This document shows positions 1 to 64,000 of a stretch of DNA of 64,000 bases, piece by piece (position 1 is the stretch's first letter; each line of letters starts with the position of its first letter). The position numbers and the translations under genes are program-made. The stretch is from assembly GCA_903915535.1 (NCBI GenBank), contig CAIWTJ010000290.1, positions 1-64,000 on the forward strand, read 5' to 3'. This DNA comes from Enhydrobacter aerosaccus (GTDB lineage Bacteria; Pseudomonadota; Alphaproteobacteria; Reyranellales; Reyranellaceae). Under the pieces are notes generated by a model. The model had not been told where the DNA came from and did not search any database. It saw nothing but the letters and a program-made list of their open reading frames with translations.

Positions 1-407
1 ACCATATTCCCCATGGCTGCGAGGACGAGACCGGCGATCGCACGTTGCAGGAGCGCGCGCGCTGGCTGAAGCACTGCGACTTCTTCGTCGGCCTGTCCAG
101 CGGACTGTCGTGGCTGGCGTGGGCGGCGGGCTGTCCGGTCGACATGATCAGCGGCTTTACCCATCCGCTGAACGAATTCGAGACGCCCTATCGCGTGATC
201 AACTATCACACCTGCAACGGCTGCTGGAACGATCAGCACATCCGCTTCGACCACAAGGATTTCCTGTGGTGTCCCCGGCACAAGGACACACCCCGCCAAT
301 TCGAATGCACCCGGCTGATCACCGTCGACCAGGTGAAAGGTGCGATCGCCAGGATTCCAGCGTTCACCGCCCGGCAGCAGAAGCCTGCAGTCCGCGCCCG
401 CGCCTAA
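1..407 (+). CDS. Autotransporter strand-loop-strand O-heptosyltransferase (TibC/Aah family), C-terminal part, 5' truncated by window
   Basis: Open frame runs off the left edge (codons from nt 3). Contains FVGLSSGLSWLAWAAG, ISGFTHPLNEFETPYRVINYHTCNGCWND, DHKDFLWCPRH and RQFECTRLI, typical of bacterial autotransporter heptosyltransferases, with a four-Cys pattern CX2CX15CX11C. Confidence 0.9.
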   Translation, partial: HIPHGCEDETGDRTLQERARWLKHCDFFVGLSSGLSWLAWAAGCPVDMISGFTHPLNEFETPYRVINYHTCNGCWNDQHIRFDHKDFLWCPRHKDTPRQFECTRLITVDQVKGAIARIPAFTARQQKPAVRARA

Positions 408-642
408 ATTCCGACTCGTTCGGGCATAGGTCTTCGATCTCTCCCACGTTGGTCAACTGACGCACCCCGACCTGGGGAGCCTCTGGATTCCGCGGTCGCT
501 GCCCCTCCGGCGCCCCGTCCATATTCGGCGGGAACAAGCGCTCTCAATACAGACAATACGTAATCGCGGTTCTGCGATATCTCGACGAAACGATGCCCCC
601 CTAAACAAGTCACGCCGGTAAGTGCACTTGGAGGGGGTCCGA

Positions 643-3600
643 ATGTCCCAGATCGTCAGCAGCGGCCAGATCTACACCGTCTCTTCGAGCATCACTGACA
701 TCGGCGACATCGTCCTGAGCGGCGGCAAGGAGATCGTGGCCTCCGGCGGCGTCGCCAATGGCACAACAATCAACAGCGGCGGCTCGGCAACCGTTCTCGC
801 CGGCGGCGTAGCGAGCGGGACGGTCATCTCCGCCGGGGTGACAATCACCGTCAGCGGCGGCATCGCGAGCGGGACATACGCTTCCGGCGGCACCGTGAAT
901 ATCTCGAGCGGCGGCAGCGCCTTGGGCACGATCTTCAACGGCGGCACGGAAAATCTGGGCCCGGGCGTCGACAGCGGTGGATCGCTTGTCTACATGACCC
1001 AGAACATCTTTTCGGGTGGCGTTGCCAGGAACGACACCAACTACGGCGCCTCGCAACGGATCAACACCGGCGGCACCGCAATCGGCACCACTGTGTTCCT
1101 GGGCAACCAATTCCTTCAGGGCGGCACCACCACCGGCACCATCCTCAACGTCAGCGGCATCCAGTACATCTCGTCCGGCGGCGTCGCGAGCAACACCGTC
1201 GTGAACAAAGGCGGCACGCTCGAGGTCTTCGCCGGCGGCGCCTTCACCGGTGCGACCTTCAACGCCGGTGCGACCCTGGCGATCGCCTCAGGCTACAGCG
1301 ACCTCGGTCGCACCGTATCCAGCGGCATGACTGAGGCTGTCCTCTCCGGCGGCAAGACGAGCGGCCTGACGGTGCTCAGCGGCGGCACCGTGACGATCAG
1401 CAGTGGCGCCGTCGCCACCGATGCCAATGTGGCGACCGGCGGTCACGTAACCGTTCTGAGCGGCGGCACTTATGAGCTTACGCCCTTCGGCACGACCAGC
1501 GGTGTTACATTCAGTTCCGGCAGCATTCTGAAAGTCGCCTCCGGATACGCGATGAGCGGCCAGGAGATTGTCTCCGGCCAGATCCTCGCCATCGGCCCGG
1601 GTGCCAGTGCCTCCAATACCGTCGTCGACGCCGGCGCCATCCTGATGGTGTCGTCCGGCGGCACGGTCGACGGCATTGCCGTCGCCGCGGGCGGCACGCT
1701 CGAGCTCATGAGCGGCGCCGCCTACACCAATGCCACTTTCGCCTCGGGGGCGATCGTCGGCATCGGCTCCGGCTTTATCGACAGCGGCAGTCTGGTTCCC
1801 GGCAATGTCGGCGAGGTGATCTACGCCGGCGGCACCAGGATTGTCACGTCCGGCGGTACGGCGAGCGGCACGATCGTCAACAGCGGCGGTGTGGAGAAGG
1901 TGTCGTCGGGCGGCACAGCCAGCGGCATGGTCGTCAACAGCGCTGGCCTCGCAATCGTGTCGGCCGGCGGGACGGCCAACGGCACGCTCCTGACGGTCAG
2001 TGGCCTCCTCAGCAACGGCGGCACACTGAGCGGTACCGTCCTTAGCGGCCACTCCTACGTGTCCGTCACCTCGGGTGGGGCGGCGCTCGATACCGTGAAC
2101 TACGGCACCAGCGTCCTCGCCGTCTACGCGGGCGGCCGGGCGAGCGGAACGATCATCAACGATACCGCATCCGAATACGTTTCGGGCGGCACCGTGACCG
2201 GGACGACTCTCAACAGCGGCTACCAGAATGTCTACGTCGGCGGCGTCGCCAGCGCGACGACCATCAACAGCGGCGGCCTCCAACGGGTTAACTCCGGCGG
2301 CGTGGCAAGTGGCACGATCGTCAACAGCGGCGGCACCCTGGAAATGTTTGCCGGCGGCACGTACACCGGCGCGACTTTCAATCCGGGAGCCATCTTCGAA
2401 CTCGCTGCCGGCTACACCGACACCAGTGCCACCGTGGCGAGCGGCGTCACCGAGATCGTCCTCTCGGGCGCCATCGCTCAGGGCACAGCGATCGCTGCCG
2501 GCGGAACGCTGACGGTCAGCTCGGGCGGCGCCTTCCAGGTCTTCGCCGGCGGCTCCTACAGCGGCGTCACCTTCGCCTCGGGCGGCATTCTTGAGATCAT
2601 GTCGGGCTACGGTATGAGCGGCCTGGAGGTTACCTCGGGCCTGGTCGTCGACGCCGGTCCCGGCGGCACCGTCTCCAACACCGTCGTCGACTTCGGCGCC
2701 ACTCTGATGGTGTCGTCGGGCGCCACGGTCGACGGCATTACCGTCGCCTCGGGCGGCATCCTCGAGATCATGAACGGCGGCACCTACACCAACGCTACCT
2801 TCGCCTCGGGCGCCATCATCGGCATCGGCTCGGGCACCGTCGACAACGGAACACTTGTTCCCGCCGGTGTCACCGAAGCCGTCTACTCCGGCGGCAGCAG
2901 GAACGTCTCTGCCGGCGTTACCTTGAGCGGCGCTATCGTTCATACCGGCGGCAGGCTCTATATCCAGTCGGGTGCCAGCACAAGCAACACCTACGTCGAA
3001 GTCGGCGACTCGTTCGAGTATGTCTCTTCAGGCGGTGTCGCCTACGCCACGAGTGCTACAGGCGGCGGCCGGCAAACGGTGCTGTCCGGCGGCGTTGCCA
3101 GCAACTCATACTTCTTTAACGGCGGCGCGAACATCGTGTCCTCGGGCGGCATCGCGACTGGCACCGTCTTGGTCAACGGTGGTACCGAAAACCTGCGGGG
3201 CGGCCAGCTCATCGGCACGATCGTCAGTTCCGGGGGCGTCCAGAACGTCGGCGGCGGCGGGACATTTGGCACCGCAATCAGCGCAACGCTGCTTTCCGGC
3301 GGTGGCCAATGGGTGTTCTCGGGCAACATCGCCAGCAATACCACCGTCGGCAATGGCGGTACGGAAACGGTTTCCGCGGGTGGCACGACCATCGGCACGA
3401 TTCTTTCCGGCGGCACGGAGATCGTGTCGATGGGCGGCGTTGCCAGCGCCACGACTATCGGCAACGGCGGCATGCTCGTGGTGTCCGGCGGCGATACCAG
3501 CGGTACCGTCGTCAACAGCGGCGGCACCCTCGAAGCGATGGGCTATGCGACACTCGCGGGCACGACCTTCAACTCGGGCGCGGTCTTCGAGGTCGGCTCC

Positions 3601-5400
3601 GGCTACACCGATACCAACGGCACGGTCGCAGCCGGCGTCACCGAAATGGTGCTGTCCGGCGGTGCGGCAGACGGGACGGTCGTGCAAAGCGGCGGCATCC
3701 TCGAAGTCTTCTCTGGAGCCAGCTGGTCGAACGTCACGTTCCAGTCCGGCAGCATCTTCGAAGTCGGCTCCGGGCTTGTGATCAATGCCTCCGACGCTCC
3801 CGTCGGTGCCATGCTCATCGTCGCATCCGGCGGGGGCGTGAGCGGTCTCGGCGTGGGCACCGGCAGCACGCATACGGTGACCTCCGGCACTCTGGCCAGC
3901 AACACCATCCTCTCCAGCGGAGGCACACAAATCGTATCGTCGGGCGGCGTGGCAAGCGGCACGACAGTCAATGCCGGCGCAACATTCAGCGTCAGAGCCG
4001 GAGGAAGCGCACTCTCGACCGTCGTCAGCAGCGGCGGCCTCGTCAACGTTGGCTCCGGCGGAACCTGGAGCGGCACGACGGTATCGAGCGGCGGCAACGA
4101 ATATGTCTCGTCGGGCGGCGTGGCGAGCGGCACGGTGCTGGCCAACGGCGGCTGGCAGACGGTCTACAACGGCGGCAAGGCAAGCGGCACGGTCGTCAAT
4201 AGCGGCGGCATCGACGTCGTGCGCTCCGGCGGCATCATCAGCGGCGCGGCGGTCAACGGCGGTGGCTACCAATACGTATTCTCCGGCGGCCAGGCGGCAG
4301 ACACGATCGTGAGCAACGTCGGCAGGCAGCTCGTGTCGGCCGGCGGCTCTGCCTTGAGGACGATCCTGAGCAGCGGCGGCTGGCAGTACGCCTACGCCGG
4401 TGGCCTGGCGAGCGGTACCACCGTCAGCAGTGGCAGCTACGAAGTAGTGTCCTCGGGCGGCACGGCGAGCGGCAGCATCGTGAGCGCAGGTGGCTGGGAC
4501 TATGTGTTCAAAGGCGGTATTGCGAAAGGCACGGTAGCCTACAGTGGCGGCGTGGAGGTCGTGTCCTCGGGCGGCACGGCGAGCGGCACGATACTCAACT
4601 CGGGCGGCTGGCAGTACATATTCAACGGCGGCACGGCCAGCGGCACAGTCGCCAACACTGCGGGCGTGCTGGTGACCATGGCGGGCGCGCGCGCGTTCGA
4701 CACTCACGTGGCCACCGGCGCTGTCGATGTCCTGTCGTCCGGCAGCACGGATTCGGGCACGGTCGTGAGCCAGGGAGGCTGGCACTACATCCTCTCCAAC
4801 TCGGTCGCCAACGGCGCCACGATCAACGGCTATCAGGTCGTTTCCTCGGGTGGCGTGGCGAGCGGCACGACGCTGGGCAGTGCAGGCTGGCAGTTCATGT
4901 TCAAGGGCGGCACGGCCAGCGGAACGAACATCATCAGTGGCGGCGTGGAAGTCGTGTCGTCCGGCGGCCTGTCGGTAGACACCATGCTGAATTCCGGCGG
5001 CTGGCAATACGTCTCCAACGGCGGCGTGGGCAGCCACACGACGGTGACGAACGGCGGTAACGAAGTCATCGTGTCCGGCGGCATCACACGCAACGACGTG
5101 CTGAGCGCCGGCGGCTGGGAATACGCCTTCAACGGCGGCACGGCGAGCAACACCACGGTGAGCAGCGGCGGCGTCGAGGTCGTCTACTCCGGCGGCGTCG
5201 ACAGCGGCTCGGTCGTGCTGAACGGCGGCGGCGAATACGTGTTCAACGGCGGCCGGACAGAAGGCACCGTCGTGAACAGCGGCGGCGTCGAGTACGTGTC
5301 GGCGGGCGGCACGGCGCACAGCGCCACCGTGAACAGCGGCGGCAGGGAGTATATCTTCAACGGCGGCAGCGCCGGCGACACAACGCTGGCCGGTGGCACG
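643..5400 (+). repeat. Tandem protein-coding repeats (~60 nt period, degenerate), strand-loop-strand type
   Basis: Recurrent GGCGGC..GCGAGCGGCACG..GTCGTCAACAGCGGCGGC units across the ORF. Confidence 0.85.
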
Positions 5401-5769
5401 CTCGAGATCATGAGCGGTGGTACGGCAGGCACGAGCACCATCACCTTCGCGGGCGCGGGCACGCTCAAGATCGATCAATCGAGCAACTTCGGCACGCCGA
5501 CTGTCGCGGGTCTGTCCGACCCGGGAGAGGTTGTCGACTTCGCGGACATTTCCTACGGCTCATCGACCACGCTGGGTTATTCGGGCAACACATTGAGCGG
5601 CACGCTGACGGTCAGTGACGGCGTCCATACGGCCAGCCTGGCGCTGCTCGGCCAGTACGTCGTGGCAAACTTCAATCTCGCCTCCGATGGCCATGGCGGC
5701 ACGCTCGTCAGCGATCCTCCGTTGGCAGGCATGGACGGCCAGCCCTTCCTCACTCAACCCGCTCACTGA
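643..5769 (+). CDS. Giant autotransporter-passenger-like strand-loop-strand repeat protein (AIDA-type repeats), no beta-barrel seen
   Basis: ORF of about 1708 aa made of ~20-aa repeats of type SSGGxASGTxVNSGGxxxV. ATG at 643 has a strong SD (GGAGGGGG); the tracked GTG at 622 is less likely. Lies directly downstream of the heptosyltransferase. Confidence 0.9.
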   Translation: MSQIVSSGQIYTVSSSITDIGDIVLSGGKEIVASGGVANGTTINSGGSATVLAGGVASGTVISAGVTITVSGGIASGTYASGGTVNISSGGSALGTIFNGGTENLGPGVDSGGSLVYMTQNIFSGGVARNDTNYGASQRINTGGTAIGTTVFLGNQFLQGGTTTGTILNVSGIQYISSGGVASNTVVNKGGTLEVFAGGAFTGATFNAGATLAIASGYSDLGRTVSSGMTEAVLSGGKTSGLTVLSGGTVTISSGAVATDANVATGGHVTVLSGGTYELTPFGTTSGVTFSSGSILKVASGYAMSGQEIVSGQILAIGPGASASNTVVDAGAILMVSSGGTVDGIAVAAGGTLELMSGAAYTNATFASGAIVGIGSGFIDSGSLVPGNVGEVIYAGGTRIVTSGGTASGTIVNSGGVEKVSSGGTASGMVVNSAGLAIVSAGGTANGTLLTVSGLLSNGGTLSGTVLSGHSYVSVTSGGAALDTVNYGTSVLAVYAGGRASGTIINDTASEYVSGGTVTGTTLNSGYQNVYVGGVASATTINSGGLQRVNSGGVASGTIVNSGGTLEMFAGGTYTGATFNPGAIFELAAGYTDTSATVASGVTEIVLSGAIAQGTAIAAGGTLTVSSGGAFQVFAGGSYSGVTFASGGILEIMSGYGMSGLEVTSGLVVDAGPGGTVSNTVVDFGATLMVSSGATVDGITVASGGILEIMNGGTYTNATFASGAIIGIGSGTVDNGTLVPAGVTEAVYSGGSRNVSAGVTLSGAIVHTGGRLYIQSGASTSNTYVEVGDSFEYVSSGGVAYATSATGGGRQTVLSGGVASNSYFFNGGANIVSSGGIATGTVLVNGGTENLRGGQLIGTIVSSGGVQNVGGGGTFGTAISATLLSGGGQWVFSGNIASNTTVGNGGTETVSAGGTTIGTILSGGTEIVSMGGVASATTIGNGGMLVVSGGDTSGTVVNSGGTLEAMGYATLAGTTFNSGAVFEVGSGYTDTNGTVAAGVTEMVLSGGAADGTVVQSGGILEVFSGASWSNVTFQSGSIFEVGSGLVINASDAPVGAMLIVASGGGVSGLGVGTGSTHTVTSGTLASNTILSSGGTQIVSSGGVASGTTVNAGATFSVRAGGSALSTVVSSGGLVNVGSGGTWSGTTVSSGGNEYVSSGGVASGTVLANGGWQTVYNGGKASGTVVNSGGIDVVRSGGIISGAAVNGGGYQYVFSGGQAADTIVSNVGRQLVSAGGSALRTILSSGGWQYAYAGGLASGTTVSSGSYEVVSSGGTASGSIVSAGGWDYVFKGGIAKGTVAYSGGVEVVSSGGTASGTILNSGGWQYIFNGGTASGTVANTAGVLVTMAGARAFDTHVATGAVDVLSSGSTDSGTVVSQGGWHYILSNSVANGATINGYQVVSSGGVASGTTLGSAGWQFMFKGGTASGTNIISGGVEVVSSGGLSVDTMLNSGGWQYVSNGGVGSHTTVTNGGNEVIVSGGITRNDVLSAGGWEYAFNGGTASNTTVSSGGVEVVYSGGVDSGSVVLNGGGEYVFNGGRTEGTVVNSGGVEYVSAGGTAHSATVNSGGREYIFNGGSAGDTTLAGGTLEIMSGGTAGTSTITFAGAGTLKIDQSSNFGTPTVAGLSDPGEVVDFADISYGSSTTLGYSGNTLSGTLTVSDGVHTASLALLGQYVVANFNLASDGHGGTLVSDPPLAGMDGQPFLTQPAH

Positions 5770-5893
5770 TGGGAGCGCGATAAACACCGGCAATCGAAAA
5801 TGGCCTGCTCCATCCGGCGCACCGCAGACTTCAAGATGTTCAGGCGGCACTCGAGATCATCGGGACGCCCCCGCCCCGCCGCCGCCTTCGGCC

Positions 5894-5965
5894 TTACTTC
5901 ATCGTTGCAATTGCGAGCACCGTAGCGATGAGTATCCCAATCAAAATCAGCAAGGCTATATTCAT
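5894..5965 (-). CDS. Putative 23-aa single-TM small protein (MNIALLILIGILIATVLAIATMK)
   Basis: Not in the ORF track. ATG (revcomp at 5963-5965) preceded by GGGGAAGAT; almost entirely hydrophobic with a C-terminal Lys; stop TAA. Confidence 0.4.
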   Translation of the reverse strand: MNIALLILIGILIATVLAIATMK

Positions 5966-6025
5966 ATCTTCCCCATTGCCCGCGCGTCCTCAGGTGGATG
6001 CGAGCGGCTGTGCGCTTCGTGACCG

Positions 6026-6379
6026 TCACAACGTGCTTCCGGAGGACCCGAGGTCGAGTCGTCCGGCGATCTCGACCGCAAGACAGGTCGCCCGCTCGAG
6101 TTCCGATACGAGCCGCGCGATCGGCTCGGCCTTGCTCAGGCTTTGGCGGCCAAGCCGGTTGGCCGCAAACAACTGGCGCACGACGGGCACGAGATGAGAG
6201 AAGTCCTTCCCCAGGCCGTCGGCGGCAGTGTCCGAGAACGCTCTTTCCGCCCTCTCGACATTCGCCAGCAGCCTCGCCTTCACTTCCGGCGACGCACTGT
6301 CCGGACACTGATCGACACCAGCCAAAGCGAGGAGGTCCGCATCCAGCAGGCAATCGATCATTTCAGCGGCCGTCGTCAT
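6026..6379 (-). CDS. Hypothetical protein (117 aa)
   Basis: ORF with SD-like GGGGAG upstream, divergent from the crp-like gene; plausible helical protein. Confidence 0.5.
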   Translation of the reverse strand: MTTAAEMIDCLLDADLLALAGVDQCPDSASPEVKARLLANVERAERAFSDTAADGLGKDFSHLVPVVRQLFAANRLGRQSLSKAEPIARLVSELERATCLAVEIAGRLDLGSSGSTL

Positions 6380-6442
6380 TCGTCATGCTCCCCAGTCCCG
6401 ATTTCTCAGGCTCGGAATTTGCGGCCAATAGGGTTCGCGTTC

Positions 6443-6458
6443 AGTGGCAATTGCCACA
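6443..6458. promoter_or_regulatory. Palindrome AGTGG-CAATTG-CCACA, candidate Crp-family site
   Basis: Perfect 14-bp palindrome GTGGCAATTGCCAC at 6444-6457, 54 bp upstream of the crp-like GTG start. Confidence 0.55.
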
Positions 6459-6510
6459 CTGGGCGCGGCGGTGCAGAAGGGGTCTCGCCAACGTGGGGGA
6501 GGCAGAAATC

Positions 6511-7200
6511 GTGGCTGAAGCCTCAAATATCGGCCGCTTGCGGACGATATCGCTGTTCGAGGACCTGGCAGACCCCGATCTGAACCGGGTCGCGAGCTAT
6601 TGCGTCACCCGGACATATCCGAAGGGGAGCCAAATCCTGACCGAGGAGGACGAGAGCACCGACGTGCTCTTCATCCTCGAGGGAACCGCGCGCATCAGCA
6701 GCACGACACCCGGTGGAAAAGAGGTCATTTTCAGCGAATTGGGCGCCGGAGACATCACCGGGGAGTTCGCGGCCGTGGACGGTCTGCCGAGATCGGCATC
6801 GGTAAGCGCGCTCACCGATTGCCTGGCCGCACGAATGACGTCGGCAAATTTCATCAAGATGATGAATACGACACCGTCTGTGGCCACCAAGCTGGTGGAA
6901 CTGCTGGTGGTGAAGATCCGGCGCCTGTCGGAACGCGTGTTCGAGGTGAGTGCCCTCTCGGTGCGTGAGCGTGTCCGCCGCGAGCTGCTTCGCCTGGCGG
7001 CCGAAGGGACGCCCATGGGCAAAGGCGTCGTGATACGGCCCGCCCCTACGCATTATGAAATCGCCGCGCGCATAGGATCGCATCGCGAGGCGGTGACCCG
7101 CGAATTCAACCGCCTGGAGGAGAACCGGATTGTGGAAATCCGGCGGCGGCAGATCCGCATCGTCGACCTCGACCTCCTGAGATTCGACGAATCTACCTGA
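6511..7200 (+). CDS. Crp/Fnr family transcriptional regulator
   Basis: Cyclic-nucleotide-binding fold (GDITGEFAAVDGLPRSASV) and C-terminal HTH (THYEIAARIGSHREAVTREFNRLEENRIV). GTG start at 6511 with SD GGGGGAGG; the tracked upstream extension to 5998 is unlikely. Confidence 0.88.
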   Translation: MAEASNIGRLRTISLFEDLADPDLNRVASYCVTRTYPKGSQILTEEDESTDVLFILEGTARISSTTPGGKEVIFSELGAGDITGEFAAVDGLPRSASVSALTDCLAARMTSANFIKMMNTTPSVATKLVELLVVKIRRLSERVFEVSALSVRERVRRELLRLAAEGTPMGKGVVIRPAPTHYEIAARIGSHREAVTREFNRLEENRIVEIRRRQIRIVDLDLLRFDEST

Positions 7201-7206
7201 CGCGTG

Positions 7207-7222
7207 TGTGGCAAACGCCACA
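7207..7222. promoter_or_regulatory. Palindrome TGTGG-CAAACG-CCACA, candidate Crp-family site
   Basis: Same inverted repeat as at 6443; starts 7 bp after the crp-like stop codon. Confidence 0.55.
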
Positions 7223-7293
7223 GATGCCGTTCCCCCTACCTGCGACAGTCCGCCCGGGAAAGCCGTGGCAATCGCGGGAAGGGAAGACCGACA

Positions 7294-7488
7294 ATGCAGA
7301 CCGACATGCACCGGGACGGAGTTGGCCGAAACCTGTTCACCCGAATGATGGAAGCGCTCGGGTCACATTTCTTGAGGAAGCCGTCCGCTTTGGAGACGCG
7401 GCTCGAGCCGCTGCCCACCGACGCGCTGGTGCGGCCGTCCATGCACAACCGCGTAACGATCCAGATTCATCATGAAGATTGGCCCTGA
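7294..7488 (+). CDS. Small hypothetical protein (64 aa)
   Basis: ATG at 7294 with SD GGAAGGGAAG; the upstream GTG in the track is less likely. Confidence 0.5.
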   Translation: MQTDMHRDGVGRNLFTRMMEALGSHFLRKPSALETRLEPLPTDALVRPSMHNRVTIQIHHEDWP

Positions 7489-7498
7489 GCCTCGGTCA

Positions 7499-8596
7499 TC
7501 ACCCCGGAAGCAGATCGCCTGCTTGCAGCTCACTTACGGCGGCATCGATGCGCCGGACCGCGGCCCGCACCATTTCCAGGCCGCGGCGATTGCCGGTGTC
7601 CATGCCGCCCGTCGTGAAGATCGCGACGAACAGGCCGCACAGGACGGCGAAGCGATAGGCCTGCCAGCAATCGTCGAAGCTGAAGCCTGTCACACCCGTG
7701 CGCAGCAGCGTATCGTGATAGCGCCGCAGCAGCGCTTGCTCGGCCTCGCGTCGGTAGTCGGTCGGCACGCTGTTGCAGATCAGGTAGGCGACGTCGTAAA
7801 GCGGGCCGCCGCGGCCGGAGATCTGCCAATCGACCGCGGCTATTCCGTCTTCGCCCAGGGCCGGCCCGAAAAGCAGATTGTCGGCACGAAAGTCGCCGTG
7901 CACGAAGGTTCGCGCGCCCGAGGCCATCTGCTTGATTGCGCGGGCGGCAACGGGCGCCAGCGCCTCTGCCGTCCTTTTCGTATAGTCGCTGTAGCAATCG
8001 GCGAAATTGCCGAGGGCCGGCGCGAGGAAGGCCTGGTAGCCGCTTTGCAGGGCGGCGCCATACTGCGGACCGGCAAAATCGAACAGCGAGTCCATGTCGC
8101 CGGAATCGACCTTGCCCCACCAGGTGCCGTGCAGGCGCCCGAGCGCCGCAATCGCCGCCTCGGCTTGCGCCGGGGCGAGGCCCGCGACCTGATCGCCCAT
8201 CGTCGCGCCGCCCAGATCCTCGAGCAGCAGCAGGAAGCTCTGGTCCGGCATGTCGAGTTCGGCATGAAACAGGCGGGGCGTGCGGATCGGCGAGTACTGC
8301 GCAAGCTTCGTATAGAAGGCCACTTCGCGCGGGTAGAAGTACAGCGCGCGGGCGACACCGAGGTTCACCGGGTCGGTGGTCGGGAACTTGCCGATGAGGC
8401 TTGCCGGAGCGCCGCTGTCGGCCTTGTCATAGGTGATCGACAGTCGCGAGACATCGGCCATGATGCCGACACCCTCGCCCAGCTTGTCGGCGACGACGGC
8501 AGCGATTCTCGCGCTCGAAATCACGCCGCTGCGCCGCAGGACAGCATCGAGCCACTCGGCATTCATTGCCGTCGAATTCCTGGGCCAATCGGCCAT
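7499..8596 (-). CDS. Phosphotransferase family protein (aminoglycoside phosphotransferase/ecdysteroid-kinase-like fold)
   Basis: FVHGDFRADNLLF and AAVDWQISGRGGPLYDVAYLI kinase-like motifs. Confidence 0.82.
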   Translation of the reverse strand: MADWPRNSTAMNAEWLDAVLRRSGVISSARIAAVVADKLGEGVGIMADVSRLSITYDKADSGAPASLIGKFPTTDPVNLGVARALYFYPREVAFYTKLAQYSPIRTPRLFHAELDMPDQSFLLLLEDLGGATMGDQVAGLAPAQAEAAIAALGRLHGTWWGKVDSGDMDSLFDFAGPQYGAALQSGYQAFLAPALGNFADCYSDYTKRTAEALAPVAARAIKQMASGARTFVHGDFRADNLLFGPALGEDGIAAVDWQISGRGGPLYDVAYLICNSVPTDYRREAEQALLRRYHDTLLRTGVTGFSFDDCWQAYRFAVLCGLFVAIFTTGGMDTGNRRGLEMVRAAVRRIDAAVSELQAGDLLPG

Positions 8597-8793
8597 CTCG
8601 CCCCCGCCGCTGCAGTCTCAGCCAATCTGCGATCCATCAGATGGCCGGATGTTGAAAGGATTATTGCCGCGCAGTGCGGGTCGAACAAGCCAAGACCCTG
8701 GCAGCGCGTGGCAGCACCGTCGATGGCAAAACATTGCGCAAGACACCCGCAAAGCGGGCATGCACACTATAGCTTCGGGGGAGCATTCAAAGC

Positions 8794-9834
8794 ATGACGG
8801 GCTCGTCAGCCATTTTCGATACATCGACGCTGGAAGTGGTTTGCCAGGGGCTTGGATTCCCCGAGGGACCGGTCGCCATGCCGGACGGAACGATCCTTCT
8901 CGTCGACATCAAGAAGGAATGCGTGACACGCGTCCGGCCCGACGGCAGCCAGCAGCTCGTGGCGAAAGTGCGCGGCGGCCCGAACGGCGCCGCTATTGGA
9001 CCGGATGGCCGGCTCTATATCTGCAACAACGGCGGCTTCGACTGGGCAGCGATGCCGTTGCCGGGTGGGCAGATCATCACCGTCGGCGAGCATCAGGCCG
9101 CCAACTACGAGGGAGGCTCGGTGCAGGCGCTCCATCTCGACAGCGGGAAGCTCGAGACGATTTACACCGACTGCCAAATCAGCACCGACATGTCCGGCCT
9201 CGGCACGCGCGCGCCCAAGGAGCTGCCAATGCGCTCGTCACTGCGCGGCCCCGACGACCTGGTATTCGATGCGGCTGGCGGCCTCTGGATCGCCGATTTC
9301 GGCAAGTCGAGACCGCGCGACCGTGACACGAGCGGCGTCTACTACGCCCATGCCGACGGTTCCTGTATTCGCGAGAAAATCTTTCCGCTCGATGGGCCGA
9401 ACGGCATTGCGCTCTCTCCGGCGGGCGACCGCCTGTATGTCTCCCTCACCTTTCGGCGGCAGCTCCTCTACTGGGAGCTCGACAGCCCCGGCAGCATCCG
9501 CCCCAACCCGGCGACGATCGACGGCGCCTACGTGCTGAACGCCGCCATGCCCGGCGACCTCGATTCCATCAAGGTCGACGAACAGGGCAACATCTACGTG
9601 CTGACGATCCTCCGGCAGAAGTCGCCTTTCTGCAACGGAGGCGTGACCGTGATCTCCCCGACGGGCGAGATCATCGAGTTCTTCGAGATTGCCCTTCCCG
9701 GAAAGTTCGTTCCGATGCCGTCGAACATATGCTGGGGCGGACCCGATCGCATGACGGCCTACATCACCTGCGGCGGGTCCGACATGCTGGTGAAGGTACG
9801 GACGTCGATTCCCGGCCTCAAGCCGCGCTTCTAA
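8794..9834 (+). CDS. SMP-30/gluconolactonase/LRE family protein
   Basis: FPEGPVAMPDGTILLVDIKKECVTRV, GPNGAAIGPDGRLYICNNGG, GPDDLVFDAAGGLWIADFGK, DGPNGIALSPAGDRLYV. Confidence 0.85.
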   Translation: MTGSSAIFDTSTLEVVCQGLGFPEGPVAMPDGTILLVDIKKECVTRVRPDGSQQLVAKVRGGPNGAAIGPDGRLYICNNGGFDWAAMPLPGGQIITVGEHQAANYEGGSVQALHLDSGKLETIYTDCQISTDMSGLGTRAPKELPMRSSLRGPDDLVFDAAGGLWIADFGKSRPRDRDTSGVYYAHADGSCIREKIFPLDGPNGIALSPAGDRLYVSLTFRRQLLYWELDSPGSIRPNPATIDGAYVLNAAMPGDLDSIKVDEQGNIYVLTILRQKSPFCNGGVTVISPTGEIIEFFEIALPGKFVPMPSNICWGGPDRMTAYITCGGSDMLVKVRTSIPGLKPRF

Positions 9835-9858
9835 GACTACGACACCAAGGAAAAGCAG

Positions 9859-12828
9859 ATGGGCTATTCAACGCAGACACCCCCGGCCGGCCAACTTGGC
9901 AAGACGCGGTTGATCACGTTCCTGCAGATCGTGGCGATGGTGCTGCGGACCGGCGTGCGGATGCGCGGACAGCACGGCAGGATTCATGGCTGCGTCCGGG
10001 CAACATTCGAGGTGCTCGACAATATTCCCACCAAGTACAAGGTCGGCATCTTCGCGAACCCTGGGACGTATCAGGCGGCGATCCGTTTCTCGAGCGGTCC
10101 GCAGGCCAAGGACACCATTCCTGGCGCGCAGGGCATGGCGATCAAACTGATCGGCGTGCCAGGTCAAAAGATCCTGAAATCGGAAGCAGATGCCGTCACG
10201 CACGACTTCATCCTGCTCGACTTCCCGGTCTTCTTCGTGCGCGAGACGGATTCCTACAAGCGCCTGGTGGTGGAACTTGCCAAGCTGAAGCCTGGTGCGG
10301 AGCCGGTGCAATGGCTCGAGTGGCTGGGCAAGTCCCATCCTGACGACGTCGCGATCGCCAAGAGATACGACGCCCGCGTCGTCGACAACCCGCTCACCCA
10401 GAGTTTCTACAGCCAAGTGCCGTACTCCTTCGGACTGGGCGATGACACGATCTGCCGCTACGGTGCCCTGCCCCATCCCGAGAACACGAATCCCGCGCCG
10501 ACGCCGCCGGGCGCCGATGGCAACTACTTGCGGCGGGTGATGATCGACCATCTCACGACCGCGGCGCGGCCGGCGACGTTCGACTTCTGCGTCCAGCTGC
10601 TGGAGGGCGCGACGCCGGAGGATATCGACAGTCCCACCGTCGAATGGAACACGCCCTATCAACGCGTCGCCACCATCACGGTGATGGCGCAGGACTTCGC
10701 CCAGCCCGATCAGGACCGCTTCGGGCAGAGCCTGGCGTACACGCCGTGGCACGCCCTGCCCGAGCACCGGCCTGTCGGGCAGATCAATCAGATCCGCCTC
10801 ATGGTCTACAAGTGGAGCTCGCGCGTTCGGCATTTCTTCAATCTCCGTCTCTTTCAGAAGGAACCGACGAGCGCCGTTCCTCCGAAGCCGACGGGTAGTT
10901 GCCTGGGACGTGTCGTGAAGTACACCGCTCTGGCGGCAGCCGCTTCGATTGCGATGATCGGCTGGTTCCTGTGGCCGAAGCTCCATGTCGACCTGCCCAC
11001 CTATCCCGCCGTCGAAAAGCAGGTCTGGCTGGAGCAGCAGTGGCAGCCGGGCGAGCGCGAGTGGTATCACCATGCGAGCCAAGGCGGACAATTCCCGCCG
11101 ATGATCAACGTGCCGTACGAGTGGTTCATCGCCCTCGAGCAACCGGTGCTTTCGCTCGGCGCGGCAGGCCTCCTCTCCGATCAGGCCTATCTCGATCGCT
11201 TCGGATATATCCCGTCGACCACGGAGAGCGGCGCTTTCAACTGGAGCAGCTGCGCCGAACCAGATGACTCGAAAGGCTACGAAAAGGGCAAGGAGCTGCT
11301 GGCCTGGCGCCATCGCCTGCCCGTGGGCTTCGCGTGCAGCGACCGGCACAAGGATCCGATGCTCTCTCCCGACGGCAAGCCATGGCGGCATCCGGCGACT
11401 GGCGGAACCATGGGCAAGCTCGGGCTGACCTGCGCCGCCTGCCATACCGGCCGTTTCACCTATGGCAACACCGAGTTCCTCGTCGACGGCGGATCGGCGA
11501 TGACCGACGTCATCAAGCTGAACAGCGCGATTGCGCTCGCCTTGGTCTATACAAAGGTGGATTTCCTGAGGTTCAACCGGTTTGCACTTCGGTTGCTCGG
11601 TCCGGATGCGAACAACGAGACGGCGCGATCGGTGCTGCATGCGCAGCTCGATGATGTGGTCGGGCGGGTCTTCACGTTGCAGAAGCTGGACGGCAAGGCC
11701 AATCCCAACGGCGACACGGAAGGATATGGGCGACTCGACGCCCTGAACCGGATCGGCAATCAGGTCTTTGCGATCGACCTCGGCAAGCCCGAGAACTACG
11801 TCGGCAGCTCGGCGCCCGTCCACTATCCCCGCATCTGGGACGTGCCGTGGTTCGCCTGGGCGCAATACAACGGCTCGATACGGCAGCCGATGGTGCGCAA
11901 CGCCGGCGAGGCGTTCGGTACAGGAACTCCCATCGTCCTCACGGGCGACCCCGCGCTGACGGCGCCGCAATTCAGCTCTTCCGTCCAGGTTCACACGCTG
12001 GTCAAGATGGAAGATCAGCTCGCCGGCACGGAGCCGAACGCAACCGGGGGCAAGAAGGGCTTCACCGGTCTCATTGCTCCCAAGTGGCCCGACAAGGTCC
12101 TCGGTGCCATCGATCCGAAGCTCGCCGAGCAGGGTGCCAAGCTCTACAACGACATCTGCGCGCACTGTCACTTGCCGCAGGTCGGGACCGAGGCCTTCTG
12201 GAGCTCGAAGAACTGGATGAACAAGGATGGGGTCAAGCAGCCCTACCTGGATGTGAATCTGATCCCGGTCGAGGAAGTCGGCACCGACCGTTCGCACGTC
12301 GATGACCTTGCCGCCCGAAGGGTCAGTCTCCCGCCCGACCTGAAACTCCCCAGCGACTCTTTTGCCGAAGCGTTGCGAGACGTGGTCGGCCGTGCCGTGA
12401 AGCGTTGGTACGAAACGCAGACGCCCCCGGTGCCCGACAAGCAGCAGGACGAAATGAATGGCCATCGGCTCAACGAGGTCGCCGCCAATCTCAGCTACAA
12501 GTCACGGCCGCTCGACGGCATCTGGGCGACACCACCCTACCTGCACAACGGCTCAGTACCCAATATCGACCTCCTGCTGTCGCCGCTCGCCGACCGGCCG
12601 AAGAAGTTCTGGCTGGGCCATCGCGAGTACGATTCCAAGCGTCTGGGCTACGTGTACGACAAACTGCCGGGTGGGTTCGAGTTCGATACCAGCAAGCGCG
12701 GCAACTACAATATCGGCCATCTGTTCGATGACGCCCCGGCCGATGGGACGAAGATGCCGGGCCGCATCGGCCCCAAGCTCAGTCCGGATGATCGCCGCGC
12801 ACTGATTGAATTCCTGAAGACGCTGTAA
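9859..12828 (+). CDS. Catalase-like domain fused to a C-terminal di-haem cytochrome c (peroxidase/RoxA-like) domain
   Basis: N-terminus: GRIHGCVRATFEV, AAIRFSSG, QGMAIKL, PVFFVRE. Then a TM stretch (YTALAAAASIAMIGWFLW), then CAACH and CAHCH haem motifs and DGIWATPPYLHNGSVPNIDLLL. Confidence 0.82.
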   Translation: MGYSTQTPPAGQLGKTRLITFLQIVAMVLRTGVRMRGQHGRIHGCVRATFEVLDNIPTKYKVGIFANPGTYQAAIRFSSGPQAKDTIPGAQGMAIKLIGVPGQKILKSEADAVTHDFILLDFPVFFVRETDSYKRLVVELAKLKPGAEPVQWLEWLGKSHPDDVAIAKRYDARVVDNPLTQSFYSQVPYSFGLGDDTICRYGALPHPENTNPAPTPPGADGNYLRRVMIDHLTTAARPATFDFCVQLLEGATPEDIDSPTVEWNTPYQRVATITVMAQDFAQPDQDRFGQSLAYTPWHALPEHRPVGQINQIRLMVYKWSSRVRHFFNLRLFQKEPTSAVPPKPTGSCLGRVVKYTALAAAASIAMIGWFLWPKLHVDLPTYPAVEKQVWLEQQWQPGEREWYHHASQGGQFPPMINVPYEWFIALEQPVLSLGAAGLLSDQAYLDRFGYIPSTTESGAFNWSSCAEPDDSKGYEKGKELLAWRHRLPVGFACSDRHKDPMLSPDGKPWRHPATGGTMGKLGLTCAACHTGRFTYGNTEFLVDGGSAMTDVIKLNSAIALALVYTKVDFLRFNRFALRLLGPDANNETARSVLHAQLDDVVGRVFTLQKLDGKANPNGDTEGYGRLDALNRIGNQVFAIDLGKPENYVGSSAPVHYPRIWDVPWFAWAQYNGSIRQPMVRNAGEAFGTGTPIVLTGDPALTAPQFSSSVQVHTLVKMEDQLAGTEPNATGGKKGFTGLIAPKWPDKVLGAIDPKLAEQGAKLYNDICAHCHLPQVGTEAFWSSKNWMNKDGVKQPYLDVNLIPVEEVGTDRSHVDDLAARRVSLPPDLKLPSDSFAEALRDVVGRAVKRWYETQTPPVPDKQQDEMNGHRLNEVAANLSYKSRPLDGIWATPPYLHNGSVPNIDLLLSPLADRPKKFWLGHREYDSKRLGYVYDKLPGGFEFDTSKRGNYNIGHLFDDAPADGTKMPGRIGPKLSPDDRRALIEFLKTL

Positions 12829-12853
12829 CGGGCTCGCCCGCCACTCCGGCCAG

Positions 12854-14644
12854 TTACTCCGGCACACCGGCCTTGCGCAGGCCGGCGGCAACGCGCTCAC
12901 GCTGCGCCAGGAACGTGGGGTGGTCGCTCGCGGCACCGGCAAGGTAGCGGCGCATCGTAAAATTCGGATTGAGGCCCAGCCCGGCCTGAATCGCGTCGCG
13001 CGCTTCGTCCATACGGTCGAGGTTGGCCAACGCTGCCGCGAGCAGGAAATAGGTGTAAGGGTTGTTGCGGTTGAGCGCGATCGCGCGGCTCAGTCGCTCG
13101 ACGGCCTCCTGGTCCTTGCCGAGGAAAAGCTTGGCGTCGCCTGCGATCGACATCCAGGCGGCGACGAAGGAATCGCGCGGGCTGAGGCGCAACGCCTCCG
13201 CGACATGGGCCTCGGTCTCCTCGCTGCTGCCGATACGATACTTGGCGAGGCCGATCATGGCGTGAGCTGGAGCGAGATTGCGGTCGATCGCCAGCGCCCG
13301 CTCGCATTCGGCGATCCCCTGCACCGCGCGCTTCGTCTGGATCAGGACCAGGCCCAGCGACAAATGGGCCCACGCGTGCTCGGGCACCAGCGACAATGCC
13401 TTGATTAGCGCCGTCTCGGCGGTGGCCAACCGCTCTGCCCGGTCGTCGCCCGCGTACAGGGAAGCCTTGAGCGTGTCGACATAGGCGCCCCACACCAGCG
13501 CCTCGACGTTGCCGGGGTCGAGCGCCAAGGCGCGCTCGAAGTAGTCGCGCGCCTGCACGAGATAGTCGGGTGTATTGCCTTTGTTGAGCGACGCCATGCC
13601 CTGGAAGTACAGATCGACGGAATCGGGATTGGGCGCACGCTCCGCCCGCCGTGCCTCGACCCCGATCAGCTCCGTTCCCAATTGCCTGGCGAGGCGCGTG
13701 ACGATTTCATCCTGCATGTCGAAAAGATCGCCGACAGGCTTGTCGAAGCGCTCGGCCCAGAGATGATTGCCCGTGCCCGCATCGATGAGCTGGACGTTTA
13801 CCCGCATGCGGTCGCTGCGGCGCTGCACGGAGCCTTCGAGCGCATAACGCGTGTTCAGTTCCTGGCCGACTTGCGTGACGTCGACCGATTTGCCCTTGTA
13901 GGTGAAGGCCGTATTGCGCGCGATCACGGTCATACCGCTCATGCGCGAGAGGTCCGTGGTCAGGCTTTCGGTCACCCCGTCGACAAAATATTCCTGCTCC
14001 GGGTCGCCTCCGATGTTCGCGAACGGCAGGACCACGATGGAAAGTCGCGGCGGCGGTGCCTTCCATGGAGTGGCGGCTCGCGGCGATATAGCGTCGGCCG
14101 CCGGCGGAGGCCAGTCTTCGGCTTTCCATTCCACGCGGAAGGCACGGATGGGCCGCTGGATGTTCTTGAGCGAGAGTTCGCCCATCGGATGAAGCGTGGC
14201 CTTGAGCCGGCCGTTGACCGCCTCGCGCACCGCACGCGAGACGACAATGCCGCCCGGCGGCGCCTCGGTCTCGAGGCGGGCCGCCACATTCACGTCGTCG
14301 CCGTAGATGTCGTTCTCGTCGACGATGACATCGCCCAGATGGAGGCCGACCCTGAACAGGATCGCCGTGTCTTCGGGCTCGCCGCGATTGACTTCCGCCA
14401 TCGCTTGCTGGAATTCGATGGCCGCGGTGAGCGCGTCCACGGCGCTCGTGAATTCGATCAGGCCGCCGTCGCCTTTCAGGCGAATCACCCGCCCGCCGTG
14501 ACGCGCAACGGCCGTTCCCAACCGTTGGCCCATGTGCTCGAGAAGACGCGCAACCGTCCCGCTCTCGTCACGGCCCATCAGTCGTGACGATCCAACCGCG
14601 TCCGCAAACAGGATCGCCGCCAGCCTGCGTAGCTCACGCGCCAA
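12854..14644 (-). CDS. Class III adenylate/guanylate cyclase with TolB-like region and TPR repeats
   Basis: AAILFADAVGSSRLM, KGDGGLIEF, IYGDDVNVAARLE (metal Asp residues and Asn/Arg present); then LSIVVLPFANIGGDPEQEYFVDGVTESL; C-terminal TPR-like repeats. Confidence 0.88.
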   Translation of the reverse strand: MARELRRLAAILFADAVGSSRLMGRDESGTVARLLEHMGQRLGTAVARHGGRVIRLKGDGGLIEFTSAVDALTAAIEFQQAMAEVNRGEPEDTAILFRVGLHLGDVIVDENDIYGDDVNVAARLETEAPPGGIVVSRAVREAVNGRLKATLHPMGELSLKNIQRPIRAFRVEWKAEDWPPPAADAISPRAATPWKAPPPRLSIVVLPFANIGGDPEQEYFVDGVTESLTTDLSRMSGMTVIARNTAFTYKGKSVDVTQVGQELNTRYALEGSVQRRSDRMRVNVQLIDAGTGNHLWAERFDKPVGDLFDMQDEIVTRLARQLGTELIGVEARRAERAPNPDSVDLYFQGMASLNKGNTPDYLVQARDYFERALALDPGNVEALVWGAYVDTLKASLYAGDDRAERLATAETALIKALSLVPEHAWAHLSLGLVLIQTKRAVQGIAECERALAIDRNLAPAHAMIGLAKYRIGSSEETEAHVAEALRLSPRDSFVAAWMSIAGDAKLFLGKDQEAVERLSRAIALNRNNPYTYFLLAAALANLDRMDEARDAIQAGLGLNPNFTMRRYLAGAASDHPTFLAQRERVAAGLRKAGVPE

Positions 14645-14811
14645 AATTAAGTGCCCCCATCTCCGGGGATGGTAGAGCGATACCCGCAGACGGGCAACGG
14701 GCAGGGGGCAGTCTAAGCTATTGAAACAATTGGACTATCCGAACCACAGCGCGCAGTTGCAGAAGCGCGGCCGCCAGCCACCCACCGAAATCGTCGGTTC
14801 GACTAGCCGAG

Positions 14812-14827
14812 TGTGACAAAGGCCACA
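14812..14827. promoter_or_regulatory. TGTGA-CAAAGG-CCACA, candidate Crp-family site
   Basis: Third copy of the TGTGR-N6-CCACA pattern, between the cyclase (minus) and the 91-aa ORF (plus). Confidence 0.5.
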
Positions 14828-14888
14828 GTCGCCTGTTGGCGCGCGTGGGAAGAAGGCGACACGAGATGACGGACAGAGGGAGACAGCC

Positions 14889-15164
14889 ATGATGAACATT
14901 CTCAATCGGCCGATGGTCAAGGAAGCATTGGTCCTCGTCCTTTCCGGCGTGATCTCCGCGATGGTCTGCGGCCGGGTCTATGCGGCAACGCCAACGGACG
15001 CCGAGCAGGCCGCCGCGCCCGCCGCCACAACCACCACCCCGGCGCAGGGTCAGTACGCCACCCAATTGGCGCCGATGTCGAAAGAGGAAGGCAGGCAGAT
15101 GTTGCTGTCGTCGTTCTTTGGCCAGGTTCCCCTCGCCGCTCCGACGCCGGCGGCCGGTCGTTAG
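14889..15164 (+). CDS. Small putative secreted/membrane-anchored protein (91 aa)
   Basis: ATG with SD AGAGGGAGAC; hydrophobic N-terminus EALVLVLSGVISAMVCGRVYAA. Confidence 0.6.
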   Translation: MMNILNRPMVKEALVLVLSGVISAMVCGRVYAATPTDAEQAAAPAATTTTPAQGQYATQLAPMSKEEGRQMLLSSFFGQVPLAAPTPAAGR

Positions 15165-15286
15165 ACCAGACCAAATTCTCCTTCCGCCGGACGCACACCT
15201 CCGGCGAAAGACGGCCGGGACTCCCATCACCGGCCCGGCAGCGGCGCCATCCCTCTGGCGTCGCTGCTATCTTTTTCGAGCGCCCC

Positions 15287-15697
15287 CTAGGACGGAATGA
15301 CGACGTCGACGTCAAACTCGACGAGCATGTCGGCCATCGCGAGACCGGAAACGATCAGTCCCGTGCCACAGGGCGCGATACCGCGCAGATGCCGGGCAAC
15401 GGCGTTGTAGACCGGCTCGCGGTAGGCGCGGTCCAGCAGGTAGGTCGTGATCTTGCAAACGTGCTCGAGTTTGCCGCCCGCCTCCTCGACCAGGACCTTC
15501 AGGTTCTTCATGGCCTGATCGGCCTGGGCGGCCGGATCGCCCTTGCCATGGAAGTTGCCCTCGAGGTCGAAGCCGGTCAGGCCGCCGAGGAAAAGATTGC
15601 GTCCGGTAGCGCGCACCATCAGCGACACGTCGTAGTCGATCTCCTGGTTGGGCCAGCGGCCCATTGTGTTGAAGCGGCGTAGGCGATCATGAGCCAT
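15287..15697 (-). CDS. RidA family protein
   Basis: LFLGGLTGFDLEGN, AAQADQAMKNLKVLVEEAGGKLEHVCKITTYLLDRAYREPVYNAV. Confidence 0.85.
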   Translation of the reverse strand: MAHDRLRRFNTMGRWPNQEIDYDVSLMVRATGRNLFLGGLTGFDLEGNFHGKGDPAAQADQAMKNLKVLVEEAGGKLEHVCKITTYLLDRAYREPVYNAVARHLRGIAPCGTGLIVSGLAMADMLVEFDVDVVIPS

Positions 15698-15740
15698 ACT
15701 TGTCCTCCTTGTCAGGCAACAATAGAGGAGGACAAAGGAT

Positions 15741-16301
15741 ATGTCCGAGACGCCGACCTTCGGCCGCTATGCCGAAATCCCCTACGATAAAATGAGCCCG
15801 GAACAGCAGGAGGGCTACAAGGCGATGACGGCCGCCCGCGGCGGCCTGCCGGGCCCGAGCAAGATCTTCGTGCACAATCCCAAGCTTGCGAAGGTCATCG
15901 GCCCCTTCGGCGCGCACTTCCAGAAGGGTCAGTATTCGCTGACCGAGCGCGAACGCGAGATCGCCGTCTGCGTCGTCACCAGCCACTGGCACTCGGCCTA
16001 TCCGACGTCGGCGCACGAGCGGATCGGCAAGCAGGCGGGACTGCCGGCCCCCAAGGTCGAGGCGATCCTGGGCGGCCTGCCGACGTCGTTCGACGACGAG
16101 CGCGAACAGGTCGTCTACGAGATGGCGATGACGCTCACCAATGCGCGTTGGGTCTCGCGCGGCCTGCACGAGCGCGCCGTGAAAGCGCTGGGCCATGTCG
16201 GGATCACCGATGTCGCGACGTTGATGGGGCACTACACCAGCGTGGCGTTCACGCTCGCCTTCTACGACGTTCCCGACGGCGCATCGGGCATGGCCCGCTA
16301 G
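15741..16301 (+). CDS. Carboxymuconolactone decarboxylase family protein
   Basis: LTEREREIAVCVVTSHWHSAYPTSAHERIGKQAGL pattern typical of the CMD family. Confidence 0.82.
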   Translation: MSETPTFGRYAEIPYDKMSPEQQEGYKAMTAARGGLPGPSKIFVHNPKLAKVIGPFGAHFQKGQYSLTEREREIAVCVVTSHWHSAYPTSAHERIGKQAGLPAPKVEAILGGLPTSFDDEREQVVYEMAMTLTNARWVSRGLHERAVKALGHVGITDVATLMGHYTSVAFTLAFYDVPDGASGMAR

Positions 16302-16303
16302 CC

Positions 16304-17260
16304 GTGGACTATCGCCCACTCGGAAAGACCGGACTCACCGTCAGCGTCGCGGGCCTCGGCTGCGGCGGCAACAGCCGCCTGGGCCTTGGCCGCGGCGCCA
16401 GCACGGAAGAGTGCGTAGCTGTCGTCCGCACGGCCATCGATCTCGGCGTCACTTTTCTCGATACGGCAGAAGCCTATGGCACCGAGGCGATCGTGGGCAC
16501 CGCCGTAAGGCACTACGACCGCGACAGGCTCGTGATCTCCACCAAAGCGATCATGAGAGCAGGCGACAAGGCGGAGGCGGTGAAAGAGCGTGTCGAGGCT
16601 GCTCTGAAGAGACTCAATCTCGACTACGTCGACATCTTTCACTTCCACGCCGTCGATCCCTCGACCTACGACCATCACCGCGATGTCCTCGCACCGGCTC
16701 TCCTGAAGCTTAAAGAACAGGGCAAGGTCCGCCACGTCGGAATCACCGAGACGGGGCCGCGCGATCCCGAGCAGAAGATGCTGAAGCGGGCGATCGAGGA
16801 CGCGCCCTGGGAAGTGATCATGCTGGCGTACAGCCTGATGAACCAGGGCGCGCGCCGCCATGTTTTTCCGGTCACACAGCGCCGTGGAATCGGCACGCTG
16901 TTGATGTTTGTCGTGCGCAACATTTTCAGCAACGCCGCCTATCGCGCGAGCGTCATCGGCAAGCTGATCGACCAGGGACATCTCGATCGCTCGATCCTGG
17001 CCGATGGCGATCCGCTCGGCTTCCTGACCGCAGATGGCGCTGCCGAGAGCATCACCGACGCGGCCTATCGCTACGCCCGCCACGAGCAGGGCGCCGATGT
17101 CATCCTGTTCGGCACCGGCAACAAGGATCACGTGAAGGCCAACGTGGACTCGATTCTACGTCCGGCTTTGCCGGCTCCGATCGTCGAGCGACTTCACAGG
17201 CAGTTCGGGCATCTGACCGGCGTCGGGCTGGACTTGCCCGGCCCGGTCAAGACGACCTGA
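16304..17260 (+). CDS. Aldo/keto reductase
   Basis: YRPLGKTGLTVSVAGLGCGG, GVTFLDTAEAYGTE, LDYVDIFHFHAVD; GTG start at 16304 just after the CMD stop. Confidence 0.85.
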   Translation: MDYRPLGKTGLTVSVAGLGCGGNSRLGLGRGASTEECVAVVRTAIDLGVTFLDTAEAYGTEAIVGTAVRHYDRDRLVISTKAIMRAGDKAEAVKERVEAALKRLNLDYVDIFHFHAVDPSTYDHHRDVLAPALLKLKEQGKVRHVGITETGPRDPEQKMLKRAIEDAPWEVIMLAYSLMNQGARRHVFPVTQRRGIGTLLMFVVRNIFSNAAYRASVIGKLIDQGHLDRSILADGDPLGFLTADGAAESITDAAYRYARHEQGADVILFGTGNKDHVKANVDSILRPALPAPIVERLHRQFGHLTGVGLDLPGPVKTT

Positions 17261-18962
17261 CGAGCTTTCCGGGACGAGCGCCCGTCTCCTGGCCCTTCTC
17301 GAAGATCGGCACGCCGGCGCAGATCGTCATGTCGTAGCCGTCGACACTCTGCACCAGGCGGCGGCCACCGGCCGGCAGGTCGAAGATCATCTTCGGCGAA
17401 TGCAGCGTCAGCCCCTCGAAGTCGATGACATTCACGTCGGCCTTCTTGCCAACCTGGAGACGGCCGCGATCCTTGAAGCCGTAGAAGTCGGCCGTGCCGC
17501 TGGTCATCTGCTGCACGGTGAATTCGAGCGGCAGGCGCCGGCCGCGTGAGCGGTCGCGCACCCAGTGGGCCAGCATCGACGTGTTGAGCGAGGCATCGCA
17601 GATCACGCCACAATGCGCACCGCCATCGGACAGGCCGAGGATCGTGTGCGGATCCTCGATCATCTCGCGCACGACCTCGAGATCGCCGTGCACGTAGTTG
17701 GTGACCGGGAAGTAGACCATGCGGCTGCCGTCACCGCCGGTCAGGTAGTCGTAACAATATTCCTGCGGCGTCACGCCTTCCTTTGCGGCGAGGGCGGCGA
17801 TGCTGCGCTCGGGCGCCGGCTCGTAATCCGGCTGGTCGCCCAGCGGATACATGCGGTCCCAGCGCGTCGCGATCTGGCGCGACAGCGGCGGCAGCACCTC
17901 GAGAAGGCGCGGCGAGGCTTCCTGCGACAGGATCAACCGGCGCAGCTCCGGCGTGCGCAGCCTCGCCAGCATCTCGGCCGGCGGTAGCTTCGCCACCTCG
18001 GCGTAAGCCTCGCGCAGGCCGAAGGGATTGAGCGAGGTGCTGACGCCTAGCGTCAGGCCCACGGGACGTCCCGCGACCTGGGCATAGAGCGGCAGGTTGT
18101 CGGCGCGTCCGGCGCGCACGCCATCCATCAGGCGGCGCCAGCGCTGCGGGTCGTAGCTGCGATCGGTCAGCAGGAACCAGACCGGCCGGCCGCTCTCCTT
18201 GGCAACCTGGCGAATCCACTTCCACTCGGCCGCCTCGTCGTCGAAGTCGGACAGGAAGCCGAAGGTGCCTCGGCCCGCACGGCCCATCGCGCGGCCGATG
18301 GCGATCAGCTCTTCATGCTCGGCGTAGCGGCCGGGCACGAGGTCGCCCGCCAGCGTCTTGTGCTGGTCGGTGCGGCTGGTGGTGAAGCCGACCGCGCCTG
18401 CCTTCAGCGCTTCCTCGGTGAGCTTCGCCATCAGCTCGATGTCCTCGGCGGTTGCGAGCTCGCGGTTGATGGCGCGCTCGCCCATGGCATAGACGCGCAG
18501 CGGATGGTGCGCGACCTGGGCGCCGACGTCGATGGTGCGCGGCAGGCGAGCCAGCGCATCGAGGTATTCCGGGAAGCTTTCCCAGTCCCACTTGAGGCCC
18601 TCGGTCAGGGTGATGCCGGGGATGTCCTCGACGCCCTCCATCATCTCGATCAGCGCAACCTGATGCTCGCGGCGCACCGGTGCGAAACCCACGCCGCAAT
18701 TGCCGAACACGATGGTGGTCGCGCCGTGCCAGGAAGACGGAGCGAGAACCGGATCCCAGGTGGCCTGGCCGTCATAGTGCGTATGGACATCGACCCAGCC
18801 CGGCGTGACCAGCCGGCCGTCGGCCTTGACCTCGCGCTTGGCCGGTCCGGCCTTGCCGCCGACCTGGACGATCTTGTCGCCGTCGATCGCCACATCGCCC
18901 TGGAACGAAGGAGCTCCCGTGCCGTCGACGATGGTGCCGCCCCGGATGACGATATCGTGCAT
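17247..18962 (-). CDS. Amidohydrolase family protein (N-acyl-D-amino-acid deacylase-like)
   Basis: MHDIVIRGGTIVDGTGAPSFQGDVAIDGDKI, PGWVDVHTHYDGQATWD, LGLSDGGAHCGVICDAS. Confidence 0.88.
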   Translation of the reverse strand: MHDIVIRGGTIVDGTGAPSFQGDVAIDGDKIVQVGGKAGPAKREVKADGRLVTPGWVDVHTHYDGQATWDPVLAPSSWHGATTIVFGNCGVGFAPVRREHQVALIEMMEGVEDIPGITLTEGLKWDWESFPEYLDALARLPRTIDVGAQVAHHPLRVYAMGERAINRELATAEDIELMAKLTEEALKAGAVGFTTSRTDQHKTLAGDLVPGRYAEHEELIAIGRAMGRAGRGTFGFLSDFDDEAAEWKWIRQVAKESGRPVWFLLTDRSYDPQRWRRLMDGVRAGRADNLPLYAQVAGRPVGLTLGVSTSLNPFGLREAYAEVAKLPPAEMLARLRTPELRRLILSQEASPRLLEVLPPLSRQIATRWDRMYPLGDQPDYEPAPERSIAALAAKEGVTPQEYCYDYLTGGDGSRMVYFPVTNYVHGDLEVVREMIEDPHTILGLSDGGAHCGVICDASLNTSMLAHWVRDRSRGRRLPLEFTVQQMTSGTADFYGFKDRGRLQVGKKADVNVIDFEGLTLHSPKMIFDLPAGGRRLVQSVDGYDMTICAGVPIFEKGQETGARPGKLVRSS

Positions 18963-19053
18963 GGTTCGCCTCTCGAAAATAGGACCAAAGCTTTTCATAC
19001 ATCGGCAGGCACGGAAAGACGGGAGTCCGGTAGACTCCACATAGGAGGTACCC

Positions 19054-19893
19054 ATGCCCATCATCGATTCGCAGGTCCACGCCTACGAGGCCAACACGCC
19101 CAAGCGCCCGTGGGCCACCGTACCGAACTGGCCGGCGCATGTGACGGGCGACGAGATGGTCGCCGCCATGGACAAGGTGGGCGTCGACGGCGCCATCTTC
19201 ATCTCCTCCTTCTCGATGTACCGCTACGACGGCAGCTACGCCGAAGAGGTGGCGAAGGCCCATCCCGGCCGCATGGCCATCGTCAAGCCTGTCGACCCGG
19301 ACAACAAGAACGTGGCGGACGTGGTCGCCAAGTGGAAGAAGACGCAAGGCGCCGTCGGCATCCGCATCTTCCTGCGCGAAGAAGAGAAGCGCCCCGTCGA
19401 CGATCCCGGCCTCGACCGCATCTGCAAGGCCGCGGTCGAGTACGACTTCCCGCTCAACTTTCTATTCTGGGGCCGCGTCGACGAAGGCATGGCGCTGATC
19501 GATCGGCATCCCAACACGCGCTTCATCGTCGATCATCTGGGCCTCCTGCAGCCGCGCGTACCGCCGGCGCCGCCAGAGCCTTGGGCCGACCTGCCCAAGA
19601 TTCTCGACCTCGCCAAGCGGCCGAACTGCGTGATCAAGGTGAGCGGCGCCTGCACGCTCTCGAAGAAGCCCTACCCCTATCCCGACATCTGGGATCCGCT
19701 GAAGCGCGTGTTCGATGCCTGGGGCTTCGAGCGCTGCCTGTGGGGCACGGACTGGACACGCGCCTTCGCGGTCGTGAACTATGAGAATGCGGTGAAGCCG
19801 TTCCTCGAGACAAAGACGCTGAGCGAGAGCGAGCGCGCGATGTTGATGGGCGGCGCCTGCGCCAAGGCCTACGGCTGGTCGCCCACCCGGTGA
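19054..19893 (+). CDS. Amidohydrolase (TIM-barrel, PDC-hydrolase-like)
   Basis: MPIIDSQVHAYE, TRFIVDHLGLLQP, CLWGTDWTRAF. Confidence 0.85.
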   Translation: MPIIDSQVHAYEANTPKRPWATVPNWPAHVTGDEMVAAMDKVGVDGAIFISSFSMYRYDGSYAEEVAKAHPGRMAIVKPVDPDNKNVADVVAKWKKTQGAVGIRIFLREEEKRPVDDPGLDRICKAAVEYDFPLNFLFWGRVDEGMALIDRHPNTRFIVDHLGLLQPRVPPAPPEPWADLPKILDLAKRPNCVIKVSGACTLSKKPYPYPDIWDPLKRVFDAWGFERCLWGTDWTRAFAVVNYENAVKPFLETKTLSESERAMLMGGACAKAYGWSPTR

Positions 19894-19897
19894 TCGG

Positions 19898-20866
19898 TCA
19901 CTCCGCCTTGATGCCCGCCTGCTTAATGACCGGAAGCCACAGCGCCTGATCGTCCTCGATCAGCTTGCGGGCGGCCGCAGCAGAGTTCGGCGGCACGATC
20001 TCGAAGCCCTGCGCCAGCAGCTTCTCCTTCACCTGCGGACTCTGGCCGATGCGGTTCAGCTCGGTGTTGAGACGCGTCACAATCGCAGGCGGTGAATTGG
20101 CCGGCAGTGCGAAGCCCAGCCAGGTGGCGACTTCGTAGTTGGGAACGCCCGCCTGCTCCATGGTTGGCACGTCGGGCAACATGACCGAGCGGACCTTGGT
20201 CGTGACGGCGAGCGCCTTGAGCTTGCCGGCACCGATCTGACCCAGCACCGTCGGCGCATTGAAGGAGCCCATCGTCACCTCGCCATTGGCCACCGCGAGG
20301 ACCGCCGCCGGCGCGGCACGGTAGGGCACGTGCTGGAGGCGCACTCCCGTGCGCTGCTCGAGGATCACGCCCGACATATGGGCGCTTGTGCCGACACCGC
20401 TCGAACCGTAGGTGAGCTCGCCCGGCTTGGCGCGTGCCTGGGCGATCAGATCGGCGACGGTCATGGCCGGGTTGGCAGACGAGACGACCAGTACGTTGGT
20501 GAGGATACCCGTGGTGACGACGGGCACGAGGTCCTTGAGCGGATCGTAGCCCGGCGACGCGAAGAGACCCAGGTTGAAGACCGTGGTGCCCTGCGAGGTC
20601 AGCAGCAGCGTGTAACCGTCGGGCGCGGCCCGCGCGCCCTCGGCCGTGCCCATCAGACCGCCCGCGCCGCCCTTGTTGTCGACGACGACGGGTTGGCCCA
20701 GGGCCTTGGCGAGTTCCTCGGCGAAGGTGCGGCCGACCGTGTCGGCGCCCGCGCCCGCGCCAAAGGGCACGATCATGCGCACCGTGCGCTCCGGCCACCC
20801 GGCGGCGCGCGCCGCCATCGGCACCAACAGCGCGCCGCCGATCAATGTCCGGCGTCGCGTAATCAT
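19898..20866 (-). CDS. Tripartite tricarboxylate transporter (Bug) substrate-binding protein
   Basis: WPERTVRMIVPFGAGAGADTVGRTFAEELAKALGQPVVVDNKGGAGG; N-terminal twin-Arg (TRRRTLIGG). Confidence 0.9.
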   Translation of the reverse strand: MITRRRTLIGGALLVPMAARAAGWPERTVRMIVPFGAGAGADTVGRTFAEELAKALGQPVVVDNKGGAGGLMGTAEGARAAPDGYTLLLTSQGTTVFNLGLFASPGYDPLKDLVPVVTTGILTNVLVVSSANPAMTVADLIAQARAKPGELTYGSSGVGTSAHMSGVILEQRTGVRLQHVPYRAAPAAVLAVANGEVTMGSFNAPTVLGQIGAGKLKALAVTTKVRSVMLPDVPTMEQAGVPNYEVATWLGFALPANSPPAIVTRLNTELNRIGQSPQVKEKLLAQGFEIVPPNSAAAARKLIEDDQALWLPVIKQAGIKAE

Positions 20867-22200
20867 GACGCGCGCGCGAAATTCGGATTCTTCGGTACCG
20901 GCAAGCCCATGCCCTCGCGCAGGTTGCGGCCACTATACTCCTTCTTGAACACGCCGCGCTTCTGCAATTCGGGAATGACGAGATCGACGAACTCCGTCAG
21001 CCCGCGGGGCAGGACCGGCACCAGCACGTTGAAGCCGTCGCACGCCTTGCCGGTGTACCAGGCCTCCATCTCGTCGGCGACCTGGGTGGGCGATCCCTTG
21101 AAGACGATATGGCCCATCGACGGCAGGACGCGCTCGTAGGTCTGGCGGATCGTGAGCTTGTCGCGCTGCGCCATGGCGGAGATCGACTTGCGGAAGCTCG
21201 AGATCGCGTTGACCTCGGTCGAGAGGTCGGGCATCGGCCCGTCGAGCGGCAGATGCTCGAGCTTCTCGTTCACCATCTTCGAGAGATAAGGCACGCCCAG
21301 TTCCGGCGAGATCAGCGACTGAAGCTCCTGGTAGAGTTCGTCGGCCTCGGCGGCGGTGCGGCCGACATAGACCGAGCAGCCGGGCATGATGCGCAGCTGA
21401 TCGGGCGTGCGGCCGTACTTGGCGAGCCGGCCCTTCACATCGGCGTAGAGGGCCTTGCCGGCGTCGATCGTATCGGTGACCGAGAACAGGCAGTCGGCGG
21501 TCTTGGCCGCGAACTCGCGCCCCAGCTCCGATTGGCCGGCCATGAACATCACCGGATAGCCCTGCGGACAGCGCGCCACGTTGAGCGGCCCCTGCACCGA
21601 GAAATGCTTGCCCTTGTGATTGAGCGTGTGGACCTTGGTCGGATCGAGATAGCGGCCCGTCGCGCGATCCTCGATGAAGGCACCCTCATCCCAGCTGTCC
21701 CACAGGCCCTTGCAGACTTCGACGAATTCCTCCGCACGCTCGTAGCGGTCAGGACGCGGCGCATGCTCGGCCTTGCCGAAATTCACCGAGTCGCCGGGGA
21801 ACGAGGTCGTCACGATGTTCCAGCAGGCGCGGCCCTTGCTGAGATGATCGAGCGACGCGAACTTGCGCGCGAGGAGATACGGCTCCTCGTAGGTCGTCGT
21901 GGCCGTCGCGAGCAGGCCGATATGCTTTGTGAACATCGCGACCGCCGACAGCATCGTCACCGGCTCGAAAACCGCCGGCCGGTCGGAGGGGCTGTTGGCC
22001 GCGAACAGCGTGGGCTTGTCCATCTGCCGCACGGCATTGCCGTCGGCGATGAACACCAGATCGAACTTGCCGCGCTCGGCCTCCTTGGCGATCCAGATCG
22101 CATGCTCGATGTTCATCACCGTGTCGGGCCAGGAATCGCGATGCCGCCAGCCGCCGAGATGATGGCCGAGTCCTAGAATGCCCGTCATCAAAGTCATCAT
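20863..22200 (-). CDS. LLM class flavin-dependent oxidoreductase (NtaA/SnaA/DszA type)
   Basis: GHHLGGWRHRDSWPD, FASLDHLSKGRACWNIVTTSFPGDSVNFG, VMFMAGQSELGREFAA. Confidence 0.92.
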   Translation of the reverse strand: MMTLMTGILGLGHHLGGWRHRDSWPDTVMNIEHAIWIAKEAERGKFDLVFIADGNAVRQMDKPTLFAANSPSDRPAVFEPVTMLSAVAMFTKHIGLLATATTTYEEPYLLARKFASLDHLSKGRACWNIVTTSFPGDSVNFGKAEHAPRPDRYERAEEFVEVCKGLWDSWDEGAFIEDRATGRYLDPTKVHTLNHKGKHFSVQGPLNVARCPQGYPVMFMAGQSELGREFAAKTADCLFSVTDTIDAGKALYADVKGRLAKYGRTPDQLRIMPGCSVYVGRTAAEADELYQELQSLISPELGVPYLSKMVNEKLEHLPLDGPMPDLSTEVNAISSFRKSISAMAQRDKLTIRQTYERVLPSMGHIVFKGSPTQVADEMEAWYTGKACDGFNVLVPVLPRGLTEFVDLVIPELQKRGVFKKEYSGRNLREGMGLPVPKNPNFARAS

Positions 22201-22307
22201 GTCGACACCAACCTTTGCGCACGCGAATGTGAGGCGATCCTAGCGGCCGAAATCCCTCCCTGCCATACTGACTCCTCTTCGCAACCCGCGCCCGGAAGGA
22301 AGCACCA

Positions 22308-23066
22308 ATGTCGTTTTATAGAGGCATGACCTGCGAGAACGTGACCATCACCGGCGACAAGGGAACGCCCATCACCGCCTACGTGGCCAAGCCCGAGGGC
22401 AAGGGTCCCTTCCCGGGCGTCGTCCTCATCCATCACCTGCCGGGCTGGAGCGAACTCTACATCGAGACGACGCGGCGTTTTGCGCACCATGGCTATATGG
22501 CGATCTGCGCCAACCTGTACCAGCGCGAGGGCGGCGGCAGCGACGGCAACCCCGACGATGTCGCGGCCAAGGTGCGGGCCGACGGCGGCATCGCCGATTC
22601 CCAGATGGTCGGCGACACGGCGGCCGCCGTGAAGTGGATGCGCGCGCAGCCCGGTCACAACGGCAAGGTCGGGCTGTTCGGCTCCTGCTCCGGCGGCCGG
22701 CACGCCTTCATCTATGCCTGCCAGAAGAAGGACGTCGATGCGGTCGTCGACCTGTGGGGCGGCCGCGTGGTGATGGGCAAGGAAGAGCTCAACGCCAAGA
22801 CGCCGGTCGCGCCGATCGACATGACGAAGGACCTCTCCTGCCCGTTGCTCGGCCTGTTCGGCAACGAAGACCGGGCGCCCAGTCCCGAGCAGGTCAACCA
22901 GCACGAGGCCGAACTCAAGAAGCTGGGCAAGACCTACGACTTCCACCGATACGACGGCGCCGGCCATGGCTTCTTCTATTGGCACCGCCCGCTCTACCGG
23001 CCCGAGGCGGCCATGGACGGCTGGAGCAAGGTGTTTGCCTTCTTCGGCAAGCATCTGGCGAAGTAG
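22308..23066 (+). CDS. Dienelactone hydrolase family protein
   Basis: KVGLFGSCSGGRHAF nucleophile elbow; YDGAGHGFFYWHRPLY. Confidence 0.87.
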   Translation: MSFYRGMTCENVTITGDKGTPITAYVAKPEGKGPFPGVVLIHHLPGWSELYIETTRRFAHHGYMAICANLYQREGGGSDGNPDDVAAKVRADGGIADSQMVGDTAAAVKWMRAQPGHNGKVGLFGSCSGGRHAFIYACQKKDVDAVVDLWGGRVVMGKEELNAKTPVAPIDMTKDLSCPLLGLFGNEDRAPSPEQVNQHEAELKKLGKTYDFHRYDGAGHGFFYWHRPLYRPEAAMDGWSKVFAFFGKHLAK

Positions 23067-23076
23067 GAGCCAACCC

Positions 23077-23382
23077 ATGTGCACATCCATCATCGAGATC
23101 GCCCGCGCCGAGGGCATGGCCAAGCGTGGCGACGAATGGTTTCCGCTGTCGCAAACCGTGGTGGCCTACGATCATGCGCGTCATGCGCCCTTGGGCGACG
23201 TGATCACGCTCGACTTCATCAACACCCGTCTCGATCCCGGTGCGCGGGCCGCCGTCGAGTTGACGCTCGAGACGGCCAGGGAGCTGCAGGCCGCCCTCGG
23301 CCGCGCCATTGCCGCGGCGGAATTCGAGGAAGCCGAAGTGCGCGGCAAGGGCGCGACGCTCAGCCTCGCACAGGCGGCGTAA
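23077..23382 (+). CDS. Small conserved hypothetical protein (MCTSIIEIARAEG..., possibly DUF6295-like)
   Basis: 101-aa ORF directly after the DLH gene; ATG at 23077. Confidence 0.6.
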   Translation: MCTSIIEIARAEGMAKRGDEWFPLSQTVVAYDHARHAPLGDVITLDFINTRLDPGARAAVELTLETARELQAALGRAIAAAEFEEAEVRGKGATLSLAQAA

Positions 23383-24562
23383 CGCTGGTCGCGGCGAACT
23401 CCGCCTTCATCTCGGCGAGCAACGTCGCGTCGCAGATCAGGTCGATGGCGGTCATCGCCATCGCCTTGGCGGAATCGAGCAGGCAAGCTTCCGCCGCGGG
23501 CCCAATCGAGGCCGCATGGAATTCGTGGGAATGCGGCGGCACATCGCGTGCCGTCATGGCCATCTGCGGCTGGATGGTCGGCACGAACCAGCTCACGTTG
23601 CTGGTGTCGCCCGACCAGGCGCCGGACAGCTCGTCGCGCGGCCGTGTTTTGCGTCCGAGCGCCTGAAGATTGCGCTCGAATCCCTGGGCCAGGGCAAAGT
23701 TGCTGAGCAAGGGGCGACCAGGAGTCTCGGGCCACTTGCGCTCGAGCCGTGCCCCGGTCATCTGCGCGGCGCCGGTGAGGCAGGCGTCGATACGCGGGAT
23801 CACTTTCGACAGCGTCTCGGCGGTATTGGCCCGAACCGTGATCGTCGCACTCGTGTGATCGGGCACGACCTGCGGCAAGGTCCCGCCCTTGGTGATGATG
23901 CTGTGCACGCGCACATCGGAAGGCAGTTGCTGGCGCAGCGCGCTGATGCCGTTGAAGGCAAGAAGCAGCGCATCGAGGGCGTTGATGCCGAGCTCGGGTC
24001 GCGCCGAGGCGTGCGCGGCCTTGCCGAAATAGTCGACCTGCACGCGGATCGCGCCAACCGCGCGCGAGTGGGCGATATTGTCCATGCCGGGATAGACCAG
24101 CATCATCGCATCGATGCCCTCGAAGAAGCCCTCGCGATGCATGATGTTCTTTCCGCCGCCACCCTCTTCGCCCGGCGTGCCGAGCGCAATTACCTCGCCG
24201 CCGATCTCCTTGACGACTTTCGCCAGGCCGATCGCGGCGCCGACACCTGCGGCGGCCACGACGTTGTGGCCGCAGCTCTGCCCATAGACCGGCAGCCCGT
24301 CGTACTCGCACAGGAAGGCGATACGCGGCCCGGGCTTGCCCGAGCTCATCGTGGCGCGGAACGCGGTCTTCAGCGACCCAAGCCCCTCCGCGACCGTGAA
24401 GCCCGCAGCCTTGAGCGCCGCGCATTGCCACGCCTGGGCCTTGAATTCCTCGAAGGATAGCTCGACCTCGGCATGCATCTTGTTGCTGATGTCGAACAGG
24501 GTCGCCGACGCCGCGTCGATCGCCTGCCGCGCCTTGGCCTTCAGGAGCGAGGCATCGGTCAT
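23360..24562 (-). CDS. M20 family metallopeptidase/amidohydrolase
   Basis: AFLCEYDGLPVYGQSCGHNVVAAAGVGAA, LGTPGEEGGGGK, DYFGKAAHASARPELGINALDALLLAF. Confidence 0.88.
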   Translation of the reverse strand: MTDASLLKAKARQAIDAASATLFDISNKMHAEVELSFEEFKAQAWQCAALKAAGFTVAEGLGSLKTAFRATMSSGKPGPRIAFLCEYDGLPVYGQSCGHNVVAAAGVGAAIGLAKVVKEIGGEVIALGTPGEEGGGGKNIMHREGFFEGIDAMMLVYPGMDNIAHSRAVGAIRVQVDYFGKAAHASARPELGINALDALLLAFNGISALRQQLPSDVRVHSIITKGGTLPQVVPDHTSATITVRANTAETLSKVIPRIDACLTGAAQMTGARLERKWPETPGRPLLSNFALAQGFERNLQALGRKTRPRDELSGAWSGDTSNVSWFVPTIQPQMAMTARDVPPHSHEFHAASIGPAAEACLLDSAKAMAMTAIDLICDATLLAEMKAEFAATSVTPPVRG

Positions 24563-25026
24563 GAGCGGCGGATCGCTTTCACGGCAAGGAAAATGAAGAC
24601 CGCGAGCACCACCAGTTCGGCGACGGCAAACGGCGGCTCACCGCCTGTGGGCGCCAATTGGTGCAGCGCCGGTATCTTGCCGAAGGCCTGGGCGACCAGC
24701 ACGAAGACGTCGAAGAAGAGGCTGAACACCAGACCGCCGACCCAGACCCCACGCCAGAATCCTGCAAGCGCGAAGGCATATTTCGCGAGCAGCATCGCCG
24801 CCAGCAATACCAGGGCGATGACGGCGGTGATGTGCGAAGGCAAAAGCTTGACGAAGGGAAAGACGAAGCCGCTGGCGTTGGTCGCGAAGGTGAAGACGAG
24901 AAAGACAGTGGTCCACCGGCCCGCATCGCGGCCGCGCAGCAAGCCGTTCACGACGACGATGCCCGCGACCAGCATGACGATGCTGATCACGACGTGAACG
25001 AGCGTGATGATCTGCAGACTGCTCAT
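24559..25026 (-). CDS. Hypothetical integral membrane protein (~155 aa)
   Basis: MSSLQIITLVHVVISIVMLVAGIVVVNGLL..., several hydrophobic segments; the tracked 1133-aa minus ORF is an antisense extension of this. Confidence 0.65.
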   Translation of the reverse strand: MSSLQIITLVHVVISIVMLVAGIVVVNGLLRGRDAGRWTTVFLVFTFATNASGFVFPFVKLLPSHITAVIALVLLAAMLLAKYAFALAGFWRGVWVGGLVFSLFFDVFVLVAQAFGKIPALHQLAPTGGEPPFAVAELVVLAVFIFLAVKAIRRS

Positions 25027-25098
25027 GACACTCCCCCGAAAAGCCGGTCTCCATATATCCTTCTTGCAAGCCACGGGCCACGGGTGCCAAGTGAGGCC

Positions 25099-25950
25099 AT
25101 GAGCAAGTATCGCTTTTTGCTGATCAACGCTTTCAGCCTCGCCCCCGGAAGCGAATTCCAGCTGCGCTCCTTCACCGGTCCCAAGGAAACGCAGATCTAT
25201 AATTACCAGGACGTGGCCCCCTTCCTCGAAGGCGTCGAGTGGGACCTGCATCCCGGCGCGCGCGCCACGCACGGCAACTGGCCGGTCACGACCAAGCAGG
25301 AATTCATGTCGGTCGGGAACAATCGGCTGCCGCTGGTGCGCGAGGCTTGCGCGAGCGGAAAGTACAACGCGATCGTGCTGCTGGGCGGCGGCGATCCGGG
25401 CTACATGGAATCGCGCGAGATCGCTCACCAGTTTCGTATCCCGATCACCAGCTCCGCGCACGCGCAGATGCATCTGGCGGGACTGCTCGGCAACAAGTTC
25501 TCGATCGTCGACATCGCCGAGACGCACAACATGCAGATGTATCATCTGGTCGTGCAGTACCGGATGACCGAGCGCTGTGCCTCGATCCGCAACGTCAACT
25601 TTCCGCTGCCGAGCCCCAACTTTCCCGACGACCGCCCGATCCAGGCCGAGCGCGACCGCGCCGTGCAGAGCGGTACGTCGGACATGCTCGAGGCGGCCGT
25701 GCGCGAGTCGATCGCGGCGATCGAGGAGGACGGCGCCGACGTCATCCTGCTCGGCTGTTCGGCGGCCTTCTGGATGCAGCCGCTGCTGCAGAAGCGGCTG
25801 CATGAGATCGGCTGGGACGTTCCCGTCCTGGAGGGTGCCCGCGCCGCCATCGAGGTCGCCAAGACGCTGGTCGATCTCGGCGTCGACGCGAGCGGGCTTG
25901 CTTTCCCGGGTGAACGGCCGGCCAAATGGCGGCGGAAGAAAGTGTTCTAG
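25099..25950 (+). CDS. Asp/Glu/hydantoin racemase-like protein
   Basis: ATG at 25099; AAIEEDGADVILLGCSAAFWMQPLLQKRL and DVPVLEGARAAIEVAKTL match the racemase fold's second Cys motif. Confidence 0.75.
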   Translation: MSKYRFLLINAFSLAPGSEFQLRSFTGPKETQIYNYQDVAPFLEGVEWDLHPGARATHGNWPVTTKQEFMSVGNNRLPLVREACASGKYNAIVLLGGGDPGYMESREIAHQFRIPITSSAHAQMHLAGLLGNKFSIVDIAETHNMQMYHLVVQYRMTERCASIRNVNFPLPSPNFPDDRPIQAERDRAVQSGTSDMLEAAVRESIAAIEEDGADVILLGCSAAFWMQPLLQKRLHEIGWDVPVLEGARAAIEVAKTLVDLGVDASGLAFPGERPAKWRRKKVF

Positions 25951-25965
25951 CGTAAGGAAGCGTCC

Positions 25966-26931
25966 ATGATCGGCAAACGTCGGCTCCTCGCGTCCTCGGC
26001 CGCCCTGCTCGTGACGGGCGCGTCCGTCGGCAGAGCCCAAGCCAAATATCCTTCGGAACCCATCAAGTTCATCGTGCCGCGCGCGCCGGGCGGCGGCACG
26101 GACGTGCTGGCCCGCCTGCTGGCGCCCACGCTCGAGAAGAAACTCGGCGTGCCGATCGTCGTCGACAACCGCGCCGACGCGACGGCGGTCCTGGGCGGCA
26201 TGATCGTCACCAAGGCCAAACCCGACGGTTACACGTTCTATGCGTCGGACAACGCTTTCTACCAGAACCCCGCGATCCTCGATCAGTTGCCCTACGACAC
26301 GCTGAAAGACTTCACGGCGGTCACGATGATCGCGCAGGGGCCGGTGATCCTGATCGTGCATCCCGACGTGCCGGCCAAGACGCTGCCCGAATTGCTCGCG
26401 CTCGCGAAGACCACTCATCTCACCTTCGCCTCGGGCGGCATCGGCGCGTCGACGCATCTGGTCGGTGTCATGGTGAACCTGAGGGCCGGCGTGAACATCC
26501 AGCACATCCCGTTCAAAGGTTCGGGCCCGGCACTGATCGCGCTGCTCGGAGGCCATGTGTCGATGCAGTACGGCGGCATCAGTTCGGCTGCGCCCTACGT
26601 GAAGGACGGCAAGGTGCGCGCCATCGTCGTCACCGGCGACCATCGCGATCCTTCGATGCCCGACGTGCCGACCTTCCAGGAAAGCGGCCTGAAGGATGCC
26701 GATGTCGCCAGCATCTGGGGCCTGCATGCGCCGCCGGACACGCCGATCGAACGCCGGCGCCTGGTGCGCGATGCCATCGTGGCGGCGATGAAGGAGCCGG
26801 ACGTGAAGAAGAGTCTCGCAGACCGGGGTTACGAGCCGATCGGCAACACGCCGGAAGAGCAGCAGGTGCGAACCGCGACGCTGGTGAACCAGTGGATCGA
26901 GGTGGGCAAGACCGTGAACCTCAAGGAATAG
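25966..26931 (+). CDS. Tripartite tricarboxylate transporter (Bug) substrate-binding protein
   Basis: YPSEPIKFIVPRAPGGGTDVLARLLAPTLEKKLGVPIVVDNRADAT. Confidence 0.9.
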   Translation: MIGKRRLLASSAALLVTGASVGRAQAKYPSEPIKFIVPRAPGGGTDVLARLLAPTLEKKLGVPIVVDNRADATAVLGGMIVTKAKPDGYTFYASDNAFYQNPAILDQLPYDTLKDFTAVTMIAQGPVILIVHPDVPAKTLPELLALAKTTHLTFASGGIGASTHLVGVMVNLRAGVNIQHIPFKGSGPALIALLGGHVSMQYGGISSAAPYVKDGKVRAIVVTGDHRDPSMPDVPTFQESGLKDADVASIWGLHAPPDTPIERRRLVRDAIVAAMKEPDVKKSLADRGYEPIGNTPEEQQVRTATLVNQWIEVGKTVNLKE

Positions 26932-26937
26932 CGCGGC

Positions 26938-28134
26938 ATGGCGGCCGGCAGGATCCTGATCGTGGGCGCGGGACCGGTGGGGCTGGTGCTGGCCTATCGG
27001 CTGGGCGCGGCCGGCATTGCCGTCACCCTGGTCGAAGCCCTGCCCGACCTCGCCGAGGATCTGCGCGCCTCGACGTTCCACCCGCCGACAATGGAGATGC
27101 TGGACGAGATCGGCATCGCCCAGCGCATGATCGAGACCGGCATCGTCGCCGCGACCTTCCAGTATCGCGATCGGCGCGATGGCAGCATCGTGGGCGAATT
27201 CGACTACGGCATGCTGCGCGACGACACGCGTTTTCCGTTCCGCGTCCAGTGCGAGCAGTTCAAGGTCGCCCGCTACATCCACGATCGCCTGCAGACGTTG
27301 CCCAACGTAACGGTGCGGTTCTCGACGCGCGCCACCTCGGTCCGCCAGGATGCCGACGGCGTCGTCCTGTCGGTCGAGACACCGGCGGGGCCCGAGGAAC
27401 TGACCGGGCGCTACCTGGTGGGCGCCGACGGTGCCAACTCCGCGGTGCGTGCCGCGGTCGGGATCGAGATGGAAGGCTTCACCTGGCCCGAGCGCTTCCT
27501 GGTGCTGAGCACGCCATTCGACTTCGCCACCGCCATCGAGCGGCTGGCGCCGGTCACCTACTACGCCGACCCCGACGAATGGTGCTTCTGCCTGCGCGTA
27601 CCCGGCCTCTGGCGCGTCATGTTCCCGGTCAAGACCGAGACCACGGAAGACACGCTGGCCAGTTCCGAACTGGCCCAGCAGCTGCTGCAGGGCTTCTTTG
27701 CCCGCACGACGCCCTACGATGTGCAGCATCGCACGCTCTATCGCGTGCACCAGCGCATCGCGCCCGACTATCGCCGCGGCCGGGTCCTGCTCGCGGGTGA
27801 CGCGGCACATCTCAACAACCCCCTGGGCGGCATGGGGCTGAACAGCGGCATCCACGATGCCGCCAACCTCGCCGACACGCTGATCGAGGTCTGGCGCGGC
27901 GCCGACGACGCCCTGCTCGACCGCTACACGCGCCAGCGCCGGCCGGTCGCGGTCAACCATGTCGACGCCCAGAGCAAGCGCAACAAGGCCTTCCTCGAGG
28001 AGCGCGATCCGGCGGTGCGCCGCCAGCGCCTCGACGAGTTCCGCCGCATTGCCGAGGATCCGAAGGCCGCCTACCTCTACGTGCGCCAGACCGCGATGAT
28101 CGACACTCTTCGCCAGGCCGCCACGCTCACGTGA
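26938..28134 (+). CDS. FAD-dependent monooxygenase (PHBH type)
   Basis: ILIVGAGPVGLVLAYRLGAAGI, GRYLVGADGANSAVRAAVG, RVLLAGDAAHLNNPLGGMGLNSGIHDAANL. Confidence 0.92.
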   Translation: MAAGRILIVGAGPVGLVLAYRLGAAGIAVTLVEALPDLAEDLRASTFHPPTMEMLDEIGIAQRMIETGIVAATFQYRDRRDGSIVGEFDYGMLRDDTRFPFRVQCEQFKVARYIHDRLQTLPNVTVRFSTRATSVRQDADGVVLSVETPAGPEELTGRYLVGADGANSAVRAAVGIEMEGFTWPERFLVLSTPFDFATAIERLAPVTYYADPDEWCFCLRVPGLWRVMFPVKTETTEDTLASSELAQQLLQGFFARTTPYDVQHRTLYRVHQRIAPDYRRGRVLLAGDAAHLNNPLGGMGLNSGIHDAANLADTLIEVWRGADDALLDRYTRQRRPVAVNHVDAQSKRNKAFLEERDPAVRRQRLDEFRRIAEDPKAAYLYVRQTAMIDTLRQAATLT

Positions 28135-29569
28135 GGTCGTAGCTCCCGAGCATCGTGTCGAGCAGCCTGGCAGCGGCTGACCAGTCGTAGGTCCGATAGG
28201 AATGTCCGGTCGTCACGAAGCTGGCACCCGAATAGAACATCTCGTACTGCGCGTGACGCGAGGCGAACTCCGAGCCCACCGCATCCCAGGCGAGCTTGTA
28301 GAACTTCACCTTCTCGACGGCGCTCGCGGCCGGCGACTGCTGGGTTTTGCCGATCAGGGCGGCGACTTCGGGATCGCCGAAGTCGGCGACCGACGAGGGC
28401 AGCATGATCATGCCGCCGCCCGCCAGCTCGCGCAGCGTGTCGAGCACCTTGCCATAGAGCTTCTGCGTCAGGGTCACCGCGGCATAGAGCGTGTGGCGGT
28501 CGGGCACGAAGTAGCGGCCGTACCGTGTCCCCTTCACTTCCATCGCAGCCACCAGCGCATCAACCATGCCGACCTCGGCCGCGAGATGACCCAGGGTCTC
28601 GCGCACCGACGGAATGGCCGTCGTGCCGTTCACCTCGGTGATGCGATGCGCGATACCGGTCAGGAAGCGCAGCTTCACGGCCAGCCGCACCATCGCCTGG
28701 TAGTTCTGGTAGACGTGCGCCGGCGTGGCGTGGAACTGCTTCTGGCACATCTCCAGGCTGTCGATCACGAACACCCGGTCCCACGGCACTTTCACGTCGT
28801 CGAAGAACAGCACCGCGTCGTTCTCGTCGAAGCGGCTGGACAGCGGATTGTCGAACACGTTGGGCGCGCCTTCCTCGTACGACTTACGCGACAGGATCTT
28901 CAGCCCCTTGGCGTTCATGGGAACGACGAAGGAGATCGCGTGCTTCTCGTCGCCCGGCTGAAGCGGCTGGATGCAGGTCACCAGCACCTCGTTGGCCATG
29001 ATGCCGCCGGTCGCCAGCATCTTGGCCCCGCGCACCGTGATCCCTGCAGCGTCGCGATCGACGACACCGGTCGCGAGATACGGATCCTTCTGCTGGCTGG
29101 CGCCCTTCGAACGGTCGGCCTGCGGGTTGATGATCACGTAGGTGAGGTAGAGATCGTTGTCGCGGGCGTGGTGGTAATAGTCCGCAAGGGCCGCGGCGCG
29201 CTGCTTGTCGTACGCCTCGAACACGTCGAGCCCCATGAACATGCCGGAAATGCACGACGCCACATGATCGGGTGCACGCCCCATGAAGCCTGCATGCAGC
29301 CCGCTCCACGCCTCGAGTGCGCGGCGGCGCAGGCATAGCTGCTCGTAACTCCCGGGCAGCTGCCAGATGCGGTTGGCGCGCTCGCCTTTGTCGGTCGCGA
29401 AGCTCATCAGCTCGGGTTGCTGCACGGCGAAATCGAACAGCCCGCCGATCGTCTTCACCGCGTTCGTGAAGGCGGGATGGACCGTCACGTCGTCGATCCT
29501 ATTGCCGTGGAGATAGACGGCGCGACCGTCGCGCAGGCTGGCGATATGGTCGGCTCCGGACTTCAGCAT
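28127..29569 (-). CDS. 4-hydroxyphenylacetate 3-hydroxylase (HpaB) family flavin monooxygenase
   Basis: DGRAVYLHGNRIDDVTVHPAF, YVIINPQADRSKG, VRGAKMLATGGIMANEVLV, FFDDVKVPWDRVFV. Start taken at MLKSGAD. Confidence 0.9.
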   Translation of the reverse strand: MLKSGADHIASLRDGRAVYLHGNRIDDVTVHPAFTNAVKTIGGLFDFAVQQPELMSFATDKGERANRIWQLPGSYEQLCLRRRALEAWSGLHAGFMGRAPDHVASCISGMFMGLDVFEAYDKQRAAALADYYHHARDNDLYLTYVIINPQADRSKGASQQKDPYLATGVVDRDAAGITVRGAKMLATGGIMANEVLVTCIQPLQPGDEKHAISFVVPMNAKGLKILSRKSYEEGAPNVFDNPLSSRFDENDAVLFFDDVKVPWDRVFVIDSLEMCQKQFHATPAHVYQNYQAMVRLAVKLRFLTGIAHRITEVNGTTAIPSVRETLGHLAAEVGMVDALVAAMEVKGTRYGRYFVPDRHTLYAAVTLTQKLYGKVLDTLRELAGGGMIMLPSSVADFGDPEVAALIGKTQQSPAASAVEKVKFYKLAWDAVGSEFASRHAQYEMFYSGASFVTTGHSYRTYDWSAAARLLDTMLGSYDLT

Positions 29570-29643
29570 TGCGATCCACCTTGCTTCAAGAGCGATGCAC
29601 GGAGGACTATGGCTCAACCAACGCGGCAGGAGGAGCACGACAA

Positions 29644-30057
29644 ATGGCCAAGGTCTGGTACGAAAACCCCAAGGGCGCGGCCCCCGCACAGGGTCTCTAC
29701 TCCCACGCCGGCCTGTCCCAGGGCGGCACGCTGGCCTTCGTCGCGGGCCAGCTTTCGGTCGGCCTCGATGGCTCGGTCGTGGGCGCCGGCGATTTCGCGG
29801 CCCAGTTCAAACAGGTCTTCGGCAATCTCGGCGACGTGCTGAAGGGGCTCGGCGCTGACTACAGCAAGGTGCTGAAGTTCACGACCTATCTGATCCACAG
29901 CCAGGATATTCCGCGGTTCATGGCACTGCGCAAAGAGCTGTTTCACACGTACTATCCTGACGGAATCTATCCGCCCAACACTCTGCTGATCGTCGACCGG
30001 CTGGTGAAGGAAGAATTCGAGATAGAGGTCGAGGCGATCGTCGCCGTTGACCGCTAA
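29644..30057 (+). CDS. RidA family protein
   Basis: LAFVAGQLSVGLDGSVVGAGDFAAQFKQVFGNLGDVLKGLGADYSKVLKFTTYL. Confidence 0.85.
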   Translation: MAKVWYENPKGAAPAQGLYSHAGLSQGGTLAFVAGQLSVGLDGSVVGAGDFAAQFKQVFGNLGDVLKGLGADYSKVLKFTTYLIHSQDIPRFMALRKELFHTYYPDGIYPPNTLLIVDRLVKEEFEIEVEAIVAVDR

Positions 30058-30072
30058 CAGGGGAAACGCACC

Positions 30073-30822
30073 ATGGATCTCAAGGGCACGGTCGCCGTCG
30101 TTACCGGCGGCAATGGCGGATTGGGCCAGCGCATCTGTCACGCGCTGGCGGCACAGGGCTGTCACATTGCCGTCGTCTACGCCAAGAGCAAGGACCAGGC
30201 CGAGGGCGTCGCCAGGGACTTGCAGAAATACCAGGTCACGGCCGCCACCTTCGCCTGCGATGTCACCAAGCGTGACGACGTGCAGAAGCTGGTCGACGAC
30301 GTGGTGAAGCGCTTCGGCCGGCTCGACATCCTGATCAACGACGCCGCCTACAACAAGGCGATCGCCTTCAAGGACCTCGACGGCCTCACCTACGAGGAAT
30401 GGACCAAGATCATCGATATCAATCTCACCGGGCCGATGCTGCTGTGCAAGGCGGTGGCGCCGATCATGAAGAAGGGCGGCAAGGGCCGCATCGTCAACAT
30501 CTCCTCGGTCGCGGGTTTGGGGCCGACCGGCTCGTCGATCGCCTACGCCGTCTCGAAGGCGGGGCTCATCCATCTCACCAAGTGCATGGCCGTCGCCCTT
30601 GCGCCGGAAGTGCTGGTGAATTGCGTGGCGCCGGGCCTGCTCGAAGGCACGCGCGCGACCGCGAACCTGCGGCCCGAAGCGGTCGAGATCAACAAGAAGG
30701 CCTCGCTGCTCGGCGTGGCCGCCGACAAGGACGATTGCGCCGACCAGGTCGTGACCATGTGCAAGACCAACACGACGACCGGGCAGACCCTGGTGATCGA
30801 CTCGGGCCGGACGTTCCACTGA
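30073..30822 (+). CDS. SDR family oxidoreductase
   Basis: VAVVTGGNGGLGQRI, LINDAAYNK, SSVAGLGPTGSSIAYAVSKAGLIHL. Confidence 0.92.
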   Translation: MDLKGTVAVVTGGNGGLGQRICHALAAQGCHIAVVYAKSKDQAEGVARDLQKYQVTAATFACDVTKRDDVQKLVDDVVKRFGRLDILINDAAYNKAIAFKDLDGLTYEEWTKIIDINLTGPMLLCKAVAPIMKKGGKGRIVNISSVAGLGPTGSSIAYAVSKAGLIHLTKCMAVALAPEVLVNCVAPGLLEGTRATANLRPEAVEINKKASLLGVAADKDDCADQVVTMCKTNTTTGQTLVIDSGRTFH

Positions 30823-32276
30823 TGGCCCTCACCCGTCGCACACTGCTGGCCGGTGCCGCGGCCCTGCCCGTCCCGTTCTTGGCCGCGCGCGCGGACGACA
30901 AGGCGCCGCTGGCCCAGCGTCTCGCCGACTATGCGCTGGGTTTGCGGTTCGAGATGCTCGACCCCACCACCGTCGAATACGCCAAGTCGCTGATCGTCGA
31001 TTCAATGGCCTGCGCGATCGCGGCATTCGACGAGCGGCCGGTCAAGGTCTGCCGCGACCTCGCACTCGTTCCGGGTGACGGCGTCTCCACCGTGATCGGC
31101 ACGATAAGGCGCACGACGATGGACCTCGCCTCCTTCGCGAACGGCGCGGCGATCCGCTACTACGACCTCAACGACGCCTATGCGTCGAAGAACTCCGGCG
31201 CGGTCCATCCCAGCGATCATATCGGCGCCTGTCTCGCCGTGGCGGAAGCGGAGAGAGCAAGCGCCACTGACGCTCTCACCGCGATCGTGCTGGCCTACGA
31301 GATCAACTGCCGCCTGATCGATGCCACCGACGCCGTGCCGAAGGGCTGGGATCCCACGATCTACAGCCTCCCCGCCGTGGCGCTGGCCGCCGGCAAGCTG
31401 ATGAAGCTCTCGCGCGACCAGCTCGTGCAGGCGGTGGCCCTTGCGCTCAACGACCATATCCCGATGGGCCAGACGCGCACGCAGACCAATTCCGACTGGA
31501 AGGGACTTGCGGACTCCGAAGCCGAGCGCAACGCCGTGTTCGCGGCCCAGCTCGCGCGCGCAGGTCTGACGGGCCCGGCGCCGATCTTCGAAGGCCGCAA
31601 AGGTTTCTTCCAGATGGTGGCCTCTCCGGCGGACGTCGATGTCGGCACTTTCGGCGACGGCAAGGCCCACAAATTCAAGATCAATGCGAGCGGCGTAAAG
31701 GTCTATCCCGCCGTCGTCTATTCGCAGACCGCCATCGTGGCGGGCATCGCTCTCGCGAAGAAAATTGGTTCGGTCGACAGGATCTCAACGCTCGAGATCG
31801 CCGCTCATCCGCGCGGCTACGAACAGGCCGGCCGTGACCCCGAGAAGTGGACGCCGCAGAACCGCGACACGGCGGACCACAGCCTGCCCTATCTCACTGC
31901 GCGCGCCATGGTCGACGGCGACATCACCAACGCGAGTTATGCCGACGACAAGTTGCGCGACCCAAAGATCCTGGCGCTCATGAAGAAGACGACCGTGAAG
32001 CCCGATCCCGACTTCGCGAAGCAGCCCAAGGGCAATGCCCCCGCCACGCGCCTCATCGCTACTCTGACGGACGGCAGCACAGTCACGCACCAGGTCGACG
32101 ACATGCCGGGCTTCCCCGGCCTGCCAGTCGACCGTGCCGGCATGGAACACAAGTTCCGCAGCAACACCCAGGGCCGGTGGCCCGCTGCGAAGACCGACGC
32201 GATCCTCAAGGGGCTCTGGGAATTCGAGGGCACGCCCGATCTCCATGCCCTGATGGCGCGATTCGCCTTCGGATAG
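30822..32276 (+). CDS. MmgE/PrpD family protein with Tat-like N-terminus
   Basis: ATG overlaps the SDR stop (ATGA); MALTRRTLLAGAAALPVPFLAARA then PrpD-like ALAAGKLMKLSRDQLVQAVALALNDHIPMGQTR...EGRKGFFQMV. Confidence 0.82.
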   Translation: MALTRRTLLAGAAALPVPFLAARADDKAPLAQRLADYALGLRFEMLDPTTVEYAKSLIVDSMACAIAAFDERPVKVCRDLALVPGDGVSTVIGTIRRTTMDLASFANGAAIRYYDLNDAYASKNSGAVHPSDHIGACLAVAEAERASATDALTAIVLAYEINCRLIDATDAVPKGWDPTIYSLPAVALAAGKLMKLSRDQLVQAVALALNDHIPMGQTRTQTNSDWKGLADSEAERNAVFAAQLARAGLTGPAPIFEGRKGFFQMVASPADVDVGTFGDGKAHKFKINASGVKVYPAVVYSQTAIVAGIALAKKIGSVDRISTLEIAAHPRGYEQAGRDPEKWTPQNRDTADHSLPYLTARAMVDGDITNASYADDKLRDPKILALMKKTTVKPDPDFAKQPKGNAPATRLIATLTDGSTVTHQVDDMPGFPGLPVDRAGMEHKFRSNTQGRWPAAKTDAILKGLWEFEGTPDLHALMARFAFG

Positions 32277-32306
32277 TTGACGAAAGCGCACTTATTGCTT
32301 GACTAT

Positions 32307-32325
32307 TATTGCATAATACGCAATA
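32307..32325. promoter_or_regulatory. Inverted repeat TATTGC-ATAATAC-GCAATA, candidate operator
   Basis: 6-bp perfect arms, 7-bp spacer, in an AT-rich intergenic island next to a TTGACT -35-like hexamer. Confidence 0.5.
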
Positions 32326-32327
32326 TT

Positions 32328-32420
32328 GGACCTTTCGAGCCGGATGGCATTTCCGGCTTTCACCCCCCAACGATCCGACTGACAGGCGAAAGGTCCCATT
32401 AAATTCCCATTTCTTTAATG
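32328..32420 (+). promoter_or_regulatory. Structured 5' leader candidate upstream of gamma-glutamyltransferase
   Basis: GGACCTTTCG/CGAAAGGTCC (10/10), nested AGCCGGA/TCCGGCT hairpin, then CATTAAA/TTTAATG hairpin. Confidence 0.45.
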
Positions 32421-32477
32421 GCGACGGCGGTTCTCGTGCGAAAGTTTCCGCCACCGAGATTTTGGGAGCGTTGACAT

Positions 32478-34163
32478 ATGACCGCGTCGACCTGGCGAGA
32501 CCGAGCCGGCACCCTCTTCACCTGCGAAAAGAAGCCGGCCCACGGCAGCCGCGGCGTGGTCGCGTCGAACCATCCGCTGGCCTCGGCCGCGGGCATGGAA
32601 ATGCTCGCGGGCGGCGGCAACGCAGTCGACGCGGCGGTCGCCACGCAGTTCGCGCTCACTGTCGTCGAGCCGATGATGGTCGGACTGATCGGCGGCACGA
32701 CCTGCCACATCCGCCTGGCCGACGGCAGCCACCGGATCGTCGATGGCATGAGCGCCGTGCCGCTCGCCGGCAAGCCCGACATGTACCGACCGATCCCCGG
32801 CGCCGCGCCGGAAGTCTACGACGTCGAGGACCGCGAGAACGCCGTCGGTGCCAAGGCGGTCGCGACGCCGGGCTCGCTGCTCGCGTGGGCGCATGCGCTC
32901 CGCACCTACGGCACCATGTCGCTGGCCGACGTGATGCAGCCTGCGATCCGCCATGCCGCACGCGGCTTCACGGTCACACCCTATCTCTCCGACTGCATCC
33001 AGAGCGCGGCGCCGGACCTGCTGAAGGACAAGCTCGCGTCCAAGCGCCTGCTGCCGAACGGCACGCAACTCAAGGCGGGCGAGAAGCTGGTGCAGGGCGA
33101 CTATGCCGAGGCGCTGCAGGTTATCGCGCGCGACGGCGAAGGCGCGCTGCACGGCGGCCCGCTCGGCGATCTTCTCGTCGAGTGCATGCAGAAGAACGGC
33201 GGTCTCGTGTCGAAGCGCGACCTTACAGAATACAAGGTGGTCGAGCGCACGCCGATCCGCGGCCAGTATCGCGGCTGGGAGCTGGTCGGTCCGCCGCCGC
33301 CCGCTGCGTCGGGCGTCCACATCACGCAGATGCTGAACATCCTCGAGGCCTACGACGTGAAGGCGATGGGCTTCGGCACCGTCGACACGCTGCATCTGCT
33401 GGCCGAGGTGCTGAAGATCGCCTTCGCCGACCGCGGCGAGGCGAGCGGCGATCCGGCCTTCATGAAAGTGCCGGTCGAGCGCATCACCTCCAAAGAATAT
33501 GCAAAGGAGCGCCGCGCCGAGATCGACATGGCGCAGGCCAAGCAGTGGACGGGCGGACTGCTGATCAACGAAGGCGCCGATACCACGCATCTCACGACGG
33601 CCGACGGCATGGGTAACGTGGTGTGCACGACGCAGACCATCAACAGCCTGTTCGGGGCGCGCTTCGTGGTGCCGGGCATCGGCATGGTGCCGAACGACTA
33701 CATGGGCACCTTCGATCCGCGGCCGGGCAAGGCGCTGTCGATCGCGCCGGGAAAGCGCGTCACCACCTCGATGTCGCCGTTCATGGCGTTGCGCGAGGGC
33801 AGGATCCGCTATGCGCTCGGCCTGCCGGGCGGCCGCAAGATCTTCCCGTCGGTGCTGCAGGCGCTGGTCAACCTGATCGACCACGGCATGGAATTGCAGG
33901 AGGCGGTCGAGGCGCCGCGCATCTGGACCGAGGGGCCGGTGGTCGAGGTCGAGCACGGCATCCCGCCCGCCGTGCGCATGGGGCTGGAGGCGCGCGGCCA
34001 CAAGCTCCAGATCATGCCGACGGTCGCGGGCGGCATGAACGGCATCCAGTTCCACGACGACAACACGATGAGCGGCACCGGCTGCTGGCGCGCCGACGGT
34101 TCGGCGGTCGGCCTGGGTGGTGGCCTCGCGCGCGCCGGGGTACGCTTCGTGCTTCCGCGATAG
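32478..34163 (+). CDS. Gamma-glutamyltransferase family protein
   Basis: SRGVVASNHPLASAAGMEMLAGGGNAVDAAVATQFALTVVEP, DTTHLTTADGMGNVVCTTQTIN. Confidence 0.92.
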   Translation: MTASTWRDRAGTLFTCEKKPAHGSRGVVASNHPLASAAGMEMLAGGGNAVDAAVATQFALTVVEPMMVGLIGGTTCHIRLADGSHRIVDGMSAVPLAGKPDMYRPIPGAAPEVYDVEDRENAVGAKAVATPGSLLAWAHALRTYGTMSLADVMQPAIRHAARGFTVTPYLSDCIQSAAPDLLKDKLASKRLLPNGTQLKAGEKLVQGDYAEALQVIARDGEGALHGGPLGDLLVECMQKNGGLVSKRDLTEYKVVERTPIRGQYRGWELVGPPPPAASGVHITQMLNILEAYDVKAMGFGTVDTLHLLAEVLKIAFADRGEASGDPAFMKVPVERITSKEYAKERRAEIDMAQAKQWTGGLLINEGADTTHLTTADGMGNVVCTTQTINSLFGARFVVPGIGMVPNDYMGTFDPRPGKALSIAPGKRVTTSMSPFMALREGRIRYALGLPGGRKIFPSVLQALVNLIDHGMELQEAVEAPRIWTEGPVVEVEHGIPPAVRMGLEARGHKLQIMPTVAGGMNGIQFHDDNTMSGTGCWRADGSAVGLGGGLARAGVRFVLPR

Positions 34164-34178
34164 GCGGAGGAGCATCGC

Positions 34179-35255
34179 ATGGAACATCCGCTTCGCTTCG
34201 GCATCTGGGCGCTGGTCCACGGCAACCGTGGCGCGCTGAACGACCCCGAGGAGCCGTACGACGCCTCGTGGGAGCGCAACAGGAAGCTCATGCTGGAGGC
34301 CGAGTCCCTCGGCTTCGACTGCGTGCTGATCGCGCAGCACACTGCCAATCCGCACCGCGAGGACCTCGACCAGCTCGAGGCCTGGACCTCGGCGGCGGCG
34401 ATCGCGGCGCTGACCAGCCGGCTCGAGATCATCACCGCCATCAAGCCGATGCTCTATCACCCGGTGGTGCTGGCCAAGATGGCCATGCAGATCGAGGCGA
34501 TCAGCAAGGGCCGCATGGCGCTGAACCTGGTGAATGCCTGGAACCGCAAGGAGATCGTGAACGCCGGGATGGAGTTCCGCGAGCACGACGAGCGCTATGC
34601 CTACGGCGAGGAGTGGCTCGAGGTCGTGGAGCGGCTGATGCGCGGCGAGCGCGTCGACTTCAAGGGAAAGTACTTCGAGATCACCGACTACATCCTGCAT
34701 CCCGTCGGCGCGGCACGCCCGCGGCCGCGCATCTACGTCGGCGGCGAATCCGATCCGGCACGTGACCTGAGCGCCCGGCAGGCCGACGTGTGGTTCATCA
34801 ACGGCCAGCCGCTCGACGACGTGAAGGCGCTGATCGCCGACGTGCGGCGCCGGCCGCGTCCGCCGGGCAAGCCGCCGCTGCGCTACGGCCTGTCGGCCTT
34901 CGTGATCGCGCGCGAGACCGAGGCCGAGGCGGAGAAAGCCTATCAGCGGCTGCGCGACCTCTCGCGCCAGGACACCGACATCAAGGCCTACGTGAAGCAG
35001 AACACCGACGCCAAGGTCGTGATGCGCCAGACCATGGCCAAGTCCGAGCGCGTCGGCACCAATGGCGGCACGGCGGCGGGCCTGGTCGGCAGCTACGACC
35101 AGGTGGCCGAGCGGATCGCAGCCTTCCATGCGGCGGGCATCGAGACGCTGCTGACGCAGTACCAGCCATTCGAGCCGGAAATGCGGCGCTTCGCGCAGCA
35201 CATCATGCCGCGGCTCGCGTCGCTGCGCTCCGCGCAGCTTCAGGCCGCGCAGTAG
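34179..35255 (+). CDS. LLM class flavin-dependent oxidoreductase (SsuD/RutA-like)
   Basis: LRFGIWALVHGNRG, EAWTSAAAIAALTSRLEIITAIKPMLYHPVVLAKMAMQIEAISKGRMALNLVNAW. Confidence 0.88.
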   Translation: MEHPLRFGIWALVHGNRGALNDPEEPYDASWERNRKLMLEAESLGFDCVLIAQHTANPHREDLDQLEAWTSAAAIAALTSRLEIITAIKPMLYHPVVLAKMAMQIEAISKGRMALNLVNAWNRKEIVNAGMEFREHDERYAYGEEWLEVVERLMRGERVDFKGKYFEITDYILHPVGAARPRPRIYVGGESDPARDLSARQADVWFINGQPLDDVKALIADVRRRPRPPGKPPLRYGLSAFVIARETEAEAEKAYQRLRDLSRQDTDIKAYVKQNTDAKVVMRQTMAKSERVGTNGGTAAGLVGSYDQVAERIAAFHAAGIETLLTQYQPFEPEMRRFAQHIMPRLASLRSAQLQAAQ

Positions 35256-35258
35256 CGT

Positions 35259-37469
35259 CTAAGCCGCTTCGATCTGGACGAGATTGGTGTTGTAGGTCGT
35301 GGCGCCGCAGGGCGCCGAGCGATCGTCGGTCAATGCATTGGCGCAGCCGGTCGAGTCGTGACCTGCGTCGTCGGGCGTGAACCAGGCGCCTTCCTTGATC
35401 GACACGACGCCGATGGCGATGCGGTCCGTTACCTTGACCGGCAACACGGTCGAACCACGCTGGTTGAACACGCGCACCTTCTGGCCGTCGACCAGGCCGC
35501 GCGCCTTGGCGTCCTCGATGTGCATCCAGACATCGTCGGGAGCGACCCGGGCGAGCAAGGGCTGGTTGCCATGGATAGAGTGGGTGCGTGCCCGCGACTT
35601 GGGGCTGCACAGCATCAGCGGATAGTCCGCATTCGGCTCCTGCGGATCGAACCAGGTCGGGATCGGCGGGATCACGCCCAGGCCGTAGTAGTCGGGCTTG
35701 GCCGCGAGCGGCATCGAATAGATCTCGATCTTGCCCGAGGGCGTGGTGAACTTGTGATTATCCGGGTTACGGATTTGCGCGGCGAATGCCACCGCATCCT
35801 TCGGTGCCGGGAAGCGCGCAACGCCGCTCTCGCGGAACCTGTCGAAGTCGTCGACCGCGTCGGCCGTGAGCTCGCGCAGCCACTGCTCTTCGGTCTTGTC
35901 GTTGTAGTCGTTGATACCAACCCTCGCGGCGAGTTCGGCGAAGATCGCGAGATCGTCGCGGCACTCGTACATCGGCTGGATCGCCTGCTTCATGTAGATC
36001 GCGTAGTGGCCCGCGCCCGCCCACGGCGTGTGCACGTCGTTGCGTTCCCAGAAGGTCGTGGCCGGCAGCACGATGTCGGCATGGCGCGCGGTCGGCGTCA
36101 GGAAGTGATCCTGCACCACGATCAGCTCCACGCCATCGAGCGACTGCGCCATCTTGTTGGCGTTGGGGCACTGGTTGAAGAGATCGCCGCAGGCCGAATA
36201 GATCATCTTGATGTCGGCGGGATAGCCGCCGGCCTTGCCCTTGGCGAGCAGGTCCGCAAGCAGCGGCGTCGAGACCTTGGAGTCGATCGGGTTGGTGCCG
36301 GCGGGCAGGCTCTTGATGCCGCTGCGGCCGGTGACGCCGTTGCTGACGCCCGTGTTGCCGCCCGCGATGCCGATGTTGCCGGTGATCGCCGCCAGCGCAT
36401 AGGCAGCGCGATGGAACTGCTCGCCGAACGCAGTGCGTCCGGGCGCGTAGCCGCAATGGAGCGCGGCGGGCTTGGTGGTGGCGAACTCGATGGCGAGGCG
36501 CCGGATCGTTTCCGCGGGAATGCCGCAGCGCTCGGCCGCCCACTCCGGCGTCTTCGGCACGCCGTCGCTCTCGCCCAGCAGATAGGATTTGTACGAGCCG
36601 CCGGCCGGTGCGCCTTCGGGCAGGTGCGCCTCGTCGAAGCCCAGCACATGGCGGTCGCAATAGGCCTGGTCGTGCAGCCCTTCGCTCACCGCGACATAGG
36701 CCATGGCGATCAGCGCCGCGGCGTCGCTCGACGGCTTGATGAAGATGTGCTCGTCCGCAAGCTGCACGCTGGTACGCGTGCGGCGCGGATCGACGGTGAC
36801 GATCCGCACGCCCTTCTTCTTGGCGTCCTTCAGATACTGCGGTGTGCCGGTGCCGAAGGTGCCGTCGGCCGGGCTCCAGCCCCACATCAGGATCAGCTTG
36901 GAGTTCACGTAGTCGGTGGGCTCGCGGCCGGAGGTCTTGTAATCGGCCTTGGCGCCGAAGGTCATGCGCACGGCGAAGACTTCGGCCTCCGCCGACATGT
37001 TCGACCACAATTCGGTGCAGCCACCGAACTTGTAGAAGAAGCGTTTGGAGACGCCGAAGCCCGACAGCATCGACGTGTTGCCCGAGCGCGAGGCATCGAG
37101 GAAAGCGGCGTTACCGTACTTGGCGCGGATGCGCAGCATCTCGCCCGAGACGTGGCTCATCGCCTCGTCCCACGAGATGCGCTCGAACTGACCCGAGCCG
37201 CGCGGACCGACGCGGCGCATCGGGTATTTCAGCCGGTCCTTGTGATAGAGCCGCTCGATCTGCCCGACGCCGCGCGCACAGGCCTGCAGCGGCGGCATCT
37301 CCGGCGTCCAGCGCGCCATGTCCGTCGAGATCCTGACGATGCGGTCGTTCTCGACATGGGCGTTGACCACGCAGCGCCCGCCGCAATTGTGCCCGCACGT
37401 CGTGGTGACGATGGTTTCGCCCTCGCGCGCCGTGCCCCTCGGGGTCTGATAGATCGTTTGATCCGGCAT
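35259..37469 (-). CDS. Molybdopterin-dependent oxidoreductase (DMSO reductase superfamily) with N-terminal 4Fe-4S site
   Basis: CGHNCGGRCVVNAHVENDRIVRIST...CARGVGQIERLYHKDRLKYPMRRVG; DHFLTPTARHADIVLPATTFWERNDVH; C-terminal molydopterin-binding region. Confidence 0.9.
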   Translation of the reverse strand: MPDQTIYQTPRGTAREGETIVTTTCGHNCGGRCVVNAHVENDRIVRISTDMARWTPEMPPLQACARGVGQIERLYHKDRLKYPMRRVGPRGSGQFERISWDEAMSHVSGEMLRIRAKYGNAAFLDASRSGNTSMLSGFGVSKRFFYKFGGCTELWSNMSAEAEVFAVRMTFGAKADYKTSGREPTDYVNSKLILMWGWSPADGTFGTGTPQYLKDAKKKGVRIVTVDPRRTRTSVQLADEHIFIKPSSDAAALIAMAYVAVSEGLHDQAYCDRHVLGFDEAHLPEGAPAGGSYKSYLLGESDGVPKTPEWAAERCGIPAETIRRLAIEFATTKPAALHCGYAPGRTAFGEQFHRAAYALAAITGNIGIAGGNTGVSNGVTGRSGIKSLPAGTNPIDSKVSTPLLADLLAKGKAGGYPADIKMIYSACGDLFNQCPNANKMAQSLDGVELIVVQDHFLTPTARHADIVLPATTFWERNDVHTPWAGAGHYAIYMKQAIQPMYECRDDLAIFAELAARVGINDYNDKTEEQWLRELTADAVDDFDRFRESGVARFPAPKDAVAFAAQIRNPDNHKFTTPSGKIEIYSMPLAAKPDYYGLGVIPPIPTWFDPQEPNADYPLMLCSPKSRARTHSIHGNQPLLARVAPDDVWMHIEDAKARGLVDGQKVRVFNQRGSTVLPVKVTDRIAIGVVSIKEGAWFTPDDAGHDSTGCANALTDDRSAPCGATTYNTNLVQIEAA

Positions 37470-37491
37470 GTCTCGGAAGGTATGAGCCCCC

Positions 37492-37893
37492 ATGAACGAG
37501 CACAAGCGCTCCGTCGCCAAAGCCTGCCTCGACGGCGCGGAAACAAACTCCATGAGCTTTCCGGAGATTGTCGGAACCCTGATGCAGGCGGGTTTCGAGA
37601 GCTACGCCATCGACTTCCGGCGAGCAACCGCCACTTATTACCTGCCCGACGGCGACAGTCTCGAACTGCCGGCCCACAAGCCAGACGTGCCGATCGCCGC
37701 GGCTTTCGACGCTTCAGCTGTCCAGGCCGCCATACGGGAGGCGCAGCAGCTGGTGGCCGGCTATACCTACAAGGGCTTCTGCCGGAAGGTCGCAGCGGCG
37801 GGCTGCGCGGGCTACATCGTCTCCTTTTCGGGGCGCCGGGCACTCTACTTTGGCCGCACCGCCGAGACCCATGTGGAGCGCTTCCCGGACTAA
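37492..37893 (+). CDS. DUF1398-like family protein
   Basis: SFPEIVGTLMQAGFESYAIDFRRATATYYLPDGD...YTYKGFCRKVAAAGCAGYIVSFSGRRALYFGRTAETHVERFP. Confidence 0.78.
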   Translation: MNEHKRSVAKACLDGAETNSMSFPEIVGTLMQAGFESYAIDFRRATATYYLPDGDSLELPAHKPDVPIAAAFDASAVQAAIREAQQLVAGYTYKGFCRKVAAAGCAGYIVSFSGRRALYFGRTAETHVERFPD

Positions 37894-38366
37894 GCCTTTC
37901 GCCGCTCCGCGAGCACGCTCAGCACCGCGCGCACGATGCCGCGATAGCCGGTGCAGCGGCAGAGATTGCCCGCCAGTTCCTCGCGCACCCGCGCCTCGTC
38001 GGCGTCGGGCAGGCGGAGGACGATGTCCCGGCTGGTAACCAGCATTCCCGGTGTACAATAGCCGCACTGCAGCGCGTGCTCGCGCGCGAAGGCTTCGCGC
38101 AACGCGGCCATGATCTCGTCGTCGCCGAAACCCTCGATGGTGCGCACCGCCGCGCCGTCGCAGACGCCGGCATGGGTGATGCAAGAGCGCGCCGGCACGC
38201 CGTCGACCTCGACGGTGCAGGCGCCGCAAACGCCATGCTCGCAGCCGATATGCGTGCCGGTGAGCAGGAGCTTGCCGCGCAGCAGGTCGGCCAGATGCTC
38301 GCGCGGCTCGGTCTCGACTTTGGTCTCCTCCCCGTTGACGGTGAGCGTGATCGCGATCTTGCTCAT
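37890..38366 (-). CDS. (2Fe-2S)-binding subunit of xanthine-dehydrogenase-type molybdenum hydroxylase
   Basis: GCEHGVCGACTVEVDGVPARSC and CGYCTPGML...GNLCRCTGYRGIV. Confidence 0.93.
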   Translation of the reverse strand: MSKIAITLTVNGEETKVETEPREHLADLLRGKLLLTGTHIGCEHGVCGACTVEVDGVPARSCITHAGVCDGAAVRTIEGFGDDEIMAALREAFAREHALQCGYCTPGMLVTSRDIVLRLPDADEARVREELAGNLCRCTGYRGIVRAVLSVLAERRKA

Positions 38367-39163
38367 GCGGCGCCCTCGACCGCATGGCGCAGCGCCGTCT
38401 CGGCGACAGAGCGCCGCCATGGCGACAGCCCCTCGACCGTGGCAACGACGCGCGACGCCTCGCGAACCGGATCAGCCAGCAACGCCGACGCGTCCTCGAT
38501 CACCAGCGGCGGACCGTCGAGCGCCGCCAGCACGGCGCGCGGCTTGGCACCGGGTACGCTCAGCACGCAGGCCGTGGCCTTGGAGAACTCGCCGACCTTG
38601 CGGCAGAACTTCCAATGGCCCCACTTTGCCGTGGCCGGCAGCACCGGCACCTCGACGGCACGCAGCAATTCGTCGGGCGCCAGCGCCGTCTCGAAGATGC
38701 CGAGCACGAAGCCCGTCAGCGGAAGGCGCCGCTCGCCGTTGGGGCCGAACGCAATGGCAGTGCCGCCCAGTGCAGGGAGCACGGCCACCCAATCGGCGGC
38801 AGGGTCGGCATGGGCGAGGCTGCCGCCGATCGTGCCGCGATTGCGCACCGGACGATAGGCGATGCGACGCGCGACCGCCGCCATGATCTCGCCGATGCGT
38901 CCGGGCACCGCGCCATCCTCGATCGCCGCATGCGTGGTGCCCGCGCCGATGCGCAGAACGCCGCCCGCAACGATGACGCCGGCATAGTTCGGCAGGTGCC
39001 GCAGGTCGGCGATTGTGCTGGGCTGCGACAGGCGGAGATTGAGGAGCGGCCCCAGTGACTGCGTGCCCGCGCCAGCGCGCGCGCCTGCACCCACCAGCTT
39101 CACGGCCTCGGACCACTCCTTGGGGCGGGCATAGTCGAAGGCAGCCGGCTTCATTTCCTGCAC
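38363..39163 (-). CDS. FAD-binding subunit of xanthine-dehydrogenase-type molybdenum hydroxylase
   Basis: KPAAFDYARPKEWSEAVKLVG, AGTQSLGPLLNLRLSQPSTIADLRHL, RNRGTIGGSLAHADPAADW. Confidence 0.92.
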   Translation of the reverse strand: MQEMKPAAFDYARPKEWSEAVKLVGAGARAGAGTQSLGPLLNLRLSQPSTIADLRHLPNYAGVIVAGGVLRIGAGTTHAAIEDGAVPGRIGEIMAAVARRIAYRPVRNRGTIGGSLAHADPAADWVAVLPALGGTAIAFGPNGERRLPLTGFVLGIFETALAPDELLRAVEVPVLPATAKWGHWKFCRKVGEFSKATACVLSVPGAKPRAVLAALDGPPLVIEDASALLADPVREASRVVATVEGLSPWRRSVAETALRHAVEGAA

Positions 39164-41487
39164 GCGTGAATAGCGGCGAGCACACGCTCCGGTGTCGCCG
39201 GCAGGTCCATCACCTCGGCGCCGATTCGTGCCAGCGCATCGTTGATCGCGTTCACGATCGCGCCCGGCGGGCCGATGGCGCCGCTTTCGCCGATGCCCTT
39301 CTGGCCGAACGTCGTCCAGGGGCTGAGCGTCTCCATGTGCTCGAGCCGCACGTCGGGCACGTCGGTCGAGCCCGGCAGCAGATAGTCGGCGAGCGTCGCG
39401 GCGAGCGGCTGGCCATCGGCGTCGTACGGCATCTCCTCGTAGAGCGCGGTGCCGATGCCTTGCGCGAGGCCGCCCAGAACCTGGCCGTCGACGATCATGG
39501 GATTGAGCAGCTTCCCGCCGTCTTCGACGATGACATAGTCCTCCAGAACGACCTCGCCGGTATCGGTGTCGACCCTCGCCACGACGGCATGAGCGGCGTA
39601 GGAGTGCGTGCCCGTGTCCGGATCGGGCCGGTAGCCCGCGGTGATCTCGAGACCGCCCTTGTCGACGTCGGGCGGCAGGTTCTGCGGCGCGCGATACCAG
39701 GTACGCGCCACATCGGCGATCGAAACCGAACTGTCGCCGTCCTTGCGGCGCACCTTGCCATCCTCGACGACCACATCGTCCTTCGCGACCTGCAACAGCG
39801 CGGCACCGATTGCGGCGACACGCACGCTCAACTGGCGGCAGGCTTCGGCTACCGCGCCGCCCGCCATCACGCCGGCGCGGCTGCCCCAGGTACCGGTCGA
39901 ATAAGGTGTCAGCGCCGTATCGCCGTGCACCACCCGCACCCTGTCGGGATGGATGCCGAGCACTTCGTGCGCGACCTGCGACAGTGTCGTCTCCATGCCC
40001 TGGCCATGGTTGTGCACGCCGACCCGCACTTCCAGCACGCCGTCGGGCGTGAGTCGCACGGAGGACTGCTCGTAGCCCGGCACGAAGGGAATGCCCCAGG
40101 CGTGATAGACCGACGTGCCGTGCGCGCCCTGCTCGCAGAACGTAGCGAAGCCCACACCCACCGTCTCACCGGCGGCCTGCCGCTTGCGCACGCTGGCAAT
40201 GTCGATCGCCTTCTCCGCGCGGCGCAGCGACTCGGGATAGTCGCCGCTGTCGAACACCTTGCCGACCAGATTGCGGTACGGCATCGCCTCGGGCGGCACG
40301 AGATTGGCGAAGCGAATGGCCTGCGGCGTGATCTTGAGCTTGCGCGCGAGCGCATCGAGCGTCGTTTCCATCGCGTAGCACACGCCTGTCCGCGCAACCC
40401 CGCGATACGGCAGGATCGGCGGCTTGTTGGTGCAGGCCGATACGGTGTGGCAGCGCAACAGCGGCAGGACGTACGGCCCCGGCAGGATCGAGCCCACTTG
40501 TGCCGCCTCGAGGCACGCGCCGAACGGATAGGAAGAGTAGGCGCCGGCGTCGACGATCGCCTCGCACTCGACACCCAACAGCTTGCCGTCCTTCGCGGCC
40601 CATGCCGTGAGGACGTAGTGATGTTCGCGACAGTTGGCGCTGGCGCTTAACTGCTCGAAGCGGTCCTCGAGCCAGCGCACCGGCCGGCCGAGTTTCCGCG
40701 CGAGGGTGGCGCAGACGATTTCTTCCGGCAGCAGGATGCCCTTGTAGCCGAAGCCTCCGCCGACATCGGGCGAGACGATGCGCACCTGGCCCTCGTCGAG
40801 GCCGAGGCAGTCGGCGAGGCCTGACTTGGTGACATGCGGCATCTGCGTCGAGGTCGTGACGATCATCTGCTCGAGCCGCGGGTCCCATTCGGCGAGCACG
40901 CCACGGCCTTCCAGTGGCGCCATGCTCTGGCGCGATGTCTTGAGCGTGCGCGTGACCTTGGCGGCGGCGATCGCATCGAGGCCCGACACATCGTCATCGC
41001 GCCGTGTCTCGAGGAACGCGTTCATCGACCAGTGTTCGTGCAGCAACGCGGCACCAGGCGCCGTCGCAGTGCGCATATCGGAGATTGCAGGCAAGGTCTC
41101 GTAGTCGAGCTCGCAGCCTGCGGCGAGATCCTCGGCGGCCGCACGGCTTTCGGCGACGCAGGCCGCGATCAGCTCACCGACATGACGCAGCTTGTCCTTG
41201 GCCAGCGCCGGCTGCTCGGAGACACGAAAGCCCGGCAGCGCGGAGTTGGCCCGGATGGTTCCCATGCCGGGCAGATCGTCGAGCGTGAACACGCGCTTCT
41301 CGGCCCCAGCAGGCTTGGTCACGCCGCGCAGGCGGGCGTGCGCCACGGGGCTGCGCAGGAACGCGACCTCGAGCATGCCGGGTCGCGTGATGTCCCCGAC
41401 AAAGCGTCCCTGGCCATGGAGGAAGCGTGCGTCTTCCTTGCGCCGCAGTGAGGCGCCGACGCCCAAACCGTCGGAAGACGCGGTCAT
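39151..41487 (-). CDS. Molybdopterin-binding large subunit, xanthine dehydrogenase family
   Basis: VGASLRRKEDARFLHGQGRFVGDITRPGMLEVAFLRSPVAHARL, PDVGGGFGYKG, PYRGVARTGVCYAMETTLD, GIGESGAIGPPGAIVNAINDAL. Confidence 0.92.
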   Translation of the reverse strand: MTASSDGLGVGASLRRKEDARFLHGQGRFVGDITRPGMLEVAFLRSPVAHARLRGVTKPAGAEKRVFTLDDLPGMGTIRANSALPGFRVSEQPALAKDKLRHVGELIAACVAESRAAAEDLAAGCELDYETLPAISDMRTATAPGAALLHEHWSMNAFLETRRDDDVSGLDAIAAAKVTRTLKTSRQSMAPLEGRGVLAEWDPRLEQMIVTTSTQMPHVTKSGLADCLGLDEGQVRIVSPDVGGGFGYKGILLPEEIVCATLARKLGRPVRWLEDRFEQLSASANCREHHYVLTAWAAKDGKLLGVECEAIVDAGAYSSYPFGACLEAAQVGSILPGPYVLPLLRCHTVSACTNKPPILPYRGVARTGVCYAMETTLDALARKLKITPQAIRFANLVPPEAMPYRNLVGKVFDSGDYPESLRRAEKAIDIASVRKRQAAGETVGVGFATFCEQGAHGTSVYHAWGIPFVPGYEQSSVRLTPDGVLEVRVGVHNHGQGMETTLSQVAHEVLGIHPDRVRVVHGDTALTPYSTGTWGSRAGVMAGGAVAEACRQLSVRVAAIGAALLQVAKDDVVVEDGKVRRKDGDSSVSIADVARTWYRAPQNLPPDVDKGGLEITAGYRPDPDTGTHSYAAHAVVARVDTDTGEVVLEDYVIVEDGGKLLNPMIVDGQVLGGLAQGIGTALYEEMPYDADGQPLAATLADYLLPGSTDVPDVRLEHMETLSPWTTFGQKGIGESGAIGPPGAIVNAINDALARIGAEVMDLPATPERVLAAIHACRK

Positions 41488-42764
41488 GCCGCGTCGGCCA
41501 GCACCGCTTTCGGCAGGATCACGGCATTCGAGTCATATCGCTTGCCGGCGCGCAGGCAGAATGCGGGATGCAGCAGGCGACTGGTGATGACCTGCGTCTC
41601 CTCGTTGTCGACCAGGCGGAAACGGCCGCGCTCGTCGTCGAGCACGGAGACGTCCGCCTCGACGCCAGGCTTCAGCGTGCCGATCTCGTCCGACATGCCG
41701 AGCATGGCGGCGCAATGGCTGGTCACCATCGGCACGACCTGCTCAAGCGTGAGGCCGAGGGCCAGCATGCTGGTCATGGCCGAAGCGAGCGAGAAATTGT
41801 GCTGCCCGGCGAACATGTGCATCTCTTCCTTGTCGGGATGCGTGTCGGGCGTGCCGCGCGGCTTGGGGATGGTGGTGTTGTAACCGTGCATGTCGGCGCC
41901 CAGCGTGTCGGGCACGATGCCGGCATCGAGCACGAGCCGCGCCATCTTGAACGAGAAGTGCGAGCCGTGGCCGACGTCGGTCTTGAGGCCGCGCGCCAGC
42001 GCCTCGCGCACCACCGCATGCAGCTTGCCGTTCTTGTCGACGAAGCCGCCGGGATGGCGCGTGAAGGGATGGGCCAGGATGTCGCCCGGTCGCAGGATAT
42101 CGAGCATCTCCGGCAGGATGGCGTCAGGATCGTAGGACTCCTTGTCCTCCGGCAGCGGCCAGAGCTGGCCGAAATGGATGTAGAGCGGCACATCGAGGGC
42201 GGTCGAGATCTTCGCGGCCCGTCGCATGGCCTCGTCGCCCCAACGCGTGAAGCCGCCAATCTCGGCATGGCCCTTCACGCCCTTCACAAGGTCGAGGTTC
42301 TCCTTCGCGACCCGGATCGTGTCGTCGATGGCGATGCAGTCGGGGCGATAGAGTTCGGGATAATAGTGCCCCTCGAGGCCGCCCACCATGTAGGCCGAGA
42401 TGAAGGCCAGCACGCGCGTGGCTGCGGGCTTGACCACGTATTCGCGGAAGCCCGGGAAGGTCAGCACCGACGGTCCGCCCTGGTCGATCACGGTCGTCAC
42501 GCCGGAGTGGACCCCCACCATGTCGGCGTCGAGGCCGAAGCGGCCGCTGACGTAACGGTAAACATGGGCGTGGGTGTCGATCATGCCAGGCAGCACCAGC
42601 TTGCCGCGCACGTCGGTGGTCTCGCGCGCCGGTCCCGGCAGATCCTTGCCGACAGCCGCGATCTTGCCGCCGCGCACAGCGACATCCATGACGCCATCGA
42701 GGCGCTGGGCCGGATCGATGACGCGACCGCCGCGAAGGACGAGATCGTATGGGGCGTTTTGCAT
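41484..42764 (-). CDS. Amidohydrolase/deacetylase family metallohydrolase
   Basis: YDLVLRGGRVIDPAQRLDGVMDVAVRGGKIAAVGKDL, PGMIDTHAHVYRYVSGRFGLDADMVGVHSGVTTVIDQGG; start taken at MQNAPYD. Confidence 0.88.
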   Translation of the reverse strand: MQNAPYDLVLRGGRVIDPAQRLDGVMDVAVRGGKIAAVGKDLPGPARETTDVRGKLVLPGMIDTHAHVYRYVSGRFGLDADMVGVHSGVTTVIDQGGPSVLTFPGFREYVVKPAATRVLAFISAYMVGGLEGHYYPELYRPDCIAIDDTIRVAKENLDLVKGVKGHAEIGGFTRWGDEAMRRAAKISTALDVPLYIHFGQLWPLPEDKESYDPDAILPEMLDILRPGDILAHPFTRHPGGFVDKNGKLHAVVREALARGLKTDVGHGSHFSFKMARLVLDAGIVPDTLGADMHGYNTTIPKPRGTPDTHPDKEEMHMFAGQHNFSLASAMTSMLALGLTLEQVVPMVTSHCAAMLGMSDEIGTLKPGVEADVSVLDDERGRFRLVDNEETQVITSRLLHPAFCLRAGKRYDSNAVILPKAVLADAA

Positions 42765-42832
42765 GGTTCGCTCCTCGGGACTGGGTGGCCCATTAAACGG
42801 GCCCCTTCGCGGCCTTGCAAGTCCCGTCCGGT

Positions 42833-42848
42833 CGTCAGTATGCTGACG
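42833..42848. promoter_or_regulatory. Operator CGTCAG-TATG-CTGACG (candidate MarR site, copy A)
   Basis: Exact reverse complement of 48819-48834, in the divergent intergenic region between 42764(-) and 42904(+). Confidence 0.65.
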
Positions 42849-42903
42849 ATCTCGGAAAGCGTGGCGGCACGCGGTTTGCATCGCCTTTGACGGAGAAACG
42901 CCC

Positions 42904-43929
42904 ATGCCTGAGATTCTGAACAATCTGATCCAGCACTCGTCCGCTTGGTACGGCCGGGATCTCAAGGCCGACACCTCGTGGATCGTCCACCTGACGCCCA
43001 AGCATCTCGAGGAGCTCGCGGCGGCGATCAAGCAGGCCACGGCAAAGGGGCTCGGCGTCGGCACGCTGACCAGAGAGACGTTCTCTCTGCCTACCCTGGC
43101 TCCGCAGCTCAAGAGCTGGCTCGAAGAGGTGAACACCGGCCGTGGTTTCATCGTCGTGCGCGGACTGCCCGTCGACCAGTACTCCGAAGACGAGGTTTTC
43201 CTGGCGTTCTGGGGCATGGGCCTGCATCTCGGCAAGGCGGTCACGCAGAACCCGAAGGGCGATGTCCTCGGCCACGTCTACGATCACGGCCGCACCTACG
43301 GCAACATCGACGTGCGTGGCTACGAGACCAGCGCGCACCTGCCGTTCCACACCGACTCGGGCGACGTGGTCGGCCTGCTGTGCCTGCGTCCGGGCAAGAG
43401 CGGCGGCCTGTCGAGCGTGGTGAGCGCCGTCACCATCCACAACGAAATCCTGAAGCGGCATCCCGAGTATCTGCCGCCGCTCTACCGCGGTTTCCGCTAT
43501 ATCCGCCGCGAGGCCGCCCTCACTGACTCACCGGTGACACCGCATCGCGTGCCGGTGTTCGGCGCGAAAGACGGACAGGTCAGCGTCCGCCTCGTGCGCA
43601 ACCAGATCAACGCCGCTGTCACCAAGACCGGCGTGCCGCTCGAGCCGGTCGAGAAGGCCGCGCTCGACCTGTTCGACGAGCTGGCGCAGAACCCCGACAT
43701 CCATCTCGACATGGATTTGCAGAAGGGCGACATCCAGTTCTGCAACAACTACGTGGCACTGCATTCGCGTACCGCCTACGTCGACCATCCAGAGATCGAG
43801 CGCCGTCGTCACATGGTCCGGCTCTGGCTCACCATGGACAAGCGCCGGCCGGTCGCGCCGGGCTTCGCGCCGCACGACGGCTACGGTGCCAAGGACCGAA
43901 TCGAGCTGGCGCTGCAATCGGCTGAGTAA
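42904..43929 (+). CDS. TauD/TfdA family dioxygenase
   Basis: SAHLPFHTDSGDVVGLLCLRPGKSGG (HxD) and YVDHPEIERRRHMVRLWLTM. Confidence 0.88.
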   Translation: MPEILNNLIQHSSAWYGRDLKADTSWIVHLTPKHLEELAAAIKQATAKGLGVGTLTRETFSLPTLAPQLKSWLEEVNTGRGFIVVRGLPVDQYSEDEVFLAFWGMGLHLGKAVTQNPKGDVLGHVYDHGRTYGNIDVRGYETSAHLPFHTDSGDVVGLLCLRPGKSGGLSSVVSAVTIHNEILKRHPEYLPPLYRGFRYIRREAALTDSPVTPHRVPVFGAKDGQVSVRLVRNQINAAVTKTGVPLEPVEKAALDLFDELAQNPDIHLDMDLQKGDIQFCNNYVALHSRTAYVDHPEIERRRHMVRLWLTMDKRRPVAPGFAPHDGYGAKDRIELALQSAE

Positions 43930-43956
43930 ACACAGTCAATTTTGGGGGACTTCGAC

Positions 43957-44817
43957 ATGATCAAGCGGCTGACGATCTTATTGGTGACGCTCTGCAGTCT
44001 CGCAACCGCGGCGCACGCCCAGAATTGCGAGCCCAAGCTCGGCCGGCCGCCGCTGGTGCGCAAAGGCACGCTGATCGCCTCGATCAATCCCACCGTCGCG
44101 CCGATCCAGTATATCAACGAGGATGGCGAGATCGTCGGCCTCGACGTCGACCTCGGTAATGCGATCGCGGCCAAGCTTTGCCTGAAGATGCTGTTCCAGA
44201 GCACGCAGTTCGCGACCATGATCCCGATCCTGAAGGAAGGCCGCATCGATATGATCGACTCCTTCATGTACTACACGCCCGACCGCGCCAGCCAGGTGCT
44301 GATGATTCCCTACGGCGCCTCGTCGGCGGCGATCGTGGTCTCCAAGAAGAACACCGACGAGATCAAGGGCCTCGAGTATTTCTCGGGCAAGGCCTTCGCC
44401 ACCGAACTCGGCACTGTCGACTATGCGGAAGCCAAGAAGGTGAGCGAGGAACTGGTCAAGGCGGGCAAGCCCGCGATCGACGTACGTACCTTCGGCACCT
44501 ACGCCGACGTGCTGCAGGCCCTGAAGGCCAACCAGGTTGCGGGCGCCTTCATCGGCGTCGAGCAGGCAGCCTATTACAAGAAGCAGGGCGCCGACTTCTT
44601 TCGCGTCGCCATCGGTGGCCTGATCCCGCATGCAGAAGCGCTGGCCTTCAAGGACCCGGTGCTGGCCGAGGCAGTGGCGAAGGTGATGAACGAGATGAAG
44701 GCGGACGGGAGCTTCGACAAGATCTTCGCGCCTTACGACCACTGCGTGCTGCCGGGCCCGTACAAGGTCACGTCCGGCGAGCTGCCGCCGTTCACCTGCC
44801 CTGTTCGAAAGGAATAG
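43957..44817 (+). CDS. Polar amino-acid-type ABC transporter substrate-binding protein (family 3)
   Basis: Signal peptide KRLTILLVTLCSLATAAHA; IQYINEDGEIVGLDVDLGNAIAAKLCLKMLFQSTQFATMIPILKEGRIDMI. Confidence 0.9.
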   Translation: MIKRLTILLVTLCSLATAAHAQNCEPKLGRPPLVRKGTLIASINPTVAPIQYINEDGEIVGLDVDLGNAIAAKLCLKMLFQSTQFATMIPILKEGRIDMIDSFMYYTPDRASQVLMIPYGASSAAIVVSKKNTDEIKGLEYFSGKAFATELGTVDYAEAKKVSEELVKAGKPAIDVRTFGTYADVLQALKANQVAGAFIGVEQAAYYKKQGADFFRVAIGGLIPHAEALAFKDPVLAEAVAKVMNEMKADGSFDKIFAPYDHCVLPGPYKVTSGELPPFTCPVRKE

Positions 44818-44834
44818 GGCCGCTAGGAATAGGC

Positions 44835-46157
44835 CTAGCGCCTCTGCGGCTTCGGCAGACCGAGGTGGTCACGTAACGTCGTGCCCTCGTACTCGGTGCG
44901 GTAGATGCCGCGCCGTTGCAGGATCGGGATGACCTGGTCCACGAAGAGATCGAACTCGTCGTGGAAGTAGGCCGGCATGATGTTGAAGCCGTCGCATGCG
45001 CCCTCGTCGAGCCAGAGCTGCATGTGGTCGGCGATCTGCTCGGGAGTGCCGACTACCGAGCCGTGCGATCGGCTGGCGGCGACCAGCACGCCGCACTGGT
45101 GCACCGTCAGCCCTTCGCGGTCGGCGCGATCCATAAGGCTGACCACGCGCGGCGTGAAGGCCTTGCCGGTAGCGCGAATTTCGGCCGTCGGCAGCGGGCC
45201 GTCCTGCGGATAGTCGTAGAGCCGGAAGTCCATCTGCTCGCTCAGCATCCAGATGCCGACGGCCGGATGCAGCAGCTCGTTCAGCATCTTCTCCTTCTCG
45301 AGCGCTTCCTTCTCGGTGGCGCCCATGATCGGCACGAGCCCCGGCAGGATACGCAGCAGCCCCGGATCGCGACCGTACACCGGCATGCGCGCGCGAACGG
45401 CGTTGCGGAACTTGATCGCCTCGTCGCGCTTGCCCTGGGCCGCGAAGATCGTCTCGCCCACCATGGCCGCGAACTCCAGTCCCGAGGGCGAGCCGCCGGC
45501 CTGCACCAGCACCGGCCAACCCTGTGGCGAACGCGGCAGGTCGAGCGCACCCTTCACCGCGAAGAACTGGCCCTTGTGGTCGATCTCGCGCACTTTCGCC
45601 GGATCGACGAACACTCCACCCGCGGCATCCGCGGACACCGCGTCGTCGGCCCAGCCGTCCCAGAGGCCCTTGCAGATGTCCACGAATTCCTTGGCGCGCT
45701 CGTAGCGCAGGGATTTCTCCATGTGCGACTTGCGGCTGAAGTTCAGCGCGGCATCGTCGTTTGCCGTTGTGATGATGTTCCAGCCGCTGCGCCCGCCGGT
45801 GATGTGATCGAGCGAGGCGAAGCGCTCGGCGATGGCAAAGGGCTCGTTGTAGGTCGTCGAGAGCGTGGCCACGAAGCCCAGGCGCTCGGTGGCTCCCGAC
45901 ACCGCCGAGGTGATCGAGATCGAATCGATGTTGTTCAGCGCGCCCTGGGCCAGGACGCGACCGTCCTTCTCGCGCGCCGCCAGCATGTCGCCCACGAACA
46001 GGAGGTCGAACTTGCCCCGCTCGGCCGTAATCGCCGTGCGCCGGTAATAGTCGTAGCCCAGGATCGACGTTGCATCGACCGAGGGGTGGCGCCAGCCCGC
46101 GATATGATGGCCGCCGGGATAGGTAAAGACTCCGAGATGCAGTTGCCGCTGTGCCAT
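44835..46157 (-). CDS. LLM class flavin-dependent oxidoreductase
   Basis: MAQRQLHLGVFTYPGGHHIAGWRHPSVDA, FASLDHITGGRSGWNIITTANDDAALNFS. Confidence 0.92.
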   Translation of the reverse strand: MAQRQLHLGVFTYPGGHHIAGWRHPSVDATSILGYDYYRRTAITAERGKFDLLFVGDMLAAREKDGRVLAQGALNNIDSISITSAVSGATERLGFVATLSTTYNEPFAIAERFASLDHITGGRSGWNIITTANDDAALNFSRKSHMEKSLRYERAKEFVDICKGLWDGWADDAVSADAAGGVFVDPAKVREIDHKGQFFAVKGALDLPRSPQGWPVLVQAGGSPSGLEFAAMVGETIFAAQGKRDEAIKFRNAVRARMPVYGRDPGLLRILPGLVPIMGATEKEALEKEKMLNELLHPAVGIWMLSEQMDFRLYDYPQDGPLPTAEIRATGKAFTPRVVSLMDRADREGLTVHQCGVLVAASRSHGSVVGTPEQIADHMQLWLDEGACDGFNIMPAYFHDEFDLFVDQVIPILQRRGIYRTEYEGTTLRDHLGLPKPQRR

Positions 46158-46171
46158 GAGCGCTCTCCCCC

Positions 46172-47248
46172 TCAGGCCGCAAACCGGCTGGACGGACGCC
46201 GCAAGCCGAGCGTGTCGCGCAACGTCGCGCCCCCATAGCCTGCCGGCCGCAGCCCTTGCTGACACAACCGCGGCACGACCGCATCGATCACGAGCTCAAG
46301 ATCGACCGTCGACACGGCCGGCCGGATATCGAATCCGTCGCAGGCGCCGGCGGCATGCCATTCCGCCATCCAGGCCGCGAACTGCTGCGGCGTGCCGACG
46401 AAGCGCGGTGTGGTTTGGGTGGAAACCGGCACGAGTACGTCGAGATCTGCCGCGCGTTTGGTAGCGGCCGCTTCGGTATCCGCCAGGATGGGCATCACGC
46501 TCGCGATGAACTGCGTTCCGCGCCACTGGGCACGTCGGGCTTTCGCCGCATCGATCGTGGCAGCTTGCGCGAGCACGATCTCTATTCCGGGCACCACGGG
46601 CGCCGATGGGCGGTCGCGATAAAGAATGACGGGCTGGCCCTGCACGGGCCGCGGCACGTTCAAGGGCCCGCGCACCGTAAAGAAGCGGCCGGAGTGATCG
46701 ATCGGATGCACTTTCTCGGAATCGCTGAAAGTGGCCGTCGATTGATCGACCACGAAGCTGCCGTCCTCCCAACTGTCCCAGAGCTGCCGCGCGACATCGA
46801 TTAGTTCGACCAGCCGCGCCTCCGCCTCCGGGCCCGATGTCGGCAGATCGAGACGCTGAAAATGCTGGGCCAGTTCGTCAGGCCCGGCGAGCCCCGCGAT
46901 CCAGCCAGTCCGGCCACTCGCCAGATGGTCAAGCGTCGCGAAGACGCGAGCCACGTGATAGGGCTCCGCGATATCGGCAGGCCAGTAACCACAGAGGCCG
47001 ATTCGTTTCGTGGCGGCGATCATCGCGCCGAGCAGCGGTAACGGATCGAGATGCAGGCTGTCGACGCCGCGCGAGCGTTCCGACCTCGCAACCGTCGGCA
47101 GGCCGAGCAGGATCGCATCGAGGCCGCCGCGCTCCGCCGTGCGCGCCATCGTGCGAAACGGCGCCACGCCTTCGAAACCTGCCTTCCCAGTCACCCGCCA
47201 GGCGGCGGGGTGCCAGCCGTGCGCGGCCAGCGATGCCACGAGATGCAC
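46172..47248 (-). CDS. LLM class flavin-dependent oxidoreductase (alternative ATG start at 47296)
   Basis: VHLVASLAAHGWHPAAWR, RVFATLDHLASGRTGWIAGL, SGRFFTVRGPLNVPRPVQGQPVILYRD. Confidence 0.85.
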   Translation of the reverse strand: MHLVASLAAHGWHPAAWRVTGKAGFEGVAPFRTMARTAERGGLDAILLGLPTVARSERSRGVDSLHLDPLPLLGAMIAATKRIGLCGYWPADIAEPYHVARVFATLDHLASGRTGWIAGLAGPDELAQHFQRLDLPTSGPEAEARLVELIDVARQLWDSWEDGSFVVDQSTATFSDSEKVHPIDHSGRFFTVRGPLNVPRPVQGQPVILYRDRPSAPVVPGIEIVLAQAATIDAAKARRAQWRGTQFIASVMPILADTEAAATKRAADLDVLVPVSTQTTPRFVGTPQQFAAWMAEWHAAGACDGFDIRPAVSTVDLELVIDAVVPRLCQQGLRPAGYGGATLRDTLGLRRPSSRFAA

Positions 47249-47249
47249 G

Positions 47250-48032
47250 TCAGGATCCTTCCGCCACAAGGTTGAGGAATTGCTTTGTCCGTTCATTGCG
47301 CGGGCTGTCCATCAGCTCCTGCGGGCGGCCCTCCTCGATGATGCGGCCGTCCTCCATGAACAGGATGCGATCGGCGGCCTTGCGCGCGAACTGGATCTCG
47401 TGCGTCACGATCACCATCGTCATGCCGCGCTGCGACAGATCGAGCATGACCTGCAGCACCTCGCCCACCATCTCCGGATCGAGCGACGAGGTCGGCTCGT
47501 CGAACAGCATCACCGAGGGGTGCATCGCGAGCGCGCGGGCGATCGCCACCCGCTGCTGCTGACCGCCGGAGAGCTGGCCGGGATAGGAAGCTTCCTTGTC
47601 GGCAAGGCCGACCAGCGCCATCAGCCGGCGGGCATCCGCCAGCGCAGCATCCTTCGGCGTCTTCAACACATGCACCGGACCGCTCATGACATTCTCGAGC
47701 GCCGTCATGTGGCTGAAAAGATTGAACTGCTGGAACACCATGCCTACCTGCCGGCGCTGTCGCGACAGGCCTGCGTCCGACAGCTTCGCGCGGCCACTGC
47801 CCGCCTCGGCGGCGCCCATGGCAGCACCGTTGATCCAGACTTCCCCCGAATCGGGCTGGTCGAGATAGTTGAGCGTGCGCAGGAAGGTGCTCTTGCCGCC
47901 GCCACTGGGGCCGATGATGACGACCACCTCGCCCTTGCCCACGGAGAGATCGACGCCCTTCAGCACATGCGTGGCGCCGAAGCGCTTGTGTATTCCGCGC
48001 GCTTCGACGACGGCTCCCGTCTCAGGTGGCAT
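47250..48032 (-). CDS. Amino acid ABC transporter ATP-binding protein
   Basis: IGPSGGGKSTFLRTLNYLD (Walker A), QLSGGQQQRVAIARALAMHPSVMLFDEPTSSLDPEMVGEVL. Confidence 0.95.
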   Translation of the reverse strand: MPPETGAVVEARGIHKRFGATHVLKGVDLSVGKGEVVVIIGPSGGGKSTFLRTLNYLDQPDSGEVWINGAAMGAAEAGSGRAKLSDAGLSRQRRQVGMVFQQFNLFSHMTALENVMSGPVHVLKTPKDAALADARRLMALVGLADKEASYPGQLSGGQQQRVAIARALAMHPSVMLFDEPTSSLDPEMVGEVLQVMLDLSQRGMTMVIVTHEIQFARKAADRILFMEDGRIIEEGRPQELMDSPRNERTKQFLNLVAEGS

Positions 48033-48723
48033 CGGCGGGCACCGTTACATTGGCGATGGGACTGACCGACCGCGAGGCATAGGCCTCGAGCCGCGCCTGG
48101 ATGAAGCCCCACACCGTTGTCAGGAAGAGATAGTAGAGCGCCGCGACGATGAAGATCTCGAGCACCTTGAACTGGACCTGCACCAGAAGCTCGGTGCGGC
48201 GCAGCAGCTCCTCCATCGAGATCACCGATGCGAGGGACGACGTCTTCATCAGGCCGTTGAAGGCGTTGCCCAGCGGCGGAATGATGATCCGCAGCGCCTG
48301 CGGCATCACGACGATGCGCATCGTCTTGGGCCAGGTCATACCGATCGCGCGCGCGGCTTCGAACTGGCCCTTGGGCACCGCCGAAATGCCGGAGCGGATG
48401 ATCTCCGCGAGATAGGCGCCTTCATTGATGCCGAGGCCCAGCAGGGCGGAGGGAATCACGCCGAGCTGGATGCCGAGTTGCGGCAGACCCGTATAGATGA
48501 TGATGAGCTGCACAAGCACGGGCGTGCCGCGAAACAACCAGACATAGGCGGAGGCCGGCGCGCGCACCCATCTGCGGTGCGACATGCGCATCATCGCGGC
48601 GCCGACACCGAACACGAGGCCGATCAGCATCGCGCCGATCGACAATGCCAGCGACACCGCCGCACCCGTCAGCAGGTAAGGACTGTGCAGATAATGGAGG
48701 AACGCCGCCCAATCCCAGATCAC
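48022..48723 (-). CDS. Amino acid ABC transporter permease
   Basis: VWLFRGTPVLVQLIIIYTGLPQLG, EAARAIGMTWPKTMRIVVMPQALRIIIPPLGNAFNGLMKTSSLASVIS. Confidence 0.95.
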   Translation of the reverse strand: MIWDWAAFLHYLHSPYLLTGAAVSLALSIGAMLIGLVFGVGAAMMRMSHRRWVRAPASAYVWLFRGTPVLVQLIIIYTGLPQLGIQLGVIPSALLGLGINEGAYLAEIIRSGISAVPKGQFEAARAIGMTWPKTMRIVVMPQALRIIIPPLGNAFNGLMKTSSLASVISMEELLRRTELLVQVQFKVLEIFIVAALYYLFLTTVWGFIQARLEAYASRSVSPIANVTVPADAT

Positions 48724-48785
48724 GATCCCAACACCCGGTTACCGTCCAACGGCGAAGCAAGGGACATGCCACGCTCTGCGCATTT

Positions 48786-48801
48786 CGTTAGCATACTGAC
48801 G
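48786..48801. promoter_or_regulatory. Operator variant CGTTAG-CATA-CTGACG (copy B)
   Basis: Same as copy C except one base; 33 bp upstream of copy C. Confidence 0.6.
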
Positions 48802-48818
48802 ACTTTCGCGGGCGCCAT

Positions 48819-48834
48819 CGTCAGCATACTGACG
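48819..48834. promoter_or_regulatory. Operator CGTCAG-CATA-CTGACG (copy C)
   Basis: 16/16 reverse complement of copy A; between marR-like gene and ABC permease. Confidence 0.65.
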
Positions 48835-48907
48835 GTCTCGGTCAAGGGGAGTGGCAAGGCACCGTCCGAAGCACTGGCGTCGCGCCCGTAGCCTGCTATC
48901 AAGGCGC

Positions 48908-49375
48908 ATGAGCAAGAAATTGTCCTTTGCCCTTTCCAGCCGGCCCGGATTCCTGATTCGCCGGTTGCATCAGATCCACCTTTCGCTCTTTGCGGAGGAG
49001 TGCGCGCCCTTCAAGGTGACGCCAGTGCAATTCAGCATCCTGACGGCGGTCGAAGCGCAGCCGGGCCTCGAACAGGCGGCGCTGGCGCAGGAAGTCGGGA
49101 TCGATCGGGCCACGCTCGCCAACGTCGTGGCGCGTCTGGCCAGGCGCGGGCTGGTGAAACGCCTGCAGGGCAAGGAGGACCGGCGCCTGAAGCATGTGCT
49201 GCCAACCCCGTCCTGCCGTCGGTTGCTGGCGCAGATGGAAGCGCCAGCGCGGCGCGCCCACGAACGTACGATCGACTCACTCAAGCCGCGCGAGCGCGAG
49301 GGCTTCCTGAAGGCGCTGGCGCACCTGGTCAGCGCCGGCAACGCCCACAGCCGTGCGCCGCTGCGCGTCAGCTAG
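48908..49375 (+). CDS. MarR family transcriptional regulator
   Basis: LTAVEAQPGLEQAALAQEVGIDRATLANVVARLARRGLVKRLQGKEDRRLKHVLPT (winged helix with DRR wing). Confidence 0.92.
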   Translation: MSKKLSFALSSRPGFLIRRLHQIHLSLFAEECAPFKVTPVQFSILTAVEAQPGLEQAALAQEVGIDRATLANVVARLARRGLVKRLQGKEDRRLKHVLPTPSCRRLLAQMEAPARRAHERTIDSLKPREREGFLKALAHLVSAGNAHSRAPLRVS

Positions 49376-49379
49376 AAGA

Positions 49380-50039
49380 TCAGCCGGCACCCGGCGCGGC
49401 GTCGGGATCCACGGCGCGCACGACATAAAGTTCGGCGCTGGGCTGGTACAGTTCCCAGAGATAGCGCAACTGCACAAGCGGCTGCGGGTCGAGATCGACA
49501 CGGAGGTCGACGAACGGGAAGCTCTCCTTGTCGACGACGAGGAGCCCCGCCGACTTCACCTGCTTCCATTCACCACCGGCCGCCTGGCCCGCCTCGATCC
49601 CCCGCATCAGGCGTTCGGCCAGCGGCTGGTCCTCGCTGCCCTCGAAGGCCGCGATCATGTCGTCCACGACCGTGGTGTTGCGGATGATGTTGCCGATCGC
49701 CACGCAGTCGCGGCCGACCCCCCCGTTCTTGGTCGAGAGAATCTTGGCGCCATGAAAGAAGGCACCTTTGCCGCTGGCCGCCATCACCGCGAGCTGACGC
49801 CAGCCGATATTGGGCTCGTTCTTCCCGAGATCGGTGACGATGGCGTCAGGCGCCTCGCCCTTCTTGAGGCGCGCCAGGATCTTCGGCCCGAGCCGCGGAT
49901 CGGTGCGATGCTGTGTCAGGACCGCACCGACGCCCGGCTCTGCCCACAGGCACCGGCTGCCGACCGACATGGACGACGTCGTGACGACGGCGCCCAACAT
50001 ACCTGTCCTGGGGCACCGCCCTGCGATCGAGAATGTCAT
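49380..50039 (-). CDS. DUF1028 domain-containing protein
   Basis: MTFSIAGRCPRTGMLGAVVTTSSMSVGSRCLWAEPGVGAVLTQHRTDPRLGPKIL; Ntn-hydrolase-like DUF1028 pattern. Confidence 0.87.
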   Translation of the reverse strand: MTFSIAGRCPRTGMLGAVVTTSSMSVGSRCLWAEPGVGAVLTQHRTDPRLGPKILARLKKGEAPDAIVTDLGKNEPNIGWRQLAVMAASGKGAFFHGAKILSTKNGGVGRDCVAIGNIIRNTTVVDDMIAAFEGSEDQPLAERLMRGIEAGQAAGGEWKQVKSAGLLVVDKESFPFVDLRVDLDPQPLVQLRYLWELYQPSAELYVVRAVDPDAAPGAG

Positions 50040-50114
50040 CAGTTTCCCCCTTGCCTTGCCTATACTCTCACGCCCTCTCGGGCATGAATATTGCTGCCAC
50101 GACTGGATATCGTC

Positions 50115-51416
50115 ATGCGTAAGATGCACCTCGCTGCCTACCTCAAAACCGGCCCGACCGCGAGCTATGCCAGCGCGTGGCGGCATCCGTCCGCGCCGCT
50201 GCACGATATCTGGGAGCCCGAACGCTACGAGCATCTGGCACGCTGTCTCGAGGAAGCGCGCTTCGACGCCGGCTTCTTCGCCGACGGCCTCGGCCTGCCC
50301 GACATATATAAGAACACCTACGCCGACTATATCGGCCGTGGCGGCCAGGCGAGCCTGCTCGATCCGATGACGGTGCTGCCGCTGATGGCGCGCGTGACCC
50401 GGCATCTCGGCCTCGGCAATACGATCTCGACCACCTTCAACCAGCCCTACCACATCGCCCGCAGCCTGGGTTCACTCGACCTCCTGAGCAAAGGCCGTGC
50501 GGCGTGGAACGTCGTCACCTCCGCCACCGACTACGAGGCGCGCAACTGCGGCATGGACGGCGTGCCGCCCAAGGACGACCGCTACGCCCGCGCCGACGAC
50601 GTGCTCGAGGCCTGCTACAAGCTGTGGGACTGCTGGGACGAAGACGCGCTGGTGCTCGATCGCGAAAGCGGCGTGTTCGCCGATGCCAGCAAGATCCGCT
50701 ATGCCAATCACGTCGGACCCTACGTGCGCACGCGCGGACCGATGTCGATCCCGCGCAGCCCGCAGGGCCGGCCGATGATCCTGCAGGCCGGCTCCTCGCC
50801 ACGCGGCCGCGAATGCGCGGCGCGTTGGGCCGACATGATCTTCTGCACCACCGCCACCAAGGCCGACGGAATCGCTTTCCGCGAGGAGATGCACAAGCGC
50901 CTGCGCGCGATCGGCCGCGACCCGACCGAGTGCGCGGTGATGCCGACGCTCTCCGTCGTCATCGGCGAAACCGAATCCATCGCCAAGGAGAAGGCGGAGT
51001 TCCTCGACAGCCTTATCGACCCCGAGCTGGTAATGGCATCGGGATCGCAATTGCTGGGCGTCGATCTCAGCACCGTCGAAACCGCGGAAGAAGCAGAACG
51101 CGCCGCAGGCAACCAGGGCATCCAGGGCTCGCGCGACCGCATGATCCAGGTGGCGCGCGCACAGGGCATCACCTTCGCCCAGGCCGTACGCAAGCCGCGC
51201 GGCCTGCTGGCCGGCACGCCGCAGATGATCGCCGACGTGATGGAAGACTGGTTCAAGAGCGGCGCGTGCGACGGCTTCGTTCTGCCGCCCACCGTATTTC
51301 CCATGACCTACGAGGAATTCGCCCGCATGGTGACGCCCGAGCTGCAGAAGCGCGGCCTGCTTCGGCGCGAGTATGCGGGCAAGACCCTGCGCGAAAACCT
51401 GGCCAATCCCGGCTGA
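50115..51416 (+). CDS. LLM class flavin-dependent oxidoreductase
   Basis: TASYASAWRHPSAPLHD, SLGSLDLLSKGRAAWNVVTSATDYEARNCG. Confidence 0.92.
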   Translation: MRKMHLAAYLKTGPTASYASAWRHPSAPLHDIWEPERYEHLARCLEEARFDAGFFADGLGLPDIYKNTYADYIGRGGQASLLDPMTVLPLMARVTRHLGLGNTISTTFNQPYHIARSLGSLDLLSKGRAAWNVVTSATDYEARNCGMDGVPPKDDRYARADDVLEACYKLWDCWDEDALVLDRESGVFADASKIRYANHVGPYVRTRGPMSIPRSPQGRPMILQAGSSPRGRECAARWADMIFCTTATKADGIAFREEMHKRLRAIGRDPTECAVMPTLSVVIGETESIAKEKAEFLDSLIDPELVMASGSQLLGVDLSTVETAEEAERAAGNQGIQGSRDRMIQVARAQGITFAQAVRKPRGLLAGTPQMIADVMEDWFKSGACDGFVLPPTVFPMTYEEFARMVTPELQKRGLLRREYAGKTLRENLANPG

Positions 51417-51430
51417 CAGAAAGGCATCCC

Positions 51431-52939
51431 ATGAAAATTTCCCGCCGGACGCTGATCGGCACGTCGATCGCCGCGACGACCGCCGCCGCGATCGCCTCCC
51501 CTGCGCGCGCCGCGGGCAACGTGATGCGCATCGCCATCGGCTCATCGCTCAACAATCTCGATCCGATGATGACGACGATCGGCGACGAGTACATCTACGA
51601 CAACCTCGCCTTCAACGGCCTGACGCGGATGAACGAGGACCTCGTCGTCCAACCCGATCTCGCGGAGAGCTGGACGTTCAGCGACGACATCAAGACCTGG
51701 ACCTTCAAGCTCAGGAAGGGCGTGAAATTCCACGACGGCTCGGAGATGGTGGCCGATGACGTCGTGGCCTTCTTCAAGCGCCTTCTCGATCCGGCCAACA
51801 CCGCGCCTGCGCGCAGCCAATACGACATGGTCGAGGACGTCTCGGCCTCCGACCCGTTGACCGTCGTCTTCAAGCTCACCATCCCCTACGGCGGCTTTGC
51901 CGACATCCTGACCGATCGCCAGGTCAAGATCACGCCGCGCGGAGCAGTGGCCGCGATGTCGACCAAGCCCATCGGCACCGGCCCGTTCAAGTTCGTGAGC
52001 TACACCGCGGGCGACCGCCTCGTGCTCGCCAAGCATACCGAATATTTCGAGCCCGGCATGCCGAAGCTCGACGGCGTGGAGCTGCGGATCATTCCCGAAA
52101 TGAGCGTCAAGATCGCGGCCCTGCAGGCAGGCGACATCGACGTGGTGTGGGACCTGCCGCTCGACCAGGTGAAGACGCTCTCCACGCGCGGCGATCTCCG
52201 CGTCGACAGCGTGCCGACGGCGTCGTGGGACGGCGCGGTGATGAACAACCTGATCCCGCCGTTCAACGATCCCAAGGTGCGGCAGGCTTTCCATCTCGCC
52301 GTCGACAAGAAGGACGTGGTCGAGCTCACCCTGTTCGGCCAGGGCGTCGAAACGATCAGCCCGATCCCGCCCAGTCACGCGTTCTATGCCAAGGACGCGA
52401 AGATTCCGAAGGTCGATCCGGTGGCTGCCAAGAAGCTGCTGGCCGAGGCGGGCCACCCCAACGGCATCAAGATCCCGATCATCGTGCCGATCGGCCGTCC
52501 GGTGCGCGAGCGCCTGGGCGTTACCCTGCAGCAGCTCGCCAAGGCGGGCGGCTTCGACATCACGGTGCAGCGCATGCCCTACGCCGCGTTCAGCGCCGAA
52601 GTGACGGGCAAGGCCGCCGTCTACGTCGACGGCTATTTCGCGCGTCCCACGGTCGACACCAGCACCTTCCCGTTCCTGCGCACGAAGGGCAGCTGGAACG
52701 AACGGCTCTGGCACTACAGCGACGCCGCCGTCGACAAGGCGCTCGACGAGGCGCGCAAGAGCGGCGACACGGCCGTCCAGAAGAAGAACTACATCGAGAT
52801 GCAGGAAGCGCTGGTGAAGAACCCGGCCTCGTTCATCGCCTACGCCGTGAACTTCGCCTGTGCCTATCGCAAGACCGTCGCGGGCGTGAAGACGCATCCG
52901 ATGCGGTGGTTCGACCTTCGCACCGCAACTGTTGGCTGA
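51431..52939 (+). CDS. Dipeptide/oligopeptide-type ABC transporter substrate-binding protein
   Basis: Tat-like MKISRRTLIGTSIAATTAAAIASPARA; YIYDNLAFNGLTRMNEDLVVQPDLAESWTFSDDIKTWTFKLRKGVKFHDG. Confidence 0.92.
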   Translation: MKISRRTLIGTSIAATTAAAIASPARAAGNVMRIAIGSSLNNLDPMMTTIGDEYIYDNLAFNGLTRMNEDLVVQPDLAESWTFSDDIKTWTFKLRKGVKFHDGSEMVADDVVAFFKRLLDPANTAPARSQYDMVEDVSASDPLTVVFKLTIPYGGFADILTDRQVKITPRGAVAAMSTKPIGTGPFKFVSYTAGDRLVLAKHTEYFEPGMPKLDGVELRIIPEMSVKIAALQAGDIDVVWDLPLDQVKTLSTRGDLRVDSVPTASWDGAVMNNLIPPFNDPKVRQAFHLAVDKKDVVELTLFGQGVETISPIPPSHAFYAKDAKIPKVDPVAAKKLLAEAGHPNGIKIPIIVPIGRPVRERLGVTLQQLAKAGGFDITVQRMPYAAFSAEVTGKAAVYVDGYFARPTVDTSTFPFLRTKGSWNERLWHYSDAAVDKALDEARKSGDTAVQKKNYIEMQEALVKNPASFIAYAVNFACAYRKTVAGVKTHPMRWFDLRTATVG

Positions 52940-52942
52940 TCG

Positions 52943-53905
52943 ATGCCGATCGCGGTGTTCCTGCTGCAGCGGCTCGCCGGCCTGGTCGGCGTGCTGCTCG
53001 GCATGTCGCTGCTGATCTTCGGCATCATCCACATCCTGCCGGGCAACGTCGCTTACGCGATCCTGGGTGAGTTCGCGACTCCAGCCGCCGTCGCCCAGCT
53101 CGAAGTCAAGCTCGGCCTCAAGGATCCGCTGCCGCTGCAGTACTGGCACTGGCTCGACGCCATGCTGCACGGCAATTTCGGCCAGTCGATCGTAATGAAT
53201 CGCCCGGCCGCAGCGCTGATCGGCGAAGCGCTGGGTCGCTCGGCGCTGCTGGCAGGCTTTGCCTTCGCGCTGGTCGCGATGGGCGGCATCGCGCTCGGCC
53301 TTTACGCCGCAACCCATCGCGGCCAGGCCTCGGACAAGGTCCTGACTCTCGCGCAATTCGTGTTGATCGCCGTGCCGGAGTTCTTCTGGGCCATCGTCGG
53401 CGTGCTGTTCTTCGCCTCCTGGCTCAATCTGCTGCCTGCGACCGGCTACGCACCGATGAGCGAAGGCATCGGCAGTTGGGCCGCGCATCTCGTGCTGCCG
53501 GTGATGGTGCTTTCGTTCGGCCTGGTGGCGCATGTCTCGCGGCTGACACGCTCCTCGATGATCGAGGTGCTCGACAGCCGCTACGTGCTGGCCGCCCGCG
53601 CGCGCGGCTTCGCGGAGCAGCGCGTGCTGTGGCGGCATGCGCTCCCCAACGCGCTGCTGCCGGCGATCACCGTGCTCGCCATCGATGCCGGCCTGCTGAT
53701 CGGCGGCATTGTTGTCGTGGAGACGGTGTTCGCCTACCCGGGCCTCGGCCGGCTGCTGGTTTTCGCCATCGAGCGGCATGATTTGCCCTTGCTGCAGGTC
53801 GGCATGATGGTGGTCACGGCCATTTATGCCGTCGCGAACTTCATCGCCGAAGTGCTCTACGCCGTGCTGAACCCGCGCATTCGCGTCGGCGGGGCAGCGG
53901 CATGA
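52943..53905 (+). CDS. ABC transporter permease (DppB-like)
   Basis: LLQRLAGLVGVLLGMSLLIFGIIHILPG; ARARGFAEQRVLWRHALPNALLPAITVLAIDAGLLIGGIVVVETVFAYPGLGRLL. Confidence 0.93.
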   Translation: MPIAVFLLQRLAGLVGVLLGMSLLIFGIIHILPGNVAYAILGEFATPAAVAQLEVKLGLKDPLPLQYWHWLDAMLHGNFGQSIVMNRPAAALIGEALGRSALLAGFAFALVAMGGIALGLYAATHRGQASDKVLTLAQFVLIAVPEFFWAIVGVLFFASWLNLLPATGYAPMSEGIGSWAAHLVLPVMVLSFGLVAHVSRLTRSSMIEVLDSRYVLAARARGFAEQRVLWRHALPNALLPAITVLAIDAGLLIGGIVVVETVFAYPGLGRLLVFAIERHDLPLLQVGMMVVTAIYAVANFIAEVLYAVLNPRIRVGGAAA

Positions 53906-54747
53906 GCGTCCTTGCGATCCCGCGCCTCCACTTTCCTTCGACACTCGTGCTCGGCGCCACTCTGCTCGCATTGATCGTCACCGCAGCGATCGTCGGCATC
54001 TGGGTGACGCCTTACGATCCCACCGTCTTCGCCGTGCGCTTCCGGCTGCAGGCGCCCAGCCTGCTGCATCCGTTCGGCACCGACGAGTTCGGTCGCGACG
54101 TGCTCTCGCGCATCCTGGCCGGCGCGCATCTCTCTCTGGCGACGGGCTTCGGCGCGATGGCGATCAGCCTGGTGGTCGGCGTGCCGCTCGGCCTTATCGC
54201 CGCCTTCCATCGCGGCGCCGTGCAGGAAGTGATCATGCGCGCCGTCGACCTGCTGATTGCGTTGCCGCCGGTGCTGCTGGGCCTGCTCGTGCTCGCCGTG
54301 ACCCCACCCGGCCTGTTCAAGACCATCGCCGCCGTCGGTCTGGTCTACGTGCCGATACTCGTGCGCCTCACGCGCGCCGTAGCGTTGGGCTTGCTGGAAG
54401 AGGATTTCGTGCAGGCCGCCCGCGCGCGCGGCGAAGGCGCGCTGCCGATCCTGTGGCACGAGATCCTGCCCAACGCCTGGCCGCCCATCATCGTCGAGTG
54501 CGGCCTCCGCGTGACCTTCGCGATCCTGCTGGGCTCAGCGCTCTCCTTCCTCGGCCTGGGACCGCAACCTCCCGCCAGCGAGTGGGGCCTGATGATTGCC
54601 GAGGGTCGCGATTTCCTGACGCAAGCACCTTGGGTCTGCCTCGCGCCCGGTCTGTCGCTATGCGTGCTGCTGGTGTCGGTCAATCTGGTCGGCGAAGGAT
54701 TGCGCGAGCGTCTCGATCCGCATCTGCGGGGGCGCGCGCATGCCTGA
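53902..54747 (+). CDS. ABC transporter permease (DppC-like)
   Basis: HPFGTDEFGRDVLSRILAGAHLSL; AARARGEGALPILWHEILPNAWPPIIVECGL. Confidence 0.93.
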   Translation: MSVLAIPRLHFPSTLVLGATLLALIVTAAIVGIWVTPYDPTVFAVRFRLQAPSLLHPFGTDEFGRDVLSRILAGAHLSLATGFGAMAISLVVGVPLGLIAAFHRGAVQEVIMRAVDLLIALPPVLLGLLVLAVTPPGLFKTIAAVGLVYVPILVRLTRAVALGLLEEDFVQAARARGEGALPILWHEILPNAWPPIIVECGLRVTFAILLGSALSFLGLGPQPPASEWGLMIAEGRDFLTQAPWVCLAPGLSLCVLLVSVNLVGEGLRERLDPHLRGRAHA

Positions 54748-56764
54748 CGCGCTCACCGTCAAGAATGCTGCGCTCGACATCGAGGCGCTGTCCGTCGCCT
54801 ATCCGTCGCGCGGCGGCTGGCTGCAGGCGCTCGACAACGTATCGCTCGCCATCCCGCCCGGCGGCGTGCTGGGCCTGGTGGGCGAATCGGGATCGGGCAA
54901 GTCGACCGTCGTGCTCGCGCTGCTGGGCCTGCTCGGCCCGGCCGCAAGGATCAGCGCGCAGCGCCTGAATTTCGACGGCCACGATCTTCTGCGCGAAGCG
55001 CCGATGCTCCGCGGACGGCGCATCGGAGTCGTTTTCCAGGACACCGCCGCCGCGCTCAATCCGGCGCTGACCATCGGCAGCCAGCTCACCGAGCCGATGC
55101 GGCTCCATCTCGGAATCGAGCCGCGCCTCGCCTGGGAGCGCGGCACCGATCTGCTGGCCGAGCTCGGCGTGCCGCGGCCCGCCCACGTGATGCGGAGCTA
55201 CGCTCACCAGCTCTCCGGCGGCATGAAGCAGCGCGTGGGCATCGCCACCGCCCTCGCGGGCGAGCCCGACCTGCTGTTGCTCGACGAACCCACGACCGCG
55301 CTCGACGTCACCATCGAGGCGCAGATCCTGTCGCTGCTCGACGATCTGCGGGTGCGCCGCAGTCTCTCGATGCTGCTGGTCAGCCACAATCTCGGCATCG
55401 TCGATCGTCTGTGCGATTCGGTGTCCGTGCTCTATGCCGGGCGCATGGCCGAGTCGGGCACGACCCGCGCCGTGCTGCATCGACCGCGTCATCCCTACAC
55501 CAAGGGCCTGCTGGCCGCGCTGCCGCGTCCGGACCGTCCCCATGCAGGCCGCCTTGCGCCGATTCCCGGCGGCCTGCCCGATCTCACTAAATCCGATCCG
55601 GGCTGCAACTTCCGTTCGCGCTGCGCCTTTTCGGCCGCGGGCTGCGAGCAGCCGCAAGCCTTGCGTGGCGTCGTTCATCAAGTGAGTTGCCATCGCGTCG
55701 ATGACGTCGCCGACGAAAGCTGGCCGGTCGAAGCCGAACCGCCCGCGAACTCGATCGCGCCGCGCGCAAGATTGCCTTTGCTCCAGGCCGAGAGCCTCAG
55801 CATCCGGTTCGGCGGCGGCGGCTGGATCTCGCGCATGCTCGGAAAATCGGCTGGCGTGCTTGCGGTCGACCATGTGTCCCTGTCCATCCGTACCGGCGAG
55901 GTCGTGGGCCTTGTAGGCGAGTCGGGATGCGGGAAATCCACCCTGGGCCGCCTTATGCTTCGGCTGCTGCCGGCACGCACCGGAACGCTGAACTTCGGCG
56001 GTGGAGCGGTCGAGCCGGAGGCGAGCCGCGATTTTCGCCGCCGCGCGCAGATCGTCTTCCAGAATTCCGACACCTCGCTCAATCCACGCCAGACCGTGGG
56101 CACGATCCTGGGCCGGGCCGTGCGCTGGTTCGACATGGCGACGGGTGCCGCCGTCGCCGCGGAAGTCGATCGCCTCCTCGACCTCGTGCGCCTGCCGCGC
56201 AGCTATGCGACGCGCTATCCGCACCAGCTGTCGGGTGGTGAGAAGCAAAGGGTCGGCATCGCCCGCGCCCTGGCCTCACGTCCGGAATTCCTGGTGTGCG
56301 ACGAAGCGGTGTCGGCGCTCGACGTCAGCGTTCAGGCGGCTGTCCTCAACCTGCTGCGCGACCTGCGCGACGAGTTGGGTGTCGCCTATCTCTTCATCAG
56401 CCACGACATCGGCGTGATCGCCCACATCGCCGACCGTGTCGCCGTGATGTACCAGGGCACGATCGTCGAGGAAGGCCCTGTCGACGACGTGCTGCACCCT
56501 CCCTACCACCCGTACACCGAGCTGCTGCTGTCGTCGGTGCCCCTGATAGGCCGCGAGCGCCGCGACTCCCCTGCGCCGTCGACCGGCGCCGTCGCCGCGT
56601 CACAGGGCTGCAAGTTTGCCGCGCGCTGTGCGCGCAAGCTCGGGCCGGTCTGCGACACGCTGGCGCCTCCCGTGCAACAGGCAGGGCCCGATCACGCGAT
56701 CCGTTGTCACATTCCCCTATCGGAGCTGGCGGCAGTGCCGCACTGGCTCGGACCTCCCGCGTAA
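54740..56764 (+). CDS. ABC transporter with two fused ATP-binding domains (DppDF-like)
   Basis: Two Walker A (GESGSGKST, GESGCGKST), two signature motifs (LSGGMKQRVGIA, LSGGEKQRVGIA), oligopeptide/dipeptide C-terminal Cys-containing extensions. Confidence 0.94.
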   Translation: MPDALTVKNAALDIEALSVAYPSRGGWLQALDNVSLAIPPGGVLGLVGESGSGKSTVVLALLGLLGPAARISAQRLNFDGHDLLREAPMLRGRRIGVVFQDTAAALNPALTIGSQLTEPMRLHLGIEPRLAWERGTDLLAELGVPRPAHVMRSYAHQLSGGMKQRVGIATALAGEPDLLLLDEPTTALDVTIEAQILSLLDDLRVRRSLSMLLVSHNLGIVDRLCDSVSVLYAGRMAESGTTRAVLHRPRHPYTKGLLAALPRPDRPHAGRLAPIPGGLPDLTKSDPGCNFRSRCAFSAAGCEQPQALRGVVHQVSCHRVDDVADESWPVEAEPPANSIAPRARLPLLQAESLSIRFGGGGWISRMLGKSAGVLAVDHVSLSIRTGEVVGLVGESGCGKSTLGRLMLRLLPARTGTLNFGGGAVEPEASRDFRRRAQIVFQNSDTSLNPRQTVGTILGRAVRWFDMATGAAVAAEVDRLLDLVRLPRSYATRYPHQLSGGEKQRVGIARALASRPEFLVCDEAVSALDVSVQAAVLNLLRDLRDELGVAYLFISHDIGVIAHIADRVAVMYQGTIVEEGPVDDVLHPPYHPYTELLLSSVPLIGRERRDSPAPSTGAVAASQGCKFAARCARKLGPVCDTLAPPVQQAGPDHAIRCHIPLSELAAVPHWLGPPA

Positions 56765-56782
56765 TTTTTAGGAGCAGTCACC

Positions 56783-58135
56783 ATGATGAAAATCGCCTGC
56801 ATTCCCAATCTGGTCGGCGGCCACCTCGGTGGCTGGCGCCACAAGGATGCGTTCGACAAGCCGGTGATGAATCTCGAGGCTTTCATCGAGATGTCGCAGA
56901 TCGCCGAGCGCGGCAAGCTCGACGCGGTGTTCCTGGCCGACGGCAACGGCGTGCGCGACATGCACATGCCGGCGCTGTTCGCGGCCAATCATCCGTCGGC
57001 GCGGCCGTCGTTCTTCGAACCGACGACCTTGTTGTCGGCCGTGTCGATGGTGACCAAGAAGATCGGGGTGGTCGCCACCGCGACCAGCACCTTCGAAGAG
57101 CCTTATTCGGTGGCGCGCCGCTTCGCGTCGATGGACCACATCAGCAAGGGCCGCGCCGGCTGGAACCTCGTCACCGCCTCCAACGCCGGCGACGCGCTGA
57201 ACTTCGGCCGACCCGAACAGGCACGCGAAGACCGTTACGCCCGCGCGCAGGAGTTCTACGAGGTCGTGGCCAAGCTGTGGGACAGCTGGGCGCCGGATGC
57301 CTTCCCGCAAAACAAGGAGACCGGCCAGTATCTCGATCCGGCGCGCGTGCGTCACATCGACCACAAGGGCACGCATTTCTCCGTGAAAGGCCCTCTCAAC
57401 ATCTCGCAGACACCGCAGGGCCGTCCCGTCGTCTTCATGGCGGGACAGTCCGAGCCCGGCATGGAGCTGGCTGCGCGCTATGCGGACGGCTTGTTCGGCG
57501 CCGGCACGACCAAGCAGGACTGCGTCGATGCGTATGCCAACATCAAGGGACGCATGGCACGCTACGGCCGCTCGCCCGAGGCGCTGAAGATCCTGCCCGG
57601 GGTGAGCATCTACGTCGGCCGTACGACAGCCGAGGCCGAGGAGTTCTACGAAGAGCTGCAGTCGCTGATCTCGCCGGTGCTAGGCGTGCACTATCTCTCG
57701 AAGATGCTGGTCCACGATCTGGGCAGCCTGCCGCTCGACGGTCCGCTGCCCGACAACCTGCCCGAGGAGACCTTGGGCGGCAGCAGCCTGCGCCGTTACA
57801 TCCTCGACATGGCGCGCCGCGACAAGCTCACGATCCGCCAAACCTACGAGCGTACCCTGCCCGCCCTGGGCGGCCCGGTGTTCAAGGGAACGGCAACCCA
57901 GGTCGCCGACGAGATGGAAGACTGGTGGCGCAACAAGGCCTGCGACGGCTTCACTCTTTTGCAGCCGGTCCAGCCGCGCGGCCTTCGCGAGTTCGTCGAT
58001 CTCGTCGTGCCGGAGCTGCAGCGCCGCGGCATCTTCCGCAAGGAATACGAGAGCAGCACCCTGCGCGGCCATCTCGGCCTCGCCGACGCGCCGAGCGTCT
58101 GGAAGGCCAAGGCCGCCGAACGGGGCGCAGCGTGA
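56783..58135 (+). CDS. LLM class flavin-dependent oxidoreductase (NtaA type), tandem copy 1
   Basis: GGHLGGWRHKDAFDKPVMNLE, FASMDHISKGRAGWNLVTASNAGDALNFG. Confidence 0.92.
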   Translation: MMKIACIPNLVGGHLGGWRHKDAFDKPVMNLEAFIEMSQIAERGKLDAVFLADGNGVRDMHMPALFAANHPSARPSFFEPTTLLSAVSMVTKKIGVVATATSTFEEPYSVARRFASMDHISKGRAGWNLVTASNAGDALNFGRPEQAREDRYARAQEFYEVVAKLWDSWAPDAFPQNKETGQYLDPARVRHIDHKGTHFSVKGPLNISQTPQGRPVVFMAGQSEPGMELAARYADGLFGAGTTKQDCVDAYANIKGRMARYGRSPEALKILPGVSIYVGRTTAEAEEFYEELQSLISPVLGVHYLSKMLVHDLGSLPLDGPLPDNLPEETLGGSSLRRYILDMARRDKLTIRQTYERTLPALGGPVFKGTATQVADEMEDWWRNKACDGFTLLQPVQPRGLREFVDLVVPELQRRGIFRKEYESSTLRGHLGLADAPSVWKAKAAERGAA

Positions 58136-59478
58136 ACCGCTCCGACAAGATGGTGCTCGGCATCAATGGCGGCGCACTGGGCGGCCATCTCGGTGGCTGG
58201 CGTCACCCCGACTCCTTTCCCGACACGACGATGAGGCTCGAGCGCATGGTCGACACGGCCGTCACCGCCGAGCAGGGAAAGTTCGACTTCATGTTCCTCG
58301 CCGACGGCAACGGCGTGCGCCAGATGGACAAGCCTCTCTTGTTCGCGGCCAACAGCCCGTCGGACCGGCCGTCGGTATTCGAGCCGGTAACGCTCTACGC
58401 CGCGTTGTCGCAGCACACCAAGCGGATCGGTTTCGTCGCGACGGCCACGACCAGCTACGAAGAGCCGTTCACGATCGCGCGGAAATTCGCCTCGCTCGAC
58501 CATCTCAGCGGCGGCCGAGCGGCATGGAATCTCGTCACGACGCAGTACGTCGAGGACGCCAAAAACTTCAATCGCGACGAGCATATGGGCCGGGAGGAGC
58601 GCTACGAGCGCGCGCGGGAGAGTCTCGACGTCGTGCGCTCGCTTTGGGAGTCGTGGGCCGAGGACGCCTTCTTGCAGGACAAGGCCACCGGCCAATATCT
58701 CGATCCGGCGCGCGTGCGGCTGACCGATCATCGCGGCAAGTACTTCAAGGTGAAGGGACCACTCAACGTGTCGCGCACGCCGCAGGGCCAGCCGGTCGTG
58801 TTCATGGCGGGCCAATCCGACGACGGCAAGGAACTCGCGGCCTATGGCGGCGAGGGCCTGTTCGGCACGGCCGCCAGCAAGCAGGAAGCGCAGGCGGAGT
58901 ACGCTGACATCAAGGGCCGGATGCCGAAGTACGGGCGCCCCGACGAGGCGCTCAAGATCCTGCCGGGCCTCAGCATCTATGTCGGCCGCACGTCGTCGGA
59001 GGCCGACGAGCTCTACGACGAGCTGCAGTCGCTGATCTCGCCGGCGCTGGGCGTCACCTATCTGTCCAAGATCGTCGGCATGGATCTGACGAATGTCCCG
59101 CTCGACGGACCATTGCCGCAGAAGCCCGCAGGCCAGGGACTCGGCGGCACCGCGATCGGCCGGTCGGTGCACGAGATGGCCGAGCGCGAGGGGCTTTCCG
59201 TACGACAGGCATATGAGCGCGTACTGCCGGCAATGGCCGGCAATATGGTGAAGGGCACGCCGGCCCAGGTCGTCGATTTCATGGAGGACTGGTTCCGCAG
59301 CCAGGCCTGCGACGGCTTCATCCTCTAGGTGCCTGTGCAACCGCGCAGCCTGAAGTCGTTCGTCGAGCTGCTGGTGCCGGAGCTGCGACGCCGGGGCCTG
59401 CGTGCCGATGACTATGCCGGCACGACCTTGCGCGAAAACATGGGTCTCGCGATTCCGCGCAGTCCCTTCGCCTCGTGA
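58132..59478 (+). pseudogene. LLM class flavin-dependent oxidoreductase, tandem copy 2, interrupted by in-frame TAG at 59326-59328
   Basis: GGHLGGWRHPDSFPDTTMRLE...ACDGFIL*VPVQPRSLKSFVELLVPELRRRGLRADDYAGTTLRENMGLAIPRSPFAS; the family-typical C-terminus continues in frame after the stop. Confidence 0.75.
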
Positions 59479-60441
59479 TCAATCCAGGCGCGCGCCCGTC
59501 TTCTTCACGATGGGCCCTAACCGTTCGAGATCGGTCGCGAGGATTTTGGCGAGCCCGTCGGGCGTCGATGACGCGGGCTCGGCGCCCAGCGCCACGACGC
59601 GCTCCTTGATTTCGGCCGACGCCAGGATGGGCTGAAGCACGGCGCTCAACTTATCGATGACGTCGCGCGGCGTTCCGGCCGGGGCGAACATGCCATGCCA
59701 GCCCGACGCCACCTCGACTCCCTTGATCCCATGCTCGGCCAGCGTCTCGATCTGCGGTAAAGCCGGCAGCCGGTTGGGACCGATGACCGCCAGCGCCTTC
59801 AGCCTTCCCGCTTGGATGTGGTTCATGGTCGTAGCCGAATCGAACATGAAGTCGATCTGGCCGGCCAGCAGATCGTTCACGGCCGGCGCCAGCCCCTTGT
59901 AGGGAACATGATTGGTCTCGATGCCCGCCACCGTGTTGAAGAGCTCGGTGGCGATCTGGATCAGGCTGCCGCTGCCCGCCGATCCGTAGTTCAACGTCTT
60001 CGGCTTCGCCTTCGCGAGCGCCACGAAGGCCTCGACCGTATCGACGCCGAGCCTGGGATTGACGACCAGGATGAAGTTGGTGCGCGCGGTCAATGTGACC
60101 GGCACGAAGCTCTTCACCGGATCGAACGGCAGGCTGGCATAAAGGAACGGGTTGAGGTTGAGCGTGCTGCCGCCGGTGACCATCAGCGTGTAACCATCCG
60201 GTGCGGCGCGCGCGACGGCCGCTGCCGCGATGTTGCCGTTGGCCCCGGGCTTGTTCTCGATGACGACCGGCTGGCCCGTCTTCTGCGACAGCGCCTCGCC
60301 GATCGATCGGGCAATCATGTCAATCGACCCGCCGGCGGAGACAGTCACCACGATATGGATCGGCTTCGAAGGATAGGTCTGCGCTTGGGCGCGGCCGCCG
60401 ACCAGCAGCAACGGCACGGCAAGAACGGTACGGCGTTTCAT
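59479..60441 (-). CDS. Tripartite tricarboxylate transporter (Bug) substrate-binding protein
   Basis: MKRRTVLAVPLLLVGGRAQAQTYPSKPIHIVVTVSAGGSIDMIARSIGEALSQKTGQPVVIENKPGANGN. Confidence 0.92.
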   Translation of the reverse strand: MKRRTVLAVPLLLVGGRAQAQTYPSKPIHIVVTVSAGGSIDMIARSIGEALSQKTGQPVVIENKPGANGNIAAAAVARAAPDGYTLMVTGGSTLNLNPFLYASLPFDPVKSFVPVTLTARTNFILVVNPRLGVDTVEAFVALAKAKPKTLNYGSAGSGSLIQIATELFNTVAGIETNHVPYKGLAPAVNDLLAGQIDFMFDSATTMNHIQAGRLKALAVIGPNRLPALPQIETLAEHGIKGVEVASGWHGMFAPAGTPRDVIDKLSAVLQPILASAEIKERVVALGAEPASSTPDGLAKILATDLERLGPIVKKTGARLD

Positions 60442-60449
60442 GGGCGGAC

Positions 60450-61268
60450 TCACTTTACGCTGGCGATGAAGCGGGACACGACATCGTTGAATTGCGCGGG
60501 TTTCTCGAGATAGACGGCGTGGCCCGCGCCCGGGATGACATGGACAGGCGCCAGCGGCCGCGTCGCGGCGATCTCGATATTGCGCGCGGGCGGGGTGATG
60601 ACATCGGCGTCGCCGTAGAGGATCTGAACCGGCATCGAGGCCGGCAGGCGTGCAATGTCGGCCTTCACATCGCCCGACGCGAGCATGCGCGCGGCCTGCG
60701 CGTAACCATCGGGCCGGATCGACGCCATCGTGTCGACGACACGCCGGATCATGACCGGGGTCGCGTCTCGGCCCAGCAACCGAGGCCCGCGCTTTTCGGC
60801 CATCTCGCGCGCACCGAGTGCGGCGACATCGCCGATGCGCTGCGCCAACTGCTTCTCGCGATCCGCCGCCGGCAGCTTTGCATGACCGCCGGCGATACTG
60901 GCAAGGGTCAGCGAAAGAATGCGCTTCGGACGATCCGCCGCGAACGAAGCCGCCATCAATGCGCCCAGCGAATGGCCGACGAGATGACAGGCCTCGATGC
61001 CGAGCGCATCGAGGAGCCTGGCGAGCACGGCTGCATAGTCTGCGGCGACCGGGGCTTCCATCGGCAATGCTGTCGAGCCTGCATAGCCCGGCGCATCCCA
61101 CGCGATCACCCGCAAGGTCTTTGACAGGCCCGCGAGCTGGTCGTCGAAGGCGCGCGCGGCGGAGCCGATGCCGTGCAGCAGGACGAGCGCCGGTCCGGCG
61201 CCCGCCTCGCGGTAGGTGATGACAGAGTCGCCGACCTTGGCCTGGCGGTCCGCGATGGATGTCGTCAT
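60450..61268 (-). CDS. Alpha/beta fold hydrolase
   Basis: ALVLLHGIGSAARAFDDQL, CHLVGHSLGALMAASFA, HVIPGAGHAVYLEKPAQFNDVV. Confidence 0.92.
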   Translation of the reverse strand: MTTSIADRQAKVGDSVITYREAGAGPALVLLHGIGSAARAFDDQLAGLSKTLRVIAWDAPGYAGSTALPMEAPVAADYAAVLARLLDALGIEACHLVGHSLGALMAASFAADRPKRILSLTLASIAGGHAKLPAADREKQLAQRIGDVAALGAREMAEKRGPRLLGRDATPVMIRRVVDTMASIRPDGYAQAARMLASGDVKADIARLPASMPVQILYGDADVITPPARNIEIAATRPLAPVHVIPGAGHAVYLEKPAQFNDVVSRFIASVK

Positions 61269-62215
61269 GCCGCTTCGAACTTCACATTCTCCGGCTGGCC
61301 GGTGCCGACGGCCATGGTGAAAGTCGCGTCGATCACGCCGTCGTTGCGGAAGTAGTGCGGACGGCCCGCCGGATTGAACAGCAGGTCGCGAGGTCCGAGC
61401 TGACGTTCGACGATCTCGCCGTCCTGTTCCCAGCCGGCAGTGATGGTGCCTTCAAGGACGAAGAACGTGTCTTCGACATCACGCACGAACGGCTTCACGC
61501 CGACGCCCTTGGGAAGATGGATCATATCCATGCGGTAGCCCGCGGCCGGCGCCCCGCCCTCGCCGACATAGGTCAGGCGCGCAAAGCCCGCCTTTTCCCA
61601 GATCGGCTTGCGATCGCGATAGCGCACCACGTGCTTGCCCAACTCCTGATGGCGGCGATCGGTGCTGTCGGGCGAGAACAGCTGGATCTTGTCCGGGCCG
61701 CCCGCGCCGAAGCGACGCGACAGTTCGAGCTCCTTGTCCTTCGGGTGGCAGACATGGACCGGCATTTCGGGCGTGCCGCTGCCAACAGTGATCTGCATCA
61801 GCACCGGCTCGACGCCGTCGTTGCGGAAACCGTGCGGGCGGCCGCTCTTGTTCAGCAGCAGGTCCTTCGGTCCGAGCTTTACTTCGACGACCTCGTCGCC
61901 CCACACGGTGCCCACCGTCAGCACGCCCTGCAAGACGAAGAAGTGCTCGACGACCTCGTGCGCGTGACTGGCGGCGAACTTGCCGACCGGCTGATTGACC
62001 AGGCTGAAGGTGAAGTGCTGTGCCTTCAGGGTCGACGGATCGCTGACCTTGGGCGAGCCGCCGGCGCCCACATAGCGCAGCTGGGCGCGGCTGAGGTCCG
62101 GGAACGGACGGGAAGCGGGGAACGCGTCCCAGTCGAACGTCTTCTCGGTGAACAGGCCCATGTGGGCGCGCATTTCGTCGGCGAGCGTGCTCGACTTGAT
62201 CAGATTGTCCGGCAT
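61265..62215 (-). CDS. Bicupin domain-containing protein
   Basis: Two cupin units: SHAHEVVEHFFVLQGVLTV...GRPHGFRNDG and FVRDVEDTFFVLEGTITAGWEQDG...GRPHYFRNDG. Confidence 0.88.
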   Translation of the reverse strand: MPDNLIKSSTLADEMRAHMGLFTEKTFDWDAFPASRPFPDLSRAQLRYVGAGGSPKVSDPSTLKAQHFTFSLVNQPVGKFAASHAHEVVEHFFVLQGVLTVGTVWGDEVVEVKLGPKDLLLNKSGRPHGFRNDGVEPVLMQITVGSGTPEMPVHVCHPKDKELELSRRFGAGGPDKIQLFSPDSTDRRHQELGKHVVRYRDRKPIWEKAGFARLTYVGEGGAPAAGYRMDMIHLPKGVGVKPFVRDVEDTFFVLEGTITAGWEQDGEIVERQLGPRDLLFNPAGRPHYFRNDGVIDATFTMAVGTGQPENVKFEAA

Positions 62216-62246
62216 GTCACTTCCTCCTTCGTAGAGAAACTCGAGG

Positions 62247-63038
62247 TTAATTCTTGCGCGCCAGCCAGCGAGAGATTTCGCTGGCGGCCTCCAGAACGGC
62301 ATCCTTGAGCGCGCCATGCATGGCCTGCTCATCGATATGGGCGTTGACGGCGGTGACGTTGATCGCGGCGACGACGCCGCCCGCTCCATCGTGCACGGGC
62401 GCGGCGATGGCGCTCACGCCGGTCTCGAAGAAGGCCTGGCTCACGGCGTAGCCGCGCTTGCGATCCTCGGCGAGAAGCGCCTTCAGCGCGTCGAGCGTCG
62501 TCGGCGTCTGCGGCGTGAAACGCTCGAAAGGCTGATCGCCGAACAGCGCTTCCAGCTCCTTGTCGCCCATCTCGAAGATCGTCATGCGGCCCATGATCGT
62601 GGCATGGACGGGAAAGCGTGTGCCGATATTGACGCTGCTCGCGATCGTGCTGCGCGCGGGAAAGCGCGAGACGTAGACAATCTCGCGTTTGTCGCGGATC
62701 GCCATGTGCGAGGAGAGTCCGGTCTCGTCGCGCAGCCGCTGCAGGACGGGCTGCGCCACCTCGACCATGTCGAGCGAGGCCAGGTACTCGAAGCCGCCGC
62801 GCAGCAGCGCCGGGCCGAGCGTAAAGTGCCGCTTGTCCTCGCCGCAGCGCACATAGTCCATCGACTGCAGGGTCTGCAGCAGCCGGAACACTTTCGTGCG
62901 CGGCAGCGACAGCGCCTTGGCGATCTCGGGCGCGGTGAAGCTGCGATTCCCCCCGCCGAACAGCGACAGGATGCCAAGCCCCTGCGCCAACGCCGGCACG
63001 ATGTACCTGTTCTCGGAAGTGATCGGTGCGTCGGTCAT
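62247..63038 (-). CDS. IclR family transcriptional regulator
   Basis: ALAQGLGILSLFGGGNRSFTAPEIAKALSLPRTKVFRLLQTLQSMDYVRCGEDKRHFTLGPALL; C-terminal GYAVSQAFFETGVSAIAAPVHDGAGGVVAAINVT. Confidence 0.93.
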   Translation of the reverse strand: MTDAPITSENRYIVPALAQGLGILSLFGGGNRSFTAPEIAKALSLPRTKVFRLLQTLQSMDYVRCGEDKRHFTLGPALLRGGFEYLASLDMVEVAQPVLQRLRDETGLSSHMAIRDKREIVYVSRFPARSTIASSVNIGTRFPVHATIMGRMTIFEMGDKELEALFGDQPFERFTPQTPTTLDALKALLAEDRKRGYAVSQAFFETGVSAIAAPVHDGAGGVVAAINVTAVNAHIDEQAMHGALKDAVLEAASEISRWLARKN

Positions 63039-63039
63039 G

Positions 63040-63789
63040 TCAGTTGAACACGAAGCCGCCGTTGACGGGCAGCAGTTGGCCCGTGACGAAGCCCGCGCCC
63101 TGCCCCAGCAGAAACACCACGGCGCCCGTCACATCGTCGGGATGCTGCAGGCGCTGCATGGCGCGGCCGGTGACATAGTGCTGCCGGCGTTCCTCAGGCA
63201 CGTATTCGGTTGCCTCGACCTCGACCAGTCCCGGCGCGATCGCGTTCACGGCAATCTTGTCCGGTCCCAATTCGCGCGCCAGCGAGCGCGTCATCGAGAT
63301 CACGGCGCCTTTGCTGCCTACGTAGTGCAGCAGCCGCGGCGCACCCCACAGGGCGGTGTCGGACGCGATGTTGACGATGCGGCCGCCTGCCTTCGAGCGG
63401 CGCAGCAGCGGTGCCATCGCCCTGGTCATCAACCACGTACCGCGCACATTGACGGCCATGACCTTGTCCCAGGTCTCGATGTCGATTTCCTCGAAAGTCT
63501 TGCCGCCGATGCCGGTGGCGATCGCGCCGTTGTTCACCAGTCCGTCGATCGCACCGCACTCGGCCTCGACCTTGGCGGCAAAGGCAGTAATCGACTTGGG
63601 GTCGCCGAGATCGACAGCAGCGAACACGGCCACTGTGCCGAGCTTTGCTGCCGTCGCCTCACCCCATTCCCTATTGACGTCGGCCACGACGATCTTGGCC
63701 GCCCCGGCAGCCGCGCATGCCTCGGCGAAGGCGCGGCCCAGGCCACGGCCGGCACCGGTGATGACGATGGTGCGGCCTGCGAGACTCAT
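63040..63789 (-). CDS. SDR family oxidoreductase
   Basis: RTIVITGAGRGLGRAFAEACAAAGA, LVNNGAIATGI, HYVGSKGAVISMTRSLARELG. Confidence 0.93.
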   Translation of the reverse strand: MSLAGRTIVITGAGRGLGRAFAEACAAAGAAKIVVADVNREWGEATAAKLGTVAVFAAVDLGDPKSITAFAAKVEAECGAIDGLVNNGAIATGIGGKTFEEIDIETWDKVMAVNVRGTWLMTRAMAPLLRRSKAGGRIVNIASDTALWGAPRLLHYVGSKGAVISMTRSLARELGPDKIAVNAIAPGLVEVEATEYVPEERRQHYVTGRAMQRLQHPDDVTGAVVFLLGQGAGFVTGQLLPVNGGFVFN

Positions 63790-64000
63790 GTGGCGAGCCG
63801 GGCGCGCGCCGGCAGGTAATGCAGTACGCGGCTCTCGATGGCGACGACGATTCCGTAGAGCGCGATACCGATCAGGGTGAGCAGGATGATCGTGACGAAG
63901 ACCGCGGCGGTGTCGCCTGCGCCTTCACCGACCGACAACAGGTAGCCGAGACCGATATTGCCGCCCACCAGCTCGCCCACCAGCACGCCAATCACGGCCA
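63786..64000 (-). CDS. ABC transporter permease (SsuC/TauC-like), C-terminal end, truncated by window
   Basis: VIGVLVGELVGGNIGLGYLLSVGEGAGDTAAVFVTIILLTLIGIALYGIVVAIESRVL; frame runs off the right edge. Confidence 0.82.
   Translation of the reverse strand, partial: AVIGVLVGELVGGNIGLGYLLSVGEGAGDTAAVFVTIILLTLIGIALYGIVVAIESRVLHYLPARARLAT

Follow-up and report, generated by a model that had tools for sequence, protein, structure and literature searches.

The three palindromes A, B and C found in the analysed stretch of 64,000 nucleotides (the window) probably serve a small local regulon, which comprises the Crp-type protein encoded beside them, the promoter of its own gene, the small genes s64 and s91 and, as the likely source of the signal, a nearby class III nucleotide cyclase. 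We give this reading, which builds on the sites themselves, their rarity, clustering and conservation, the residues of the protein and a recurring gene neighbourhood, a probability of about 0.68. Binding, its dependence on a cyclic nucleotide, the direction of regulation and a control of the cyclase are the parts that we infer: the cyclase of the window would make a cyclic nucleotide, likely as the local source, and the Crp-type protein, presumably with a cyclic nucleotide bound, would recognize TGTGR-N6-YCACA through its RE...R helix. Site A would then act on the crp promoter (autoregulation), site B on the promoter of s64 and site C on that of the probably exported s91, where the positions of B and C make activation likely. 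Furthermore, site C may also act on the divergent cyclase, which would result in a closed feedback loop.

All three palindromes lie exactly where the original prediction had placed them, beginning at 6443, 7207 and 14812, and none is assigned to a strand. Site A (AGTGGCAATTGCCACA, 6443-6458) sits between the divergent o117 and the crp-like gene and is a probable autoregulatory operator. Site B (TGTGGCAAACGCCACA, 7207-7222) follows the crp stop codon by 6 bp and precedes the ATG of s64 by 71 bp, and site C (TGTGACAAAGGCCACA, 14812-14827) leaves 61 bp to the ATG of s91 on one side and 167 bp to the TTG of the divergent cyclase on the other. Measured from the centre of each site, the distances to the start codons are 60.5 bp for crp (GTG at 6511), 79.5 bp for s64 (ATG at 7294) and 69.5 bp for s91 (ATG at 14889), in agreement with the predicted values of about 60, 80 and 70 bp. 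The form TGTGG-N6-CCACA, which had been ascribed to all three, holds exactly for site B, whereas site A begins with A and site C reads TGTGA. Altogether, A-C are very probably operators, and the predicted sites most likely belong to the adjacent Crp-type protein.

This protein (6511-7200, + strand, GTG start, 229 aa) carries a cNMP-binding domain (PF00027, 1.6e-19) followed by a Crp-type helix-turn-helix (HTH_Crp_2, PF13545, 5.9e-14), both above cut-off, and its closest solved structure in the PDB is E. coli CRP (1e-18). The dN/dS of its gene, in comparison with the close relative G036, is 0.08. In an alignment to E. coli CRP of 18 orthologues from the genus, Arg180, Glu181 and Arg185 of the recognition helix (SHREAVTRE) are invariant in 18/18, as are Gly71, Glu72 and Arg82 of the pocket, and Ser83 is present in 16/18, with all four pocket residues found in the window protein. 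The RE...R spacing and the GE/RS pocket, which had both been claimed earlier for the window protein, are thus present and invariant or nearly so, and their combination occurs in this protein only among the Crp/Fnr proteins found in the genome. The adenine-contacting pair Thr127/Ser128 is absent, being replaced by Leu-Ser in the window protein and by Met-, Leu- or Ala-Ser in the orthologues, which keep Ser128. This replacement of Thr127 weakens the claim of a cAMP specificity like that of E. coli CRP; cAMP is the presumed ligand. A score of 82.6 bits against a cut-off of 266 for the NCBIfam CRP equivalog NF008732 places the protein outside the E. coli-type global CRPs. The search for relatives of the locus that used the Crp protein gave one locus.

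The cyclase (12854-14644, - strand, TTG start, 596 aa) resembles other class III cyclases with C-terminal TPR repeats, relatives of which occur throughout the genus. It combines a PF00211 catalytic domain (2e-12) with TPR repeats and keeps, according to the alignment, both metal-binding Asp as well as the transition-state Asn and Arg (FADAVG, GDG, VNVAAR). Unlike usual class III cyclases, the proteins of the window and of G036 have Arg at the substrate-specifying Lys, a column set by alignment only, whereas the G081 orthologue and the protein of G014 have Lys; hence, the product of the window cyclase is uncertain.

A cyclase stands beside or in series with crp in three separate arrangements. 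Besides that of the window and G036, there is a rearranged cluster in G081, in which crp is followed after about 200 bp, on the same strand, by the orthologous cyclase (77%). Of the other window genes, this cluster has s64 and those for the kinase (80%), the lactonase (81%) and the cytochrome protein (66%). The class III cyclase upstream of crp in G028 is another one, with zinc ribbon, AAA and MalT-type TPR domains; about 27 bp lie between the end of its gene and crp, which has the same orientation, such that cyclase, crp and operator follow each other in series. Two further loci have an operator immediately in front of a cyclase: in G012, G032 and G014, TGTGGCAATCGYCACA precedes a membrane class III cyclase, with a divergent exported-type protein opposite (in G012, 29 bp separate it from the called start of the cyclase), and TGTGAGTTCTATCACA of G014 precedes a TPR cyclase by 66 bp. 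Over five genomes (about 40 Mb, 98 sites, 269 cyclases), we counted four sites in the 250 bp before a cyclase, representing two independent loci, where an estimate by hand gives about 0.17 if sites were evenly spread and about 0.7 if each site stood ahead of one gene. With so few independent loci, this association of sites with cyclases is suggestive, not conclusive. The gene caller sometimes took antisense frames (L099, L154), and these cases were checked by hand. That a class III cyclase repeatedly neighbours the regulator or the operator is supported by these observations.

The three cyclase-crp arrangements, together with the operators directly ahead of cyclases at the two other loci, speak against the most serious competing explanation, namely that the operators belong to the Crp-type protein but the cyclase is incidental, with the regulator reading the pooled output of many cyclases, or another ligand, and without any local feedback loop. 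We nevertheless rate this explanation at not far below even odds. The genome has 23 class III cyclase matches, no cyclase was seen beside crp in 14 of the 18 orthologous loci, and G020 has no gene for the membrane cyclase but still carries the operator in front of the other divergent gene. The replaced Thr127 of the regulator points in the same direction, as does the position of site C, which, at 61 bp from s91 and 167 bp from the cyclase start, may or may not control the cyclase. The local cAMP-Crp circuit originally proposed, with enzyme and receptor sharing one operator, finds support in the shared operators, the likely autoregulation of crp and the recurring cyclase neighbourhood, but not in the placement of site C, which suits s91 better, nor in the residues at Thr127 and the substrate Lys, both of which are replaced.

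For the small regulon with its nearby cyclase as we propose it, the relatives provide further evidence. In G036, the Crp of which is 95% identical, sites A, B and C are the same letter for letter; the intergenic regions show 36 changes in 468 bp, all of them outside the 48 operator bases (P = 0.017), and at site C the 16 bp as well as 3 flanking bases on each side are unchanged. Scoring sites by their matches to the 10 specified motif bases, we found that 10 of the 18 orthologues, which are related and thus do not represent 10 independent events, have a 9/10 or 10/10 site in the 250 bp preceding crp; among random windows of 250 bp drawn from these loci, the share is 1.3%. Next to the unchanged site A of G036, eight other orthologues have an equivalent of this quality, and at least three distinct sequences (AGTGGCAATTGCCACA, TGTGGTATTTCTCACA and TGTGAGATTTGTCACA) agree with the motif in this position. 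G082 and G081 have 8/10 versions, and the latter counts against our reading, given that G081 has the same gene cluster and only this weak site upstream of crp; no good site was found in the 250 bp scanned in G006, G005, G073, G069 and G028. The conservation of sites upstream of orthologues, which the original prediction had named as a check, was confirmed for crp in the former 10 genomes and failed or was weak in the remaining eight. Since sites of 9-10/10 recur upstream of crp in these 10 orthologues although their letters have diverged, there is good evidence that crp would be autoregulated via its upstream operator.

Site B, too, has an equivalent outside the closest relative. In the distant relative G028 (53-55% identical), TGTGGGAAACGCCACA, which shares 15 of 16 bases with it, is located shortly after crp, and the gene that starts about 74 bp further on encodes an animal-type haem peroxidase with no relation to s64. 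That the operator persists with another gene downstream argues strongly for the operator as the functional unit. The position of the operator follows the crp gene across the genus, and none of the other Crp/Fnr proteins found in the genome has the RE...R helix, which together make it improbable that the palindromes serve another transcription factor that uses a CRP-like palindrome as its operator, even though binding by the Crp-type protein is itself a prediction and some orthologues have no good upstream site.

How rare and how clustered the motif is was assessed in the whole genome (5,807,854 bp) by exact and one-mismatch pattern searches. TGTGRC-N4-GYCACA occurs exactly at two places, which are sites B and C only, and TGTGR-N6-YCACA at four, which are B and C, at a distance of 7.6 kb from each other, and two sites elsewhere. 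The exact motif is not abundant genome-wide, as this count of four is below both that of the reversed pattern (6) and the first-order Markov expectation (about 11). What the genome-wide scan envisaged earlier did reveal is clustering in the window: the probability of at least two exact sites in 64 kb is P = 0.0009, with the pattern picked beforehand from the same window, and that of at least four one-mismatch sites of the stricter pattern, likewise picked from this window, is P = 0.0002. With two mismatches allowed, 60 matches in the window compare with 70.6 expected, which is background, so that only the strict form is informative. The other one-mismatch loci fetched with the stricter pattern are mostly intragenic; the exceptions, on contigs C10, C110, C89 and C166, include none upstream of a relevant gene, and a search for a Crp site upstream of the kinase/lactonase pair found none. 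Loose matches at background and a genome-wide count not above the control are what chance palindromes picked by eye would give, but the clustering of exact sites in the window, their letter-for-letter conservation in G036, the conserved though diverged sites of other orthologues and the retention of site B in G028 make this explanation very unlikely.

In genomes of the genus that have the regulator, copies of the motif and of its reversed control number 114:65, as opposed to 32:61 in those without it (Fisher 6e-6); the high motif count of G004 is partly due to a repeated element, which was collapsed before this test. Other Crp paralogues may be part of the source of this enrichment in larger relatives (e.g. 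G012, L112). In G012, other Crp-type genes, about 34% identical or less to the window Crp, have a CRP-like palindrome close by (L112 position 1151 and L114 position 2516), which points to parallel Crp circuits in larger genomes. In the same genome, TGTGGCGTTCCTCACA (C105, L106 position 2523) is located 79 bp beyond the end of the gene for a Cache-HAMP class III cyclase, not ahead of it. G004 contains six exact copies of TGTGACCTAGTTCACA (C1, C13, C17, C167, C221 and C263) and near-identical ones in C73 and C199, and this sequence is probably a dispersed repeat rather than a set of operators.

Both presumed targets, s64 and s91, are by their conservation real genes. The 64-aa protein s64 (7294-7488, + strand), the probable target of site B, ends in PSMHxRVxIxxHxxDWP and is conserved to 92% in G036. 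Its gene status follows from a dN/dS of 0.17 in its own frame, where the two alternative frames give 1.1 and 2.3, and from a distant copy beside crp in G081 that shares this tail. The probable target of site C, the 91-aa s91 (14889-15164, + strand), probably carries a signal peptide, as judged from reading its sequence, and its status as a gene rests on 92% conservation in G036 and a 66% paralogue elsewhere in the genome. This paralogue (G000:C247:5077-5337; L087, L125) and a counterpart in G001 (G001:C28:154512; L084) have a different promoter, with GAAACCAAAT common to both, and no operator was found upstream of either; the operator is thus specific to the s91 copy in this cluster. These comparisons suggest that the s91 of the window arose by duplication and then gained its operator. 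The divergent partner of crp, o117 (6026-6379, - strand, 117 aa), is kept in relatives, with tblastn matches of 42-57% beside crp in seven of them and of 93% in G036 (dN/dS 0.22), and has no match in Pfam and NCBIfam.

The closest known system is Clr of Sinorhizobium meliloti with CyaD1/CyaD2/CyaK and the targets smc02178, smc02177 and cyaF2 (PMC5498481, PMC10127613). There, clr lies near cyaD1 and its target smc02178 (PMC5498481), and Clr directly controls the cyclase gene cyaF2 and eight small proteins of at most 100 aa, six of which have signal peptides (PMC10127613). In the window, the gene of an alphaproteobacterial Crp-type receptor is likewise close to those of a class III cyclase and of an uncharacterised probable target, the genome likewise has many cyclases, and s91 with its probable signal peptide recalls a Clr regulon that is rich in small signal-peptide proteins and has one cyclase, cyaF2, as a direct target. 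By direct reading, each of the sites A, B and C matches the Clr core motif GTNNCNNNNGNNAC (PMC10127613), but at position 4 of the fuller consensus HGTYHCNNNNGRWACA (PMC5498481), which calls for C/T, all three have G. Furthermore, the Thr-Thr pair (140-Thr-Thr) by which the Clr pocket takes both cAMP and cGMP corresponds to Leu-Ser in the window protein, and the Clr structures 7pza/7pzb match the window Crp at 9e-17, below E. coli CRP. An assignment of the regulator as Clr was rejected, as neither the fuller consensus nor the Thr-Thr pair is found. The neighbourhood also differs, with haem peroxidase/cytochrome, lactonase and kinase genes in the window, and the genome has the exact motif at no more than four positions. 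The Clr-type layout of a cyclase beside the regulator with small exported targets is nonetheless found in the arrangements of the window, G028 and G081. The locus may work like a Clr circuit and is a possible rather than an established member of this group.

With E. coli CRP, the window regulator shares the domain order, the RE...R helix, the GE/RS pocket residues and the TGTGR-N6-YCACA site. E. coli crp is autoregulated, and the window locus would resemble it in this respect. Unlike E. coli CRP, the window protein has Leu for Thr127 and Lys for Arg123 and is apparently a local rather than a global regulator. An unusual feature of the locus is its very small, locally clustered set of sites.

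Many alphaproteobacteria have dozens of class III cyclases, and the locus bears on how each of them finds its own receptor and target genes. With one receptor, three operators, one adjacent cyclase and natural rearrangements in relatives, it constitutes a small testable case, supplies two uncharacterised small proteins as probable targets and links the circuit to haem peroxidase/di-heme cytochrome genes. A more far-reaching proposal, which we regard as tentative and on balance doubtful, is that of a private second-messenger module: in a genome with 23 class III cyclase matches and a single canonical Crp-type receptor, one cyclase and this receptor would together serve a regulon of only about three promoters. 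The linkage would have been rebuilt several times in the genus, with the cyclase in series with crp, the operator ahead of different cyclases, or the operator kept and the downstream gene swapped, and in two lineages the module would stand beside secreted-type haem oxygenase/peroxidase genes.

Between s64 and the cyclase, the window encodes an APH/EcKL-like kinase (7499-8596, - strand; PF01636 6e-20, PF02958 6e-18; 80% in the G081 cluster), an SMP-30/gluconolactonase-like protein (8794-9834, + strand; PF08450 1.5e-31; 81% in G081) and a 989-aa protein (9859-12828, + strand; 66% in G081), the C-terminal part of which is di-heme cytochrome c peroxidase/RoxA-like (NF040606 3e-130, PF21419 6e-16). 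The N-terminal part of the latter is catalase-family-like by eye, and the unusual fusion is kept in G081 along with the lactonase and the kinase. Directly upstream of the cluster, 643-5769 encodes a 1708-aa strand-loop-strand repeat protein, which is like the passenger repeats of AIDA-I/Ag43-type autotransporters (TIGR04415, 36 repeats).
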